64,000 nt of DNA from Tetrahymena thermophila SB210. Its lineage: Eukaryota; Ciliophora; Oligohymenophorea; Hymenostomatida; Tetrahymenidae. Positions within the stretch are counted from its first letter, which is position 1, and the number at the start of each line of letters is the position of its first letter. A program made the translations under genes and the position numbers. Positions 1 to 64,000 of this stretch are shown here, piece after piece. Under the pieces are notes generated by a model. It saw only the letters and a list, made by a program, of their open reading frames with translations, did not search any database and was not told the DNA's origin. Where the stretch lies: assembly GCF_000189635.1 (NCBI RefSeq), contig NW_002476482.1:8049-72048 (forward strand). The letters are read 5' to 3'.

Positions 1-3000
1 GCAATTTTCAAATTTAGAATTGCATAAATCACAATTGTTTCTTGAATAATTATAAAATTAATTTTATTCACATTTTATTTCTTCACATTTTTATTAAGTT
101 AATTTATAACCACTCTCACATTCTTCACATTTATCACTAGATTCTGAGCATATTTTGCAGTTACTTATTTAACATTTTTAGCATTAATTTTCATCATTTT
201 ACTATTCTTTATCTTTTTAACATTTAAAGCATTATTTATTGTGTAATTAGTAATTATTTTCACACTTCTTACAGGTTTAACTAGAAGAGCATTATTAGCA
301 GTTTTACAGCTTGCAAGGTTCACATTATTTATCATTTAAAAATGTACCTTATGGACAATTTTTAACACACTTGTTAACAGATTTATCTAAATAGAAGGAT
401 TCATTACAACTTTTACATTCATTTTAATTACACTCTTTGCAATTTTCAAATTTATTTTTGCATAAATCACAAGCCTTACTTTGATAATTATAAAATTTAT
501 TTTATTCGCACTTTATTTCTTCACATTTTTATTGATTTAATTAATAACCATTCTCACATTCTTCACATTTATCACTAGATTCTGAACATATTTTGCAATT
601 GCTTATAAGACATTTTTGACATTAATTTTCAACATTTTACTATTCTTTATCTTTTTAACATTTAAAGCATTAGTCATTGTGTAATTAGTAATTATTTTCA
701 CACTTCTTACAGGTTTAACTAGAAGAGCATTATTAGCAGTTTTACAGCTTGCAAGGTTCACATTATTTATCATTTAAAAATGTACCTTATGGACAATTTT
801 TAACACACTTGTTAACAGATTTATCTAAATAGAAGGATTCATAACAACTTTTACATTCATTTTAACTACATTCTTAGCAATTTTCAAATTTATTATTACA
901 TAAATCACAATTTTTACTCAAATTATTATAATATTAATTTTATTAACACTTTACTTCTTCACATTTTTATTGATTTAAGTTATAACCACTCTCACATTCC
1001 TCACATTATTCAGTAGACTCTGAACAAACTTTACAATTTTCAATTAAGCACTTTTAGCACTAGTTATTATTATTATTTGAAATGAGTTATTCTTTCTTGC
1101 AAAAAAAGCATTGATTATTATTTAATTGATAATCTGTATTGCATTTTATACAACTTGAATTTGAAGAACATTAAGAACAATTAGGAATAGAGCTTGAACA
1201 TTTTACACATTCATTTTAGCTTTTTAAATAACTTTCTTTATCACAAACACACTTTCCATTCTCTAAAATAAAAGAATTAGAACATTTTTTGCATGATTTA
1301 TTTGAGTCACACTCTAAGCAATTTTATAATTAATCACTACACTTTTTGCATTTATGTAAATCATCTAAATAACTTTAGTTATCACATTTTGTTTCTTCAA
1401 TACATTTCTAATTTTAATTTAACCAGTAACCGTTTTTACACTATAAGCATACACTTTAATCTTTTTAATTACACTCCAAACAGTTTTCATCACATAGATC
1501 CTAAGTACAGAAAACAGTAAAACCTGAAATACCAAAATAAGGGTACTTATTTTTCTTATTAAATCCTGTGTTCTCCTTATCCTTCATATAATTATTATTA
1601 TTAATTATTTTTACATTGATATTCTAAATTTATCCTTTTGTTTTATCTATAGTATATGTTTTAGAGTACTTGTAAGTTCTTTCTTCTTTTGTTTTATCAC
1701 CACACATATTACTTTTTTCATATTATTATTTAGATAGTAAAATATTTTCTGATTAATCATTTAATTAAAGTGCAAAAGTATCTAATTCCATATCAGATAT
1801 AAAATCTACAATTGTGAAACTAAATAAAAATATGACAGTTTTACAGTTATTTGAAGTAATTTCAAATTCTATTTAGCTATTAAACTTATTAGCTAAGAAT
1901 CCTCCTAAAAGTTTCTTGTTGCCACATTTAGTAGTAACCCTTTTCAATTCATTTTTATTTAGAAAGTTGCTTGTCTTAATATTTAAAGCATTTACTTCTA
2001 GATCAGAAAAATAATTATTATAAAATGCTTAAACAATTCCAATAGCTTTTAATAAAAATAAAATACATTAAATTTGTTTGTAATAAATTATAATTTTTAA
2101 AATTGATACCATTTAACTATCCGTTCTGCATATATTATTTATCAATTTAGCAGATTTTAGAATCTTATGAGTAGGTGTAACCTATAGGACAATCAATAAC
2201 ACATTCTCCATTAAAAATGTATTGAGATTTTATATTACACTGAATACAAGATCCGTTATCAAACTTTTCACAATTCTATGAATAGATACAAACCTTTTAT
2301 TTTTAGTCATAAGGAAATAATTATTTTGATTCATCACATTTGTCTACACATTAACCATCTTAAAAGTAAAGATTACAATCTGAACATTTTCCATTTATTG
2401 GATTATTTTTAAAGCATTTAGTGCATTGGTTTTCTTCTGACCCATTACATTCTAAGCAAGATGGATGACAGGGCAAGATATTTATATTTAAGTTTTAAAT
2501 ACCAACATATACTTTTTCTGCTAAATCTATAGAAATCTCAATTTTTTAATCCTTGAAAGGAGTGAATAAGAACTTACCTAATTTATTTCTAAAAATTAAC
2601 TAAAAATAAAATTTTTTAATTTATTACTTAATATTAATTCATCAGAATCATTAAGCGAAGCTATTTAGTTGTCTTTAGTGCATTTAACAATATGAATAGA
2701 TTCATCTTCATAAGCAATTTCATATTTTTATTCATTTATAAATAAATCGAAATTTTTTTTTTAGTTAAATAATAAAAAATCAATATTTATTTCTAGTTTA
2801 TAATGAGGAGGAATTTATTTATTTGATTGAAAAAACATAATTTTTTGTTAAATAGGTTCTTTATTTATCCATTACACTTGATTATATTCATAATAATCTA
2901 ATGAATCTACACATTTAAATTATGTAAGTTTGTCATTCGCATATTCTTCAACTAAAATTAAATTTCTTTCTAAAATAAAATAAAATTTTAATATAAATAA

Positions 3001-3088
3001 AATAATTAAAAATAATTTTACCTTTTTAAATTTAATTTTAAACTGTAAGTTTAATATAAATGAAAATGAAGAAAAGAAAAATATTCAT
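1..3088 (-). CDS. Cysteine-rich secreted/surface protein, 3' end cut by window edge
   Basis: Exons, high to low: 3088-3022, 2969-2628, 2577-2110 and 2045 to beyond position 1. Introns are 52, 50 and 64 nt, all GT..AG. The start ATG opens a hydrophobic N-terminus (MNIFLFFIFIYIKLTV), a likely signal peptide. A mixed middle region follows, then dense CxxC-type clusters (such as CLECN and CKKC) that run off the left edge. These resemble the furin-like/growth-factor-receptor-type cysteine-rich repeats common in ciliate surface proteins. No catalytic motif is visible. The C-terminal part holds a 438-nt (146-residue) tandem repeat, units at about 1-438 and 439-876, with a long stretch that is nearly identical between copies. 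A complete paralogue lies at 5326-7740, and its internal exons have exactly the same lengths, which supports the intron model. TAA and TAG are read as Gln throughout. The cellular role is unknown. Confidence 0.85.
243..880 (-). repeat. 438-nt tandem coding repeat in the cysteine-rich gene
   Basis: The stretch from about 262 to 404 recurs almost without change at about 700-842, offset 438 nt, a multiple of three (146 codons). A third, partly matching copy starts near 876, and part of the same stretch occurs in the paralogue at about 5410-5510. The repeat encodes a block of CxxC motifs, so unit number sets the length of the cysteine-rich domain. Confidence 0.8.
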
Positions 3089-5325
3089 TTTTTTATTTTT
3101 TTGGTGATCCTCAAAAAATTAGAAAAAATAAAAAATAATAATTATAATTTTATTACTGAAAATTGAAGCAAACTAAATTGTTTGAGTTAAAATTTTCACT
3201 CACTCAAATCATAAAATTTGCTTTTGTGGTCTTTAATTATTCTGGAGGAAATAATAAACTTATAAACACTGCTAGAACTATGAACTCAAAAGTTATGCTG
3301 TTTTTAAATAATATGACGTATTATGCTTTTATAAAAATAAAGGTAGGTGTTTATTAACTTGACTATAAAAGAAATATCGCCTATAAAATTATAATAATTA
3401 ATAAATTAATTGAAATCAAAAAATAAACCTTACAATAATTTGATATTGACAATCTAGATAAACAAATATACCTAAAATAAGAAAATACTTTTGATAAATT
3501 ATTTCAATAAGAATTACGCTTTTGCTTTATTAAATTAGAAGTATCTTTAACTGTCTAAGTAAAACTAAATTAAATGATTTCAACATAGAATTTATATTTT
3601 TTTATGCCATTAACTTTCTCTTAAGCTGATTTTATTAATAATTATTTTCATAAATATAACAAAAGTGGTTTTATATCATTTTTCCAACTATTTTATAGAG
3701 AAGAATTTATCACCTCAGTATCTATCCTCCAAGTATTTTATCCTCAATTATTAATGAGCTAGCTCTTTATTTTTAACCACTTATTAAATAAATTTCAACT
3801 TAAAAATATTAGCTCAATAATTTGCCAATGGCTTTTTCATTCATAAATATATACATTTATTATACTTTACAATAACTTATTATTCTACTAAATTTATTAA
3901 AATATTCTCAATTTATACATTTATGATAAATACAGTTTTTTTTTTACACAAAATATTTAGAAACTTCTAAAATTTTTTTCCCCCGATTTTGGATTATTTT
4001 AGCTGAATTCATTTGTCATACAAATTTTGCTACTAGACTTATTTTAAAGGATTCAAAGTAATTAAAAATAGATTTATTTGAACTCATTTAAAATGACATA
4101 ATTTTAATTTTTATAAAACTGCTTGAGAACTATCTTTATTTATCAAAATTAAATAAATTAAAACTTTATAGATATTCATATGATAATATTTAGTGATATT
4201 ATATTTAAAAAATTAGTAACTTTACATTTTGCTATGCTTTTTTTCGTGATTATTGATAAATTAATAGTTGTTATTGCTATGATTAATTATTTTAAATTTG
4301 GTTATATAAATATTTAGATTTTTAATATAAAAAAATATTAAAACACTTTTGTCTAATTCTATAAAATGGATTATTGAAATCCAAAAAGAAATATTGGTAT
4401 TTATATAAATTTTTTTAATTTTCGTTTTAAGAGAAATAATCAAATAATATTTACTGTTTTTTAGAAACTTCTTTAGACTATTTTTTATATTCATTTATAT
4501 CTTAATTTATTTTTTTTAATTATTTTATAGATATAAATGCTAACTATTACCATATTTATTGTTAAATCTTTTATATGTTTCTCTGAACTGTATATAAATA
4601 TAAAATTATAAAGTAGCTGTAAACTAGAAATTTAAATTTAATCATTTCTTTCTTAAAAATATAGTCTAAAAATAAATAATGGTTTGTTTAAATCATTATA
4701 AAAAATAAATATATTTAAACAATTTGAAGGGTTTTATAATGCTATTTTTATTAAAGTTTATGGGTATTCTCTTTACAAATTAGTTTTATTTTTAATAATA
4801 TAAAATAAATTTATAGAAAATATAAATATACTTAATGAGCTTGCTTAATACAATTTATGATTTATAATGCAAAAGTACTTAAACATAAGAAATAATAAAA
4901 AAATGTTATTAGAATACAATAAGTTCAACTTGAGATTAAAACCTATTTAAATATATCAAAATTGACTTAAAAGTATATAAAATAGCAAAAAAATTACAAA
5001 ATAGATAGAAATTTTATCTTTAACTATAATCGCTTTAAAATATTTTTAATTTTTTAGAATAAATTAAAAAGTTCATTTTGAACCATATTTTGTAATTAAT
5101 TAAAAAATTAAGAAATAGAAATATTATTTAGTAATAAAAAACATAAATCATATATAAATATTGTAGATCTTCGTAAACTAAGTGATAAATATATTATTGA
5201 GCTTTTTTTAGAAATTACTGTTACTTTTAGATTTTTGGATTTTTAATATAAAATGGGTCTTTGTTTTCTATTTACTTTAACCATAATTTTAAATTCCTTA
5301 TTTTGCCTACCAAATAATCTATTTT
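3089..5325. other. Intergenic spacer, AT-rich, possible remnant of a duplicated neighbour
   Basis: Lies between the start of the first cysteine-rich gene and the stop of its paralogue. No supported gene. Short stretches resemble sequence upstream of the second copy: about 3217-3235 resembles 7868-7886, and about 3705-3745 resembles the 3' end of the 8255 gene near 8270-8330. This suggests that the duplication carried flanking DNA that has since decayed. Confidence 0.5.
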
Positions 5326-7740
5326 TCACATTTATCTAAAATAATAAAAACCAGCTTTACATTAAAGGCATTTATCTTTATTACACATTAAACAGTATTA
5401 TTGTTTACATGGTTCACATTATTTATCATTTAAAAATGTACCTTATGGACAATTTTTAAAGCACTTGTTAACAGATTTATCTAAATAGAATGATTCATTA
5501 CAACTTTTACATTCATTTTAATTACACTCTTTGCAATTTTCAAATTTATTATTGCATAAATCACAAGCACTGCTCTAATAATTATAAAATTAATTTTATT
5601 CACATTTTACTTCTTCACATTTTTATTGATTTAATTTATAACCACTCTCACATTCCTCACATTTTTCAGTAGACTCTGAACAAACTTTACAATTTTCAAT
5701 TAAGCACTTTTAGCACTAATTATTATTTGAAATGAGTTATTCTTTCTTGCAAGAAAAGCATTGATTATTATGTAATTGATAGTCTGTATTGCATTTTATA
5801 CAACTTGAATTTGAAGAACATTAAGAACAATTAGGAATAGAGCTTGAACATTTTACACATTCATTTTAGCTTTTTAAATAACTTTCTTTATCACACACAC
5901 ACTTTCCATTCTCTAAAATAAAAGAATTAGAACATTTTTTACATTATTTATTTGATTCACACTCTAAACAATTTTATAATTCATCACTACACTTTCTGCA
6001 TTTATGTAAATCATCTAAATAACTTTAGTTATCACATTTTGTTTCTTCAATACATTTCTAATTTTAATTTAACCAGTAACCGTTTTTACACTTTAAGCAT
6101 ACACTTTAATCATTTTAATTACACTCCAAACAGTTTTCATCACATAGATCCTAAGTACAGAAAACAGTAAAACCTGAGATACCAAAATAAGGGTACTTAT
6201 TTTTCTTATTAAATCCTGTGTTCTCCTTATCCTTCATACTATTATTATTATTAATTATTTTTACATTGATATTCTAAATTTATCCTTTTGTTTTATCTAT
6301 AGTATATGTTTTAGAGTACTTGTAAGTTCTTTCTTCTTTTGTTTTATCACCACACAACTAATTCTTTTCATATTATTATTTAGATAGTAAAATATTTTCT
6401 GATTAATCATTTAATTAAAGTGCAAAAGTATCTAATTCCATATCAGATATAAAATCTACAATTGTAAAACTAAATAAAAATATGACAGTTTTACAGTTAT
6501 TTGAAATAATTTCAAATTCTATTTAGCTATTAAACTTATTAGCTAAGAATCCTCCTAAAAATTTCTTGTTGCCACATTTATTAGTAACCCTTTTTAATTC
6601 ATTTTAATTTAGAAAGTTGCTTGTCTTAATATTTAAAGCATTTACTTCTAGATCAGAAAAATAATTATTATAAAATGCTTCAACTATTCCAATAGCTTTT
6701 AATAAAAATAAAATACATTAAAATTGTTTGTAAATAAATTTAAATTTAAAATTGATACCTTTTAACTATCCGGTTTGAATATATTATTTATCAATTTAGC
6801 AGATTTTAGAATCTTATGAGTAGGTGTAACCTATAGGACAACTAATAACACATTCTCCATTAAAAATGTATTGATATTTTATATTACATTAAATACAAGA
6901 TCCGTTATCAAACTTTTCACAATTCTATGAATAGATACAAACCTTTTATATTTAGTCATAAGCAAAAAATTATTTTGATTCATCGCATGTGTCTACACAT
7001 TAACCATCTTAAAAGTAAAGATTACAGTCTGAACATTTTCCATTTATTGGACTATTTTTAGAACATTTGGTGCATTAGCTTTTTTCTGGTCCACTACATT
7101 CTAAGCAAGATGGATGACAGGGCAAGATATTTATATTTAAGTTTTAAATACCAACAAATACTTTTTCTTCTAAATCAATTGAAATCTCAATTTTCTCATC
7201 CTTGAAAGGAGTAAATAAGAACTTACCTAATTTATTTCTAAAAATTAACTAAAAATAAAATTTTTAATATTTTACTTAATGTTAATTCATCAGAATCATT
7301 AAGCGAAGGTGGTATTGATTTATCATTACTGCATTTAATCATATGAATAGATTCATCCTCATAAACAATTTCATATTTTTATTCATTTATAAATAAATTG
7401 AAATTTTTTTTCACATTAAATAATAAAAAATCAATATTTATTTCTAGTTTAAAATGAGGAGGAATTTGTTTATTTGATTAAAAAAAGATAATCTTTTATT
7501 AAATAGGTTCTTTATTTATCCATTACACTTAATTATATTCATAATCTACTGAATCTACACATTTAAATTATTTTAGCTAGTCATTTGTGTATTCTTCAAC
7601 TAAAATTATATTTCTTTCTTTTAGATATTTAATAATAAATATTATAAAATATTTGTTTTTAAAATAATTTTACCCTAATAGGCTTATTCTTAGAAGGTTT
7701 TTCTGATATTAATTAAAAATAGTAAAATTATCATCCTCAT
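5326..7740 (-). CDS. Cysteine-rich secreted/surface protein, complete paralogue of the gene at 1-3088
   Basis: Exons, high to low: 7740-7674, 7617-7276, 7226-6759 and 6695-5326. Introns are 56, 49 and 63 nt. The first three exons are 67, 342 and 468 nt, identical to those of the left-hand copy. In both copies the second intron must end at a third AG, in TTAG before GTAAG, to keep frame; this removes 49 or 50 nt and explains a 1-nt length difference between the copies. The N-terminus (MRMIILLFLINIRK) is hydrophobic and a likely signal peptide. The C-terminal part is rich in CxxC pairs (CEPCKQQYCLMCNKDKC) and ends at TGA. It has fewer cysteine repeats than the left copy. Probably a secreted or cell-surface protein of unknown function. 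Confidence 0.87.
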
Positions 7741-8254
7741 TTTTACTTTTTCTAACACAAATTTACAAATATTATGAATAGAAAAAATATTTATAAAAAC
7801 AATATGTTTATTGAAGAATGTAAATTTAGTAAAAATATCACTCTATCAATATATTTTATTTTTTTGTAGTCTTTAATTAATACTTTTATCAAAATCATGT
7901 GCTTACAATATTTTGCTAGTACTATTTACATATATAAAATATTAATTTTTTTGATATTTATTAAAAAAAATTGATACTTATTATTAATTTTTTGTTAACA
8001 AAGAAATGTAATTTTAAAATTGTAAAAATGCTTAACTTTTAAAAACATTACAATTTTATTAATGAAATTAGGTAAAAGAAAAACAAATTACTCTAAAATT
8101 TTTTTATTTTTTTAGTATTTTTTTTTTTTAATTTCTTGAAATAATTTAATTAATTATTAATCTTTATTTTCATAGGAATTTATTTCTTTTTATTTACTTT
8201 ATATAGCTTTTTTAATATAAATTTTTAATTAGTTAAAATATTTTTTCGATTATT
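7741..8254. other. Intergenic spacer
   Basis: About 510 bp of AT-rich sequence between the 5' end of the second cysteine-rich gene and the 3' end of the gene at 8255-9602. No gene or RNA recognised; promoter elements of the cysteine-rich gene are presumed to be here but none can be named. Confidence 0.5.
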
Positions 8255-9602
8255 TCATCTTTTTGATAAAGATGTATTCATCACCCTAGTAATATCTGAT
8301 CTTATTCTTCTAAATTCTCCTGGAGTATTTTATCTCTTAGCATTTTAACTAAACTCTCCATCTTTTTTATAGGATTATTATAAATATTTTTTAAAAACTA
8401 AATAATCAAGAAATAATTAAAATACCTCCTATTGGCAAACTTGTTGCATTATCTACAGATTATCTTTAAGAAACATTTTTTAAGTAAGTTTCTAACCCAA
8501 CTGTTGAAGAAATTCCAACTGAGAAATTTTTAGTCCTGTCTCTTTGTAAATTTTATTTGGCCTCTTGTAAACCTGTGTTTTTAATTGGAACCCAAGATCT
8601 TTAATAAGTAGTGTTATATTTAGGGTCTTACTCTATTATTTTTAAATTCAAATATGATTTCAAATTTTCAAAAAATGATTAATACCTTCTTAAAATTTTT
8701 CTCCAGTTTATAATGAGAGCAATCTCTTTCTTTATTAATCAGGAGGTTTGCTAGCCTAAATACTTAAGCCAGCTGGTTAATTTTATTCTTTTTATTACTT
8801 CGATTACATGTCATTAGGTGTTTACTTTAAGGGTCTAGAAAAAGATTATTAGTAGCTTGTCATATCCAAACTTATTTTAAATATACATAAAATTACTCAT
8901 TAAATTTGATTTTAAAATAATAATTAAATAATTTATATTTACAATCTACTATGCATTTCATCATGTTTACGTAAAGTAGATCCAAAATCTCCTATATTTT
9001 GCTTTGCAGTTCTTTCTTTTTCAAGCTACTTGATGTTATGTCTTCCTACTAAGTGGTAGCTATTACTTTTATGAGTCATCATAGTGATTGTGTTAATTTC
9101 AGGCATATCTTTCTTTTCTTGAATTGTCTTTGTAATATTTCTACAATCTCCATTTTCAAAATAATTATTCAACAGTTTTTTATCAAAAAATGTTTAGTTT
9201 GTGGTTCTAAATTCTTTCTTTAATAGATAAAATGAATTGATTATAATATAATGTTTGAGTTAAAATTTACATAGTTATCATTAGGAATATTCTCTTTAGT
9301 TTGCCAGGCAGAGTTTCTTTCCAATCTTCTTAGAGGTAACAAAGTACCATTGTCAACATAAGTGCTAATAGCATTATCAGTTTCTCTTAACTTTTTAAAA
9401 GTTTAAAATTTAGTTAGTTTGAAACTAAGTAAAAGCTAAATTTCACCTTTTTTAATGTTATATCTCTGAATGGTTATTTAGGAGCAAGTCTCTCTTCCAT
9501 CCAATTACCTAAAAATCAAAAATTTATTTACTACTTTCATTAATTATGACTTGTATTCATAAAATGTAAAATTTTATTTAGCAATTTTATCTATTTACCC
9601 AT
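8255..9602 (-). CDS. Seven-exon protein with TSYxxSF-like motifs, candidate axonemal protein
   Basis: Exons, high to low: 9602-9599, 9508-9447, 9390-9271, 9217-8943, 8870-8686, 8632-8426 and 8361-8255. The sum is 960 nt, giving 319 residues. All introns (53-90 nt) are GT..AG and every phase fits. The first coding exon is only ATG plus one base. The protein begins MGNWMEERLAPKQPFRDITL and contains DMTSYQQSF (mid-protein), NTTYQRSWVP and, near the C-terminus, PGEFRRIRSDITRVM. Short tyrosine motifs of the TSYQxxF/TTYQxxW kind are common in microtubule inner proteins and related ciliary proteins, so an axonemal role is possible. This is inference from motifs; no named family was recognised. Polar, with no signal peptide or membrane segment. 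Confidence 0.85.
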
Positions 9603-10420
9603 GAGTGTATTTTAGCTAAAACCGCCGCAAGCTTATTATGAATACTAATTATATCTGTTCATTCAAGTTTTTTGATTAACTGAAAAATATTTTATTAATT
9701 CTAAAGGAAAAATCTTTTTCTTTGAAACAATTTGTTTTTAGAGTATCAAAAACTAATTTATATTTTTGAATTTATTTAATTCAAACAAAATTTTGTAAAA
9801 ACTAGTTGTGAGTGTTAATAATAAAATCTGTTGAATGGCTAATTAAAATTGAGTTATTAATAAATCATTGTTTTTCAACAGAAAATAATATAAACAAATA
9901 AAATATCCATAAGATATTACAACTGAAAGAAAATAAATTAAATAGATGTGTTGCTTAGATATTTGCTTATAGTTAGAATATATAGAAACTTATAATAAAT
10001 AAATAGATTATGAAAAAGTAAGAAAATATTAATTAAAATTATTTGAGAGCTATAAAACCTTTTAAATATCATTTTTAGTTATTAAATATGAGTTTTTGCT
10101 AGATCAAAGACAAATAAACTTTTAATTTATGATAATATCATAGATAATTTATAATATTAATGATATTTCTTAATGTAAGTTTTAAAAAATGTATGTTACT
10201 ATTAAAATAATTTAGATTTTCAATCTAAAGTTTTATTTTAAGCTTAAAGCTTTTATTAAATTTAATTGAAAATTTGATAAAAGAATATTTATAATAGATA
10301 AAAAAATATATATAATAGATAAAATTTTGAAAAAAAGTGCAGTAAATTAAATGGAATTCATGGTTTTTGAGAGAAGCTGTAAAACACATTTAAAAACGAA
10401 TTAAGGACATTTATATTAAT
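9603..10420. other. Intergenic spacer
   Basis: About 820 bp of AT-rich DNA between the start of the 8255-9602 gene and the stop of the SppA-like gene. Nothing recognisable beyond A/T runs. Confidence 0.5.
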
Positions 10421-12039
10421 TCAAGAAAGCATTTCTATTAATTCTTATTTTCTTTCGATCATAGATTTTTGTTGCTCAAATTCGTTTAATAAATAGTTTT
10501 CAAAAGCAATCAAAAATTCAGGTTCTTTTAACTTTCTAGTGAAGAATTCAGCAAGTCTGACTTCAGCAGATTAAACAATTTATTAATTTGTAGCAGTTGA
10601 AGGAGCAGAACTTAAAATCATTTCTATTTCTTAAGACATTTCAGCTAAGATCAAAATATCTTTGTTAATTTTTGGGATAATCTAAGTTTTTTATGGGAAT
10701 CTCTCAGGTGTTCTTATTTTATGATGAGAGTACATAGAATCTTTAAATTCGTAAAAGGTACCAATTTAGTCGATCAAACTGTTCATAAAAATAAAATTTT
10801 AACAATCTTAGATGATTATGTTTAATTATTTAATACCCATTTTTAAGAGCTTGTTATGCAGTAAATGTTTAACCACTTAAAATTTCCTTTTTAGCTTGTT
10901 CCCTAGATATTCCCTATTATAATTTTAATTTCACAATTAGTATTAGAATAAACTCAAATATTTACTTTGTTTTCAAAGTGCTTTCCTCTTTTTTGTAAAA
11001 TAAGATTTTAAATTGATTCTAAAACTTCTTGGTTTGATTATTCAGCCAACTGAATATCAGAAGGAGTAGGCTTTCTTGAAGGTAAGAAAGCAGGGGAAGA
11101 GCTTGCTTTAGGTATAATAAATTATTTAATTAAATATAAAGCTTGTAAGATATGTATTATTACTGTAAATATCGTATTTGATTCCAAGTCTTTCAAAGAG
11201 CTTTTCAAAGCTGATATAGTTAATTCTGCTATTTATACCTTAATAATTTATAGTTATGTATTTAGAAATAATGCTTAAATCCTTTGTAATTCATATTTTA
11301 ATTATAACACTTCATCAAATTTGAATTATTAATGCGATTAAATTCAATTACTTCCTATGATGCTGAATGGATCTAATTATTATTTTTAACAAATAAAATT
11401 ATTATATTATTTTTTCCATTAATATTCTTTTACTTGCAGTAACTGTTTCACCTAAGCTCAATAATAAGTAAGAATCTCCTAAAGCTTAATCTTCAGAAAA
11501 TGTGTATAATGGTGCTCTTTATATGGATAAAATGTTAAAATTTAAACTGGATTCTTGAATAAAAAAGCAACCTCAATTTTTCGCTAGCTTATCTAAGAGC
11601 TTCGTAAAATGTGATGACTCTGGGAGTATCTCTAGATTCTTTATTTATAAATGAAAATTTTATTTGCATATTGAATTGCGAGCTTATGATAAGCATAAAA
11701 CTTAATGATATCACTTATTATCAACAAATAACCAACATACTTTAAAATGAAGATATAGACAAAGCAAAAACCTATCCTTCCTTGTGTCTCATAGCTCTCA
11801 AGTACTATAGGTTATCTTCTAATCTATGAATTAAATTAAAAAATTTATAGCATAAACGAGATAAATTATAGCGTATGAGTAATTTCAATAAGTATTTGAA
11901 TAATTCGAGCATCTAAATATGCTCTTCTGCTTCTAAAATTTTACACCTAACTACTTAATGAGTTTGATATTCTGAAATGCCAAATAGTAGGACTATTCTT
12001 GCTAAAGAAATTGCTAACTTATCTGATTGCTCCTGACAT
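10421..12039 (-). CDS. S49 (SppA/protease IV-like) peptidase family protein
   Basis: Resolved exons, high to low: one ending at 11572, then 11516-11434, 11372-11352 (21 nt), 11238-11164, 11105-10966, 10913-10837 and 10778-10421. Exons between 12039 and about 11680 are not fully resolved. After splicing, the core reads like the S49 family: SIIGSI in place of the usual GSIGV, then FEKLFERLGIKYDIYT (the F..L..KLGI element), SSSPAFLPSRKPTPSD, and SREQAKKEILSGQTFTAQQA followed by LKNGLIDQIG, which matches the family's G-(R/Q)-x-x-(T/x)-x-x-x-A-x-x-x-GL(V/I)D-x-(L/I)G signature. S49 members are ClpP-fold serine peptidases. Where the family has SGGYY around the nucleophile, this protein appears to have LGDSYLL, so activity is uncertain. 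The N-terminus (MSGAIRQVSNFFSKNSP) could be an organellar targeting peptide. Confidence 0.75.
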
Positions 12040-13598
12040 AACTAAAATAAATTATCTTGAAAGTTCTCTATTTTATTGCAAAAAATATCTTTTTTGATAT
12101 ATTTATAAATATCAAATCAAACGAAATAAATAAATTAACAAACATCAAAAAAGCATGCATTGTTTATTTTGATAGATAAACACACAAATAAATAAATATC
12201 TTCTCTCTCAACCCTTCAAAAATAATGATCAAGTAATAATCTTAAGTATTTTTTACAATATGCACTTCGTTTTAAAAGAAATATAAAATATTCATTAAAA
12301 AAATAGATTTTATTTTTTTTTATAAAATTTATTTGTATTTTTAAATAAAATTATTAAAGTTGATAGAATATTTAACATAAAATAAAGTAAAGTTAACTAA
12401 TTTTAATATTTTTTTAAAATAAAAATAAGCTTTATTTATTTTTTTCAGTATCTTTTTAAATTTTTATGAAACAAGAAACTTTCAATTTTTAAAAATTAAA
12501 TAATTTTAAAAATTTTATTTTATGTTTTTATTATTTGTTTTAATTCAAATTATATTAATATTGAGTTTAATTTATGACATATTTTTTTTTTCATTAAATA
12601 GATTTAAATCCTTTAAGAAGTAAGGAAATAAATAAATAATTTATTAACGAATGATTTTAATTTATTATTTAAGTATTTTTTGATTTAATTAATTAATATT
12701 GATATATTAATACATTTATTTATTTTAAAAGTTGGGAATACTTTCGTTTATATTTGAAGGGTATTAATTTATTTGATGTTAATTTTAAGATAATTTTAAT
12801 AATACATATTACAAATAATATTTAAAATTTAGTTAAAAACTTTGATTTAAATTATATTTAAAACGCTTAACTAATATTATTAAATTTATGATATTAATTT
12901 ATACTTTGTAGACCAAATGCTTTTTTTAATTAATAAAATTAACTAAATACTTTTTATATAGAAAAATGTGATAAAAATATCAAATTGGAAATTTATTTTT
13001 TGTTGTTGGATTTAATTAATTAAAAAGTATGAATTCAATAATTCTATTTACTTTTTATATTTTTAAAAAAATCGTAGTGAATATGTGCTTCTTGAAATGT
13101 TTGTTAAAAAACTTAATTTTACTTTCTTAAAAACCTGGTTGGATAGAGTGAGAAAAAAAGATAAGAAATAAAATAAAGTATTGGCTGCGGATGAAAAATA
13201 CAAGATAAGATTTGTGATTTACATTAGGTGGTATATTATATTTTTGTTTGAATTGTGCAATCTACCTTGTAAGAAAATAAATAGGTCTTTAAGCATTGGT
13301 AATTATTGATTTAGTTAGATTTTATGGTATATATAATTGTTTTAGCAAAACAATTAACAATATTTATTATTAAACTCTAATAAATATTACATATTCAATC
13401 AAATCAGTTTATATCTAATTAAGCAAAACAAACTAGTTTAGCTCATTTACTTATTCAGCATCAAGAATATATTATTGAGCTTATTTTAAACTTATCAAAT
13501 ATACTTAGATAGTATTTTATCCCAAATATTTAGGGTCATTTTATCATTCAACATTCAAGAAATATATTGATTGAGCATTAATTTAGATTATATCTCAA
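12040..13598. other. Intergenic spacer between divergent genes
   Basis: About 1.5 kb separating the divergently transcribed peptidase and TTLL genes. Very AT-rich. The only notable item is a small open frame at 13097-13309, listed separately. Confidence 0.5.
13097..13309 (+). CDS. Possible small gene, 70 residues, unrecognised
   Basis: ATG to TGA in the ciliate code. The stretch from MFVKKLNFTFLKTWLDRVRK through AADEKYKIRF to the end uses less A/T-biased codons (for example GCT GCG GAT) than the surrounding spacer. It has a basic N-terminal half and one hydrophobic segment (FVIYIRWYIIFLFEL) that could be a membrane helix. There is no homologue I recognise. It could be a small gene, an unannotated exon or chance. 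Confidence 0.25.
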
Positions 13599-16500
13599 AT
13601 GAATAACTCTTCACCTATAAGAGTAAATAGCTACCTCTAAAGTAACAATTAAGCATGGTAATTAGCTTAATAGATATGCCAATCGGCAACGAAGTCAAAT
13701 TAATAAAATACAAGTTCAATAGAAAGACCACATTCATAAATTTAAGGTTAGGCTTCTTAATAAATATAGTTAAATGGTTATAATTTTTAAGGCCACACCA
13801 GCATTATTTCGAATGGCAACTATTAGCATCAACTGCATCATTAAAAAGTAGCAATTAGCGAATCGCCATAAAGACCTTAATAGCAAATAATAAATAATCA
13901 AATTATAAAATTAGAGGCATTGGGAGTGCAAAAAGATAATCCGAATTAGATATTTTCATTTCATCACTAAAATGGATATTTTAAAAAGAAAAACTATTCC
14001 GCAGCAGTAAAGAGGAATCTTTCTTAGCAAGTATCTTAGCAATTATTTAACTGCGAATTAAAAGGCATCAATCCTTAACATAATATTTTCTGTGATCAAA
14101 ATAAAGGATCACATTTAAGATCCAGCTCCAACCACGTTAACCCATATATTTAGTAAAAGATAAATGGGTTTTAGTAAAGTGTTTTACAAAATAAAACTTT
14201 GTACTATGGCTCAAATGCAAGCAATTCCCTTTTATCATCATAACCCTAAAAAATAGATATATTCGCTCGTTCAACTTACTACGTTAGACCTTTATAAGAG
14301 CTAGTACAGCTCAACTCAGGGAAAAGAATTTTGGATCCTTAAAGCTATGCAAATGCTGAAAATATAAATTAACTTGAGTAACCTGAAAAGGCTTTAATTT
14401 AAGAAATTGAATGCAACTAGCAAGAAACTAATACAAGTTTAAATATTGATGATTCAAGTAAACACAATTAGAGAAATCTTAGTATAAATGAAGGGAAAAT
14501 TCAAAAAGAGATTATTGGATTACAAAATTAGTCATTTGGAATACATTGCGATAATCCAAACAAAAGGTTGTCAGATAGTATTACAATATAAGCTCCTTTC
14601 AGTAGTCACAATTATGATTTCCAATAAGAGGATTATAAACTATAGAGAGTAACTCTTAACCCAGTATATAAAACAGAATAAAATATAGAAAGATTGGAAC
14701 CTATTGAAAATGGAGATTAGTTCACTCCTTAAAGCAGCAATTTGGAATAAAAAAAATCAAAAAAAATACAAAACTTTCCTGATTAGATGCAATTTAGTGA
14801 AACCAAAAGGTAAATAAAACAAGCTGAACTATTTAGGATATCTTCGCCACTCAAATACATAAAATCAAATGCATAGTTCAAATTAAGATCAATTTCATAG
14901 TAAGATCCAGCTTTAAAAAATGTATTATAAGTACAGGAAAGCCCTATCAAGCAAATTTATTAAGAAAGAGAGTAAAAATTATAAATTTTACATTAAAATT
15001 TGATTGAAAATAAAATTTTATTTTTAAAATTAAAAAAAAAATAGAGTTATTGTAAAATAAAGTATCACAAATACGAATTTTGCCAACAATCCACTTATGG
15101 TTACATCTTCTATAGAAAAAACAATAGACTTCTAGCCAAATAATAATATTTAAGATGAAAAAGAGAGAATTATAAGCAAAAGCTATTCAGCTGTAAAAAA
15201 ATCTCTAGCAGAGAGGACGTCAAGGTCTTAAAACCCTCATGAAATTCTTAATCGAACTTAAAATGTGATTTAGATGTATCAAAGTTAAAATAGTTACAAT
15301 AGCAATTACGGGAGCATAAGGAAGAGTAAGAATCATTATTCTTTTACAAAAAAGCAGAAGGAAGAAAAAATTGAATAAATCATTTTGAAATGCACAGATA
15401 AAACATATTTTGATCCTGCTGGTGATATGAGAAATGAGTTGCAGTAATAACAGCAAAAGGTTAGTACTTTGAATAAGAATGATTTCAAAGTCGGAATAAA
15501 CAGCGAAAAAGCTTCTCCAAAATCATAAACAGTAATATAAAAATATGGTATTAATCAATCAGAGTAAAAGGAAGGTGATCAAGCCAAAAAAGTGTTTGTG
15601 TTTAAAAAAAATATTAATAAAAATGAAGAAGATGACGATGATGAAGAGAAAAATCAAAACAACAGTGATAGCGATTCATCGAAAGATTTAGATGTCGATA
15701 GTGATGAAGATGAAGATGAGGATGAGAATGACTTAGAAGATAGCATCGACTAAGCATTGATTAATTCAGCATATGAACCATCAACAGAATGCTCTGCTTC
15801 ATTTTAACCTCCAGTCTTGCAACCAAATAGATATAACAAGCTCTTACTATTAAAAAGTGTGTATGAAAACCGTCCTTTGACCGTATTCTTTCCCTATCCT
15901 CCTTAATGTGGAGATATCATCAGAAACTCTTCTAGAACAGTTGTAGCAACCGATTATGAAGAAAAAAGGTTTGATATGAGGTAAATTTTTATTTTTTAAA
16001 GTATTTAAGCTGTAATGAAATCATTTAGTTGTTTTTCATTTTTTTTTGATGTTGTTGTAAATTTTTGTTATATTTTTGCTATGGAAAATATTGAATAATC
16101 AAGAAATTAAAAAAAATTTTGTTTTTTAAAGGTTTAAGGTGACCACTAATAGCTTAAATAGGTGTGTTGGACATGCATTTTAGTATGCAGGTATTAGAGA
16201 GACTGAAGATAATGACTGGAATATGGTATGGAGCACTGGAAGAGATAATAGAGTAAAAAATATGATTAAATATTAAAAAATTAACCACTTCCCATAGTAT
16301 TGGAATATGGGGAGAAAGGACTGCTTGTGGAAAAATTTGTCTAAAGTTAAAAGAAAATTTCCATAAGAATATGACTTTATTCCAAATACTTATATATTGT
16401 AACATTAATCAGATTGGGATAGATTTTTGGCAAAAAGAGATGATGCTGAGAAAGGAAAATTGTGGATTATGAAGCCTAGCAACTAGGCCTAAGGAAAAAA

Positions 16501-17479
16501 TATAAAGATGATATCAAAGAGAAGCAAAGTATAAAGAAAGCAAGAATACATTATTTGTGAGTATGTAGCAAATCCACATTTGATTGATGGATTAAAATAT
16601 GATCTTCGTATATATGTTTTAGTCACTTCATATGATCCTCTTAGGATATACATTTTCGATGATGGTTTGACTCGTTTCGCGACTGAAAAATATTCAACTA
16701 ATACAAAAGAACTCTCAAAAAGATATGTGCATTTGACTAATTACTCACTTAATAAAAATAATCCTAACTTCAAGAAAAACAAGGATGCTAATGAAGATAG
16801 TGAAGGCTCGAAGTGGTCATTAAAAGCTCTATTTAGAAAATACACAGAGATGGGAGTTAACACTGCTCAGTTGTGGGACAGAATAAAAGATATTGTAATT
16901 AAAACTTGTATTGCAACTGAGCCATATATGACAGATTAGTATGTAAAATGTGAAAATCATAGAACAAATTGTTTTGAATTGTATGGCTTTGACATATTAA
17001 TCGATGATACCCTAAAGCCTTGGTTGCTTGAAGTAAATGTGCGTCCATCTTTAAGCAGTTCTTCTCCTTTAGACAGAAGAATAAAGCATACTTTAGTATG
17101 TGATACATTCAATTTGATAGGAATCTAGCCTTATGATAAAAGAAAGTTTGAAGAAGATCAAAGAAAAAAGATTCCAGGAGTATCTGATTAAAAAAGAGGA
17201 TTTTCTAAAAACTTAAAAGATTTATCAGATTTAAATGAATTCAACTGTTTGCAAAAGCTTTCACCAGAAGATTGGAATATGCTTTTTGAAACAGACGAAG
17301 AGAACTATAGAACAGGACATTTCGAGAGAATTTTTCCTCCTCCTAAAGATAAAATTGATTTTTACTTGAAGTTTTTTGAATATGAGAGATATAACAACAT
17401 AATCATTCGCAGTTGGGTCAAGTCAAGCACCAACTTTTTAGAAAAAATCTTGAAAAAAGTTTATGAATTTAATGTTTGA
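13599..17479 (+). CDS. Tubulin tyrosine ligase-like (TTLL) amino-acid ligase
   Basis: Exons 13599-14971, 15045-15980 and 16132-17479; introns 73 and 151 nt; 3657 nt, 1218 residues. The start is the first ATG after an in-frame TGA nine codons upstream. Residues 1 to about 650 are polar, Gln/Ser-rich and probably disordered, with an acidic stretch ([10 protein letters not shown] then [10 protein letters not shown]) just before the catalytic part. The TTL fold starts at about residue 720. Visible are the ATP-grasp lysine loop KPSNQAQGKNI (about 883), [28 protein letters not shown] (about 973) and the metal-binding [11 protein letters not shown] followed by [10 protein letters not shown] (about 1069). 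The acid and Asn of EVN are present. TTLL enzymes add glutamate or glycine chains to tubulin tails in cilia and cortical microtubules; which activity applies here cannot be read from sequence. It is divergent from the peptidase gene and convergent with NDUFB9. Confidence 0.93.
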
Positions 17480-18774
17480 GTTTTAAAAAGTAATTTATTT
17501 AAAATTTAAAGAAAAAAATTGATTCAATTAAACTGATGAATGAATGAATAACTCAATATAAATTGATTAATCAAATATTAATTTGTGCTTAATTAAAATT
17601 AAAAATAACAAGAATAGAATATAATTTTGATATACTTTTGATTTCAAATTGCTCTAAAGATAATAAGTTAAATACAACCATTGCAAAAAAGTCAGAGATG
17701 AAAGATAAGAGTTGTTAAAAGTGAATGAGTTAAAAAAAATATAAAATAAAAAAAGTTACATTAATAAATTTACATTATTTAAAAATCTATATAATTATAT
17801 TAAAAAAATCTTAAATATTTATAAAAAAACTGGATTATAAGTTAGATATTTAATTAATATATATCAAATTAATATAAAGATATATGCTATACATTGTAAA
17901 TGTATTAAACAATTTGTAATATTTATAAAAAAGCTGGGATGAAGAGTGTGATACTCACTAAATATGTTTATTATGTTTTTTAAATAAATTTAAAATATTA
18001 ATTTTACTTTGTAATTTTTTATTCTAATTAACTTTATTCAACATGTTTTTAATTAATTTATTTTAAATCCAATATTTTTAAATTAAATAGCTTTCATTTT
18101 TGATAACTATTTTAGTCATCATTTATTTTTAGATAAATATTAACTTTAACTCATTTTTTTTAATTTATTATTTTATTTTAATAAATTTACTTTTGTTAAT
18201 TTTTAAACAAATCCTTATCTTATTTTAAACAATTTTTTCAATATTATAATCAATTATTAAAAAAAATTTTCTTTTTTTTTAAATTTGTTTGTTTTCCAAT
18301 TTTCTTTGAAATTTATTTTATTTAAATCATTTACTTTTTTTGAAAATTTCAAATTAATTTAAGCGACTTTCTGATTAATAATTTATTTTTTTGAAAATTT
18401 AGTTAAATTATTTAAAATTTAAACTTAACATTTAAAACTTTTTTCATAGATTTGAACAATTTATTTTTAAAATACAAAATATGTTTGATTCATAATATGT
18501 TCAAGTTATATAAAATATATTGAAAGAAAAATTTTTGATTTTATAATTAAAAGAAATAAGTGAATTTGAAGGATGGCTTATTGAAAGATTAATGGATGTG
18601 TTTAGAACAACAAAGACTACCATTCTGTCAACTAAACATAATAATACTATTACTTACTTTTAATTACATAGAATTTGTATAAAATAATAGTAATAATACT
18701 ATTATAGACCATAAGGTAGATAATTAATTTATTATTCATTAGTATGTTATATTTTTTCCTTCTTTTCTTAGAGT
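17480..18774. other. Intergenic spacer between convergent genes
   Basis: About 1.3 kb between the TTLL stop and the NDUFB9-like stop. AT-rich, no gene found. At 18683-18705 there is a short perfect palindrome with 8-bp arms (TAATAGTA and TACTATTA), about 70 bp downstream of the NDUFB9 stop, possibly part of its 3' end. Confidence 0.5.
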
Positions 18775-20038
18775 TCAATGTTTGTTAGATTTTAAGATGG
18801 CTTCTCTTTCAGCATTAGAATCCTCAAAATCTTTTCATAATTTATAAAATTAATTTATTTTATTTATTTTTTTATTCTACCTTCGGGGAATTGTTCCCAG
18901 AGATTCCAGTGAGAGTCATTTTGAGGATAATCTTCATAGAAAGGCATGGCTTCTTCTGGTCTATTTTCAGAGAGCAATTTAGGAGAATAGAAACCAAAAG
19001 GATCGAATTTAAGGAGCTATTAAAAGTATCAAAAAATTATTACTAAATTGCTATTTGATAAAATATAAAATATGATTTACGTAGTCATCGAAAATATAAT
19101 ATCTTCCAGAAGAGGCAGCATAAGGTCTAGATTCATCTGTTTATTATTTAATATTAAAAATGATTTATAAAACATAAAATAGATTCATTTATTTTGAAAG
19201 GTAGATAGAAAGATGTATATCTTGTGTTAAGTTATTTGTATTCTTTTGATAGAATCTTTGCTAAAAATTAATTGAATTTCGAAAAACTGACCAATAATCA
19301 TAGCAGGGTCGAAGAGTTCTTCTTGTAAATCTTCGTATTTCTTAAAGTAAGCTTACAATTCCAATGATTCAGGCTTTAATGCTAACATTTTGTTGAAATC
19401 TTTGCCAATATCTGTAATATTTTCATTGTATTGTTTGAAATCAGTCTTGTAACCTTCAACTTGATGGGCATAAACTCTTCTCAAAGTGGCTCTATAGAAA
19501 TTAATTCAAAAATAAATAAATTACTATTATGAATAAGGAATTATTAGTTGCTATATTATTTATTAACTTAAATTAATTCCTAATTTCATTAAACATAATC
19601 TCTTAGAGGATTATCAGCTAATTGATTTGTATTATTTGCAGATTGTAATAGCATTTTATATATTTTAAAAATGAATCAATCTAATTTAACAATATGATCA
19701 AATATTAAAAATATTCTTGCGTTTGTTATTCATAAAATGTATAATTTTATTTGTTCTTATTAATTATTTTATTGCATAATTTGTAAAACAACAATATTAT
19801 AGTTGCGATATCGTTTTAAGTGTATTCAATGATATGAATTCAATTTGCTTTTGATTAATCCCTAAGAAATTTTTAATTTTAAACAGAATTTTGCTTAATT
19901 TATCTTAAATCCGCACCTGTAGAGACGAGTGACCTTTTATTAATGGTTAAGGACGGTAGGATACTTAGTACCGTAGCATAATAAATTGGAAACTTCAGCC
20001 CAGCTAAAGTTTTTGACGAAATAGTAAGCCTTTGACAT
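18775..20038 (-). CDS. Mitochondrial complex I LYR-motif subunit, NDUFB9/B22 type
   Basis: Exons resolved: 20038 to about 19920 (first), one ending at 19568, then 19491-19292, 19136-19081, 19016-18881 and 18830-18775. The start of the second exon (somewhere in 19600-19690) is unresolved. The first exon begins MSKAYYFVKNFSWAEV and ends NHQQKVTRLY, with R completed across the splice. This matches the HQQKVLRLYKRAL element of NDUFB9 and gives the LYR motif. Later parts include KATLRRVYAHQVEGY, FDPFGFYSPKLLSENRPEEA and YEDYPQNDSHWNLWEQFPED, which resemble the NDUFB9 C-terminal region ending in W-x-x-L/W. LYR subunits bind mitochondrial acyl carrier protein in the complex I membrane arm. It is convergent with the TTLL gene. 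The family call rests on the first exon and the C-terminal layout. Confidence 0.72.
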
Positions 20039-21693
20039 TTCTTTTTTCCTTTATTATTTCTTTTCTTAAGTTTATTGAATGTAATAATTATTTGACCTTT
20101 TGTTCTAATTATTACAAATATTTTTATTGTAAATTCTTAATGTATTTTAACATTCTTCTCTTTTCCTTTATTGATTCCTATTAAGATAAAGTAAGTATGT
20201 ATCTTATAATTTACTAAATAATTTCATAGGATGGATCTCAGTAATATTTATCAAGCATTTATTTTTGAGTTTGACTAACCATGTTTTTCTATCTGCTCTA
20301 TTCAATTAAATTGCAATGACAATTTTAACATATCTTCCAATATAAATAAATAAATATACTATAAATAAATTAAAAATAAATAAAATTCTAAATAAATACT
20401 AATCATTTAGCTAGGATATTTTTTTCACACAAAATGCATTCAAAAATTAATATAGTTTTATAAAATATTTTCTCATACATAAAGTATATAATTAAGGTTA
20501 TTATATTTTCTTCATATAATATCCTTAGCTTCATAAAAATGGATTCTTTCTAAAAATTATTCTTTTTAATTTATTTAAGTTTTAAGGCTTTATGAATATG
20601 TATGTATGTATGAGTATTTATATAATTAAAATAAATTAATACTTTTACATAAATTAATATAAAATATGCTAATTAATAAAAATATTTTCAACTTAAAGCA
20701 ACTGTAAATTATCTAATTAATTTAATTTATTTTATTTTATTGCAAGAAATATAAATTGTTTCTACTTAATTTAAATTAATAAAGTTTAATATAAAATGAT
20801 TGTAAATTTACTAAATATTAAAAACTTATTCAAATTTAGACAAAAAATATCAACTTAAAAAGTAGTCAAGTTGATTTAATTTATACTTTTTTTTTATTAC
20901 AAACAAAATAAATATTGAGGATTACCTAAATGTTTTAAATTGCTTTTAATAAAATAAACACTTATTTAGTTCATTTATAATAAATTTACCTATTTATTAC
21001 ACAAGTTTTAAATTTTTATAAGTTATTTTTAAAATTTTTAGTATTTTATTTTACAATAAAATTACGATAAAAGAAATTATAAGTGATTTAACTTTATAGA
21101 TTTAATTCAATTTTGTTATCAAATATAAATTTTAATTTATCTTATCTAACTTTTATCTTAAAATATATTTTAATTTTGAATCTAAAATATATTTTTTCTT
21201 AAAGGTTTCTCTTTAAAAATTTGTTAGATTTTCAATTATTTTTCAAATGAAAAAATTAAAATTAAACTTTTATCAAAAATTAAAAAAATGAAAAATTATT
21301 AAAGAAAATAATTTTTAAACAGCTTTTTTTTTATAAGTCAAATCATTCATTTTATAAAAATAAAAAAATATTTTAATATTTAATTCAAAATGATTAACAA
21401 TAAGCTATTCATAAAACTCCTTTTAAGGATTACAAAAATAAAAAATTTAGTTATATGTTAAACTTATTTTTATCATAGAAAATTTTATATAAAACCAGAC
21501 TAAATATTTGATAACTCAATAAACAAACAAAATGCAAAAATAAATTTCTTGGTAGAATGCTAGCATAAAATTATACAGAAAAAGTTATATTTTAATGTCA
21601 TAAATAATTTATTAGAAAAGACTATATTTATATTTGTATGACTGATTTTTTATATAAACCATAAGTAATTTATGATATAAGGAATTATTAAAA
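20039..21693. other. Intergenic spacer
   Basis: About 1.65 kb upstream of the NDUFB9-like gene. AT-rich with many A/T runs and a short TATG microsatellite near 20600. No gene or structured RNA recognised. Confidence 0.5.
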
Positions 21694-22944
21694 TCATTTA
21701 TGCCTTGACTTTTAATGGTTAATATCGATATCTATTTGTTCAAGTTTAGTTTCATGCAAAGAGCGATCTCTTCCTGGCATTTTCTCAAATTTTGGAACAG
21801 AAACCTTCTTTAAAATTTAACTTTTAGAACGTGCAAGTGAGAAAACATAATCATCATTGATAGACTCGTTAAGAGTGTAAACTGGCTTAGTCTATGGCTT
21901 TCTGGGTGATAATTTAGAATAATCCAACACTCCAATACTGTTACGTGGGTGCACTAAATCATAGTTTACATTGTAGTCTAAGCCTCCTGTTTTTGATCCA
22001 AAAACTTACTGACTTCTTTTTTAAGTTTCGAAAGATATATTTGGTAAATGCTGGCTCTTAGAATAAATTGAGGGAATTTCAATATATTCGAATCTTTTAT
22101 CATGTGGTATTGATTATGCCATTAAAGGTTTTCTGCCTTGCTATTTTTCAAATTGTACTGGTCCTACAACACGACTGCGTGGTTTATCAAAGTCTATACC
22201 AAGGATAGAAGAATCTGAGATAGAATTATTCAAAACTCTTTTTGTTTGAATAGAAGATTGATTAAGGGCACTTTACTAAACGAGGGCTGATTGATTGAGA
22301 CTTTACAACTATGCTGCAGTAGTAGCTGCAACTTGAGACGCATTTAATTACATTTATTAAGAAGCAATTATAGATTTATTGTTATTTATTAACTAACTCT
22401 CATTTTAAATCTACTGCTAAAGCAACATCTATTGTTATTATTATAACTAGTGCTTTTTTTATTAAATTGTCTTGAGCCTCTTGGCTGATTAAGAGAAATG
22501 CAAATTCTACAACTGGAATTCTCTCGCTCTTTATTTAACATCTTGGCTTTCAAGATCAGGGTAGAGAGGACTCTTTTCGTAAATTAAATGATATTTTGGA
22601 TTGTACATTCCGAATTTTTGATTATTTGAAGTAAGTTTTGACTGAAGAATCTAATATTAATCTCTTGAAACCATCTTGAAAAAAGGTTATTTAATTGTTG
22701 GTAAACTCTTTGTTGTATCATTACCACCACGAGGCTAAAATGTTCTGTGTTTTTCATTTCCGTGTTATTGTTTTGCATGCATAGAATTTAGAGATTATTA
22801 AATATGAATATCTGATAATTTCTAAATCTTTCTTTTGTTATTTAATATAAAATCTTTCTCCTATAACATAGTATACATTTCTAAAGATAGTCTTCCGGCC
22901 TTTGAAAACATCCCAGAAGGATCCAACTTATCTTAAATAATCAT
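21694..22944 (-). CDS. Unknown Gln-rich basic protein, 416 residues
   Basis: A single exon in the ciliate code, ATG at 22944 to TGA at 21694. A later in-frame ATG at 22782 would shorten it by 54 residues; the longer start is chosen because the extra sequence (MIIQDKLDPSGMFSKAGR) is uninterrupted and protein-like. Visible parts are NQKFGMYNPKYHLIYEKSP (about 120), a poly-Gln/Ala segment in the middle, GGLDYNVNYDLVHPRNS, and near the C-terminus VPKFEKMPGRDRSLHE. Short conserved-looking blocks separated by low-complexity linkers suggest a structural or microtubule-associated protein, but I recognise no family. No signal peptide or membrane segment. It is divergent from the gene at 23983. Confidence 0.85.
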
Positions 22945-23982
22945 TTTAATTTAGATAATTAGTTAATTATTCGCTTTTAAAAACTCTCCCTAATTAACAC
23001 TATTAATTGCTATATTTTTAATATTGTAATTATTATGATTCAATCAATTTCTATGAATTAATTGATTAATTAAAAATATTAATATGCAATAAATATAAGG
23101 TTTCAAATTTCAATCTTAATCATTTCAGCCAAATCAGCTTTTTTATTCTTATTATTTTTTATTATATTTCATGCGTTTTATTTATAGTAATTCAAATATC
23201 AGATCCGCCAAAAATAATTAAATTAGAAAAATATAAAATGTTAAAAGCTAAATAAAATATTTTTTTTATAAACAAAATATTCATTAAAATCTTGGAAATA
23301 TTTTAGAATAAATTTATTGAAATGTGAAATAACTCAAAATGCATTTCTAAGAAAATTAAAAGTCTTAAAAATATTTGAATTTTATGTTAAAATTATTAAA
23401 CGTCCAAAAATGATCAAGTTTATTTAGTTTTGAAATTATTTTGTTTTTTAAATTACTAATCCAAGTACAAAAATAATAAATTCAACATAAGATAAGAATT
23501 ATTTAAAGTGTTTAAATTTATATTGAATTACCATAATTACTCGTTACCAAGGCTTATCTGGAGCTGGCAGAGTGAGAAAATATAAAAATGAATATCTCAA
23601 AATATTGATTTGTGTTCTGTTCGACAAAAGGAAATATTTAGTTGAAGTTAGTAAATTTAATAAAAAAGTATTGATTGCTTAATTTAATTATTTTAGTCCT
23701 TCATTTTAAAAAAATTAGTATGAGAATTATTTAATTAAAAAATTTAATTTGATTCATTTAATTCATTAAAAATAAAATATTTTTAATTTATTTAATTTAT
23801 TTCATTATTTTGAAAATGAAAGTTTTTATAAATTTTTTATTAATAACTGAATTTTTTTAACTATGATATTAGTAAAATTCAGCCTAATTTTAATTGGAAA
23901 AGCAAAAATTGAGCTAAAATTTCAAATAATATTTAAAAATTTTAAATTATTTTGATTTTAAAAAATTAGAAGAGATAAAAAT
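22945..23982. other. Divergent promoter spacer
   Basis: About 1 kb between two divergently transcribed genes. AT-rich. One less AT-rich island at about 23540-23580 does not extend into a gene in any frame. Confidence 0.5.
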
Positions 23983-26118
23983 ATGGATTTTACTTAATTG
24001 ATTGGCACTTTATATTCAACAAAAAAAGAGAATATTTAATGCTCAGGTGAATAAAATAAAAATAAATGGATTAACATGCTAAATTTACTAAATAGTTTTG
24101 AAAATAGCTAAGCAAAATCTTTGTAAAGTCAGCAATAAAATGGCCTTTCACACTCAGATTTTAAAAATAGTTTACTCAAAAATAGTACTTTGTAATTATT
24201 TTGTTAATGTTAAGAGCAACTTGAATATTTAGTTAATCTTCAAATGAAATTTCAAGAAAGAGGACTTAAGCTTAGAGAGGATTTAAATGAATAGTAAATG
24301 CTTGAAGTAGGACTATGCTTTGCAATAATCTTGATTTTAGAGAATGATTTTATTAGCCATGAATTTTTTGGTATTGATCAAAACAAAACATAACCTGCCT
24401 TTAAAAGTATTCACAAAGTGTTAAACTATGATTACTTTATCGACAATAGCTCGAATGAAAATCTACAAAGGTATGAAGAAATTACTTACAAAACAGCTCA
24501 ATCAACAAATAATTAAACAGAAAATATTAGCACAGAGAAAAATAATGAATTGGAAAAATATTTGCAAACTGAACTAAAACACACAAGTAGCTCGCCATAA
24601 CTTTAATCTCAATCACCTTTAAAGATCTAAATTTAAAACAATTAGCATTAAAAATCATTTTCAACATAAAACTATTTCTCTTAAAATCTATACAAAAACT
24701 CGCAAGCTAAATGCTCAACAATCTCTCAAACAAACAAAAATTAGCTAGTGAGTAAAAACTAAAGTTAAAATGTTTTGTTTTAAGAAAATCATATTTTAAA
24801 CTTAAGCATTCTTTTTTACAGATTTTTTAATTCTTTTTAAATGAGTTATGATACATTTTCATCATAAACTGAGTACTCTTTGAGCAATTAATTCTAAAAT
24901 GCTATTTCGGAATAATAATTTAATTTTAACTTTTGTGAAAAGGTTTTGAGAGAAAGTTAAAAGAAAGATGAATCTAATGTCTTCTAGGAATAAAAATACA
25001 TTACTCCAAAAAGATTAACCACACCTGATGCTATTAAATTAATAGAAAATAATTAATCAATTATTTCTGATAACAAAGAAAATCAAAAAGGAAATGTTCT
25101 GGAAAGTAACATTTACACTAATTCTTTTGAAAAGAGCGTAATTAATCAGAATTAGGATATTCTAAATTTTTTTTTTGAAGATCCATCAAAAAAGCTCAAA
25201 AAATCCAATAGACATTCAATGGACTGTTTGGGAGACAAAATGAATGATTCACCAATGTAACTTAAAAACTTTCATATGAGCAAAAAGAAAGAATAGAGGT
25301 TTGAATCATGTGTTATAAACGGAAACAATAATCTCTTTGAAGAGAGTTAACTGATAATAAACAAACTTGACCTACAAAAAAGGAGATATTAGCAATATTC
25401 TCAAGAGCAAAGCAAACTAATATAAGAACTACATAGCTTATACATCGATCTAAAAACAAAATATGAGTCTCTTCAGCAATCTAGTTTGAATTTTTCTAAT
25501 GATTAAGAAGCTAAACAAAAAGTGAGGGAAAGCCAACAAAACTTTAGTATTGAAAACAAATAAAAGAATATTGTAAAAAAAAGTGATTTTTAATAGATTA
25601 ATACTTAAAATTGTGAATTTGATAATTCATCTGTAAACGAATAAAAACAAAACTAAAAAAATGACGAATAAATTTTTGAAAGCAAAATAATTTAATCATC
25701 TACTTTGAGCTAGAGCAACATAAAGACTAGTGAATGTAATCCTATGACAATGTAGCTTAACTATTAGTAAAAAAATAAGATTTTTACTGAAAACGACTCA
25801 GATATTAATAGAAGATAAGTGCATGATGATATTTTAAGTTAGAATTTTTTATTCTAAAGTGTAAACATAAACTAAAGCAATTGTGACTAACTTCCTTAAC
25901 AAAATAGTTTGAACCCTGAAGACTAACAATCAATAATTTTTAACTATGTGAACATCTCAGACATATGGAACAGCTCTCAAAAGTCATCTCATGAACTTGT
26001 TAAACATAAAAAGAAAAAAGATGAAGAAAAGAGCAATTACTCAAAAAAAGATATAGTGACAATAACTTTTTTAATTTTGTTGCTATTTTGTTATTTTTTA
26101 CTAATATTTTATTATTGA
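23983..26118 (+). CDS. Tail-anchored, Gln/Asn-rich coiled-coil protein, 711 residues
   Basis: A single exon, 2136 nt. The protein is polar and rich in Gln, Asn, Ser and Lys, with a predicted coiled coil around residues 450-500 (for example KLDLQKRRYQQYSQEQSKL followed by QELHSLYIDLKTKYESLQ). It ends with a basic patch (KHKKKKDEEK) and one hydrophobic segment (TITFLILLLFCYFLLIFYY) directly before TGA. There is no signal peptide. This is the layout of a C-tail-anchored membrane protein facing the cytosol, as seen in ER, Golgi or mitochondrial tethers. Gln is mostly TAA/TAG. No family was recognised, so the target membrane and partner are unknown. Confidence 0.88.
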
Positions 26119-26659
26119 TTAATAAAAGAATTACATCTAGCTAAAATTATATATCAGAGTTATGTTTGTATTTTTTTAAAGTAAAAAAAGTTCAATAATG
26201 CATAGATAGTTACAACCAATTTTTCTTTTATTAAATTTTTAATAATTCTCATTTTATTCATAAAAAAACACAAAATTGACAAAATAAAATTAATATTTAA
26301 ACTACCTTGACAATACTTAGATAAACTATTCTTCTTATAAAAAAATATAATATAGAAGTTAGGGGAGGGATGCTGATATTTATAACTTTGAATTATATGC
26401 TAAATTGATAGTTTATGATGATTTTAGAGTAATGTTACAATTTAACAAAAGATAAATCTGTAAAAATATAATTCAAAACAATTACAAGGTATTTTAGGTA
26501 AAATTATCTTTGAATTGAAATTCATAAATAAAATTTTTATTTAATTTGGATTTTTCACCAAAATTTATTATATAAATTAACAAAGTCTTTTCCAAAATTT
26601 AGAAAACAATTAAATAAAAAATAATTAAAGAATATTAATTTGGCAAAAAAAAAAAAAAA
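26119..26659. other. Intergenic spacer
   Basis: About 540 bp between two genes in the same orientation. AT-rich; it ends in a run of about 16 A residues that abuts the next start codon. Nothing else seen. Confidence 0.5.
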
Positions 26660-27715
26660 ATGAAAATTTAATTTGCTTTGATAGTATTTTGCATTATTTC
26701 AACTTTTGCAAGCTGTAATTCACAAAATAACTTTCTCAGAATGGCTGCAAAATAGTTTGCTAGTTCTGACATATTCCCTCTTGTATCAACAGTGCCAAAT
26801 ATGGATTACCATCAACTTGTTTATGGATAGCAAGCCTATAACATCAACTACAAAGGTCCTCCTTAAGGATATACTTTTTATTCTGGATATACTAGAAATT
26901 AAGTAACTTTCTATCTAGCCCCTGATTAACTAACTGCTCGTGACTAAACTGACATCTTCATAGTTAGAACTCATAATATTGGTAAATTCATTATGTCAAA
27001 ATTTTAAGATACTATTGGAGAAGACATATATGTTATAATTATTAACGTGATTGCCACTCTTGATTCTAGAATTAAAAAAGTTTCTGTTTATAACAATCCT
27101 GAAAATGTACAATTTTACTACTTCTTCCTTGAAAATTAATAGATTCTCTCTGGTTAAATAATCAAATAATCTAGATAATAATATGTAATCGAAAAATTGG
27201 AAAGTGTCTCAAATGATTTTGTTGACTTGATCAATGACACTTTATTTTTTAAGACATATTTCTTAGCTAAGACACAAGTAAATGGAATTGTTAAAGAAGT
27301 GAAAACATCTTATCCTTTAAATAAATCTGTGAAACAGGTATGTTTATCTACTTAAAATGTACTCACATTTGTAACTGATTAAGATGAAGTCTATTAAGGA
27401 AGTAATATTATCTCTAACTTACCATAATAACCTATTGTTGATATCTAACCCGGAAAAAATTCTACCTTCTCTCTTCTATACAGAGATAGAGCAGTCATTG
27501 TTAATTCTTATCAAACAGCAGAAAAAAGCTTAACTTTCCAACAAACAACCATTAATATTCAACAAAAAGAGTATGGAATCTACAAAAGAATAAGTTTAGC
27601 TAATATTGAAGGTGTCTACTCTGAAAATTACAAAGTTATCTTGAATACTAATAATCAATATATTGATGAATCCTCAGTAGATTTCTTTGTTTCTAACAAT
27701 TCTATTTAGGCTTGA
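26660..27715 (+). CDS. Secreted protein of unknown function, 351 residues
   Basis: A single exon, 1056 nt. The N-terminus MKIQFALIVFCIISTFASCN is a clear signal peptide, with likely cleavage near residue 18-20. The mature protein has alternating hydrophobic/polar segments typical of beta-rich extracellular proteins (such as EDIYVIIINVIATLDSRIKK) and no transmembrane helix or GPI-type tail, so it should be secreted or lumenal. Cysteines are few (about two in the mature part), unlike the cysteine-rich genes at the left end. I do not recognise a family. Codon use is somewhat less AT-biased than the spacers, consistent with an expressed gene. It is convergent with the gene at 28906. Confidence 0.88.
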
Positions 27716-28905
27716 AAATCAATTAGAAATATAAATACAATTTAAGAACTTATTCTAGTTTTTTTATAATACAATACATATTTTTTATTTAAATAAATTA
27801 AAAGAACATCTTTTTGTTTTTAAATATTTGAATTTAAAAAAATTTTTCACATCAAAAATTCTATTTTATATTAAATCTTTAATTTATTTTTATTCAAACC
27901 AATTTATTACAATATCATGCAAAGTATTTTTTACAAATTAAAAATAAAATTAATTGATTAAATAAATAAGTAAATTTTTACACCAAACTTTGTTTCTGTT
28001 TCTGAAGAGGATAAAAAATAGAAAATAATTATATTATGAATTGCCAATTTATTTTGAAAAATTGAATAAATTCTAATTAAAAATAAACATAAAAAAAATA
28101 TAAAGTTGTACAAGTAACATATTTCATTCATAAATTTCAAACTTATACTGATCATAATACAAAAATTGATTTTTTTTCAAATGCAATAACAACTTTATAT
28201 TAATTTCTTATTAAATACAAAAAATATTTTTGTTCAGTTTATATTTTTTTGTTACAGATAAAAAATTTTATACCTTATTTATTAATAAATCTAAGAAAAA
28301 AACTAAAATACTAAAATAAATATAAGAGTTAATAATATTTATAATAAAAAATTGATGATATTAATTTAATAAAAAAAATATATAAATGATAATTGATTCT
28401 CCTATATTCTGACCCATTTAAATATTTACCCACAAATATCATTTTTAAAATTAGAACTATGAATTATTTTCTTTCATAATTTATTGATAATAATACTTGT
28501 TTTAATACTTTAGATAAAATACTTTTCTATTATTGCTAATATCAAAAAAAAAAAAATTTTTTTTAAATTAAAAATGTTCAATCAAAATGCTTTAATTATC
28601 AAATTAAAGATTTCAAACATATAAAACAATATTAGAAGAGTTTTTTAATTTTCATAGTGATGGTTTTATCTCATATTATATATCTTTAATATTGCCAATA
28701 AATATACAAAAAAGAATCTCTATATTGTGATTACATTTACTTTTAAATTAACTAAATTGCTTCTCTACTAATTAAAGAATTAAAATGTTAATGTTAAAAT
28801 ATATTTTGGTAAATTTAATCATGCATATTTGACAGAGTGCATAAGAAATGATCTAATACGATATAAATTTAATTTTAAAATTAAAATAATTAACAGTTTA
28901 TTTAT
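27716..28905. other. Intergenic spacer between convergent genes
   Basis: About 1.2 kb of AT-rich DNA. No gene supported; the 65-residue frame on the minus strand at 27958-28155 has spacer-like composition. Confidence 0.5.
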
Positions 28906-30924
28906 TCATTCATAAACAAACTCTTTTTAATCTAACTCTTCTTAAGCATCGTCTACAAATTTCTACTTTCTTACATTGCTGGGCTTCTAACTTTTACTTT
29001 GTTGTTACTTATTTTCACTTTTACCAATTTTTTTATCAGATGAATTTTTTTAAGCATTATTTTCGTCATCTGAGGAGGAGTGACTATCTGAATTATCTTC
29101 TTTCTTCTCTTCGTATTGTTCATCTTCGTCTTCTATACTCTTTTAAATTGACTCCCATATTTTTTATTTTTTTTGCTCAGCTGAATCATTGTGAATATGA
29201 GATTAATTTTTTATAGTTTCATCCATTTCGATGTCTTTGTAAATTTCTCCTATAATTTGTTTATGGTGCTTATCTTCATCTTCTTCTTCATTTTCATGGT
29301 GATCGAGATTATATTGCTATTCATCGTTCTTGTTTTCAACTGGTAAATACAAGTATGTGATCACATAAATGTAAATGTTAAGAATGCTCTCCTTGTTAAG
29401 CATTAAGTATGTTGAATGATTTTCTTCAGGGATGTAAAATTCCTAATAACACATATAACCGTATGAATAGAAAACTGCATATGTGAAATAGCATAGAAAT
29501 TTGAAATTAGTGTCGATAGTATTTTCAATGCAAACCTTAAGCATAGCAGCAACAATACAAAGAGCGTAAATAAAAAAAGTTGAAACAGCAAGCTTGTGAA
29601 CTAAATCAAAGCTATCGAAATTTACTAAATCTCTGTTGTTGCTAATTGTCAAAACAGAAGAAGCTCCACCAATAAAGAAGAAAGATAAGATGACTCTAGG
29701 AGCGTTATGAAGAAATACTAGTAATATTTTTAAGAAATTCTTAAATCCTTTCAAAGAAGATTTTGCTTAATTCTGAGTACTACTCTAGCTATGGCGATTC
29801 ATAGACTTAATGCTTAACCAGAAAAACATAATTAGAGAAAGGAAGAAAAGCTCACCAGTACGAGTTACCATTTACAGAATTTTATTTGAAGGGAAAAATA
29901 GGTGAACTGGACTGTTATAAACTAACAAAAATGCTAGTAAATATCTGATCCATTTTTAAATGCTGATGAGTTAATCTGCATAGAAATTCTTCAGACTTAC
30001 CAAAGTATAAATCAAAAATCCTGCAGTGACTATGCTATAAAGTGATTTCATAATCATTTCTAGTTGATGATTGGAGTTTTTATATTTCAGCTAAAATAAA
30101 ATCTTTCTAAATTTGCTTGTATTTCCATTCTTTTCAGGTTATTTTTACTGATATTATTCTCCACTTGTTTGATTTTAATCTCCTTCTTTAAAATCTACTT
30201 CTGCTTTTTTTTCATCTTATTCTAAAATTCTTAACATTTTCAGCTGATTACCTCTCTCAAACTCATTCAATAATCTAGTTTTATTTTAAGATAGTTTGCT
30301 TTAATCAATATTAGGATATTTATTGATTTTGATCAATAAGATGTATTCCTGCTTCAGGTCTTCCCTGGCCTCTTCTAAAATGGGGTTGCTATAGCATCCT
30401 TCATTATTTTACTTCTTGTTAATAATACTGCTGTTATTGCAATAAAAACTTATATTCTTTGTGTGATTATTATGAATTATTTTCCAATTTTAGTCATATG
30501 AATCTTCCTTTATTTTAGGAAAAGTCTCATCAAATTCTATTTCTTTTTGGTATTGAGAATTGCTGGTGCTATTACTTTTCTAATCTACTTGCAAAGCGCC
30601 ATAGACAACTTAGCTCATTTAAATTTGATACTTCTCCTAAGAGCTTATTTATTCTATTTCATTATTGACTAATGCTACAATTCTAATTAAAAAATTATCC
30701 TTAACTGCATAATCAACTGGCTTTAGAGAAATTTAGCATACATAATAGGGCAATTTGGTTGTATTCATTGAAGTCTTATTCTAGTATTCGTCTATACATC
30801 TATTTGTTGGAGAGTTAATGTATTATGACTAATAAAGTGAAGGACCTAAATGGTTAATAACCATCAATATAACATAAATAGAGAACCAGAACAAGAAAAA
30901 GAAGCAAAGAGAACTTACTCCCAT
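28906..30924 (-). CDS. Multipass membrane protein, GOLD/seven-TM (Wntless/TMEM181-like) topology
   Basis: A single exon, 2019 nt, 672 residues. The start is ATG at 30924; another ATG at 30944 is out of frame. The order is: an N-terminal hydrophobic segment (LCFFFLFWFSIYVILMVI); a lumenal-type domain of about 300 residues with several Cys and N-glycosylation-like sites; then seven hydrophobic segments, including YSIVTAGFLIYTLV, WIRYLLAFLLVYNSPVHLFF, GELFFLSLIMFFWLS, APRVILSFFFIGGAS, LAVSTFFIYALCIVAAML and LNIYIYVITYLYLP. The C-terminal tail is long, acidic and Ser-rich (DSDSHSSSDDEN) and likely cytosolic. This arrangement matches Wntless/TMEM181-type cargo or receptor proteins of the secretory route. 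The assignment rests on topology, not conserved residues. Confidence 0.82.
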
Positions 30925-32035
30925 TTTTTCTAGCCTGAGAGCATATTTTTACTAAAGCTAAATCATATTTGAATAATACGATGAATTTAAAATAAGCTAA
31001 ATAACTTGATATTAAAAAGAAAATACTTTAAATCAATTTTTAAATAAATTATTTAGGAGTAATAAAAAATAATAGGACAATTAAATAAATCAATCAACTT
31101 TTATCTTTCTATCTTTCTACTTAAATTTAAAATCTTAAACCGATCTTCATCAGAATATAAAAAAATAACATTTAAAAATAAACAATTTAAATCTTATTTA
31201 GTTCTATCAATATAATTACATTTTTTCTGTAATGCCTGAAGAAATATTTATTTATTTATTAGCTATTAATTGTGATTTAGAGTAGAAAATTATTTAATAT
31301 TTTATTTTCTTAAAAGTTAAATATTTTAAATAACTTAAATTTTAATTATTTTTATAACTCCAAATTATTAAATTTCTTATCAAATTAATTTTAATTTTTC
31401 TCTTTTGTAATTTATCAAATTAATTTTAATTTCTATTTTTTATTTAATAATAATTTTTAATTTTTATAAAAATAATAGTAAATTTAATTCAATTTAGTCT
31501 ATTTCTATGAAATTTTAGATAAAGATAGATATTTGAAGACCATTTATTAAAATTTTTTAAGGATAAATTATCTTTAATGAATAAATACGTTTAATTAAGA
31601 GCAAACTCAATAATCACTTAAAAGTTATTTAAGCATTTGTAATCATTTTCATAAAATTATTGGATATTTTTTCTTTAAATTTGAGTTTAAAATATATTTT
31701 TTTTCAATACATAAAACATAAAAAAATGAGGGTAGAAAAGCATATTAGGGTACTTTTAATTAGATTAATTAGCTTACTTTACAATTTTACAAAATATTTA
31801 TGATATATTGCTTTTAATTATTATGTTTTTAAGTAATTAAATAAGATTATGATGTATGGTATGAATTATTTATATTCGTTAAAATAAGATATCAATTACA
31901 ATTAGATTTCAAAAACAAACACTTTTCAAAGAGTCAAATAAATAATTGATATTGTAATTTGTATTAATTTTACATAACTGTAAAGTAGAATAAAATATAA
32001 TAATTAAGAAGGTTAATTTTTTAGCAAGTGGGATT
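30925..32035. other. Divergent spacer
   Basis: About 1.1 kb between divergently transcribed genes, presumably holding both promoters. AT-rich, no recognisable element. Confidence 0.5.
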
Positions 32036-35000
32036 ATGTGCGAGTATAGTCAAATTAAATATAAGCCCTCATTTTCATAGAGTTTAGTTTAGATGATAGA
32101 TGAAGAAATAGCTAAAAATGATGAATTAGAAGATATTGAAATTAGCAATTAATATGGATTAACAATTTGCTTTGTTGGACATAATAAAATATTAAATGAA
32201 AGAACTATAATGAGATTTACAAACATCACTATGTACAATGAGCAATCTATGCAAGGACCTAAATAGATATTTAAAGATTTAGAGAAAATAAATCATCCAA
32301 GAATTCTCAAAATTAAGCAATATTAAATGATTAAAAAGTATAATAACTCTTAATACAGCCTTTGCTTTGAAAAATTAGAGTATTTTGATAAAAAATGTCA
32401 TTATTTTTGGCTTTAATTTTATAAATTATTAGATTATTTAACATCTAAAATAAGAATTTAAAAATTTTAGCTCAGGAATAAACAAATTTTATATAAAATA
32501 TAGAAAGTTTAAGGGAATTTCTAAATGAAAAGACAATAAATAAGCAGTTTCCAATAAATATGTAGTTTTCAATAATATTACAAGTGTTTGATGCTGTTGC
32601 TGCTCTCCACGCTGCTAATTTATCATTTGGAAATATAATGCCAAACAACTTTTCCTTTTCAGAAAATGAAATCAAGTTTAGTAAAATTCTAAAATTAAAA
32701 ATATAAATGAATGATTGATATAAATTTATTATTAAATAGCAAATTATGATGTTTTTAAGCTTAATCAATAACCTCTAGATGTATTTATTTTCTATAATTT
32801 TATAATCAAATTCACTTATTTAAAACATTAAGCTTGAACTTCTTTACTACAAGAGTCCAGAATAAAGAAACAAAGATATTGGTGAAAACTACAAAATATT
32901 TTCATCAGATAATGTTAATCAAGGAGAAACTTACAAATACCATAATTAATAAGTATATATAACTTATGTTATTTAAATATATTACAATTTTAATTATCAT
33001 AAAGTCAGATTCGTATTTGCTTGGCCTTATAATTTTAGATGTAATTGCTTTTAATTCATTCAATCCTAAAGAGAGAATAAAAAATATGGCATTTATATAA
33101 GATAGTAATAACATTAATCCTTATAATTTTCCTGTTTAAAATACCTTCTTACTCGAAAAAGCTAAGTAATTAATTTTTATGATATTTTTAAATATTTTAA
33201 ACTTCTATAAATTTTAACTTCATTATGTTTCTATTAAAATTTTCATAGATATTTTATCAAAATTTATCGCATTTTATTTATATTTGAATGTGAAATAAAA
33301 ACACTTGTATTAAAAATTATGACTTACTAAAATTAAAAAAGCATTTATAAAAAGTTAAAAATTTTAATTTAAATTAAAATAAATTTTTTAATCTTCAATG
33401 CAATAAATGAGTTGAGTTAATTAATTTTAAAAAATATAAAAATTAAATAATTTTTATTTAGGATTTTGTTGAACCCATAAAGCCATCTCAGGGGAAATAT
33501 AATTACTCACCTTAGAGATTTAGTTGAAGAAGAAAAAAGCTTATCAAGAGGGAATTTCTAAACTTTAATTTCATCTCTTAAGCTTAGTGAAGTTCCAGAT
33601 AAAAAGATATTTGAAAAAAGTTGGTTTTAATTCTTGATTACTCATCTTGAGGAATAAAATGATTTGAAAAATTTAGTTATTTTAAGCTAGGAACCTTACA
33701 TGATAAAATTTAGAGGGATAGAAATATAAACAGGGAGAATTTTCTGTCTTCACATAGAAAACATTTCTTCATTAAACAACAATTAATTAGAATATACAAA
33801 CAAACAACAAAAACTCATTGAAAAATTAAATCATCCAAAAATAGTTAAATATTGTTACAGTAAACCAGTAAAGGCTTCATAAAGAGATGCGTTTTATTAT
33901 TTTATTAAATCTAAAACAGAATACTATAGCCAGGAATATAGTAAAACAAAAATTTAATTTATATTAAATAAATGAGTACCAAATAATCAATTTATTTATT
34001 AAAAGCTCTAAATTTAAAAGATTATCTTGAAAAGTTTAAGGTCAGCATGACCTCCATTCACAAATAAATACAATACAAATTAATTATCTAATTGTTAGAT
34101 GCAATAAGTTCAGCTCATCAAGATGGCATTTAAGTTATTGATATTTCCCCAAAGACAATATTCTTAAAAAATACAGATATTAAAGTTTGTAAACATTAAT
34201 TAATTTTCACATTATAATTTTTAACTCTCTAACTTAATAAAGGTATAGGAGGTTATAATTCCATTATCTACATCTATGATAAAAATATTGAAAATGTAAA
34301 TAACTTATTTTATTACTTTGTTTTAGAATTAAGATTTAATTTAATTAGGATTATTGCTTTTTCAACATATTTTTTATTCTAAAATTGAAAATTGCAAATA
34401 AACAAAAACTCTGAGAAACCTAAAAATGTCGATTAAGATTTGTTTAAAATTATTTTAAAATTAAGATACATTTTTAATGAATTGGATATCATTTTATTTA
34501 AAATTATTTCATTAAAAATTGATTAGATGGATCAGTAAAAAAACAGTATCCCTTATATTAGCCCAGAGGTGCATAAAAAATTTTATGGTTTATCAAAATA
34601 AAAAATATCAAGCTAATATGCTTAAAAAAATAAACTTGATTAGAACGCAAAGTTAAATTTATAAGTAAAGATATTCATTCATATTGATAATCTAAAAATT
34701 AATATTTTGTATTATGTAAAGTCAGATATATACTCTATAGGTGTTGTAATATTGGAAATTCTGTTTTGCAAAGTTTTATAAAGAGTTAACTTGCTTCAAA
34801 TAGTTGAAGATGTCTAACAGCAAAAGATGCAAATATCATCAGATATAGATCCTTTTTTGTTCTAAAAAGCTTAAAAAATGGTGTCAATAAACCCAGATGA
34901 TAGAGGAAAAATTGTAGAATATTTGTTAGAAATTAGCTAAAAAGAAAAAAAGACGTTTCCAAATAGTATTACTGATATTTTTCAATAAAATATCAAAGAG

Positions 35001-37320
35001 AGCTTAGAAACTCTTGTAGTGAAATCAACTTAAGATTTGATTGAAAATTTTTTCAAATTCAAGAAAATACAAATCACTTTAGGCCAGTAAAATACTTTTT
35101 AATTAAAAAATATTTTAAAAATTATTTAAATTAGATAGCCTTTTAGTTCCAGTACTGACTATCAAGAGCTTTTTGAAGTGCTCATAAAGCAATACGATTA
35201 TGATGCTCTTTTTTTTAATTAAGGATTTTATGTTTCTCCATGGGGAATCAATTGCTACGAGAAAAACAAAGTTTAGAAAGAAATACTTTAGCAAATATGC
35301 ATTATCCTTAATTAGAACTAGCTACAGGAGTTTTGCTTAGAAGCCAAGTAAATAAATTAAATAAATTTCTCAAAAACTTTTTTTAAATTAAAGCTTTATT
35401 TCTTTAAATTCTAAAATAAATTTAAATAAAACTTTATCAATTTTAAAATGTTTTTGTTTTGGTATATCAAATTTCATAATTTACTTAAATAAAAAGATAT
35501 TAAGTTATTTATTTTAAAAGTTTATTATTAATTTGGTTATTTTTTTAATTTAATTTAATAGGTTTATTTTTTTTATTTTTTCAAAATTAGAACTTTTTAG
35601 AGAAAAAATTTATAAATATTAAATTTTTTTATAAATTTATATTTAAAATGATTTCTTTTGGATTATAAAAGTGATAGTCAAATATATTTGGAAGAATTTT
35701 AGCATTTCACCAAGCTTTTGAAAAATCAAGATAATTTAAAAAAGCTTACACTTGGATTAGAGTATTAAAAAAAAGAATTTACTTAAAATAACTTATATTT
35801 ATTCATAGATCGAATTAACTATGTTTGCAAGGATAATAGAATGCAAGATCTTTCTCCAAAATTTTTAAGAGATCAAACATGAAATATATTAACTTGAATT
35901 TGTCGTAAATTTTTAATTTAAAAATTTACTTATTTTTAATAAATCAATATTTATTAGAAATAATAAAATTCATGAAGAAGGTTTTTTTGAAATTATGGCA
36001 AATTTAGCTAAAAACAAATAGCTCGAATATTTGAAGTTAAATATTAGGTAAAATTTTTAAATCATTTAGTTAAAATTATTAAGTCAACTAAAAATAGATC
36101 TAATTAGCTTAGTATTGTAGGATGTGAAGATCTTTTATAAAAAATCCAATAACTTAACAAGCTATCAGTTTTACATTTGAATTTAGGGTAAATAAATTTA
36201 TTTAAAATAGCTTTTATTAATTGAATTTACATCAGAAATAATAGGATTGGCAATAAAGGTTTTATTAATATTTCTAATTGTATGACAGCTCTAGAAAATT
36301 TATTGGAATTTTCGCTAATTTTATGGTAAACAAATGATAAAATAAAAATCTTACTTAAAGTTAAAATTAATTAAAAAGCGATAACAGTTTAGATTAAGGA
36401 TTTGGATATGTGTTAAATTCATTCACCACACTCTCAAAATTGAAATAGCTCACTTTATGGGCAAGGTAAAAATTATATAGCCTTTTTATGTAAAACTATA
36501 AATAATAACGTCTCTCTTTATAAACAAATAGCAATTGCAATATCTAAGAAAAAATATTTGAATTTATGACAAAAAGCTTTAGCAGTTTTTACTCCACGCT
36601 CAAGCATCTCTCATTAAATTTTAGGTAATAAAATAGTATTATATGATTGTTGAAAAATGTTCAAACTCTAAAATATATTAGATCTAACAATATTGGGATT
36701 AAGGGATGCCAGTTCTTAAATAATGAAATATCTTAGTTAAATAGCTTAAATTATCTTTATTTAAATTTAGGGTATATTTTAAATAATCGTATTAATTTAT
36801 TTAAATTCTTAACGAAATAAATAAATAAAGAAATATAGAAATAAGTTATGGAGGATAGAAATAATTAGGATAAAACGGTTTTAAATTAATTTCTGACTTA
36901 CTAGCAGGTTTAACAGTAAATTAAATAGTTCTAAAACTGGAGTATTTTTTGAGTTTTTATTAGCAATATTCTATTAAAAAATTTTTAATTTAGTGGAAAT
37001 AACATAGATGATGAAATATTTGATATGATGACTAAAAGTTTAAAAAAAGTAAAAAGACTCAAAAATTTAGAGCTTACTTTACAGTAATTTTTTTTTTCTT
37101 TTTAATGATTTGCATTTTTCTTTAAATATAAGCTTGACTTAGAATTATTATTCATTCTTTAAATAAATATCTCAAGTTTAAAATTTTCCATTTTTTCATT
37201 TGTTTTTTATTAAATTAATTAATATCATAAATATAAATTAGAAATAACCCTATATCTGATTCTTTGATACAAGATTTCAGGTAATCATTGGATTAAAGTT
37301 AAGTAAAGAACAATCTTTGA
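32036..37320 (+). CDS. Tandem pseudokinase-like protein with C-terminal RNI-type leucine-rich repeats
   Basis: Resolved exons: 32036-32396, 32504-32680, 32740-32780, 32833-32952, 33005-33165, 33462-33940, 34006-34198 and 34243-34295, then several between about 34330 and 35349, then LRR exons from 35672 to the last, which ends at TGA 37320. The first kinase-like fold has NHPRILKIKQY (helix C), SLREFL, LHAANLSFGNIMPNNF in place of HRDxKxxN, NYD for DFG, KSPEQ for APE and SDSYLLGLIIL. The second has NHPKIVKYCY, AHQDGIQVIDISPKTIF, YISPEV and SDIYSIGVVILEIL. Neither keeps the catalytic Asp/Lys/Asn set or a VAIK lysine, so both look inactive. The C-terminal repeats (such as NRIGNKGFINISNCMTALEN) are RNI-type LRRs, about one per exon. 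Probably a scaffold or receptor-like signalling protein. Exon borders at 34296-34525 and in the LRR part are approximate. Confidence 0.75.
35672..37320 (+). repeat. Leucine-rich repeats, about one per exon
   Basis: Repeats such as NNKIHEEGFFEIMANLAKN and NRIGNKGFINISNC share the RNI-type pattern xNxIxxxGxxxL followed by LxxLxLxL. Most are followed by a GGTAAA-type donor, so introns fall at the same place within each repeat. The first repeat is spliced to the kinase part in phase 2. The last exon carries NNPISDSLIQDF and ends the gene. Confidence 0.7.
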
Positions 37321-38052
37321 GATATTAAACTTCAATAAGTTTAGCTTCTCATAAGTATATCTGTATTTTAAAGTAAATTATTATTTAAGAATAAATTTAA
37401 AAAAGTTCAACTTTATTTTATTTAATTTTTAAAAAATCTTAAATATTTTTTATAAAATAGATGTTTGTTTTGTCTAACTTTTGTTTTCAAAAAAATTTTG
37501 AATGGTATTTCAATTTAAAAAATAAATGAAAAATTATAAAATATCAGAATATTATATTAAAATATACCTATGTATGTATGTTATGCATACTTATAAAATT
37601 ATTTATTAATACAAAAATTATCTTTGGTTTAGAAATACTATTATATATTTTTTTACAAATTTTGTTTATATTTTACTATTAAAAAAAAATCAAACAATCA
37701 AAAGTGTTATAAAATTTATTAATTTTAACTGTATTTACTAAATTTACTGATTAACTTTTAATGTATTTATTTTATTATTGTTATTATTATTATTTTATTT
37801 AATATTCTCTTAACTTGAAATACTTTTAATTTATTTTATATATATGTTTATCAATTCATTGATTAATTTATTTACTTATTATTTTGTTTAAAATTTAATT
37901 CTTCAGCTTATTTAAATTACAATTTTTATATTGCTTAAGTTTATATATTTTTTTATTCAATTTTACTGATTAATTAATACATTTTATATTTTTTATATTA
38001 ATGTGATTGTCACTATGTACATTTATTTATTATTTTGTTGAAGACAAATTCT
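37321..38052. other. Intergenic spacer between convergent genes
   Basis: About 730 bp, AT-rich, with a short TATG microsatellite near 37570 and an ATT-rich tract near 37780. No gene seen. Confidence 0.5.
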
Positions 38053-40173
38053 TCAGCTTTTATGAGTCTTTATATAAACATTAACTGCGAAGGTTAGTAG
38101 TGATATCATAAAAAGAATTGAATTTTTTAGCATTGTGAAGGTGATGGTAATTCCAAAAAACTCAAAAGGCTAAGAATTTTACAAAAGTACGAGCTCGTTT
38201 TTAACATTATCAATTTATTAGATGACTGCCTTTATTCTTTTGATGATAAATTGTTTGTTATTATCAAATTTAATTCTAAGTTTTCTTAATAAAGCCCTGT
38301 ATAGATAGCTGCAGAATTCATCGTTTTAGAAAATGAAGTCTTCTCTAACTAAATTTCTAAAAATGATTCTTATTTCCTCTAATATTTATGTATGGTATAT
38401 AAATTAGTAGTTTATAGAAGCAGTATAATAAAGACTTATGCTGATGAAAGAAAAGATAACTACAAAATCGAAGACTAGATACCATAAATTTAGATTGCAA
38501 AATCTAAAGATGTCAAGCAAATGTAAAAAAATGAATATTATAGGATAAAGGGAATACAACAACATAAAACTGGCGTTCGCTTATCCTCTAAGCCAAAATC
38601 TTTTTCCATATTCTATTGTAAGCCTCCTGAGCTAAATCCAGTTTTTGTAGGTATCATAACAAATTACATTTAAGGTAGGCAGAACTTTTTTGTAGCAAAT
38701 GAACTTTTCATCTTTTTTTGGTTTAATTAGAAATAGCATTTGAATGTTAAGGTAATATATTCTGTGAATATCCGCTATTTAAGATAAAAGGAATTTGACC
38801 ACTAAAAAGTATATTAAAAAGTTGAATAAGCTGAGCTAAGAACCTAAAATACACTCATACCATTCTAGAGATGTAATTCTACTTTAGTTGTATATCGAAA
38901 AATAGACTATCCAAATTATTGATCTTAAAAATGCAAAGAAGAGAGGAATGTAAAATTTAGTGTAAATAGGGTAGAGTTTACTGAACTGGTTGATAAGATA
39001 ATGCAAAATAACAATTCCATTATAACTATTACGACAAGCAATAGGATTTTCATAATTTTTTTATTAAAGATTTTGCTCTTAAACTTCTTTTATTTCTTGT
39101 TGTTCAGATTTCTCATCAGCTTTTTATGTTACTTTAATTTTATTCCTCAACTGTTTGTAGAATTCATTATGTAATTTTTTTATTTTATCCAAAGATTCTC
39201 TAATTTCATTTGAATTGATATCTTAGAAAAAGCTACAATAGAACATACTTACATCAACTTCGTCTCTCTTTGAGGCAAAATAAAGCTCTTCCATCACACA
39301 TTCGTCATCTTATAGTTTCCAATTACTCAAATAGAAATCCTTATTTTCTTCTTCCTTATTTATATAAGTAGTTCTATACAACTCTATTTAATAAGGGTGG
39401 AGCATAGCGTATCTGCATGAAATAGAAAAGATTCTAAAAACCAACAAAATCCAATTATTATATAACAAAAAAAACTCAAAGGTAGCTCTATCTTTCTTAC
39501 TAGCAAAATATGATATTGTAAAGCAAAGATTCAAAAACCATAAAAACAGTTAGTAGTAAGAAAATTTTCCTAAAATTCCAAATCTCAAATTCTTGTAGAT
39601 GAACAAACCATTGAAAGGATAAAAAAATATAATACAAAAAGGCCCAAAAATGAAATATATTAAATGATAAAAAAAGAATTCAAAAAACTAAGTCCAAATC
39701 CATGAAGCATAAATATTTGAATTCTCGATTTATTTTAAATTAGATTTATTTGTTTTATTCTTTTCAAGTATACAATCAAAATCACAGCTGTCTTACTTGA
39801 AGTAATCGCTATCGCTCACAAAACTAGATGCATTTCTATTACTTTAAAACAATCTATCTAAATTCTCTCCAAAAATATAGCTTTGCTAATCTCCTTCCTA
39901 AAATAAATCTTCTCTGTCTCTTTGATCTGCTTATTTTATTTTGGCATTTCCAGATTCATCACTAACTCCACTGAAATAATTTTCATCGCGATTAATTTAT
40001 TTATTATTTACATTTAAAGATGGTTTAATATTATTATCTTGATACATATTAAATTATTCTTGGCTTTTATTCTAAAATGTATGGTCTTAATCTACTTTAT
40101 CTTTTTCAGCAGATGGTTCTTAACTTAACCTATTACTAATTCGTTAAAAAGGATCTTTAAGAATCTATTCCAT
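38053..40173 (-). CDS. Polytopic membrane protein, 706 residues, paralogue of 40869-42962
   Basis: A single exon, 2121 nt. Residues 1 to about 145 are polar and acidic, then YASWIWTQFFEFFFYHLIYF begins the membrane part. About eight hydrophobic segments can be seen, for example YFIFGPFCIIFFYPFNGL, QLFLWFLNLCFTISYFA, FYIPLFFAFLRSIIWIVYF, LFNFLIYFLVVKFLLSQI, SFMLLYSLYPIIFIFLHL and a last one near the C-terminus (LKNSILFMISLLTFAVNVY). A cytosolic loop of about 150 residues with charged, helical sequence lies between the first three and the later segments. There is no signal peptide. No transporter or channel signature was recognised, so function is unknown. The tandem paralogue lies about 700 bp upstream in the same orientation. 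Confidence 0.87.
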
Positions 40174-40868
40174 ATGTTTACTTTATTAATTATAAGTTGT
40201 AGTACAATTAATTATATATTTTTATATTTAAATCTTCACAAACTTAATAAATAGTTAAGTTTTATGTTTTCCTAAAGAAATTATACAAAACTATCTTTTA
40301 CAATTAATTAATGTTACAATCGCTAGATTTAATAGTAAAATCATAGATTTTGATAATTTACATAGGTGTACAAAAATCAAAATAGCCACTAAAATATATT
40401 CTTTTAAGTGTAAACAAAGGACTAGATTACACATTAATATTTTTTGTATATTTAGACTATAAACAGAAACATATGTAAATATTATTAATTTAAATATTAT
40501 CAATAGAACAACTTTATAAAAGAAAAAACCCTGCAACCTCATAAACTAATAAATGAATTATCAATCTTTATTAAATTTTTCATTTATTATTAGTTATGTT
40601 ACAAATGTAAACCGCTTGATTGATTTTTGAGAGGGAATCGAAGATAATTTACAGTATTTTTTAAGTTTAAACTTGCTAATACATTTTATTAAACCAATAT
40701 GGAAAGAAATATTATTTTTTTTAGTTAAATTGAATGTTTTAATTTATGTTACATTAAAAATATTTGAAATTATAAGAATTTTTTTAGTTTAATGAATAAA
40801 TTTTAACAAGATAATTTTTAAATATTTTATTATAAATTTTGAATATCAAAAATGAATGATTTATTAAT
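40174..40868. other. Spacer between tandem paralogues
   Basis: About 700 bp of AT-rich DNA between the two membrane-protein copies. No gene supported; open frames here have no coding character. Confidence 0.5.
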
Positions 40869-42962
40869 TCAATGTGCTTTAAGGTAAACATTAATTGAGA
40901 ATGTTAGAATTGAAGATAAGAAAATAAGACCGCTTTTGAGAATTGAGAAAGTGATGGTAAAGCCAAAGCATTAGAAGGGCTCTGTGTTTGATAAAAGTTA
41001 TAATTCATTTTTAGAGTCATCAATAGATTCAATTATGTTATTAATATATTCTTGAATTGCTTCTTCATTATTTCCAGTCTTTTCCCTTAAATTTTTTAGG
41101 ATAATCCTGTATAAATAATTGGAAGGTTCTTGCTTTGATTATAGCAAATCTTCTCTTTAAAGATTCCTGAAAACTATTTGTATTTCTTCTAAAATGGAAA
41201 TATGGTAGACAAACGAATAATTGATACATGCAGAGAAGTAGAGACAGATAGCTACACTAATAAAAGTGATAAAGAAATCGAAGGTCATAAACCAAATTTC
41301 TAACTCGCAAAAATGAAAAACATCTAGCATGTAGAGGATTAAACTAATAGCTGGATAGATAGAGTATAATAGCATAAAACTTAAATTGACCTATCCTCTT
41401 TTCCAAAATCTTTTCCCATACTCTATGGATAGTCTCCTCAACTAAACCCAATTTTTAAAGTTATTATTTTATGTCAAATTAAGAGTAGGAAGATACTTTT
41501 AGGTTTAAATGTAATTTTAATCTTTTTTTGGTTTAATAAGAAATAGCATTTAAACCATTAGATGATATATTCTATGAGAGTCAAAAATAATGTTTAACAA
41601 GAATAGACCTATTGTCACATAAAGTAAAAAGTTGAAAGCTGTCATTGCTGTTCCAACAACTGTAACAAATAAATCAAATTCTAAATATTTTTCAGGATAG
41701 TATACTAAAGTGTAGATATACCAAATGCTAGATCTTAAAAGCCCAATTAGAAACACAATATAGTTTGCTTGATAGAATTTCTAATTTTTATTGAATTATT
41801 TAATCAAAAAGTGGAGAATCACCATACCATTAAAAGATTAAGACTTTGTCTAGTTTTTATCCGTTTTTAACTAAGAAAATTATTCTACCAATTTTACAGA
41901 ATTATTTCCTAGTATGTCTAAAGAGACTCTAGAAAACTGAAGAGATTCTAATTGAATTTGTTAAATTTCTTGCAATTTGTTATAAGTGTTATCATTTATT
42001 TCGTAGAAAAAACTGGTAGAAAACATAGTCAAGTCTACTTCGTTTCTTTGCTGTGCTGCAAAAAGTTCTTCTATTAAACATTAATCTGTTTGCTTTTTCC
42101 AATCAGCTAAGTAAAAATCTTTTAATTTTTCTTCTTTGGTTAATAATTTCTTTTTATAAAGGGTTATTGTCATGGGATGCAGCATCGCATATTTGCAAGA
42201 TATAGAAAATATACGAAAAATAACCATAATCCACATGTTATAGACTTCGAATACTTCTACAAAAGTCTATGTTTTAGGAATAAATATATAAGCTATTGTA
42301 ATAAACAAGTTTGTAATCCAAAGTACAAACTAGATGAAACTAAAATCACCTCCTAAGTTAAAGCCAAGATTCTTATAAATATAAGTCTTATTAAAAGGAT
42401 AAAAAATAATAATGCAAAAAGGCCCAAATATGTAGTAAATTATATGATAAATGAAGAATTCAAAGAATTGAGACCAACTCCAAGAAGCGTAATTGCCAAA
42501 CTTGCCTTAAAATTCATCTAAATTGATATCTCCTTCTAGATTCATTATCTAGTCAAAGTTTGAGCTGTCTTATTTAAAATACTCGCTATCATCTGAATAC
42601 GATTAAGTATTCGTCATTTGATCAGCGTTGTACTAATCTCCATCAAAATTTTATTAATCATCTTAATCTTCATTATTTTCAATTTATTTATTAGAATTTT
42701 ATCCTAGATTTATAAAATCTTTATTATTTTCTCTTGAACAATCTCTTTCTTATTTTTAAGATCTGAAACCTTATTTCAATTTTTTGATGTACTTCACCAA
42801 ATCATCCTGCTCGTCTTCTTGAAAAGTTTAAGTTTTAGATCTATCAGAAGAATTTATATTATTATGTTTTTTTCTTTAATTTGTTTCACTCAAATTGTAA
42901 GATTGGTTATCATCGTTTATGGAAAGAAATCTCTCTCTTATTTCTTTATCTTAGGAATCCAT
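40869..42962 (-). CDS. Polytopic membrane protein, 697 residues, paralogue of 38053-40173
   Basis: A single exon, 2094 nt, ATG at 42962 to TGA at 40869. It is colinear with the downstream copy throughout: acidic N-terminus (MDSQDKEIRERFLSINDD), the shared entry motif NYASWSWSQFFEFFIYH and IFGPFCIIIFYPFN, KNLGF, a charged helical loop, and a C-terminal hydrophobic segment after FGFTITFSILKS. The strongest conservation between copies is in the first membrane block and near the C-terminus; the acidic N-terminus differs. The same number of membrane segments is seen. This is an ordinary tandem gene duplication with both frames intact. The family is not recognised. Confidence 0.87.
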
Positions 42963-43712
42963 AATTTAACTAATTTCCTAATATCTGAATGAAAAATTTG
43001 ATTATTTTTTAAAGTCAATTAGATTATTAATTGAAAGAGTGGTCTTTATTTTATTTGGCGAAATCTTATTTCTAAGTAATCTAAAAATAATTTATCAACT
43101 TATTAATTTTGTTTAAATTTCACATAAAAGAAATTTGATGTAATTAAAGAACTTATAGAGAAAAAAGGAATAAGTAAGTAATTTATTAGTTTTGATCAAA
43201 AATTAATTTCAATGCAAACACATACTTTTAAAATACCAAAATTGGATATTTCCTATTAATTTATCATCTATATCTAAGCTTTTATTAAAAAAACTAAATA
43301 CAAGTAAATAAGTAAAACAAGCTCATCAAAAAGCAAATCTTCAACATAAACATAAAATAAATATATTCACTACTGATTTTACCTTTGAATAAAAGAATGT
43401 TTGATTCAATAAGTCATTAGATAATTTTTAATATCATATTTTGTATATTTTTATTTAAAAATAAATAGTGACTTTAAAGGTCTGTAAATAGATTCGATTA
43501 ATTGGTAATTTGAATTAACGATAGATAAACTTTTAACAGATATTTATTTATTAAACAATTAAATACTATTAGTAGAATTTAAATAATTATGATTAAAATA
43601 TTATTAAGTATTATGTAGATGATCGAGCAGATAGAAAAGATTTAACCATAAAAATTTTTTATTATATTTTTGGTGTTGAATTATTTATTAGATTTTGATT
43701 AGTTTTTTATGC
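42963..43712. other. Intergenic spacer
   Basis: About 750 bp, AT-rich, between the 5' end of the membrane-protein gene and the 3' end of the thioesterase gene. Nothing recognisable. Confidence 0.5.
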
Positions 43713-44429
43713 TCACTAAACATACCTAGACTATAAAGAAGAATAGAACTCCTCGAGCTTTTTATAGCCCTAAGTACTAATTGTGTGGCCACTAGTTTGA
43801 TCAATAAATAAACAAAAATTATAATCTTATCTATTACTCTCTAGCTCTTCAAAAGATTGAGAAGCCAATTAAAAATTTATAACAGAGTCATTTTTAGATA
43901 TTCCAATAAAAAGAGGCAGTCTATTTCTATGTTTATCATTAAAGTTGAAATTTATACCACAAAATCCTAATACTCCTCCCAACCTATGATCGAATTCTAG
44001 TCCCACTTTTAAGCTTAAGATAAACCCTTGAGAGAATCCTCCTAAAAATATCCTCTCATACTGATTATTTAGAATTTAAGCTTCAAATTAAATTATTTTT
44101 GATATGAACTCAGCTGCACTTTTTATTCCATTTTCATCATTGGCTTGCAATAAATCTTATGCCTATAAATGCTCTATATCAAACCAACTATTCATTAGGA
44201 ATGCAGGTAAAGCTTTAGTTTTTATTAAAGGAGCGCAAGGCAAAACAATTTTTGTATTTTCACCAAAAGGATTTATATTATCTTAAAATAGCTCATAAAA
44301 ACCTAAATGAGTATCTCCATATCCATGAAGCCAAACAACAGTAAAATGATGGTCTCTTTTTGGTTCTATATAAACAATTTTTTTTTCCTTAATAAGCTAT
44401 TTTACATCTAATTTTAAATATTCTTCCAT
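43713..44429 (-). CDS. Acyl-protein thioesterase / phospholipase-carboxylesterase family hydrolase
   Basis: A single exon, 717 nt, 238 residues, close to the usual family size of about 220-240. Motifs in order: VVWLHGYGDTHLGFYELF (oxyanion-hole region; the family has LHGLGD), VLPCAPLIKTKALPAF then NSWFDI (family PxxPxxPVTxNxGxxMxxWFD), GGFSQG with the nucleophile Ser near residue 134 (family GFSQGG), GISKNDSVI with the likely catalytic Asp near 181, and TSGHTIS with the catalytic His near 212. All three triad residues are therefore present. Enzymes of this family remove palmitate from S-acylated proteins or hydrolyse lysophospholipids in the cytosol. No signal peptide or membrane segment. The loop before the Asp is shorter than in animal APT1/2. 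Confidence 0.9.
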
Positions 44430-45673
44430 CTTTGTTTTTCTATTCACTACTTTTAATTAGGAATTAGATTTGGATTTTAAACTAATTTCTGAAATATATA
44501 GATATTATTATCTGTTCAATTAATTCATTATATATTTTTAATATAAACAAATACATTAACTAAGTAGATCTTAAAAAGATTATAACATTCTATCTACACT
44601 TATATAGATTTATTATTTTAAAATATTTATTGTCAAACATTTTACTTATAAATTAGATGTAAGGAATAAAAATTAGAAATTGGTATTTTAATTTTTATTA
44701 ATTAATCTTTAAATGAATTTACTCTTATATAATGCAGTTCCTATAACCTTGTAATTAGCTGCTTGTGTAAAAGGCCAGGTTGGTTTGGAGATAAATTTAA
44801 ATTTATTATTGAGTAATTGTGAATATAGAGGTTAAGAAAAGTATCATAAATATTAGAAATTAATATAAAAAATAAATTAAATAATTTTTAAAAATATGAT
44901 GCAATTAAATTATTTCATTTTCTTACTTTTTACTTTTTATTAATGAAATTAATAAGTGTTAGTTTAGTGAGTTTTTGTGTTAAAAAATTTGATTTCTTAA
45001 TTTGACTTTGTTTTTTTACAAACAACTTTTGTTTAAATAGAAAATAAGCATTTATAATTCATAAAGATTTAATTTACTTGATTTATAAAGTTTATTTTGT
45101 AAATTAAAATTTTAATTATTTTAATATATTTATTTCCTAACCTTCTAAGTATATCTAAAATATTTTATAAATACTGTAGGTTCTCATAAATTAACACCCT
45201 GTTAAATTAACACCCAATTATTTATTCATGAAAATTTCATCCAAAAATTGAGTAAAAAACAGACAAGGGGGTGGGTGTTAATTAATGAGAACCTACAGTA
45301 TATTGTAATTTTTATTTAACCTTTGCATATTCTTTAAAAAACATTAATTTCGATTATTAATACATCAATTTATATTTTTGATATAAAAGCTTAGCATGTA
45401 TGTAGTTTAATATAAGACACAAGCAATTACTAAAAGCTTTGATTGCTTGTCAAAAATGTGTGCGATTTAAAGGAATTGCTTATTTATGAATATTCAATCT
45501 TTAAATTTATATAAAATAAAATTTTTTTTTTAATTCCAATATTATTATATTTTTAAAGTATTAAAATATCTTTTATTTATCCATATTTTAGTTTAAATTA
45601 TTCAATTACAAAATATTATAAAATAAATGTATTAAACTATATTATTCTAATTTTTTTTTTCTTCATGTTTTGA
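44430..45673. other. Intergenic spacer carrying a small inverted-repeat element
   Basis: About 1.2 kb, AT-rich. Apart from the TA-flanked element at 45172-45300 there is no recognisable feature. A 10-nt match to the core of the Tetrahymena chromosome breakage sequence near 44773 is not extended on either side. Confidence 0.5.
45172..45300. mobile_element. MITE-like element with terminal inverted repeats and TA flanks
   Basis: A 125-bp core (45174-45298) is bounded on both sides by TA. The left end CTGTAGGTTCTCATAAATTA and the reverse complement of the right end, CTGTAGGTTCTCATTAATTA, differ at one base, and the match continues into ACACCC. Inside the left arm the ATTAACACCC block is repeated. 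The core has no coding capacity. TA flanks and perfect-ended inverted repeats are the signature of Tc1/mariner-type non-autonomous elements; this is inference from structure, because no transposase is in the window. The element is visibly less AT-rich than its surroundings. Confidence 0.75.
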
Positions 45674-48600
45674 TCATATATTTACTATCATTAGAATAAA
45701 TTGTAAGACAACTAATCTCTTTGATTTAAGACACTTATTCTTTATTTTCATTGTTTCTTATTTTTAACTTTTAAAATAAATAAGTGTAAATTACTAATCA
45801 AAATTAAGAATAAAATGTTTATTAAAAATATTATTTTTAATCAGTAAATATCAAACAACATTATCAAGAATAATAAGAAAAATAAATCAAATAAAAAGCA
45901 ATTGATAAATAAATAAATTAAAAGAGTTTTATTGTTTTAAATTCATTTTTATAATAAAAAGTATCGTAATCCAAAATAAATAAACTTTTCTACGAAAGAG
46001 TGAGCGTTAAGTTTGAGAGATTAGTGCACTTTTTTAAAGCAGAACCTAAACTTGATGCTCCAATCTCGCTAATTTAATTCAACCTTTTTAAATATCGAAG
46101 TACACATATAAAATATATTAGTTAGTAAGAGAGAAAAAAAAAAATGAAATAATAAGAAATGATTAATAAATAATAAAAGCAAAAGTTGAAAATAAAAAAT
46201 GAATTAAACTAAGAAGGAAAAAAAAAACATAAGCAGAATAAAAAGAAAAATAAATTAAATTAAAATTAATAAATAAATTAAAGAATTTTATTGTTTTAAA
46301 TTCATTTTTATATTAAAAAGTATCACAATCCAAAACAAATAGACTATTTTTACGTAAGAAAAAGTGTCAATTTTGAGAGATTAGTCCACTTTTCTAAAGC
46401 TGAACCTAAGTTTGATACTCCATCATCACCAATTTAATTTTTACTTTTTAAGTATTGAAGAAAAAATAAGTAATTAATAAACTAGTAAATAGGAAAAATT
46501 GAAGAAATAAATTAAAAATAAATTGAAAATTACAAAATGAATTAAATTAAAAAGGAAGAAAAATAAAAATAAAATAAATAAGAAAAATAAATCAAATAAA
46601 AAACAATAAATAAATTAAAAAAATTTTATTGTTTTAAATTCCTTTTTATATTAAAAATTATCAAAACCCAAAACAAAATAAACTGTTTTTACTAAAGTGA
46701 AAGTATTAAATTTGAGAGATTAGTGCAGTTCCCTAAAGCAGAACATAAGCCTGATATACCTTCATCACCAATTTAATTCTAACTTTTTAAATATTGAAAT
46801 AAGAATAAATAAATAGTTTATTTATTATTTAATTAGAAAATAAAAAATATGAAATAATTAATAAATTATAAATTTAAGAAAAAGTTAAAAATTAAAAAAT
46901 GAGCTTATTTAACAATGAAACAAAAAAACATAAGCAGAATAAATAAAAAAAGAAAAGCAAATCTAATAAAAAGCAATAAATAAAAATATTAAAAGAGTTT
47001 TGTTGTTTTAAATTCATTTTTATAAAAAGTATTATAATTCAAAATTAATAAACTGCTTTTACTGAAGAGAAAGTTATAAGTTTGAGAGATTAGAGCATTT
47101 TTCGAATGCAGGACCTAAACCTGATGTACCTTCATCACCAATCTAATTACAACTATTTAAATTGAAGAAAATATATAATTAATTAGTTATTTAGAAGGAA
47201 AAAAGGAATAAAAATGTGAAATAATAAGAAATTAATAAATTTATAATGAAAGCAGAAGTTGAAAAAGAAAACATTAGCTAAATTAATTAACAATAAATAA
47301 AAAAAAACACATCCAAAATAAAAAAGAAAAATAAATCAAACAAAAAGATAAAAAATAAGCTAAAAGAGTTTTATTGCTTTAAATTGAATTATTAATTAAA
47401 AAATATAACAATCCAAATAAATAAACTATTTTTACGAAAGATCAAGAGTCATTTTTTAGAGATTATTGAGTTTCTGAGCTTCTGAGTTTCTGAGATTTTG
47501 CGTTTTTGAGTTTCTGAGTTTCTGAGTTAATTTATTAGTTTGTTAGTTTACTAGTTTCTGAGTTTTTTGCGCACTTGAGCTTCTTTCAGAGTTTCAATGT
47601 TTTTTTATGTTCAAATGTTTCAGTGTTAGTGTCTAAAGTTATAATAAACTAAAATTAAATTATATAAAACTATTATTAAATTTTTTATTTAAGATGTATT
47701 CTGAGTGCATATTTATGTGCGAGTATTTCTATTCTATTCTATTCTGGACCAATTTAATTTTAACTATTTAATTATTGAAGAATAAATATTTAAACAATTT
47801 GTTATTAAGAAGGAAACAAAGAAGAAAAAATATGAAATAATAAATTAATAATGATAGAAAAAGTTGAAAATCAAAAAATTAACATGGAAGAAAAAAAAAA
47901 ACAAACATAATAAAAAAGGAAAATAAATCTAAAAAAATAGTAAAATAAATAATTTTTATTATTTTAAATTCATTTTTATATTAAAAAGTATAACAATCGA
48001 ATAAATATTTTTACGAAAGAAAAAGTGCCAAATTTGTGAGATTAGTGTACTTTGCTAAAGCAGAACCTAAGTTTGATGCACCAATTTCACCAATTTTATT
48101 ATAGCTATTTAAATATTGAACAAAAGATAAAAAATTAACTTGTAGTAAGAAGAAAAAATGTTAAATAATAAGTAATAAATAGATTTATTATGAAAGCAAA
48201 AGTTGTGAATGAAAAAATGAGCTAAATAAATAAGGAAACAAAAAAAATAAACTGAATAAAAAGAAAAATAAAAAAAATAAAATCAATTATTTAAATAAAT
48301 TTAAAGATTTTTATTGTTTTAAATTCTTTTTTATATTAAAAAGATAACAAATAAACTATTTTTACGAAAGAGAAAGTGTCAAATTTTAGAGATTAGTGCA
48401 CTTTTCGAAAGCAGGACCTAAGCCTAATGTACCTTCATCAACAATTTAATTATAACTTATTAAATTGAAGAAATAATATATAAATAATTAGTTAGTTAGT
48501 TAGTTAGTTAGAAAGAAAGAAAAAAAGAAGAAAAAATGTGAAAAAATAACGAGTGAATAAATTAATAAAAAGAAAAGTTGAAAATAAAAAATTACTTTAT

Positions 48601-49188
48601 TTAACAAGGAAGAAAAAAAACAAAAGCAGACTAATAAAGAATAAAAAATCAAATAAAGCAATAAATAAATTAAAAGTGTTTTATTATTATAAATTCATTT
48701 TTATATTAAAAAGTATCATAATCCAAAACAAACAAACAATTTTTACGAAAGAGAAAGTGTCAAGTTAGAGAGATTAGTGCAATTTCTTAAAGCAGAACCT
48801 AAGTTTGATGTACCTTCATCACCAATTTAATTATAACTTTTTAAATATTAAAATAAATAAATAATTAATTAGTTAGAAGGAAAAAATGAAGAAAAATATT
48901 AAATAATAAGAAACGCATACCATTTGAAACCATTTTTAAAAATAGATTTCAAATAAATTAATAATGAAAGGAAAACTGAAAATAAAAAATGAGCTAGATT
49001 ACTAAGGAAAAAAAAAATAAAAAGGAAAAATAAATCAAATAAAATGTGAAAAATAAATTAAATGAGCTTTATTGTTTAAATTAACTAATTATTTTTACCG
49101 AAGTTCAAGAATCAAGTTTAAAAGATTAGTACACTTTTCTAAAGCAGAACATAAACCTGATATACTTTAATCATCAATTTGCATTTAA
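45674..49188 (-). CDS. LRR gene built from repeated 90-nt exons; 5' end not found, possibly a decaying gene
   Basis: Eight intact exons of exactly 90 nt: 49188-49099, 48836-48747, 48455-48366, 48104-48015, 47152-47063, 46782-46693, 46443-46354 and 46083-45994. Each starts with one base after AG and ends with two bases before GTAAAA (phase 2 at both sides). Joined, they read as RNI-type LRRs, for example SYNQIGDEGTSNLGSALRNC then TNLSNLTLSL. A last exon at 45767-45674 fits the same phase and ends with KCLKSKRLVVLQFIL and TGA. One member (47763-47436) is interrupted by about 240 nt of foreign repeat. No start codon, signal peptide or kinase part was found above 49188; a possible exon fragment ends near 49430. 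It may be an intact but unusual gene, or the tail of a gene like 32036-37320 that has lost its 5' part. Confidence 0.55.
47437..47762 (-). pseudogene. LRR exon broken by a minisatellite-bearing insertion
   Basis: Both ends of the standard exon are present (acceptor side at 47763, donor side at 47436), but 328 nt lie between them instead of 90. The extra sequence holds a (TTTCTGAG)n-type minisatellite at about 47464-47570 and a TATTC repeat at about 47727-47745. The frame from the acceptor side runs into a TGA, so this unit cannot encode a normal repeat. Confidence 0.7.
48487..48520. repeat. TTAG / GAAA microsatellite
   Basis: A run of (TTAG)n followed by (GAAA)n within the intron-like part of one LRR array unit. 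Similar but shorter TTAG runs occur at the same place in the unit near 49210-49225. Confidence 0.7.
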
Positions 49189-49869
49189 CTTTTTAAATTT
49201 TGAAGAAAAAATAGAGTATTAATTAGTTAGTTAGTTAAAAGTAAAAAATAATAAAAAAACATGAAATAAATAATAAAAATGAATAAATTAATAAAGAAAG
49301 CAAAAGAAAGCTGAAAATGAAAAGAAAGGTAAAGTAGTTAAAAAAAATAAAAACGAGAATGAATCTCTATTAGAAAAGTAATACTTAAATTATTAAAAAT
49401 AAAAAATAATAATAATAATATTAAATATACCTTTGAATAATATGGAGAACCTAATGAGATTAAAGTGAAGAGCTTAAAAACTTTTTTTATTATTAACAAG
49501 TAAATTTTTTTACAATCTATTTTTAAAAAAGTTTTTAATAAAATTAAAAGTATATTTATATATTTTAAAAAATACCTCTATTAATTATTTTACTAATATT
49601 TTTTAATAAATATTTTAACTCATTCTTTTAACATACAAAAGAGGATAGATTTATTTTCATTTAATTAATTTTATTTGTAATTTTTCATATTTCTATTTTG
49701 TTTTAGATAAAAACAAAGATTTTCATATTTGTTTGAAGTTATCAAATTCAAAATTATAAAATTGAATTCATTTTAAAATCACTTTTATGAAACAATTCTA
49801 TTAAATTACAATCAATAACTTAAAAAATTTTGTTAAATTAATCAATAATAAATTTATAGAGCAATTTAC
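49189..49869. other. Spacer between LRR array and Rab-like gene
   Basis: About 680 bp, AT-rich. On the minus strand a short coding-like stretch ends in a GT donor near 49430, but it has no start codon and no clear homology, so it is not called as an exon. Confidence 0.4.
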
Positions 49870-50684
49870 TCATTTCTTTTAATATGAACAAGTTTCAAAA
49901 AAGCTTATTCTTTAAATGGTTTCTTCTATAAGCTAATTATATGCTTCTTTTATATTTACATTATATTTTGCAGATACTTCAAAAAATAAAATTCCATAAG
50001 AATCTGAAAAAGATTTTGCTTCATTAAAGCTAACTTGTCTATTAGAATATTTGTCTAATTTATTTCCAAGCAGAAGGTAGGTAAATTTCCTATCCTAAAT
50101 TTTCGTTGATTCGAAATAATATTTAGTCATTTCTTCAAAAGAATTTCTGTCTGTAATATCATAAACTAAAATTAAGCAACCACCTTTCAAAAGTAATCTA
50201 AAGTAATTTTTCATAGTAACAGCTCCTTGTATTTCTTCACCTGATGTGTCTATTTAAGTTATTTATAAATTCAAACCACACTATTTTTATATTTATTTAT
50301 TGGTTAGTTAATTCAATTGTAGGTTTTGGCTTAATCATTTTATTGAAAACAAATATTTTAAAAATTTATTTTTGTTTAATACCTGAATAAAGGTATTAAA
50401 TTGTTTTAATTAATTAATTAATTTTTATTGATTATTATTTAAGGAGAAAATAATGATTAAAATCTGAGTAAGCAGAAAAATTTTAGTTGTATTATCTATC
50501 AAAAGTGAGAGAGAGAAGTAAAAAAAAATATTTCAATTAAATAAGCTACTTTTTTTATATCATTCTGATAATAAGGTACTTAATAATCAATTCCACAATA
50601 CCTTTGAGCAATAGTTGATTTACCAACAGCTAATTCTCCACCAAATAAAACAATTATAAAACCTTGTTTTCTTATTTACTCCAT
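49870..50684 (-). CDS. Rab/Ras-like small GTPase, divergent
   Basis: Exons 50684-50550 and 50280-49870; the intron is 269 nt, phase 0; 181 residues, near the usual small-GTPase size. Motifs: P-loop GGELAVGKS (residues 15-23), DTSGEE in place of WDTAGQE, GNKLD for the NKxD guanine-specificity motif, and EVSAK for the SAK motif. All four nucleotide-binding motifs are therefore recognisable, but switch II differs: W is replaced, and Ser and Glu stand at the A and Q positions. The usual catalytic Gln is thus Glu. The protein ends in CSYQKK with no C-terminal CC or CAAX prenylation motif, so membrane attachment, if any, is by another route. Related to Rab-like (RABL/IFT27-type) or orphan GTPases; the exact subfamily is unclear. 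Confidence 0.88.
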
Positions 50685-51673
50685 TTTCTATTTTGAATTG
50701 ATTAAATCTTTGATAATTAAATTATTTATAAAAAATGTTGATCCTTTTAAAATTAAGGCATTTAAAAAATAGAATATTTTTCTATATTCTTATATAAATT
50801 TAATGAATAATAACTTTAAAAAATCTTCACTGATTAGTACGTACATCAAGATTGTGGAAACGCAAGAAATTAATTACAGGATTAACTAGATTAATTATTT
50901 GAATAGTAATTTTATTTTAATTTCTATAACAAAACTTTTATTTTATTATTTTTTAATTTTAAATTTTATATTAAATAGATTTTTATTTGATAATTATTAT
51001 ATAATACTTTATCATTTTCAAAATTAATTAATTATTTTAAAAACAAATAATTTCCAAATATTTTAACTAAAATTAATTTTCTAAAAATTTTTATTAATTT
51101 TAAAAGTAAAATATTTTTTTTATTTTTTAGAATAAATAATTGCAAATATAAAAATAATTTTATTTTTTCAACTTTTTAGAATAAAAAGTTTTAAATTAGA
51201 AAAATAAAATCCTTATTTAAAGATAAGAAAATCTTTTGGTTTTATGAATGGGAAGATGTAATTAGATAGACAGACAGACTGGTTTTATTTAATAATAATA
51301 AGCATTTTAATTTTTCAATATTAAAAAATAATGAATACTTTTTAATTGATTTGATTACAAAATTTAAAGAATAAACTTTGCGCCAAAATTTATTTAACAA
51401 ATAAAAGGATCATTTATAAAATTGAATTTGAAATTTAAAAAATCATTGAAAGGGAAATTAAATAAAAACGCAAATTATAAATAAAACACGCAAAGTTATT
51501 AAATATTATTATCATAATCAATTAATAAAATATCCTAACACTCCCAAATTATATTTATAATTAATATAGATAATAATAATTAAAGCGATTATAAACTAGG
51601 GATATAGGTAAATTTGCAAGGAGATAATAACAATCATTAAATACTTATAGACCAGTCAAATTATTACAAAAGC
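50685..51673. other. Divergent spacer
   Basis: About 990 bp between the GTPase and the SPOC-protein gene, divergently transcribed. AT-rich, no element recognised. Confidence 0.5.
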
Positions 51674-54600
51674 ATGGAGTAAGAAGATTTGTTTTCATCA
51701 TCCTCAAAAAAGTTTAGGAAAAACAATCATAATGAGGATGAAAGCGTAGACATGATAAATATGGACTATGATAGTGGCATTAAAGGATAGAAAAACTAGC
51801 TTAGAAAATACATTGAGGACTTCGCTCGCTTGGAAGATATAGAATAGAAGCTTGATGAATTGTAAGACTCTTTAAGCAGCTTAGATCCAAACGTATTGAT
51901 AGATTTGACTAGTAAGTTGAATATTGGTAAAGAAATACAAATGGAAGTAGCTGAGATGATGCAAAACATAGAGGATAATAATTAATATTCAGCTTATTTT
52001 TAGATAAGTTTTGCTGAATTTAAGAGAGCTTAAGAAATGCTCGATTAAATGCAACAATATAAACTCAATATGGTGAGTGAAAGCTAATAACTCACGTTTC
52101 TTATATAAATAAAGGAATTCTTAGAAAAACTTATGAAAGCTTTAAAGATGACTGTTAATGTTGGAAGAAAAGGTGGGAAGGAAACTGATAAAGAAATTAA
52201 GTAATTTGATGAAAATTTGAAATTTATTTAAGCGGGTATTTTATCAGATGATTCTTTGGGAGAAAAACTAGAACTTGATTAACTTAATGGATTGTATGTA
52301 GATTTGCTCAGCGCAATAGATTTAGCATAGAAGCTACCTGAAAAGAGTCGTAATTCTAAGATTAAATTAGTGAAGTTTTTAGAAGATAAATTTACTGAAG
52401 CGATTTGGATCAATAAGGCAACTGACCTTAAAAATAGTGACACCACCTCAGTCATTTAGATGTCATTTTCTAAATTTAATGATCTTTTAAGATAGGTGCC
52501 AAAAGAGAATTAAAAAGCATAGTAGCTCTTAAAAGAATTAGATGCTATGAAAGAAAAGTATCTCGCATATGCTAATTTATTCAAGGATTTAGAAACAATA
52601 ATTGATGAAAAGAAAATTAGCTTTTTACCATCAGATTAGTTAAAAACTCTTTCAACTAAACTATAACAGGCATCTTCTAAATACAAAGAAGTTCCTTATG
52701 CTCTTAAATTAGATTTGAAGCAAAAGTAGCAATTTGTAGAAAGGATTTAAGATAGTATTAATTGGTCTATAAATGCAAAAGGTATACTTGAAGAAAGAGT
52801 GCAAAATGTAGAAAAGTTGGAATAGATTTTAATAGAGCAAACTCAAAAGCAACTTTAACCTTCCTAGAAACTGCTAATAAAAGACATAAATGAGAGAATT
52901 TCAGCTGTGAAAAAGTGCGATTCTTAACTCAACTAAATTAAAGAATAAATTGAATAGTATAATTAATCAAAGCAATAGGAATAAAAGAATAAATATTAGG
53001 TATAAGTTTTTATTGAGCTTTTTGATACTTACAAGGATTTAAATCAGTATATCGAACTCGAGTCTCAACTCAACTAAGTAGAGGACTTCCTTAAAAAGTA
53101 TTAAGATGAAGAGTTTACCATTCTAAAGCTAACTAAGAATTGGATGAGCAGCTTAAATGAGTAGAATTTGGAATTGAAGTCTTTTAAGTCTGATTTAGAA
53201 AATGTTTCATCTTTGATGTAAATATTTTTAACATTATTTATTTTTTTCATTAATTTATTAAATTTTAAGAAAAAAGAGTATTTTCGAGTGGAATAAATAT
53301 GAAGCAAATATTTAAGGCTTGGAGCTTGCAATATAGATAAAAGAGATAATTTAAACTAGTTAAGAAGAATCAATGAACGAAAAGAGTGATATGATTGATG
53401 AAGACAAGAAATTGAGTTGGAAAAGCGTCTTGCGTTTAAAAGAATAATTAGCAGCATTAGAGTAGAAAGACAACTATGTTATCAAAAATTTCGATGGCAG
53501 AAATGTCTTTTTGAAATCGATAGAAGACTATTAATTAGCCAAATAGGATTTAGATAATATAGGTAAGAAGAGCATTACTTAAGAGAGATTCGATGAAATA
53601 TGCAGCATTATACAAAACACATTTATTCATTCTCCTAATGATTAGCAACGCTTAATGAAAATTAAATAGTTAAAGGAAAAAATCTATAATGAAATGAGAG
53701 AATTTGAAGTGTGCTATGTCAAAAAAGAGAAGGTGGACATTAAGAGAATATTTGATGTTTTAGAATCAATTAAATTGAGTGGATTGAAGTTGGATGATAA
53801 AAAAGTTTAATTAGAAAAGAAGATTCACATTGCTAATTAAATAATTAGAATTGTTAAGACTTCAGCTAACTTTGATGTTGACAAAATTATTGAGCAGTAC
53901 AATAATTAGAGTGTTTAAATAGAATAAATGGAAGAAATGATAACAGAAAATAAGCAAGTGAACAATGATTTAGAGGATTTTTAAGAAAAAATCATTTATA
54001 GCTTTGATGACTATGAGGATTTAATGGAAATATACTAAAAGATAGGTTCTGTTAAGCTTCATTTCACTAGAAAGAGACCATATCTGTTATTGAAATAAAA
54101 GATTTTCTCGCTTTTAACTATATTGATATGGAAGAGCTGGTCAGAAAACAAACCCTTGTTTGGATTTAACTACAATTCTCTCAAAAGTATTTTGAATGAC
54201 AGCGAGTTGTATGACGAATTTATAATTCTCAATAAAGCAAAAATTAAGCAGTTGAATATTTTTACTTAAGAAAAGCAATAAAAAGCTTAAATGCCTAAGA
54301 TTTAAAGAAATTCTTAGAAAGAAAATGAAATGCAAATTGAGGATTTACCATCAACTGAGACAAAAGTAAAGAAAATCGAAGAATTAAGTGCTTAGGAAAT
54401 TGTTATGGACTTGGAAAAAGACAAAGAAGATATTGAAAAAGATAATAAAGATGACAATGAAGAAAAGATATATTTGGGAGATGAAGAAAACAACAATATA
54501 ACAGATGAGCCAAAAAATGCAAGATAGTAAGAGTGTGGTGGAGCTGAAGAGCAAATAATGTAACAAGAATTAAATTAATAAGAAGAAATTGAAGAAGAGT

Positions 54601-57600
54601 TGATAAGCTAAGAAAAGAAGCTGAAGAGTATCTAAGAAATAATTGTCGATGAGAGAGTGCAAGTAGAGATTTCTATCTTAAAAGAATGTAGAGATTTAAT
54701 AAAAAGCATGTGGGATCAAGTCATGAAAAGAGTCAGATATATCAGAGAAGCTTAAAAAAGTGCTGAAATTGAGAAGCTTGAAAATGAGTATGCTTATCAA
54801 TTAGGCTGTGTTGATTTGATGGATATATTAATCGAATAAAAAATATTAGTTTAAGGTAAAGAAGAATTATATGAATAGGAGTAGCTAAAAAAGAAAAAGC
54901 TCGAGGAGCAACAAAATCAAATGAAAGAACAACAATACCAAGCAGCATAATATTTTGCTTAAACTTAATTACAAATACAATAACAAAAAAATAATAACAA
55001 GACAATGAAAAAATCCTAAAATGTAAATTAGAGTACTAATGTTGTTTAAAGTTAGACTAATTAATAAGTACCAAATTCATCAGATAGTGCTGTTGAAAAG
55101 ATTTTGGCAACTTAGAGCTTTGCCCAATTCGATCAAAAGAAAATAAAAATTGCAAAAAAAATAATAGGAAGCATGATTTCAAATCCACACTATAAAGATT
55201 TGAATCACAGAATTATTGAAAACACAGTGAGTTATTTAATAAAAAAAATAGTTTAATTTTAGTATACATAAGATTATATTGAGTAAATATTTGAGTTCTT
55301 TAATGAGCTTAAAGAAGATGTTTATTTGGCTGAGCAATATCGTAAAGAATCATTTAGCTTTAAGTCATTCTCCACAATGATGAGACTATAATCAAACAAG
55401 CTTTAAGACAATATTAAAATCAAAAAGAGAAAATTGAATGAAGATTAATAGCAAGTTAGTTAATAGGGATAAGAATTAGAAATTTAATTGGAAAAGCAGT
55501 AAAAAGGTATTAGTTTAGATGATGTTTATTGCAATACTGTTAAGAAAGCTCCTTCTAAAATTATTGATCACGATGAATATGTTAAGCTAAATTACAGATT
55601 CAGCAATACTCAAATAAAAGATCCACTTTTCAAAGAGTTTTATCGTCTTTTACAAAGCAAGGAAACTCTAGCTTAATTCAGAAAATATTAACAAGAGCTA
55701 TAAAGAATAGCTGGAGAGGCTGATTTTTAAGCAGGGTAATATAATGGAAATGAAACAGAAGAAGAGGACGAAGAAGAAGAAAATAAGAAAAAATCAATTA
55801 AATCATCTAAAAATAAGAGCAGTCTTTCAAGCATAGGAAGTAAATCAAAATTAGCTGGATAATTCTCTTCAGAGGACGAAGAAGATTACTAATAAGAAAT
55901 AATTTAATCTCATCCATCTGTTTTGAAATACATCAAAGACGACAGAGTAAAGAAACTTATTGATCCCATTAAAGAAGAAGAAATGGATAGCTTTATTGAT
56001 TTTTGCAATAACCAACTTCGTTAAAAGTTGACAAAAGAGCTAGGTCAAATCAGAATCATGTACAATCCCTTAACTAATGATGAGGAATACATAAAGCACT
56101 AAAAAGGTAGCAAAAATGATGCTTCTGGCTACGAAACTGATGACGGAGATGAGAAAAATAAGTACGATCCTGAATAAATAAAAAATTAAAAGAACATTTA
56201 CAGTATTTATCAAGGCTAAATCCACCTCCGTCCTGATACTAACTAGGTACCTTTAGAGGTCACATGCATAATAGAATCCACTGAAGCTTTATTAAAAGAA
56301 TGTCCTGTTTTTAAGTATGGGGATATGATCAAGTAGAGCGGAGAATCTGAAATGCTTGAAACAAAAGAATTCCTCATCAGATCTTACAAATGCGAAACTA
56401 TTCTCTCACTGTTTGGCTCAATAGAAAGCGATAACGAAGAAGCTCAAAAATAATTAGATTCACTTGCTTAAGATCTAAAGAATAGAGACAGAGTTTCTAT
56501 AGCTTTATGGAATACAGCAACAAAAATGTACATCTTCCACAAGAAATTGTTTGAAAGAGATCACTGTGGAAACAGAATACAAAAGAAATTAAATCTCTCT
56601 TCATCTGAATTGTGCTTTGCTATAATTTTTAAATCAACTAGTTGCAAGCCTGAAGAGATAGAAAGTATTACAAAAATAACTGACCCTGTTTTATACGCTT
56701 AGTCTCCTTCTGACTTTTTGGAGTTGCAAGCAATTAAAACTGCTCAAAAAAGAGAAAATGAAGAATTCAGAGACATGAACAAAGAAAATCTTTTTGACAG
56801 TAGCGAAAAACCAAAATTTAAAAAACCACTGCCAAAATACAAAAAAGATACTGTTCTTAAAATTTATTTACCCTTAAAGGAGAGTGAATCTAATATTAAA
56901 GAAAATTAGTCAAAGAACACTCTTAGTCTTCTAGTAAAACCAAGAACTAAAGAAATTGAAAAAAAAATAGAATATGCTGTTCAAAAGCATCAATTCTAAT
57001 CTAACTTTGTTAGACAGCAGCCACCTTTGAGAGTTACCTAAGTAAAAAATTAATTATTCATTATAAATTTATGTTTTATTTATTATTTATAAATATAGAC
57101 ACCAGAATACAATCCACAAATAGATGAAATATTAAGGAGAAGAGTATAGGGAAAAAGAACAGGAAAGAAATCTATAATGCTTGATGATTTAAAGTTAAAA
57201 GTGAAGGATCCAAACAATTAAAAGCCTAATTTACTTGAATAATCACAATTTAATGAAATTTTACCAACAACGAATAAGAAGTTTTCAATGAGTAAGAAGA
57301 GTGTTACTATTTCTGATAAAATACAGGAAGAAGAAGATTTATAATAATAGCAATATAATGATGATTTAGGTTATAATGATAATGATTATGGTGGCATTAA
57401 TGATTACTAAGAAAATTAATTTTAAGAAGTTACACCTTTCGAAGTGAATCCAGTGAGAAAGACAGAACTCTCATCAGTTTCATCCTTACATTACAATAAA
57501 AGTGTTTCTTCTAAGCAATCAAAAAGCATTTTAAGCAATAAAATGTCTTCTGTTTCTTCTTTAAGTTCTCAATATAAAGATAACTTTAACAGAAAGCCAA

Positions 57601-59120
57601 AATCATACATTGAAGAAGACTACTTAACCTAAGTAAACACCTACTAGAATTCTAGATAGCCAAAGTAATCTGTAATGGCCTTAATGGGATAAGATAGCAA
57701 CAGCGAATAAGAAGAAGAGTAAGAAAACCAAGACTATTTGTAAAAAAAAGTTATAGAACAAGCAAATAGAAACATGCAGTTATTAAGTGAAGACTCTCAA
57801 ACACCAATTTATTCAAAGTCTAGTATTTCTTCTCTCTCTGAAGAATCAATGGCCAAAAATAACTAAAAACTTTAAGAACTTGCATCGATTTTAGATTAGA
57901 TGAAAACAAATACTGCATAAAACGAAAGAAAAGCATCTACATCCTCCATTTCAGTTTCATAGTTTGAAGGAAGTCTGAATGGCGATTCCAATTTTTCCAA
58001 AGTTTCTTCTATTAAATCTAGAAGACCATACAGCACAGTTTCTAAGAACACATTAAAATCAGTTAGTTATAACGATGAATCAAATTAATAATTCTAAGAA
58101 GACTTCTAATTAGATTCACAAGAAATGGATCAAGAAGAACCTTAATACTATCACTAGAATAATCAATATTAAAATAAGTTTAATTTCAATAATAGAAATA
58201 AAATAGCTAATAACTACTTAGAACCAGAAGAAAGTGATTACAAACCAAGTGATATTTCTTCTTTGCCAAGCAGTGATTAGAGCAATAGCAGATTTGCATA
58301 ACCAAAATTCACTAGCTAAGGTAAATTCCCATAAACAAAGTTGTAATTCTAAAAGAATAGCAATTATGACAACAAAGAAAACACTTTTTACAACAACTAA
58401 AGAGATCTTGAAAATGATGGAATTTTAACTCCTTAGCTTAGTCTCTCAAAAGACTCCTATTCAAAATTATCTGTACCTTCATTGAGTTCATATAGCGGTA
58501 AGAGATCACACAACACATTTAATTCCAATTAAAACTAACCTGCTTTCAACAAGAGTTCTAAGTTTTCAATCAGCAGCTATCACAGTAATCGTACACAGCA
58601 ATACTCTGAAGACTTAGACTATGAAAAACAAACACCTGTTCTTGAAAATTTTGTTAATAACACTTTTAGAAATGATAATACTGCCTAAAACTTCAATAGT
58701 TCTCGCAACTTCAACAACAACAATAATAATCCAACCAATTACCAAAGACATCAATAAAATAATTCATACTAAACGAATAATTAATCCTAAAGAAGACCAT
58801 TAAATACCCAACCTTAGGCCTACATATATGAGCAAGACAGTTATCAGTAAGCAATTTTATTTATTTAATTAATTATTTATTTATAAATATTTTATTGTAG
58901 ATATAATAGCAAAGTATTCAATAAATCCATGTAGAAATCCATACACAAAAACCAGTCAGCATTTAACATATAAAACTATTACAATGAAGATGATTAACAA
59001 TAAAGTGAACCATCCTCTATTAATTCAAAAATTTACGAAGAACAAATTCTTGATTTCCGTGACTAATTAGATAGCTTGCTACAAACCATTAAGCATAAAA
59101 AATTTATGCATTAATAATGA
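51674..59120 (+). CDS. Giant nuclear-type protein with PLU-1-like coiled coils and a SPOC-like domain, 2427 residues
   Basis: Exons 51674-53217, 53270-57041, 57099-58846 and 58901-59120; introns 52, 57 and 54 nt; 7284 nt. Residues 1 to about 830 are long helices with tryptophan-bearing segments (WINKATDL, SINWSINAKGILEER, WMSSLNEQNLELKSF) that resemble the PLU-1 helical repeats of KDM5-type proteins. An acidic, Gln-rich linker follows, then a helical block at about 1130-1215. At about 1485-1630 the stretch IYSIYQGQIHLRPD ... LIRSYKC ... DRVSIALWNTATKMYIFHKK fits the SPOC fold, known from SPEN and PHF3/DIDO proteins, where it binds phosphorylated tails such as the RNA polymerase II CTD. The C-terminal 750 residues are Ser/Asn/Gln-rich and disordered. 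No PHD, JmjC or TFIIS zinc motif was seen. A chromatin or transcription role is inferred. Confidence 0.8.
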
Positions 59121-59536
59121 ATAAATTTTTGAATATTTTTAATAAGAAAAAGATAAATAATTGTGTTTAATATTTAAACTTTAAATAATTTATATAAAAT
59201 ATATTTATAATTAATATTTTGTCTGTTATTCGAGTGTGTCAACTAAAAATTATATAATTAATAAATTATAAGGTACCTTATATCCTCATAAATTCATAAA
59301 TTGCACCATTTTAATGCAGGATCACTTTTTAATATTTTATATGCATATTATTCTTTAAATATAAAATAAATGGGTGGGTTTGTAAAAAATGTGTATGTAT
59401 GATTTAAAAATAGTTAATTTAGAAAATTAAATGACTAATAAGCAAGCATAACCAAAAGAATAAAAATAAAATAAAAAATACAATTAGTAATAAAATTACT
59501 TGTAGATTTAAAATTAATAATTTTAATTGTGTTCAT
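59121..59536. other. Spacer between convergent genes
   Basis: About 415 bp between the stops of the SPOC-protein and kinase genes. AT-rich; it should hold both 3' ends. Nothing else seen. Confidence 0.5.
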
Positions 59537-62500
59537 TCAATTACTTTATTATTTTTGTTGTTGTTCTTGTAAATTTTTAATTTAATCAAATAAAACTAAA
59601 AATTATTTATATTAATCTTCATTGATATCTTGTTTTTCATAATTTTTCATATTTCCAAATTAAATGTAGTAGTTCTTATTAAATAGCTTAATAACTTTTA
59701 TGAATTTGCAATTATTGGGTAAATTGTCATCTTTAGCAATATTTTAGTAATACTCTTCCTTTTATTTTGGAGTCTGTATGTTTTGAGGAAATTAAAATCC
59801 TTACATAAAGATGTGTGTGCTCATTTGGTTTTACTCTTTAAAATAAGATTAAAGAATGGTTTCTTTAGTAAATTAACTGGCCATTTGATATTTAATTGTC
59901 TGGAAAAATTTCTTTACTTATGAAGTGATATCAGTTAATTACTCATTATAATCTGGTTCTTTGATTTTCAGTGGTTACGATTTATAAAGTTATTATTACA
60001 TTTAATCTTCTTTATCTATTTTATATTATTGGCTGTAATTTTTATAAAGAGGCTTGACAAATTCTTAATTTTATTTTAACTCTTCTTATTGTTTAAAAAA
60101 TTATTTTTCTTAAATTTAAAAATCTTAATTTAAATTTTATTAATTTAAATTTTATTGAATTTGCTGATTTTAATTTTATTAGTTTTGATAGTTAATTTAT
60201 TAGGTTTACTAATGCTAATCTGTAACTTAGAATTGCTTTTGCTAATTAAATTAATTTTCATTCTATTAGATTTAATTCTAATTCTAAAATTTTTATGAAT
60301 ATTATTGCTGTTAGGTTTCTTAGAATTACTTTTATTAATTAAAAAGTTATTCATTGGAGTTAATTTAGTTTTAGTTATAAATTTATTATGTTTGTTGTTG
60401 CTATTACTATTATGTTATTTAGAATTACTATTATTAAGGATAGTTATTTTAGTTTTATTAGTTCTAATTATTAAAATGCTAGGTTTATTATTGTTATTTT
60501 GTTATTTAGAATTATTTTTATTCATTTTAAGGAAGCTCATTTGAATTTACATACAAAGTTTACTATTTCTAGTAAAAATTTTGTTAATCTTATTAAGCAT
60601 TTTAATTAGTTATTAAATTTGGTGTTATATTCTATTAATTTTAGTTTTAAATTTATTATGTTTGTTGTTGATATTACTATTAAGTTACTAAAAATTATTA
60701 TTATTATTAATCATTCTAAAATGATTATGTTGATTATTGCTGTTAGGTTACTTAGAATTATTTTTATTAATTAAAAAGGTATTCATTTGAGTTAATTTAG
60801 TTTTAATTATTAATTTATTATGTTTGTTGTTGGTATTACTATTATGTTATCTAGAATTGTTATTATTATTATTACTATTAATTTTAAGGCTAATTATTTT
60901 AGTTTTAGTAGTTCTAATTATTAAAATGCTAGGTTTATTATTCTTATTTTGTTATTTAGAATTATTTTTATTCATTTTAAGGATTCTCATTTTAGTTTAC
61001 ATACAAAGTTTACTATTTCTAGTAAAAATTTTGTTAATCTTATTAAGCATTTTAATTAGTTATTAAATTTGGTGTTATATTTTAATTTTATACTTAAAAA
61101 GTGTGTGGTAGATTTGCTTAATTGATATTTTAATCATTCAAATTATTGTTGATATTATAGTTAGGATTTTATTGCTATTGATAATTTGTGTCATTTTAGC
61201 AATTGTTTGCATTATTAAATTGAATTGCTTAGTGCAAATATTATATTTATTGGTATTGTAGAGTAAACTACTATTTAAAATCTTAAATTTCATTGTTTAC
61301 AGTAAGCTGATTTTCATTTAGTTATTATCTTAACATTTCAAAGTCTTGTTTTAATTACTAAAAGTTGCTGTTGTATGTTTAACTATCAACATATTTATTT
61401 GAAAATTAATTGATTTGCTATTAGATTTTTTAATCTAACTAATTAATATAATTATCTGTCTTTTACATCTAAGAGAAAATTGATGATTCTATTTGTTAGA
61501 TTTTTTTAAAGTTTTACTCTTACTAATTTGCTAGATTTTGAATTTTTTAGTTAAAATTCGTACAAAATTAATTTATTTAAGTAGAATTAATTACTTAGCC
61601 ACTAATTTGATTCATTTTTTATTCTAATGATAAAATCTTTTGTTACATTTAATTTTAACAATCTATAATTAGTTGATTTTGATTCTATTATTAAATTTAG
61701 TTATGATTATATTTTTTTTAGGCTAGTGAATACACATAATTGAAGGGTAGTAGATAGGAAGAATATTAGTTAACAGGGATAAAATTACCACATTTTATTT
61801 ACTACAGTTTTTAGTAATCTTGTGAGCTAAGAGGATCGAAAAAAAATTCAGTTTTCAAAATCAAATTTTATGGATTCTAATTAATTAAATCTTCAAATTG
61901 TTGCAATATTTAATCTGGGTCTGCCCTCTACCATGGATAAAAAGCTAAAAGAGATTTTAACATTTAAACAATAGGATTTTTCAATTTAAAGTGGTCTAGC
62001 CAACTAAATTGCATATTTTATACATACTCGTCTGAGAACAAAAGATGATAATAATTGAAATTAGAATTATCACATATTAAATTTAGCAAAATTAATCCAG
62101 CAGCAAACGAATCTGTTTTAAATGATTGCTTAGACTCAAATTATGTTTGTTTCTTAATCATTTTTTTGATGTTCTCATCCATAAGCTCAGGAGCAAAGTG
62201 ATAACAATTTCCTTCAATGGATGAGGCATATTTATTACTGAAACTCTATAATTGATAGGATAAACCAAAATCACTCAGTTTAAGTCTACCATCAAAGCCA
62301 ATTAATATATTGTCAGGTTTTAAATCTCGATTAATCATTTTATTATTTTAAGTAAATTTTAATCCTTTCATAAGATCAATAAAATACTAAATGAACTAGT
62401 TTTCACCTAAATGGCCTATCTATTCTTTCAACTCACTTAAGGTGCCAACACACTACTCTAATTGGATTAAATAAAATTTATTGCCTTTAACACTCTTGAA

Positions 62501-62935
62501 ACAATATACTACATTTTAATTCCTGTTATTAAGAAGCACTTGAGCTTCAAATTCTGCCTTTTTTAATTTTTCAGAGTCTATTTCTTCACTATCATTTTTA
62601 CAAATGTTAAAACATTTAACAGCATATCTATTCATATTATGATCTACACTAGAAAATACATAAGATTAGCATCCAAATCCTATCAGTTGCGAATTCTTTA
62701 ATGAGAGATATTCCTTAATTTCACTTTTTGCTAACTCTATTTAGTCTTGATTTTTTTTAATTTTACTTTCAAAATTCAACTCCATTTCTAAATTATCTTC
62801 ATTGTGCAATTTATTCAATTTCTACAATGAGATAAAATCATTTTCTAAAAATTAATCTTCTTTCTTCAATTTCTAAATGACATAATTCACTGCTATGCTT
62901 AGTGTGCTTTCTTTTGGTTGACTTTAAACTTGCAT
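59537..62935 (-). CDS. Protein kinase with a long Gln/Asn-rich (prion-like) C-terminal tail
   Basis: A single exon, 3399 nt, 1132 residues. A short coiled coil (residues 20-80) precedes the kinase fold: GFGCQSYVFSSV (glycine loop, about 88), RYAVKCF (VAIK lysine), [10 protein letters not shown] (HRD with His to Asn, about 200), SDFGLSY (DFG, about 222), HFAPEL (APE) and [14 protein letters not shown]. The Lys, catalytic Asp, Asn and DFG Asp are all present, so it is probably active. From about residue 350 the tail is dominated by Gln and Asn, nearly all Gln as TAA/TAG, with helical stretches and an imperfect 450-nt duplication. The last 150 residues are less repetitive (for example [20 protein letters not shown]). 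The opposite strand shows poly-Leu frames that are shadows of the TAA/TAG codons. Substrates are unknown. Confidence 0.92.
60549..61080 (-). repeat. 450-nt duplicated block in the kinase Gln/Asn tail
   Basis: The segment 60549-60630 is nearly identical to 60999-61080, offset 450 nt (150 codons). Between them, blocks encoding QFQITQQQYQQQTQQI and NQQKQFQ recur with small changes down to about 60200. The repeat keeps the frame, so it changes tail length only. Confidence 0.8.
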
Positions 62936-64000
62936 TTTTCAAACGAAATTAATTAATAAAAATATCTTCAATAAATAATTAACCGGATATAAATTTGATT
63001 AAATTATTATTCTAATTGCTCTTTTAAAAGAAAACCTCTAATAATGAAATTTGCATATAAAAATTAACATTATTAATAATTTAATAAAAGAATATAAAAT
63101 TGTTACAACAAATAAATATACCATTGAACAAGATTTCTTTAGATATTTAGATGATATATTTTATAAAGTCTATAATAATTTAAATTTTCAATCTAATCTT
63201 AATAAAATGATGAAAATTAACTATTAATATTAAATTTAAAATATTTATTTTAAAATGAATGAAAATGTATGTACTCTAAACAAGAAATCTAATTAAATAT
63301 TTTATCTAATTCAACTTAAATAAATAAAAGAATGAATGTAAGTCTAATAGTTTATTAATATAATAAATACTCGAGTTTAAATTACTTTATTAAAAAATAT
63401 ATTAAAAAGCATATTCTTCTTTATAATTAAAAATAATTTTATTTATTTCATATATTATACATTATGTATATATATAAATATTGTTGTTCATCCATCAACT
63501 CTATCTAAAGAGAAATTATATCAATATGTTTTAATATGATTTATTATTACAAATTTTTATGAGTAAAAATTAATGCCGGACCCGGTATTGTATTTTTTAA
63601 AATATTTATAGTTTTCATATTAATATTTTTAAAATATTATACCGTATTCCCTCGATAAGACCCACCAACCGGTCAACCGAGGTAGGGCAAAAATGGGATA
63701 TTTTTTTGAAATTTTAAATTAAAAGCCATAAATTAGTCCCCCAAATAGTTGGTGGAGGGAGTACCTTTAATTATTGGGGAGTGAGAGTATTTTAATTCTA
63801 ATATTATGATATTGGAATGATAAAAATTGACAATAATATGATCTCATAATTTATTTATATCGTTTAGTAATATTAGAGTATAAATCAATAAATATATTAG
63901 AAAGGTGTCTAATTGTATTAGAAGAACATTTTCCTTCAACCTATCAATTAAAATTTTTTTAAAAGATACAAAGAAAAAAATTATTTTGGATGAAAAAAAC
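62936..64000. other. Non-coding right end with a GC-richer block
   Basis: Upstream of the kinase gene, AT-rich. Between about 63640 and 63780 the composition changes sharply, with CCCACCAACCGG and GGTGGAGGGAGTACC. The ends GTATTCCCTC (about 63647) and GAGGGAGTAC (about 63755) are inverted copies with one mismatch, which may mark a small repeat element. No gene is seen. Confidence 0.5.

Follow-up and report, generated by a model that had tools for sequence, protein, structure and literature searches.

A likely group III 90-bp-exon LRR gene of Tetrahymena thermophila with a unit broken by an insert and a probable loss of its start exon

What kind of gene carries leucine-rich repeat (LRR) exons that all have the same length and phase, and does the copy studied here still have a beginning? 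We addressed this question in a window of 64,000 nucleotides of Tetrahymena thermophila SB210 (contig NW_002476482.1, positions 8,049 to 72,048), the whole stretch of DNA analysed. The initial annotation had described an array of eight such exons on the minus strand, had found no 5' part and had left the choice between a novel cassette-type gene and the tail of a gene that had lost its head. The class is not novel: 90-bp exons define the group III LRR genes already described for this species, in which introns peak at about 257 bp and units lie near 347 bp (Xiong et al. 2019, PMC6564038). With a probability of about 85%, we regard the array as such a group III gene, in which units were duplicated, one unit was broken by a retroelement and the start exon was most likely lost.

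An array of eight 90-nt LRR exons

The eight exons span positions 49188 to 45994 (Table 1). Each measures exactly 90 nt, has GT-AG borders, is in phase 2 on both sides and encodes a single LRR of 30 residues (29 complete codons plus a split one). Coordinates, splice borders and the open frame all bear out the original description. There is no TGA, read in the ciliate code, among the 232 codons of the eight exons, and the reading frame is open through all junctions, with the end of the head exon and the start of the terminal exon both in phase 2. The spacing of about 350 bp was likewise correct (start-to-start distances of 339 to 381 bp), except for one distance of 952 bp across a ninth, broken unit, on either side of which the exons form a set of four. 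Six introns were 249 to 291 bp long, and the intron containing the broken unit was 862 bp long. The exons were 64 to 87% identical to one another; the six introns also resembled each other (72 to 81% over ungapped columns, 48 to 75% counting gaps). Because the introns repeat along with the exons, the duplicated unit is an exon plus an intron, about 350 bp in all.

Table 1. Features of the LRR gene copy and its surroundings (positions in the window)
Feature	Positions	Strand	Basis or remark
Terminal exon (94 nt including the TGA) with the conserved C-terminus KCLKSKRLV	45674..45767	-	fits in phase
LRR exon 8	45994..46083	-	90 nt, phase 2-2
LRR exon 7	46354..46443	-	90 nt, phase 2-2
LRR exon 6	46693..46782	-	90 nt, phase 2-2
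LRR exon 5	47063..47152	-	90 nt, phase 2-2
Broken ninth LRR unit: 5' piece 47763-47748, insert, 3' piece 47467-47436 with GT donor	47436..47763	-	
Insert, antisense to the gene, about 280 bp	47468..47747	+	dispersed copies in the genome
LRR exon 4	48015..48104	-	90 nt, phase 2-2
LRR exon 3	48366..48455	-	90 nt, phase 2-2
LRR exon 2	48747..48836	-	90 nt, phase 2-2
LRR exon 1 (most diverged)	49099..49188	-	90 nt, phase 2-2
Head exon (FLSSSLQSHQVLHIIQ) of 50 nt, starting in phase 0 and ending in phase 2; half repeat preceding the array	49431..49480	-	homology
Stretch resembling a GTPase-type gene's 3' flank elsewhere (C72, C121), unlike LRR heads; mark of a probable breakpoint immediately 5' to the head exon	49532..49760	-	homology
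Putative new start exon with ATG (MSQNIYQKILVKQLIE; 48 nt, phase 0), doubtful	49576..49623	-	open frame, GT donor, right phase

The consensus of the repeat is xNQIGDEGxSGLGSALEKCTNLSNLTLSL, with I4, L12, A15, N21, L22, L25, L27 and L29 invariant. Leucine occupied columns 12, 22, 25, 27 and 29 in all eight exons and position 16 in six, the other two having phenylalanine at this position. In the conceptual protein of 303 aa, the Pfam model LRR_6 was detected over the whole protein (48.5 bits, E value = 4.8e-13), although no individual stretch reached significance by itself. LRR_4 scored barely above the cut-off. The best of 13 matches to solved structures was 9y6s, annotated as "Leucine-rich repeat protein" (E value = 3e-16).

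We then compared the array with the rest of the genome (101.0 Mb, 445 contigs), whose telomerase RNA locus (Rfam RF00025, 161.9 bits) agrees with the T. thermophila RNA at 159 of 159 nt. A 20-nt exon signature had 2,888 matches with up to two mismatches, while the reversed pattern had 3. In the other fetched loci, many of which had been chosen because they contain LRR units, the layout of acceptor, signature and donor occurred 172 times at a length of 90 nt; for eight further lengths, the counts ranged from 0 to 3. The regularity of the array exceeds chance. Furthermore, each window exon had a counterpart in a different fetched locus to which its identity (77 to 87%) was about the same as to its nearest neighbour in the array (77 to 87%), which is as expected if genes exchange units.

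Substitutions gave a weak sign of selection on the eight exons. Their mean dN/dS was 0.70, and nonsynonymous differences from the consensus were fewer than in a rough neutral simulation (67.5 versus 75.8, P value = 0.028), under which zero TGA in 232 codons had a probability of 0.25. A stronger sign of constraint is that all eight exons keep exactly 90 nt beside introns that are rich in gaps and variable in length, a state that may predate a truncation. Neutral evolution of the 90-nt blocks, which the initial annotation had named as a refuting outcome, is therefore not supported by dN/dS, the simulation and the constant length, and it is not strongly excluded by them either.

The two ends of the gene copy

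The terminal exon had been proposed to fit the array; it does so in phase and ends at the boundary originally drawn. The region 45600-45993, which comprises the last intron, the terminal exon and its flank, was matched in all 40 scored candidates (window included) of 1,655, with an identity of 71 to 75% in the 39 others. A C-terminus of the KCLKSKRLV type, in frame with a phase-2 acceptor, was present in 11 of 14 other loci (absent in L018, L019 and L026) and, under a stricter test, in 7 of the 14. The 3' end is thus stereotyped.

At the opposite end, the statement that the array has no 5' part did not hold, since a conserved head exon is present. We examined the corresponding exon in 17 other loci, drawn from 19 BLAST hits in the fetched loci with L004 and L090 left out: acceptor and phase-2 donor were kept in 16, L026 having no AG, and the length was 50 nt in most loci and 53 nt in L084 and L096. 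Of 1,122 candidates, 39 places besides the window were scored, and in 36 of these the match to the family starts at 49539-49491. As for the remaining places, C40 starts at 49615, and C72 and C121 match the upstream part only. The stretch in C72 comes after an open frame ending in ETFWYQKK, which on comparison by eye closely resembles the end (FETCSYQKK) of the GTPase-type frame upstream in the window. That frame belongs to a small GTPase-like gene directly upstream of the array on the same strand (49870-50700, with in-frame TAA and TAG read as Q).

Upstream of the head exon, a purpose-made pattern located a short MIQQIKYYEELEE-type exon with an ATG in 14 of the 17 loci; the exceptions were a divergent sequence (L016), an incomplete sequence (L084) and a candidate containing a stop (L111). 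No family ATG start exon of this type was found upstream of the head exon in the window. Together with the resemblance of the upstream stretch to C72 and C121, this makes it seem that the start exon was removed, as if by recombination, at a breakpoint in the first intron, and loss of the family start exon at that point is, judging from the sequence, most likely. The earlier suggestion of a gene that had lost its head is therefore close to the mark: the start exon seems gone, and the family head exon was kept.

Some further features of the window lie outside the array. A MITE-like inverted repeat at 45171-45301 has 29-nt arms, 97% complementary and 73 nt apart; the arm has 14 genome matches with up to three mismatches, two of which are the window's own arms. 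Two very similar stretches of cysteine-rich open frame, one of them partial, lie on the minus strand at 918-7338 in the manner of a tandem duplication, and adjacent minus-strand open frames of 835 and 741 aa at 38053-43094 resemble paralogous membrane proteins.

The broken unit and the dispersed copies of its tail

Read on the plus strand, the insert in the ninth unit consists of a GTTTCTGA-like minisatellite followed by a tail core (47690-47745) that carries (TATTC)n at the 3' end. The interrupted exon resumes at nt 56-62 after the insert, which amounts to a loss of some 40 nt of exon, and no target duplication was seen in this copy. The tail is most likely the 3' tail of a Tt.REP-type element, an identity that follows from the published description and not from a comparison of element sequences. 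Tt.REP is a non-LTR retrotransposon with a conserved 54-bp 3' tail, present in 169 macronuclear copies and tied to group III LRR genes, and the remainder of the element is absent from the macronucleus, being excised as an internal eliminated sequence (PMC6564038; the tail is credited there to Fillingham 2004). We took the tail of the insert for that of Tt.REP because its copy number, size, place and short tandem repeat fit this account.

Next, we looked at where copies of the tail occur. A 34-nt core pattern, which contains nothing of the LRR exon, had 109 genome matches with up to three mismatches, while the reversed pattern had none. We read 101 distinct copies among these matches, the window's included, and in 98 of them the tail joins an LRR exon in antisense orientation. 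The junction could be parsed automatically in 79 copies, with positions from nt 14 to nt 24 accepted. In 71 of these, the tandem repeat of the tail began after exon nt 18, and in the remaining ones the junction lay at nt 15-22. When the 22 unparsed copies were read by eye, 19 had the start of an LRR exon, one was doubtful (L037) and two had no LRR (L060 and L089). The exon-start motif just upstream of the tail scored at least 17 of 21 in 94 of 102 copies (one counted twice), versus 61 of 427 random stretches from the same loci. The tandem repeat of the tail was mostly TAGAA, with TGGAA, TTGAA, TGAA and ATG forms as well.

The far side of the insert was sorted in 100 copies. The fetched stretch held no exon end in 31 of them, and in 12 none was present within 1,000 nt. 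The next full exon followed in 18 copies; in 23, the exon restarted at nt 6-23, and in 16 it restarted further in. Of the 23, seven proved on reading to be the next exon in full, and L123 (nt 23) was set apart as a different case. In about 15 of the 100 copies, the exon resumes at nt 8-13, which corresponds to a target duplication of about 10 nt, AAATTGGTGA; a target duplication was also found in L074, L104 and L115. As expected of a site-specific non-LTR retrotransposon, the 3' junction is constant at one target nucleotide and a target-site duplication is present, the latter in copies other than that of the window.

One insert (L087, at about 712-1010 on the plus strand) contains a tRNA-like segment that includes a B box, as in a SINE, and for this reason we considered whether the inserts might be SINEs derived from tRNAs and ending in a REP tail. 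The B box was confined to a single one of 103 copies. No tRNA was called by ARAGORN in 60 loci, and Rfam gave nothing at an E value of 0.1 or better in 14 loci; the idea is at most a lead. By eye, a 5' end of the type AAAAAAACTTT (element sense) is seemingly shared by L042, L054, L079, L098, L104, L114 and L126, the middles of which differ.

Competing readings and comparison with known systems

On our preferred reading, the window holds a macronuclear copy of a group III gene in which a conserved head exon of 50 nt precedes eight LRR cassettes of 90 nt each and the terminal exon is conserved as well. These cassettes would have arisen by duplication of the whole exon-plus-intron unit, as seen in the similarity of the units, with unequal recombination, a mechanism taken from PMC6564038, as the probable cause, and recombination may also have exchanged units. 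Since every cassette is in phase 2-2, units could be gained or lost without a frameshift, and the cassettes deserve the description as interchangeable and frame neutral that they had been given. The ninth cassette would have been destroyed by a retroelement inserted in antisense near exon nt 18. If the gene is expressed, exon 4 would be spliced to exon 5 across the 862-nt intron with the frame kept, and a soluble LRR protein would result, provided that a start exists. The same phases would allow any cassette to be skipped in frame, and the broken unit would presumably have to be skipped; both points agree with the initial idea that alternative splicing, named there beside recombination, could give LRR domains that vary in length. 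We think an array that serves such splicing most improbable, because Xiong et al. explain variable LRR length by recombination between units and the string "alternative splic" has 0 occurrences in the main text of their paper (PMC6564038). A stronger competitor is an intact, expressed gene in which recombination was followed by the gain of a new start exon (49623-49576) and which encodes an LRR protein of about 303 aa. This exon would indeed yield 303 aa in a single frame that stays open across every junction between ATG and TGA, the head and terminal exons are intact, and the exons combine constant length with the absence of TGA. However, a comparable start-like exon appears in 20.5% of Markov resamplings, the absence of TGA is itself unremarkable under neutrality (see above), and the GT donor of the candidate is missing from both related stretches (C72 and C121). 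We dropped it as the exon completing the gene because its surroundings belong to the 3' flank of a GTPase gene. An intact gene is thus a tentative option at best, and from the sequence of the locus, 5' truncation of the window copy appears more likely than the use of a new start exon.

A similar choice arises for the element. The favoured targets of Tt.REP are LRR gene introns according to PMC6564038, which reports REP remnants in such introns, and the fixed exon junction could then reflect one or a few old insertions that were copied with their unit. Among pairs of tail copies, 47 shared 95% or more identity over 100 nt on the element side. Their LRR flanks were 60 to 91% identical, and slightly more similar (median, 77%) than those of the other pairs (median, 73%; n = 5,003), with identities of at least 85% in 10 of the 47 versus 659 of the 5,003; some tail copies may be clonal. 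On the other hand, the flanks were below 85% in 37 of the 47 close pairs and only 2 reached 90%, which indicates that most such pairs occupy clearly different units. The target duplications and the variation of the tandem repeat among copies also speak against copied insertions, and we consider this explanation unlikely. An exon broken by an insertion would no longer be recognized as one, and a gene model would count the target site as intron. The copies suggest a target site within the exon, as opposed to the published target in LRR introns; we found no statement of a fixed exon target in the text of PMC6564038 or, at the level of search results, in the wider literature. On balance, we lean slightly towards the view that Tt.REP-type elements are sequence specific for exon nt 18 (codon 6), insert in antisense with a duplication of about 10 bp and are co-adapted with the cassette.

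If this view of a cassette target is correct, each insertion kills one frame-neutral cassette and spares the gene as a whole, so with the expansion of LRR units the element would have thousands of places in which to land and be tolerated, and the element copies would seed further recombination between units. That the frame-neutral design makes an insertion cost one repeat and not the gene is a consequence that we did not find stated in the text of PMC6564038. A single-nucleotide target in a coding cassette that exists in thousands of copies would account for the location of this retrotransposon beside LRR units; it would refine the published intron-target view and make the link between mobile element and fast-growing gene family directly testable. 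The recurring exon target is, in our opinion, the part worth following.

Compared with the published group III genes, the array has eight exons of exactly 90 nt, four consecutive ones on each side of the broken unit (at least three in a row characterize the group), phase-2 introns on both sides of the exons and six introns of 249 to 291 bp against the published value of about 257 bp. Tandem units are detectable at the nucleotide level, and REP tails are associated. For the masking of published genes by consensus repeats (CRS), the similarity of the units and the genome-wide matches served as a substitute. The six-leucine pattern is also present, the correspondence of our columns to the published six being our own reading, as position 16 is the only one named. 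The window copy differs in that it seems to have no family start exon and that one unit is broken by an insert, and otherwise in nothing essential. A role of group III genes in the recognition of bacteria or food is put forward as speculation in PMC6564038. Like Tt.REP, the tail is short, conserved and next to LRR units (109 copies here, with up to three mismatches, versus 169 published); unlike in the published account, its junction lies inside the LRR exon at one nucleotide and not in an intron. The array itself is one more, probably damaged, example of a known Tetrahymena-specific gene class, and what is new is the family head exon with its upstream change of sequence, the broken ninth unit and the dispersed tail that joins LRR exons. 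Retroelements also enter a host multigene family at a preferred site in the retrotransposon hot spot (RHS) genes of trypanosomes. In contrast to RHS, the targets here are LRR cassettes with many sites per gene, the element is antisense and the host family is unrelated.
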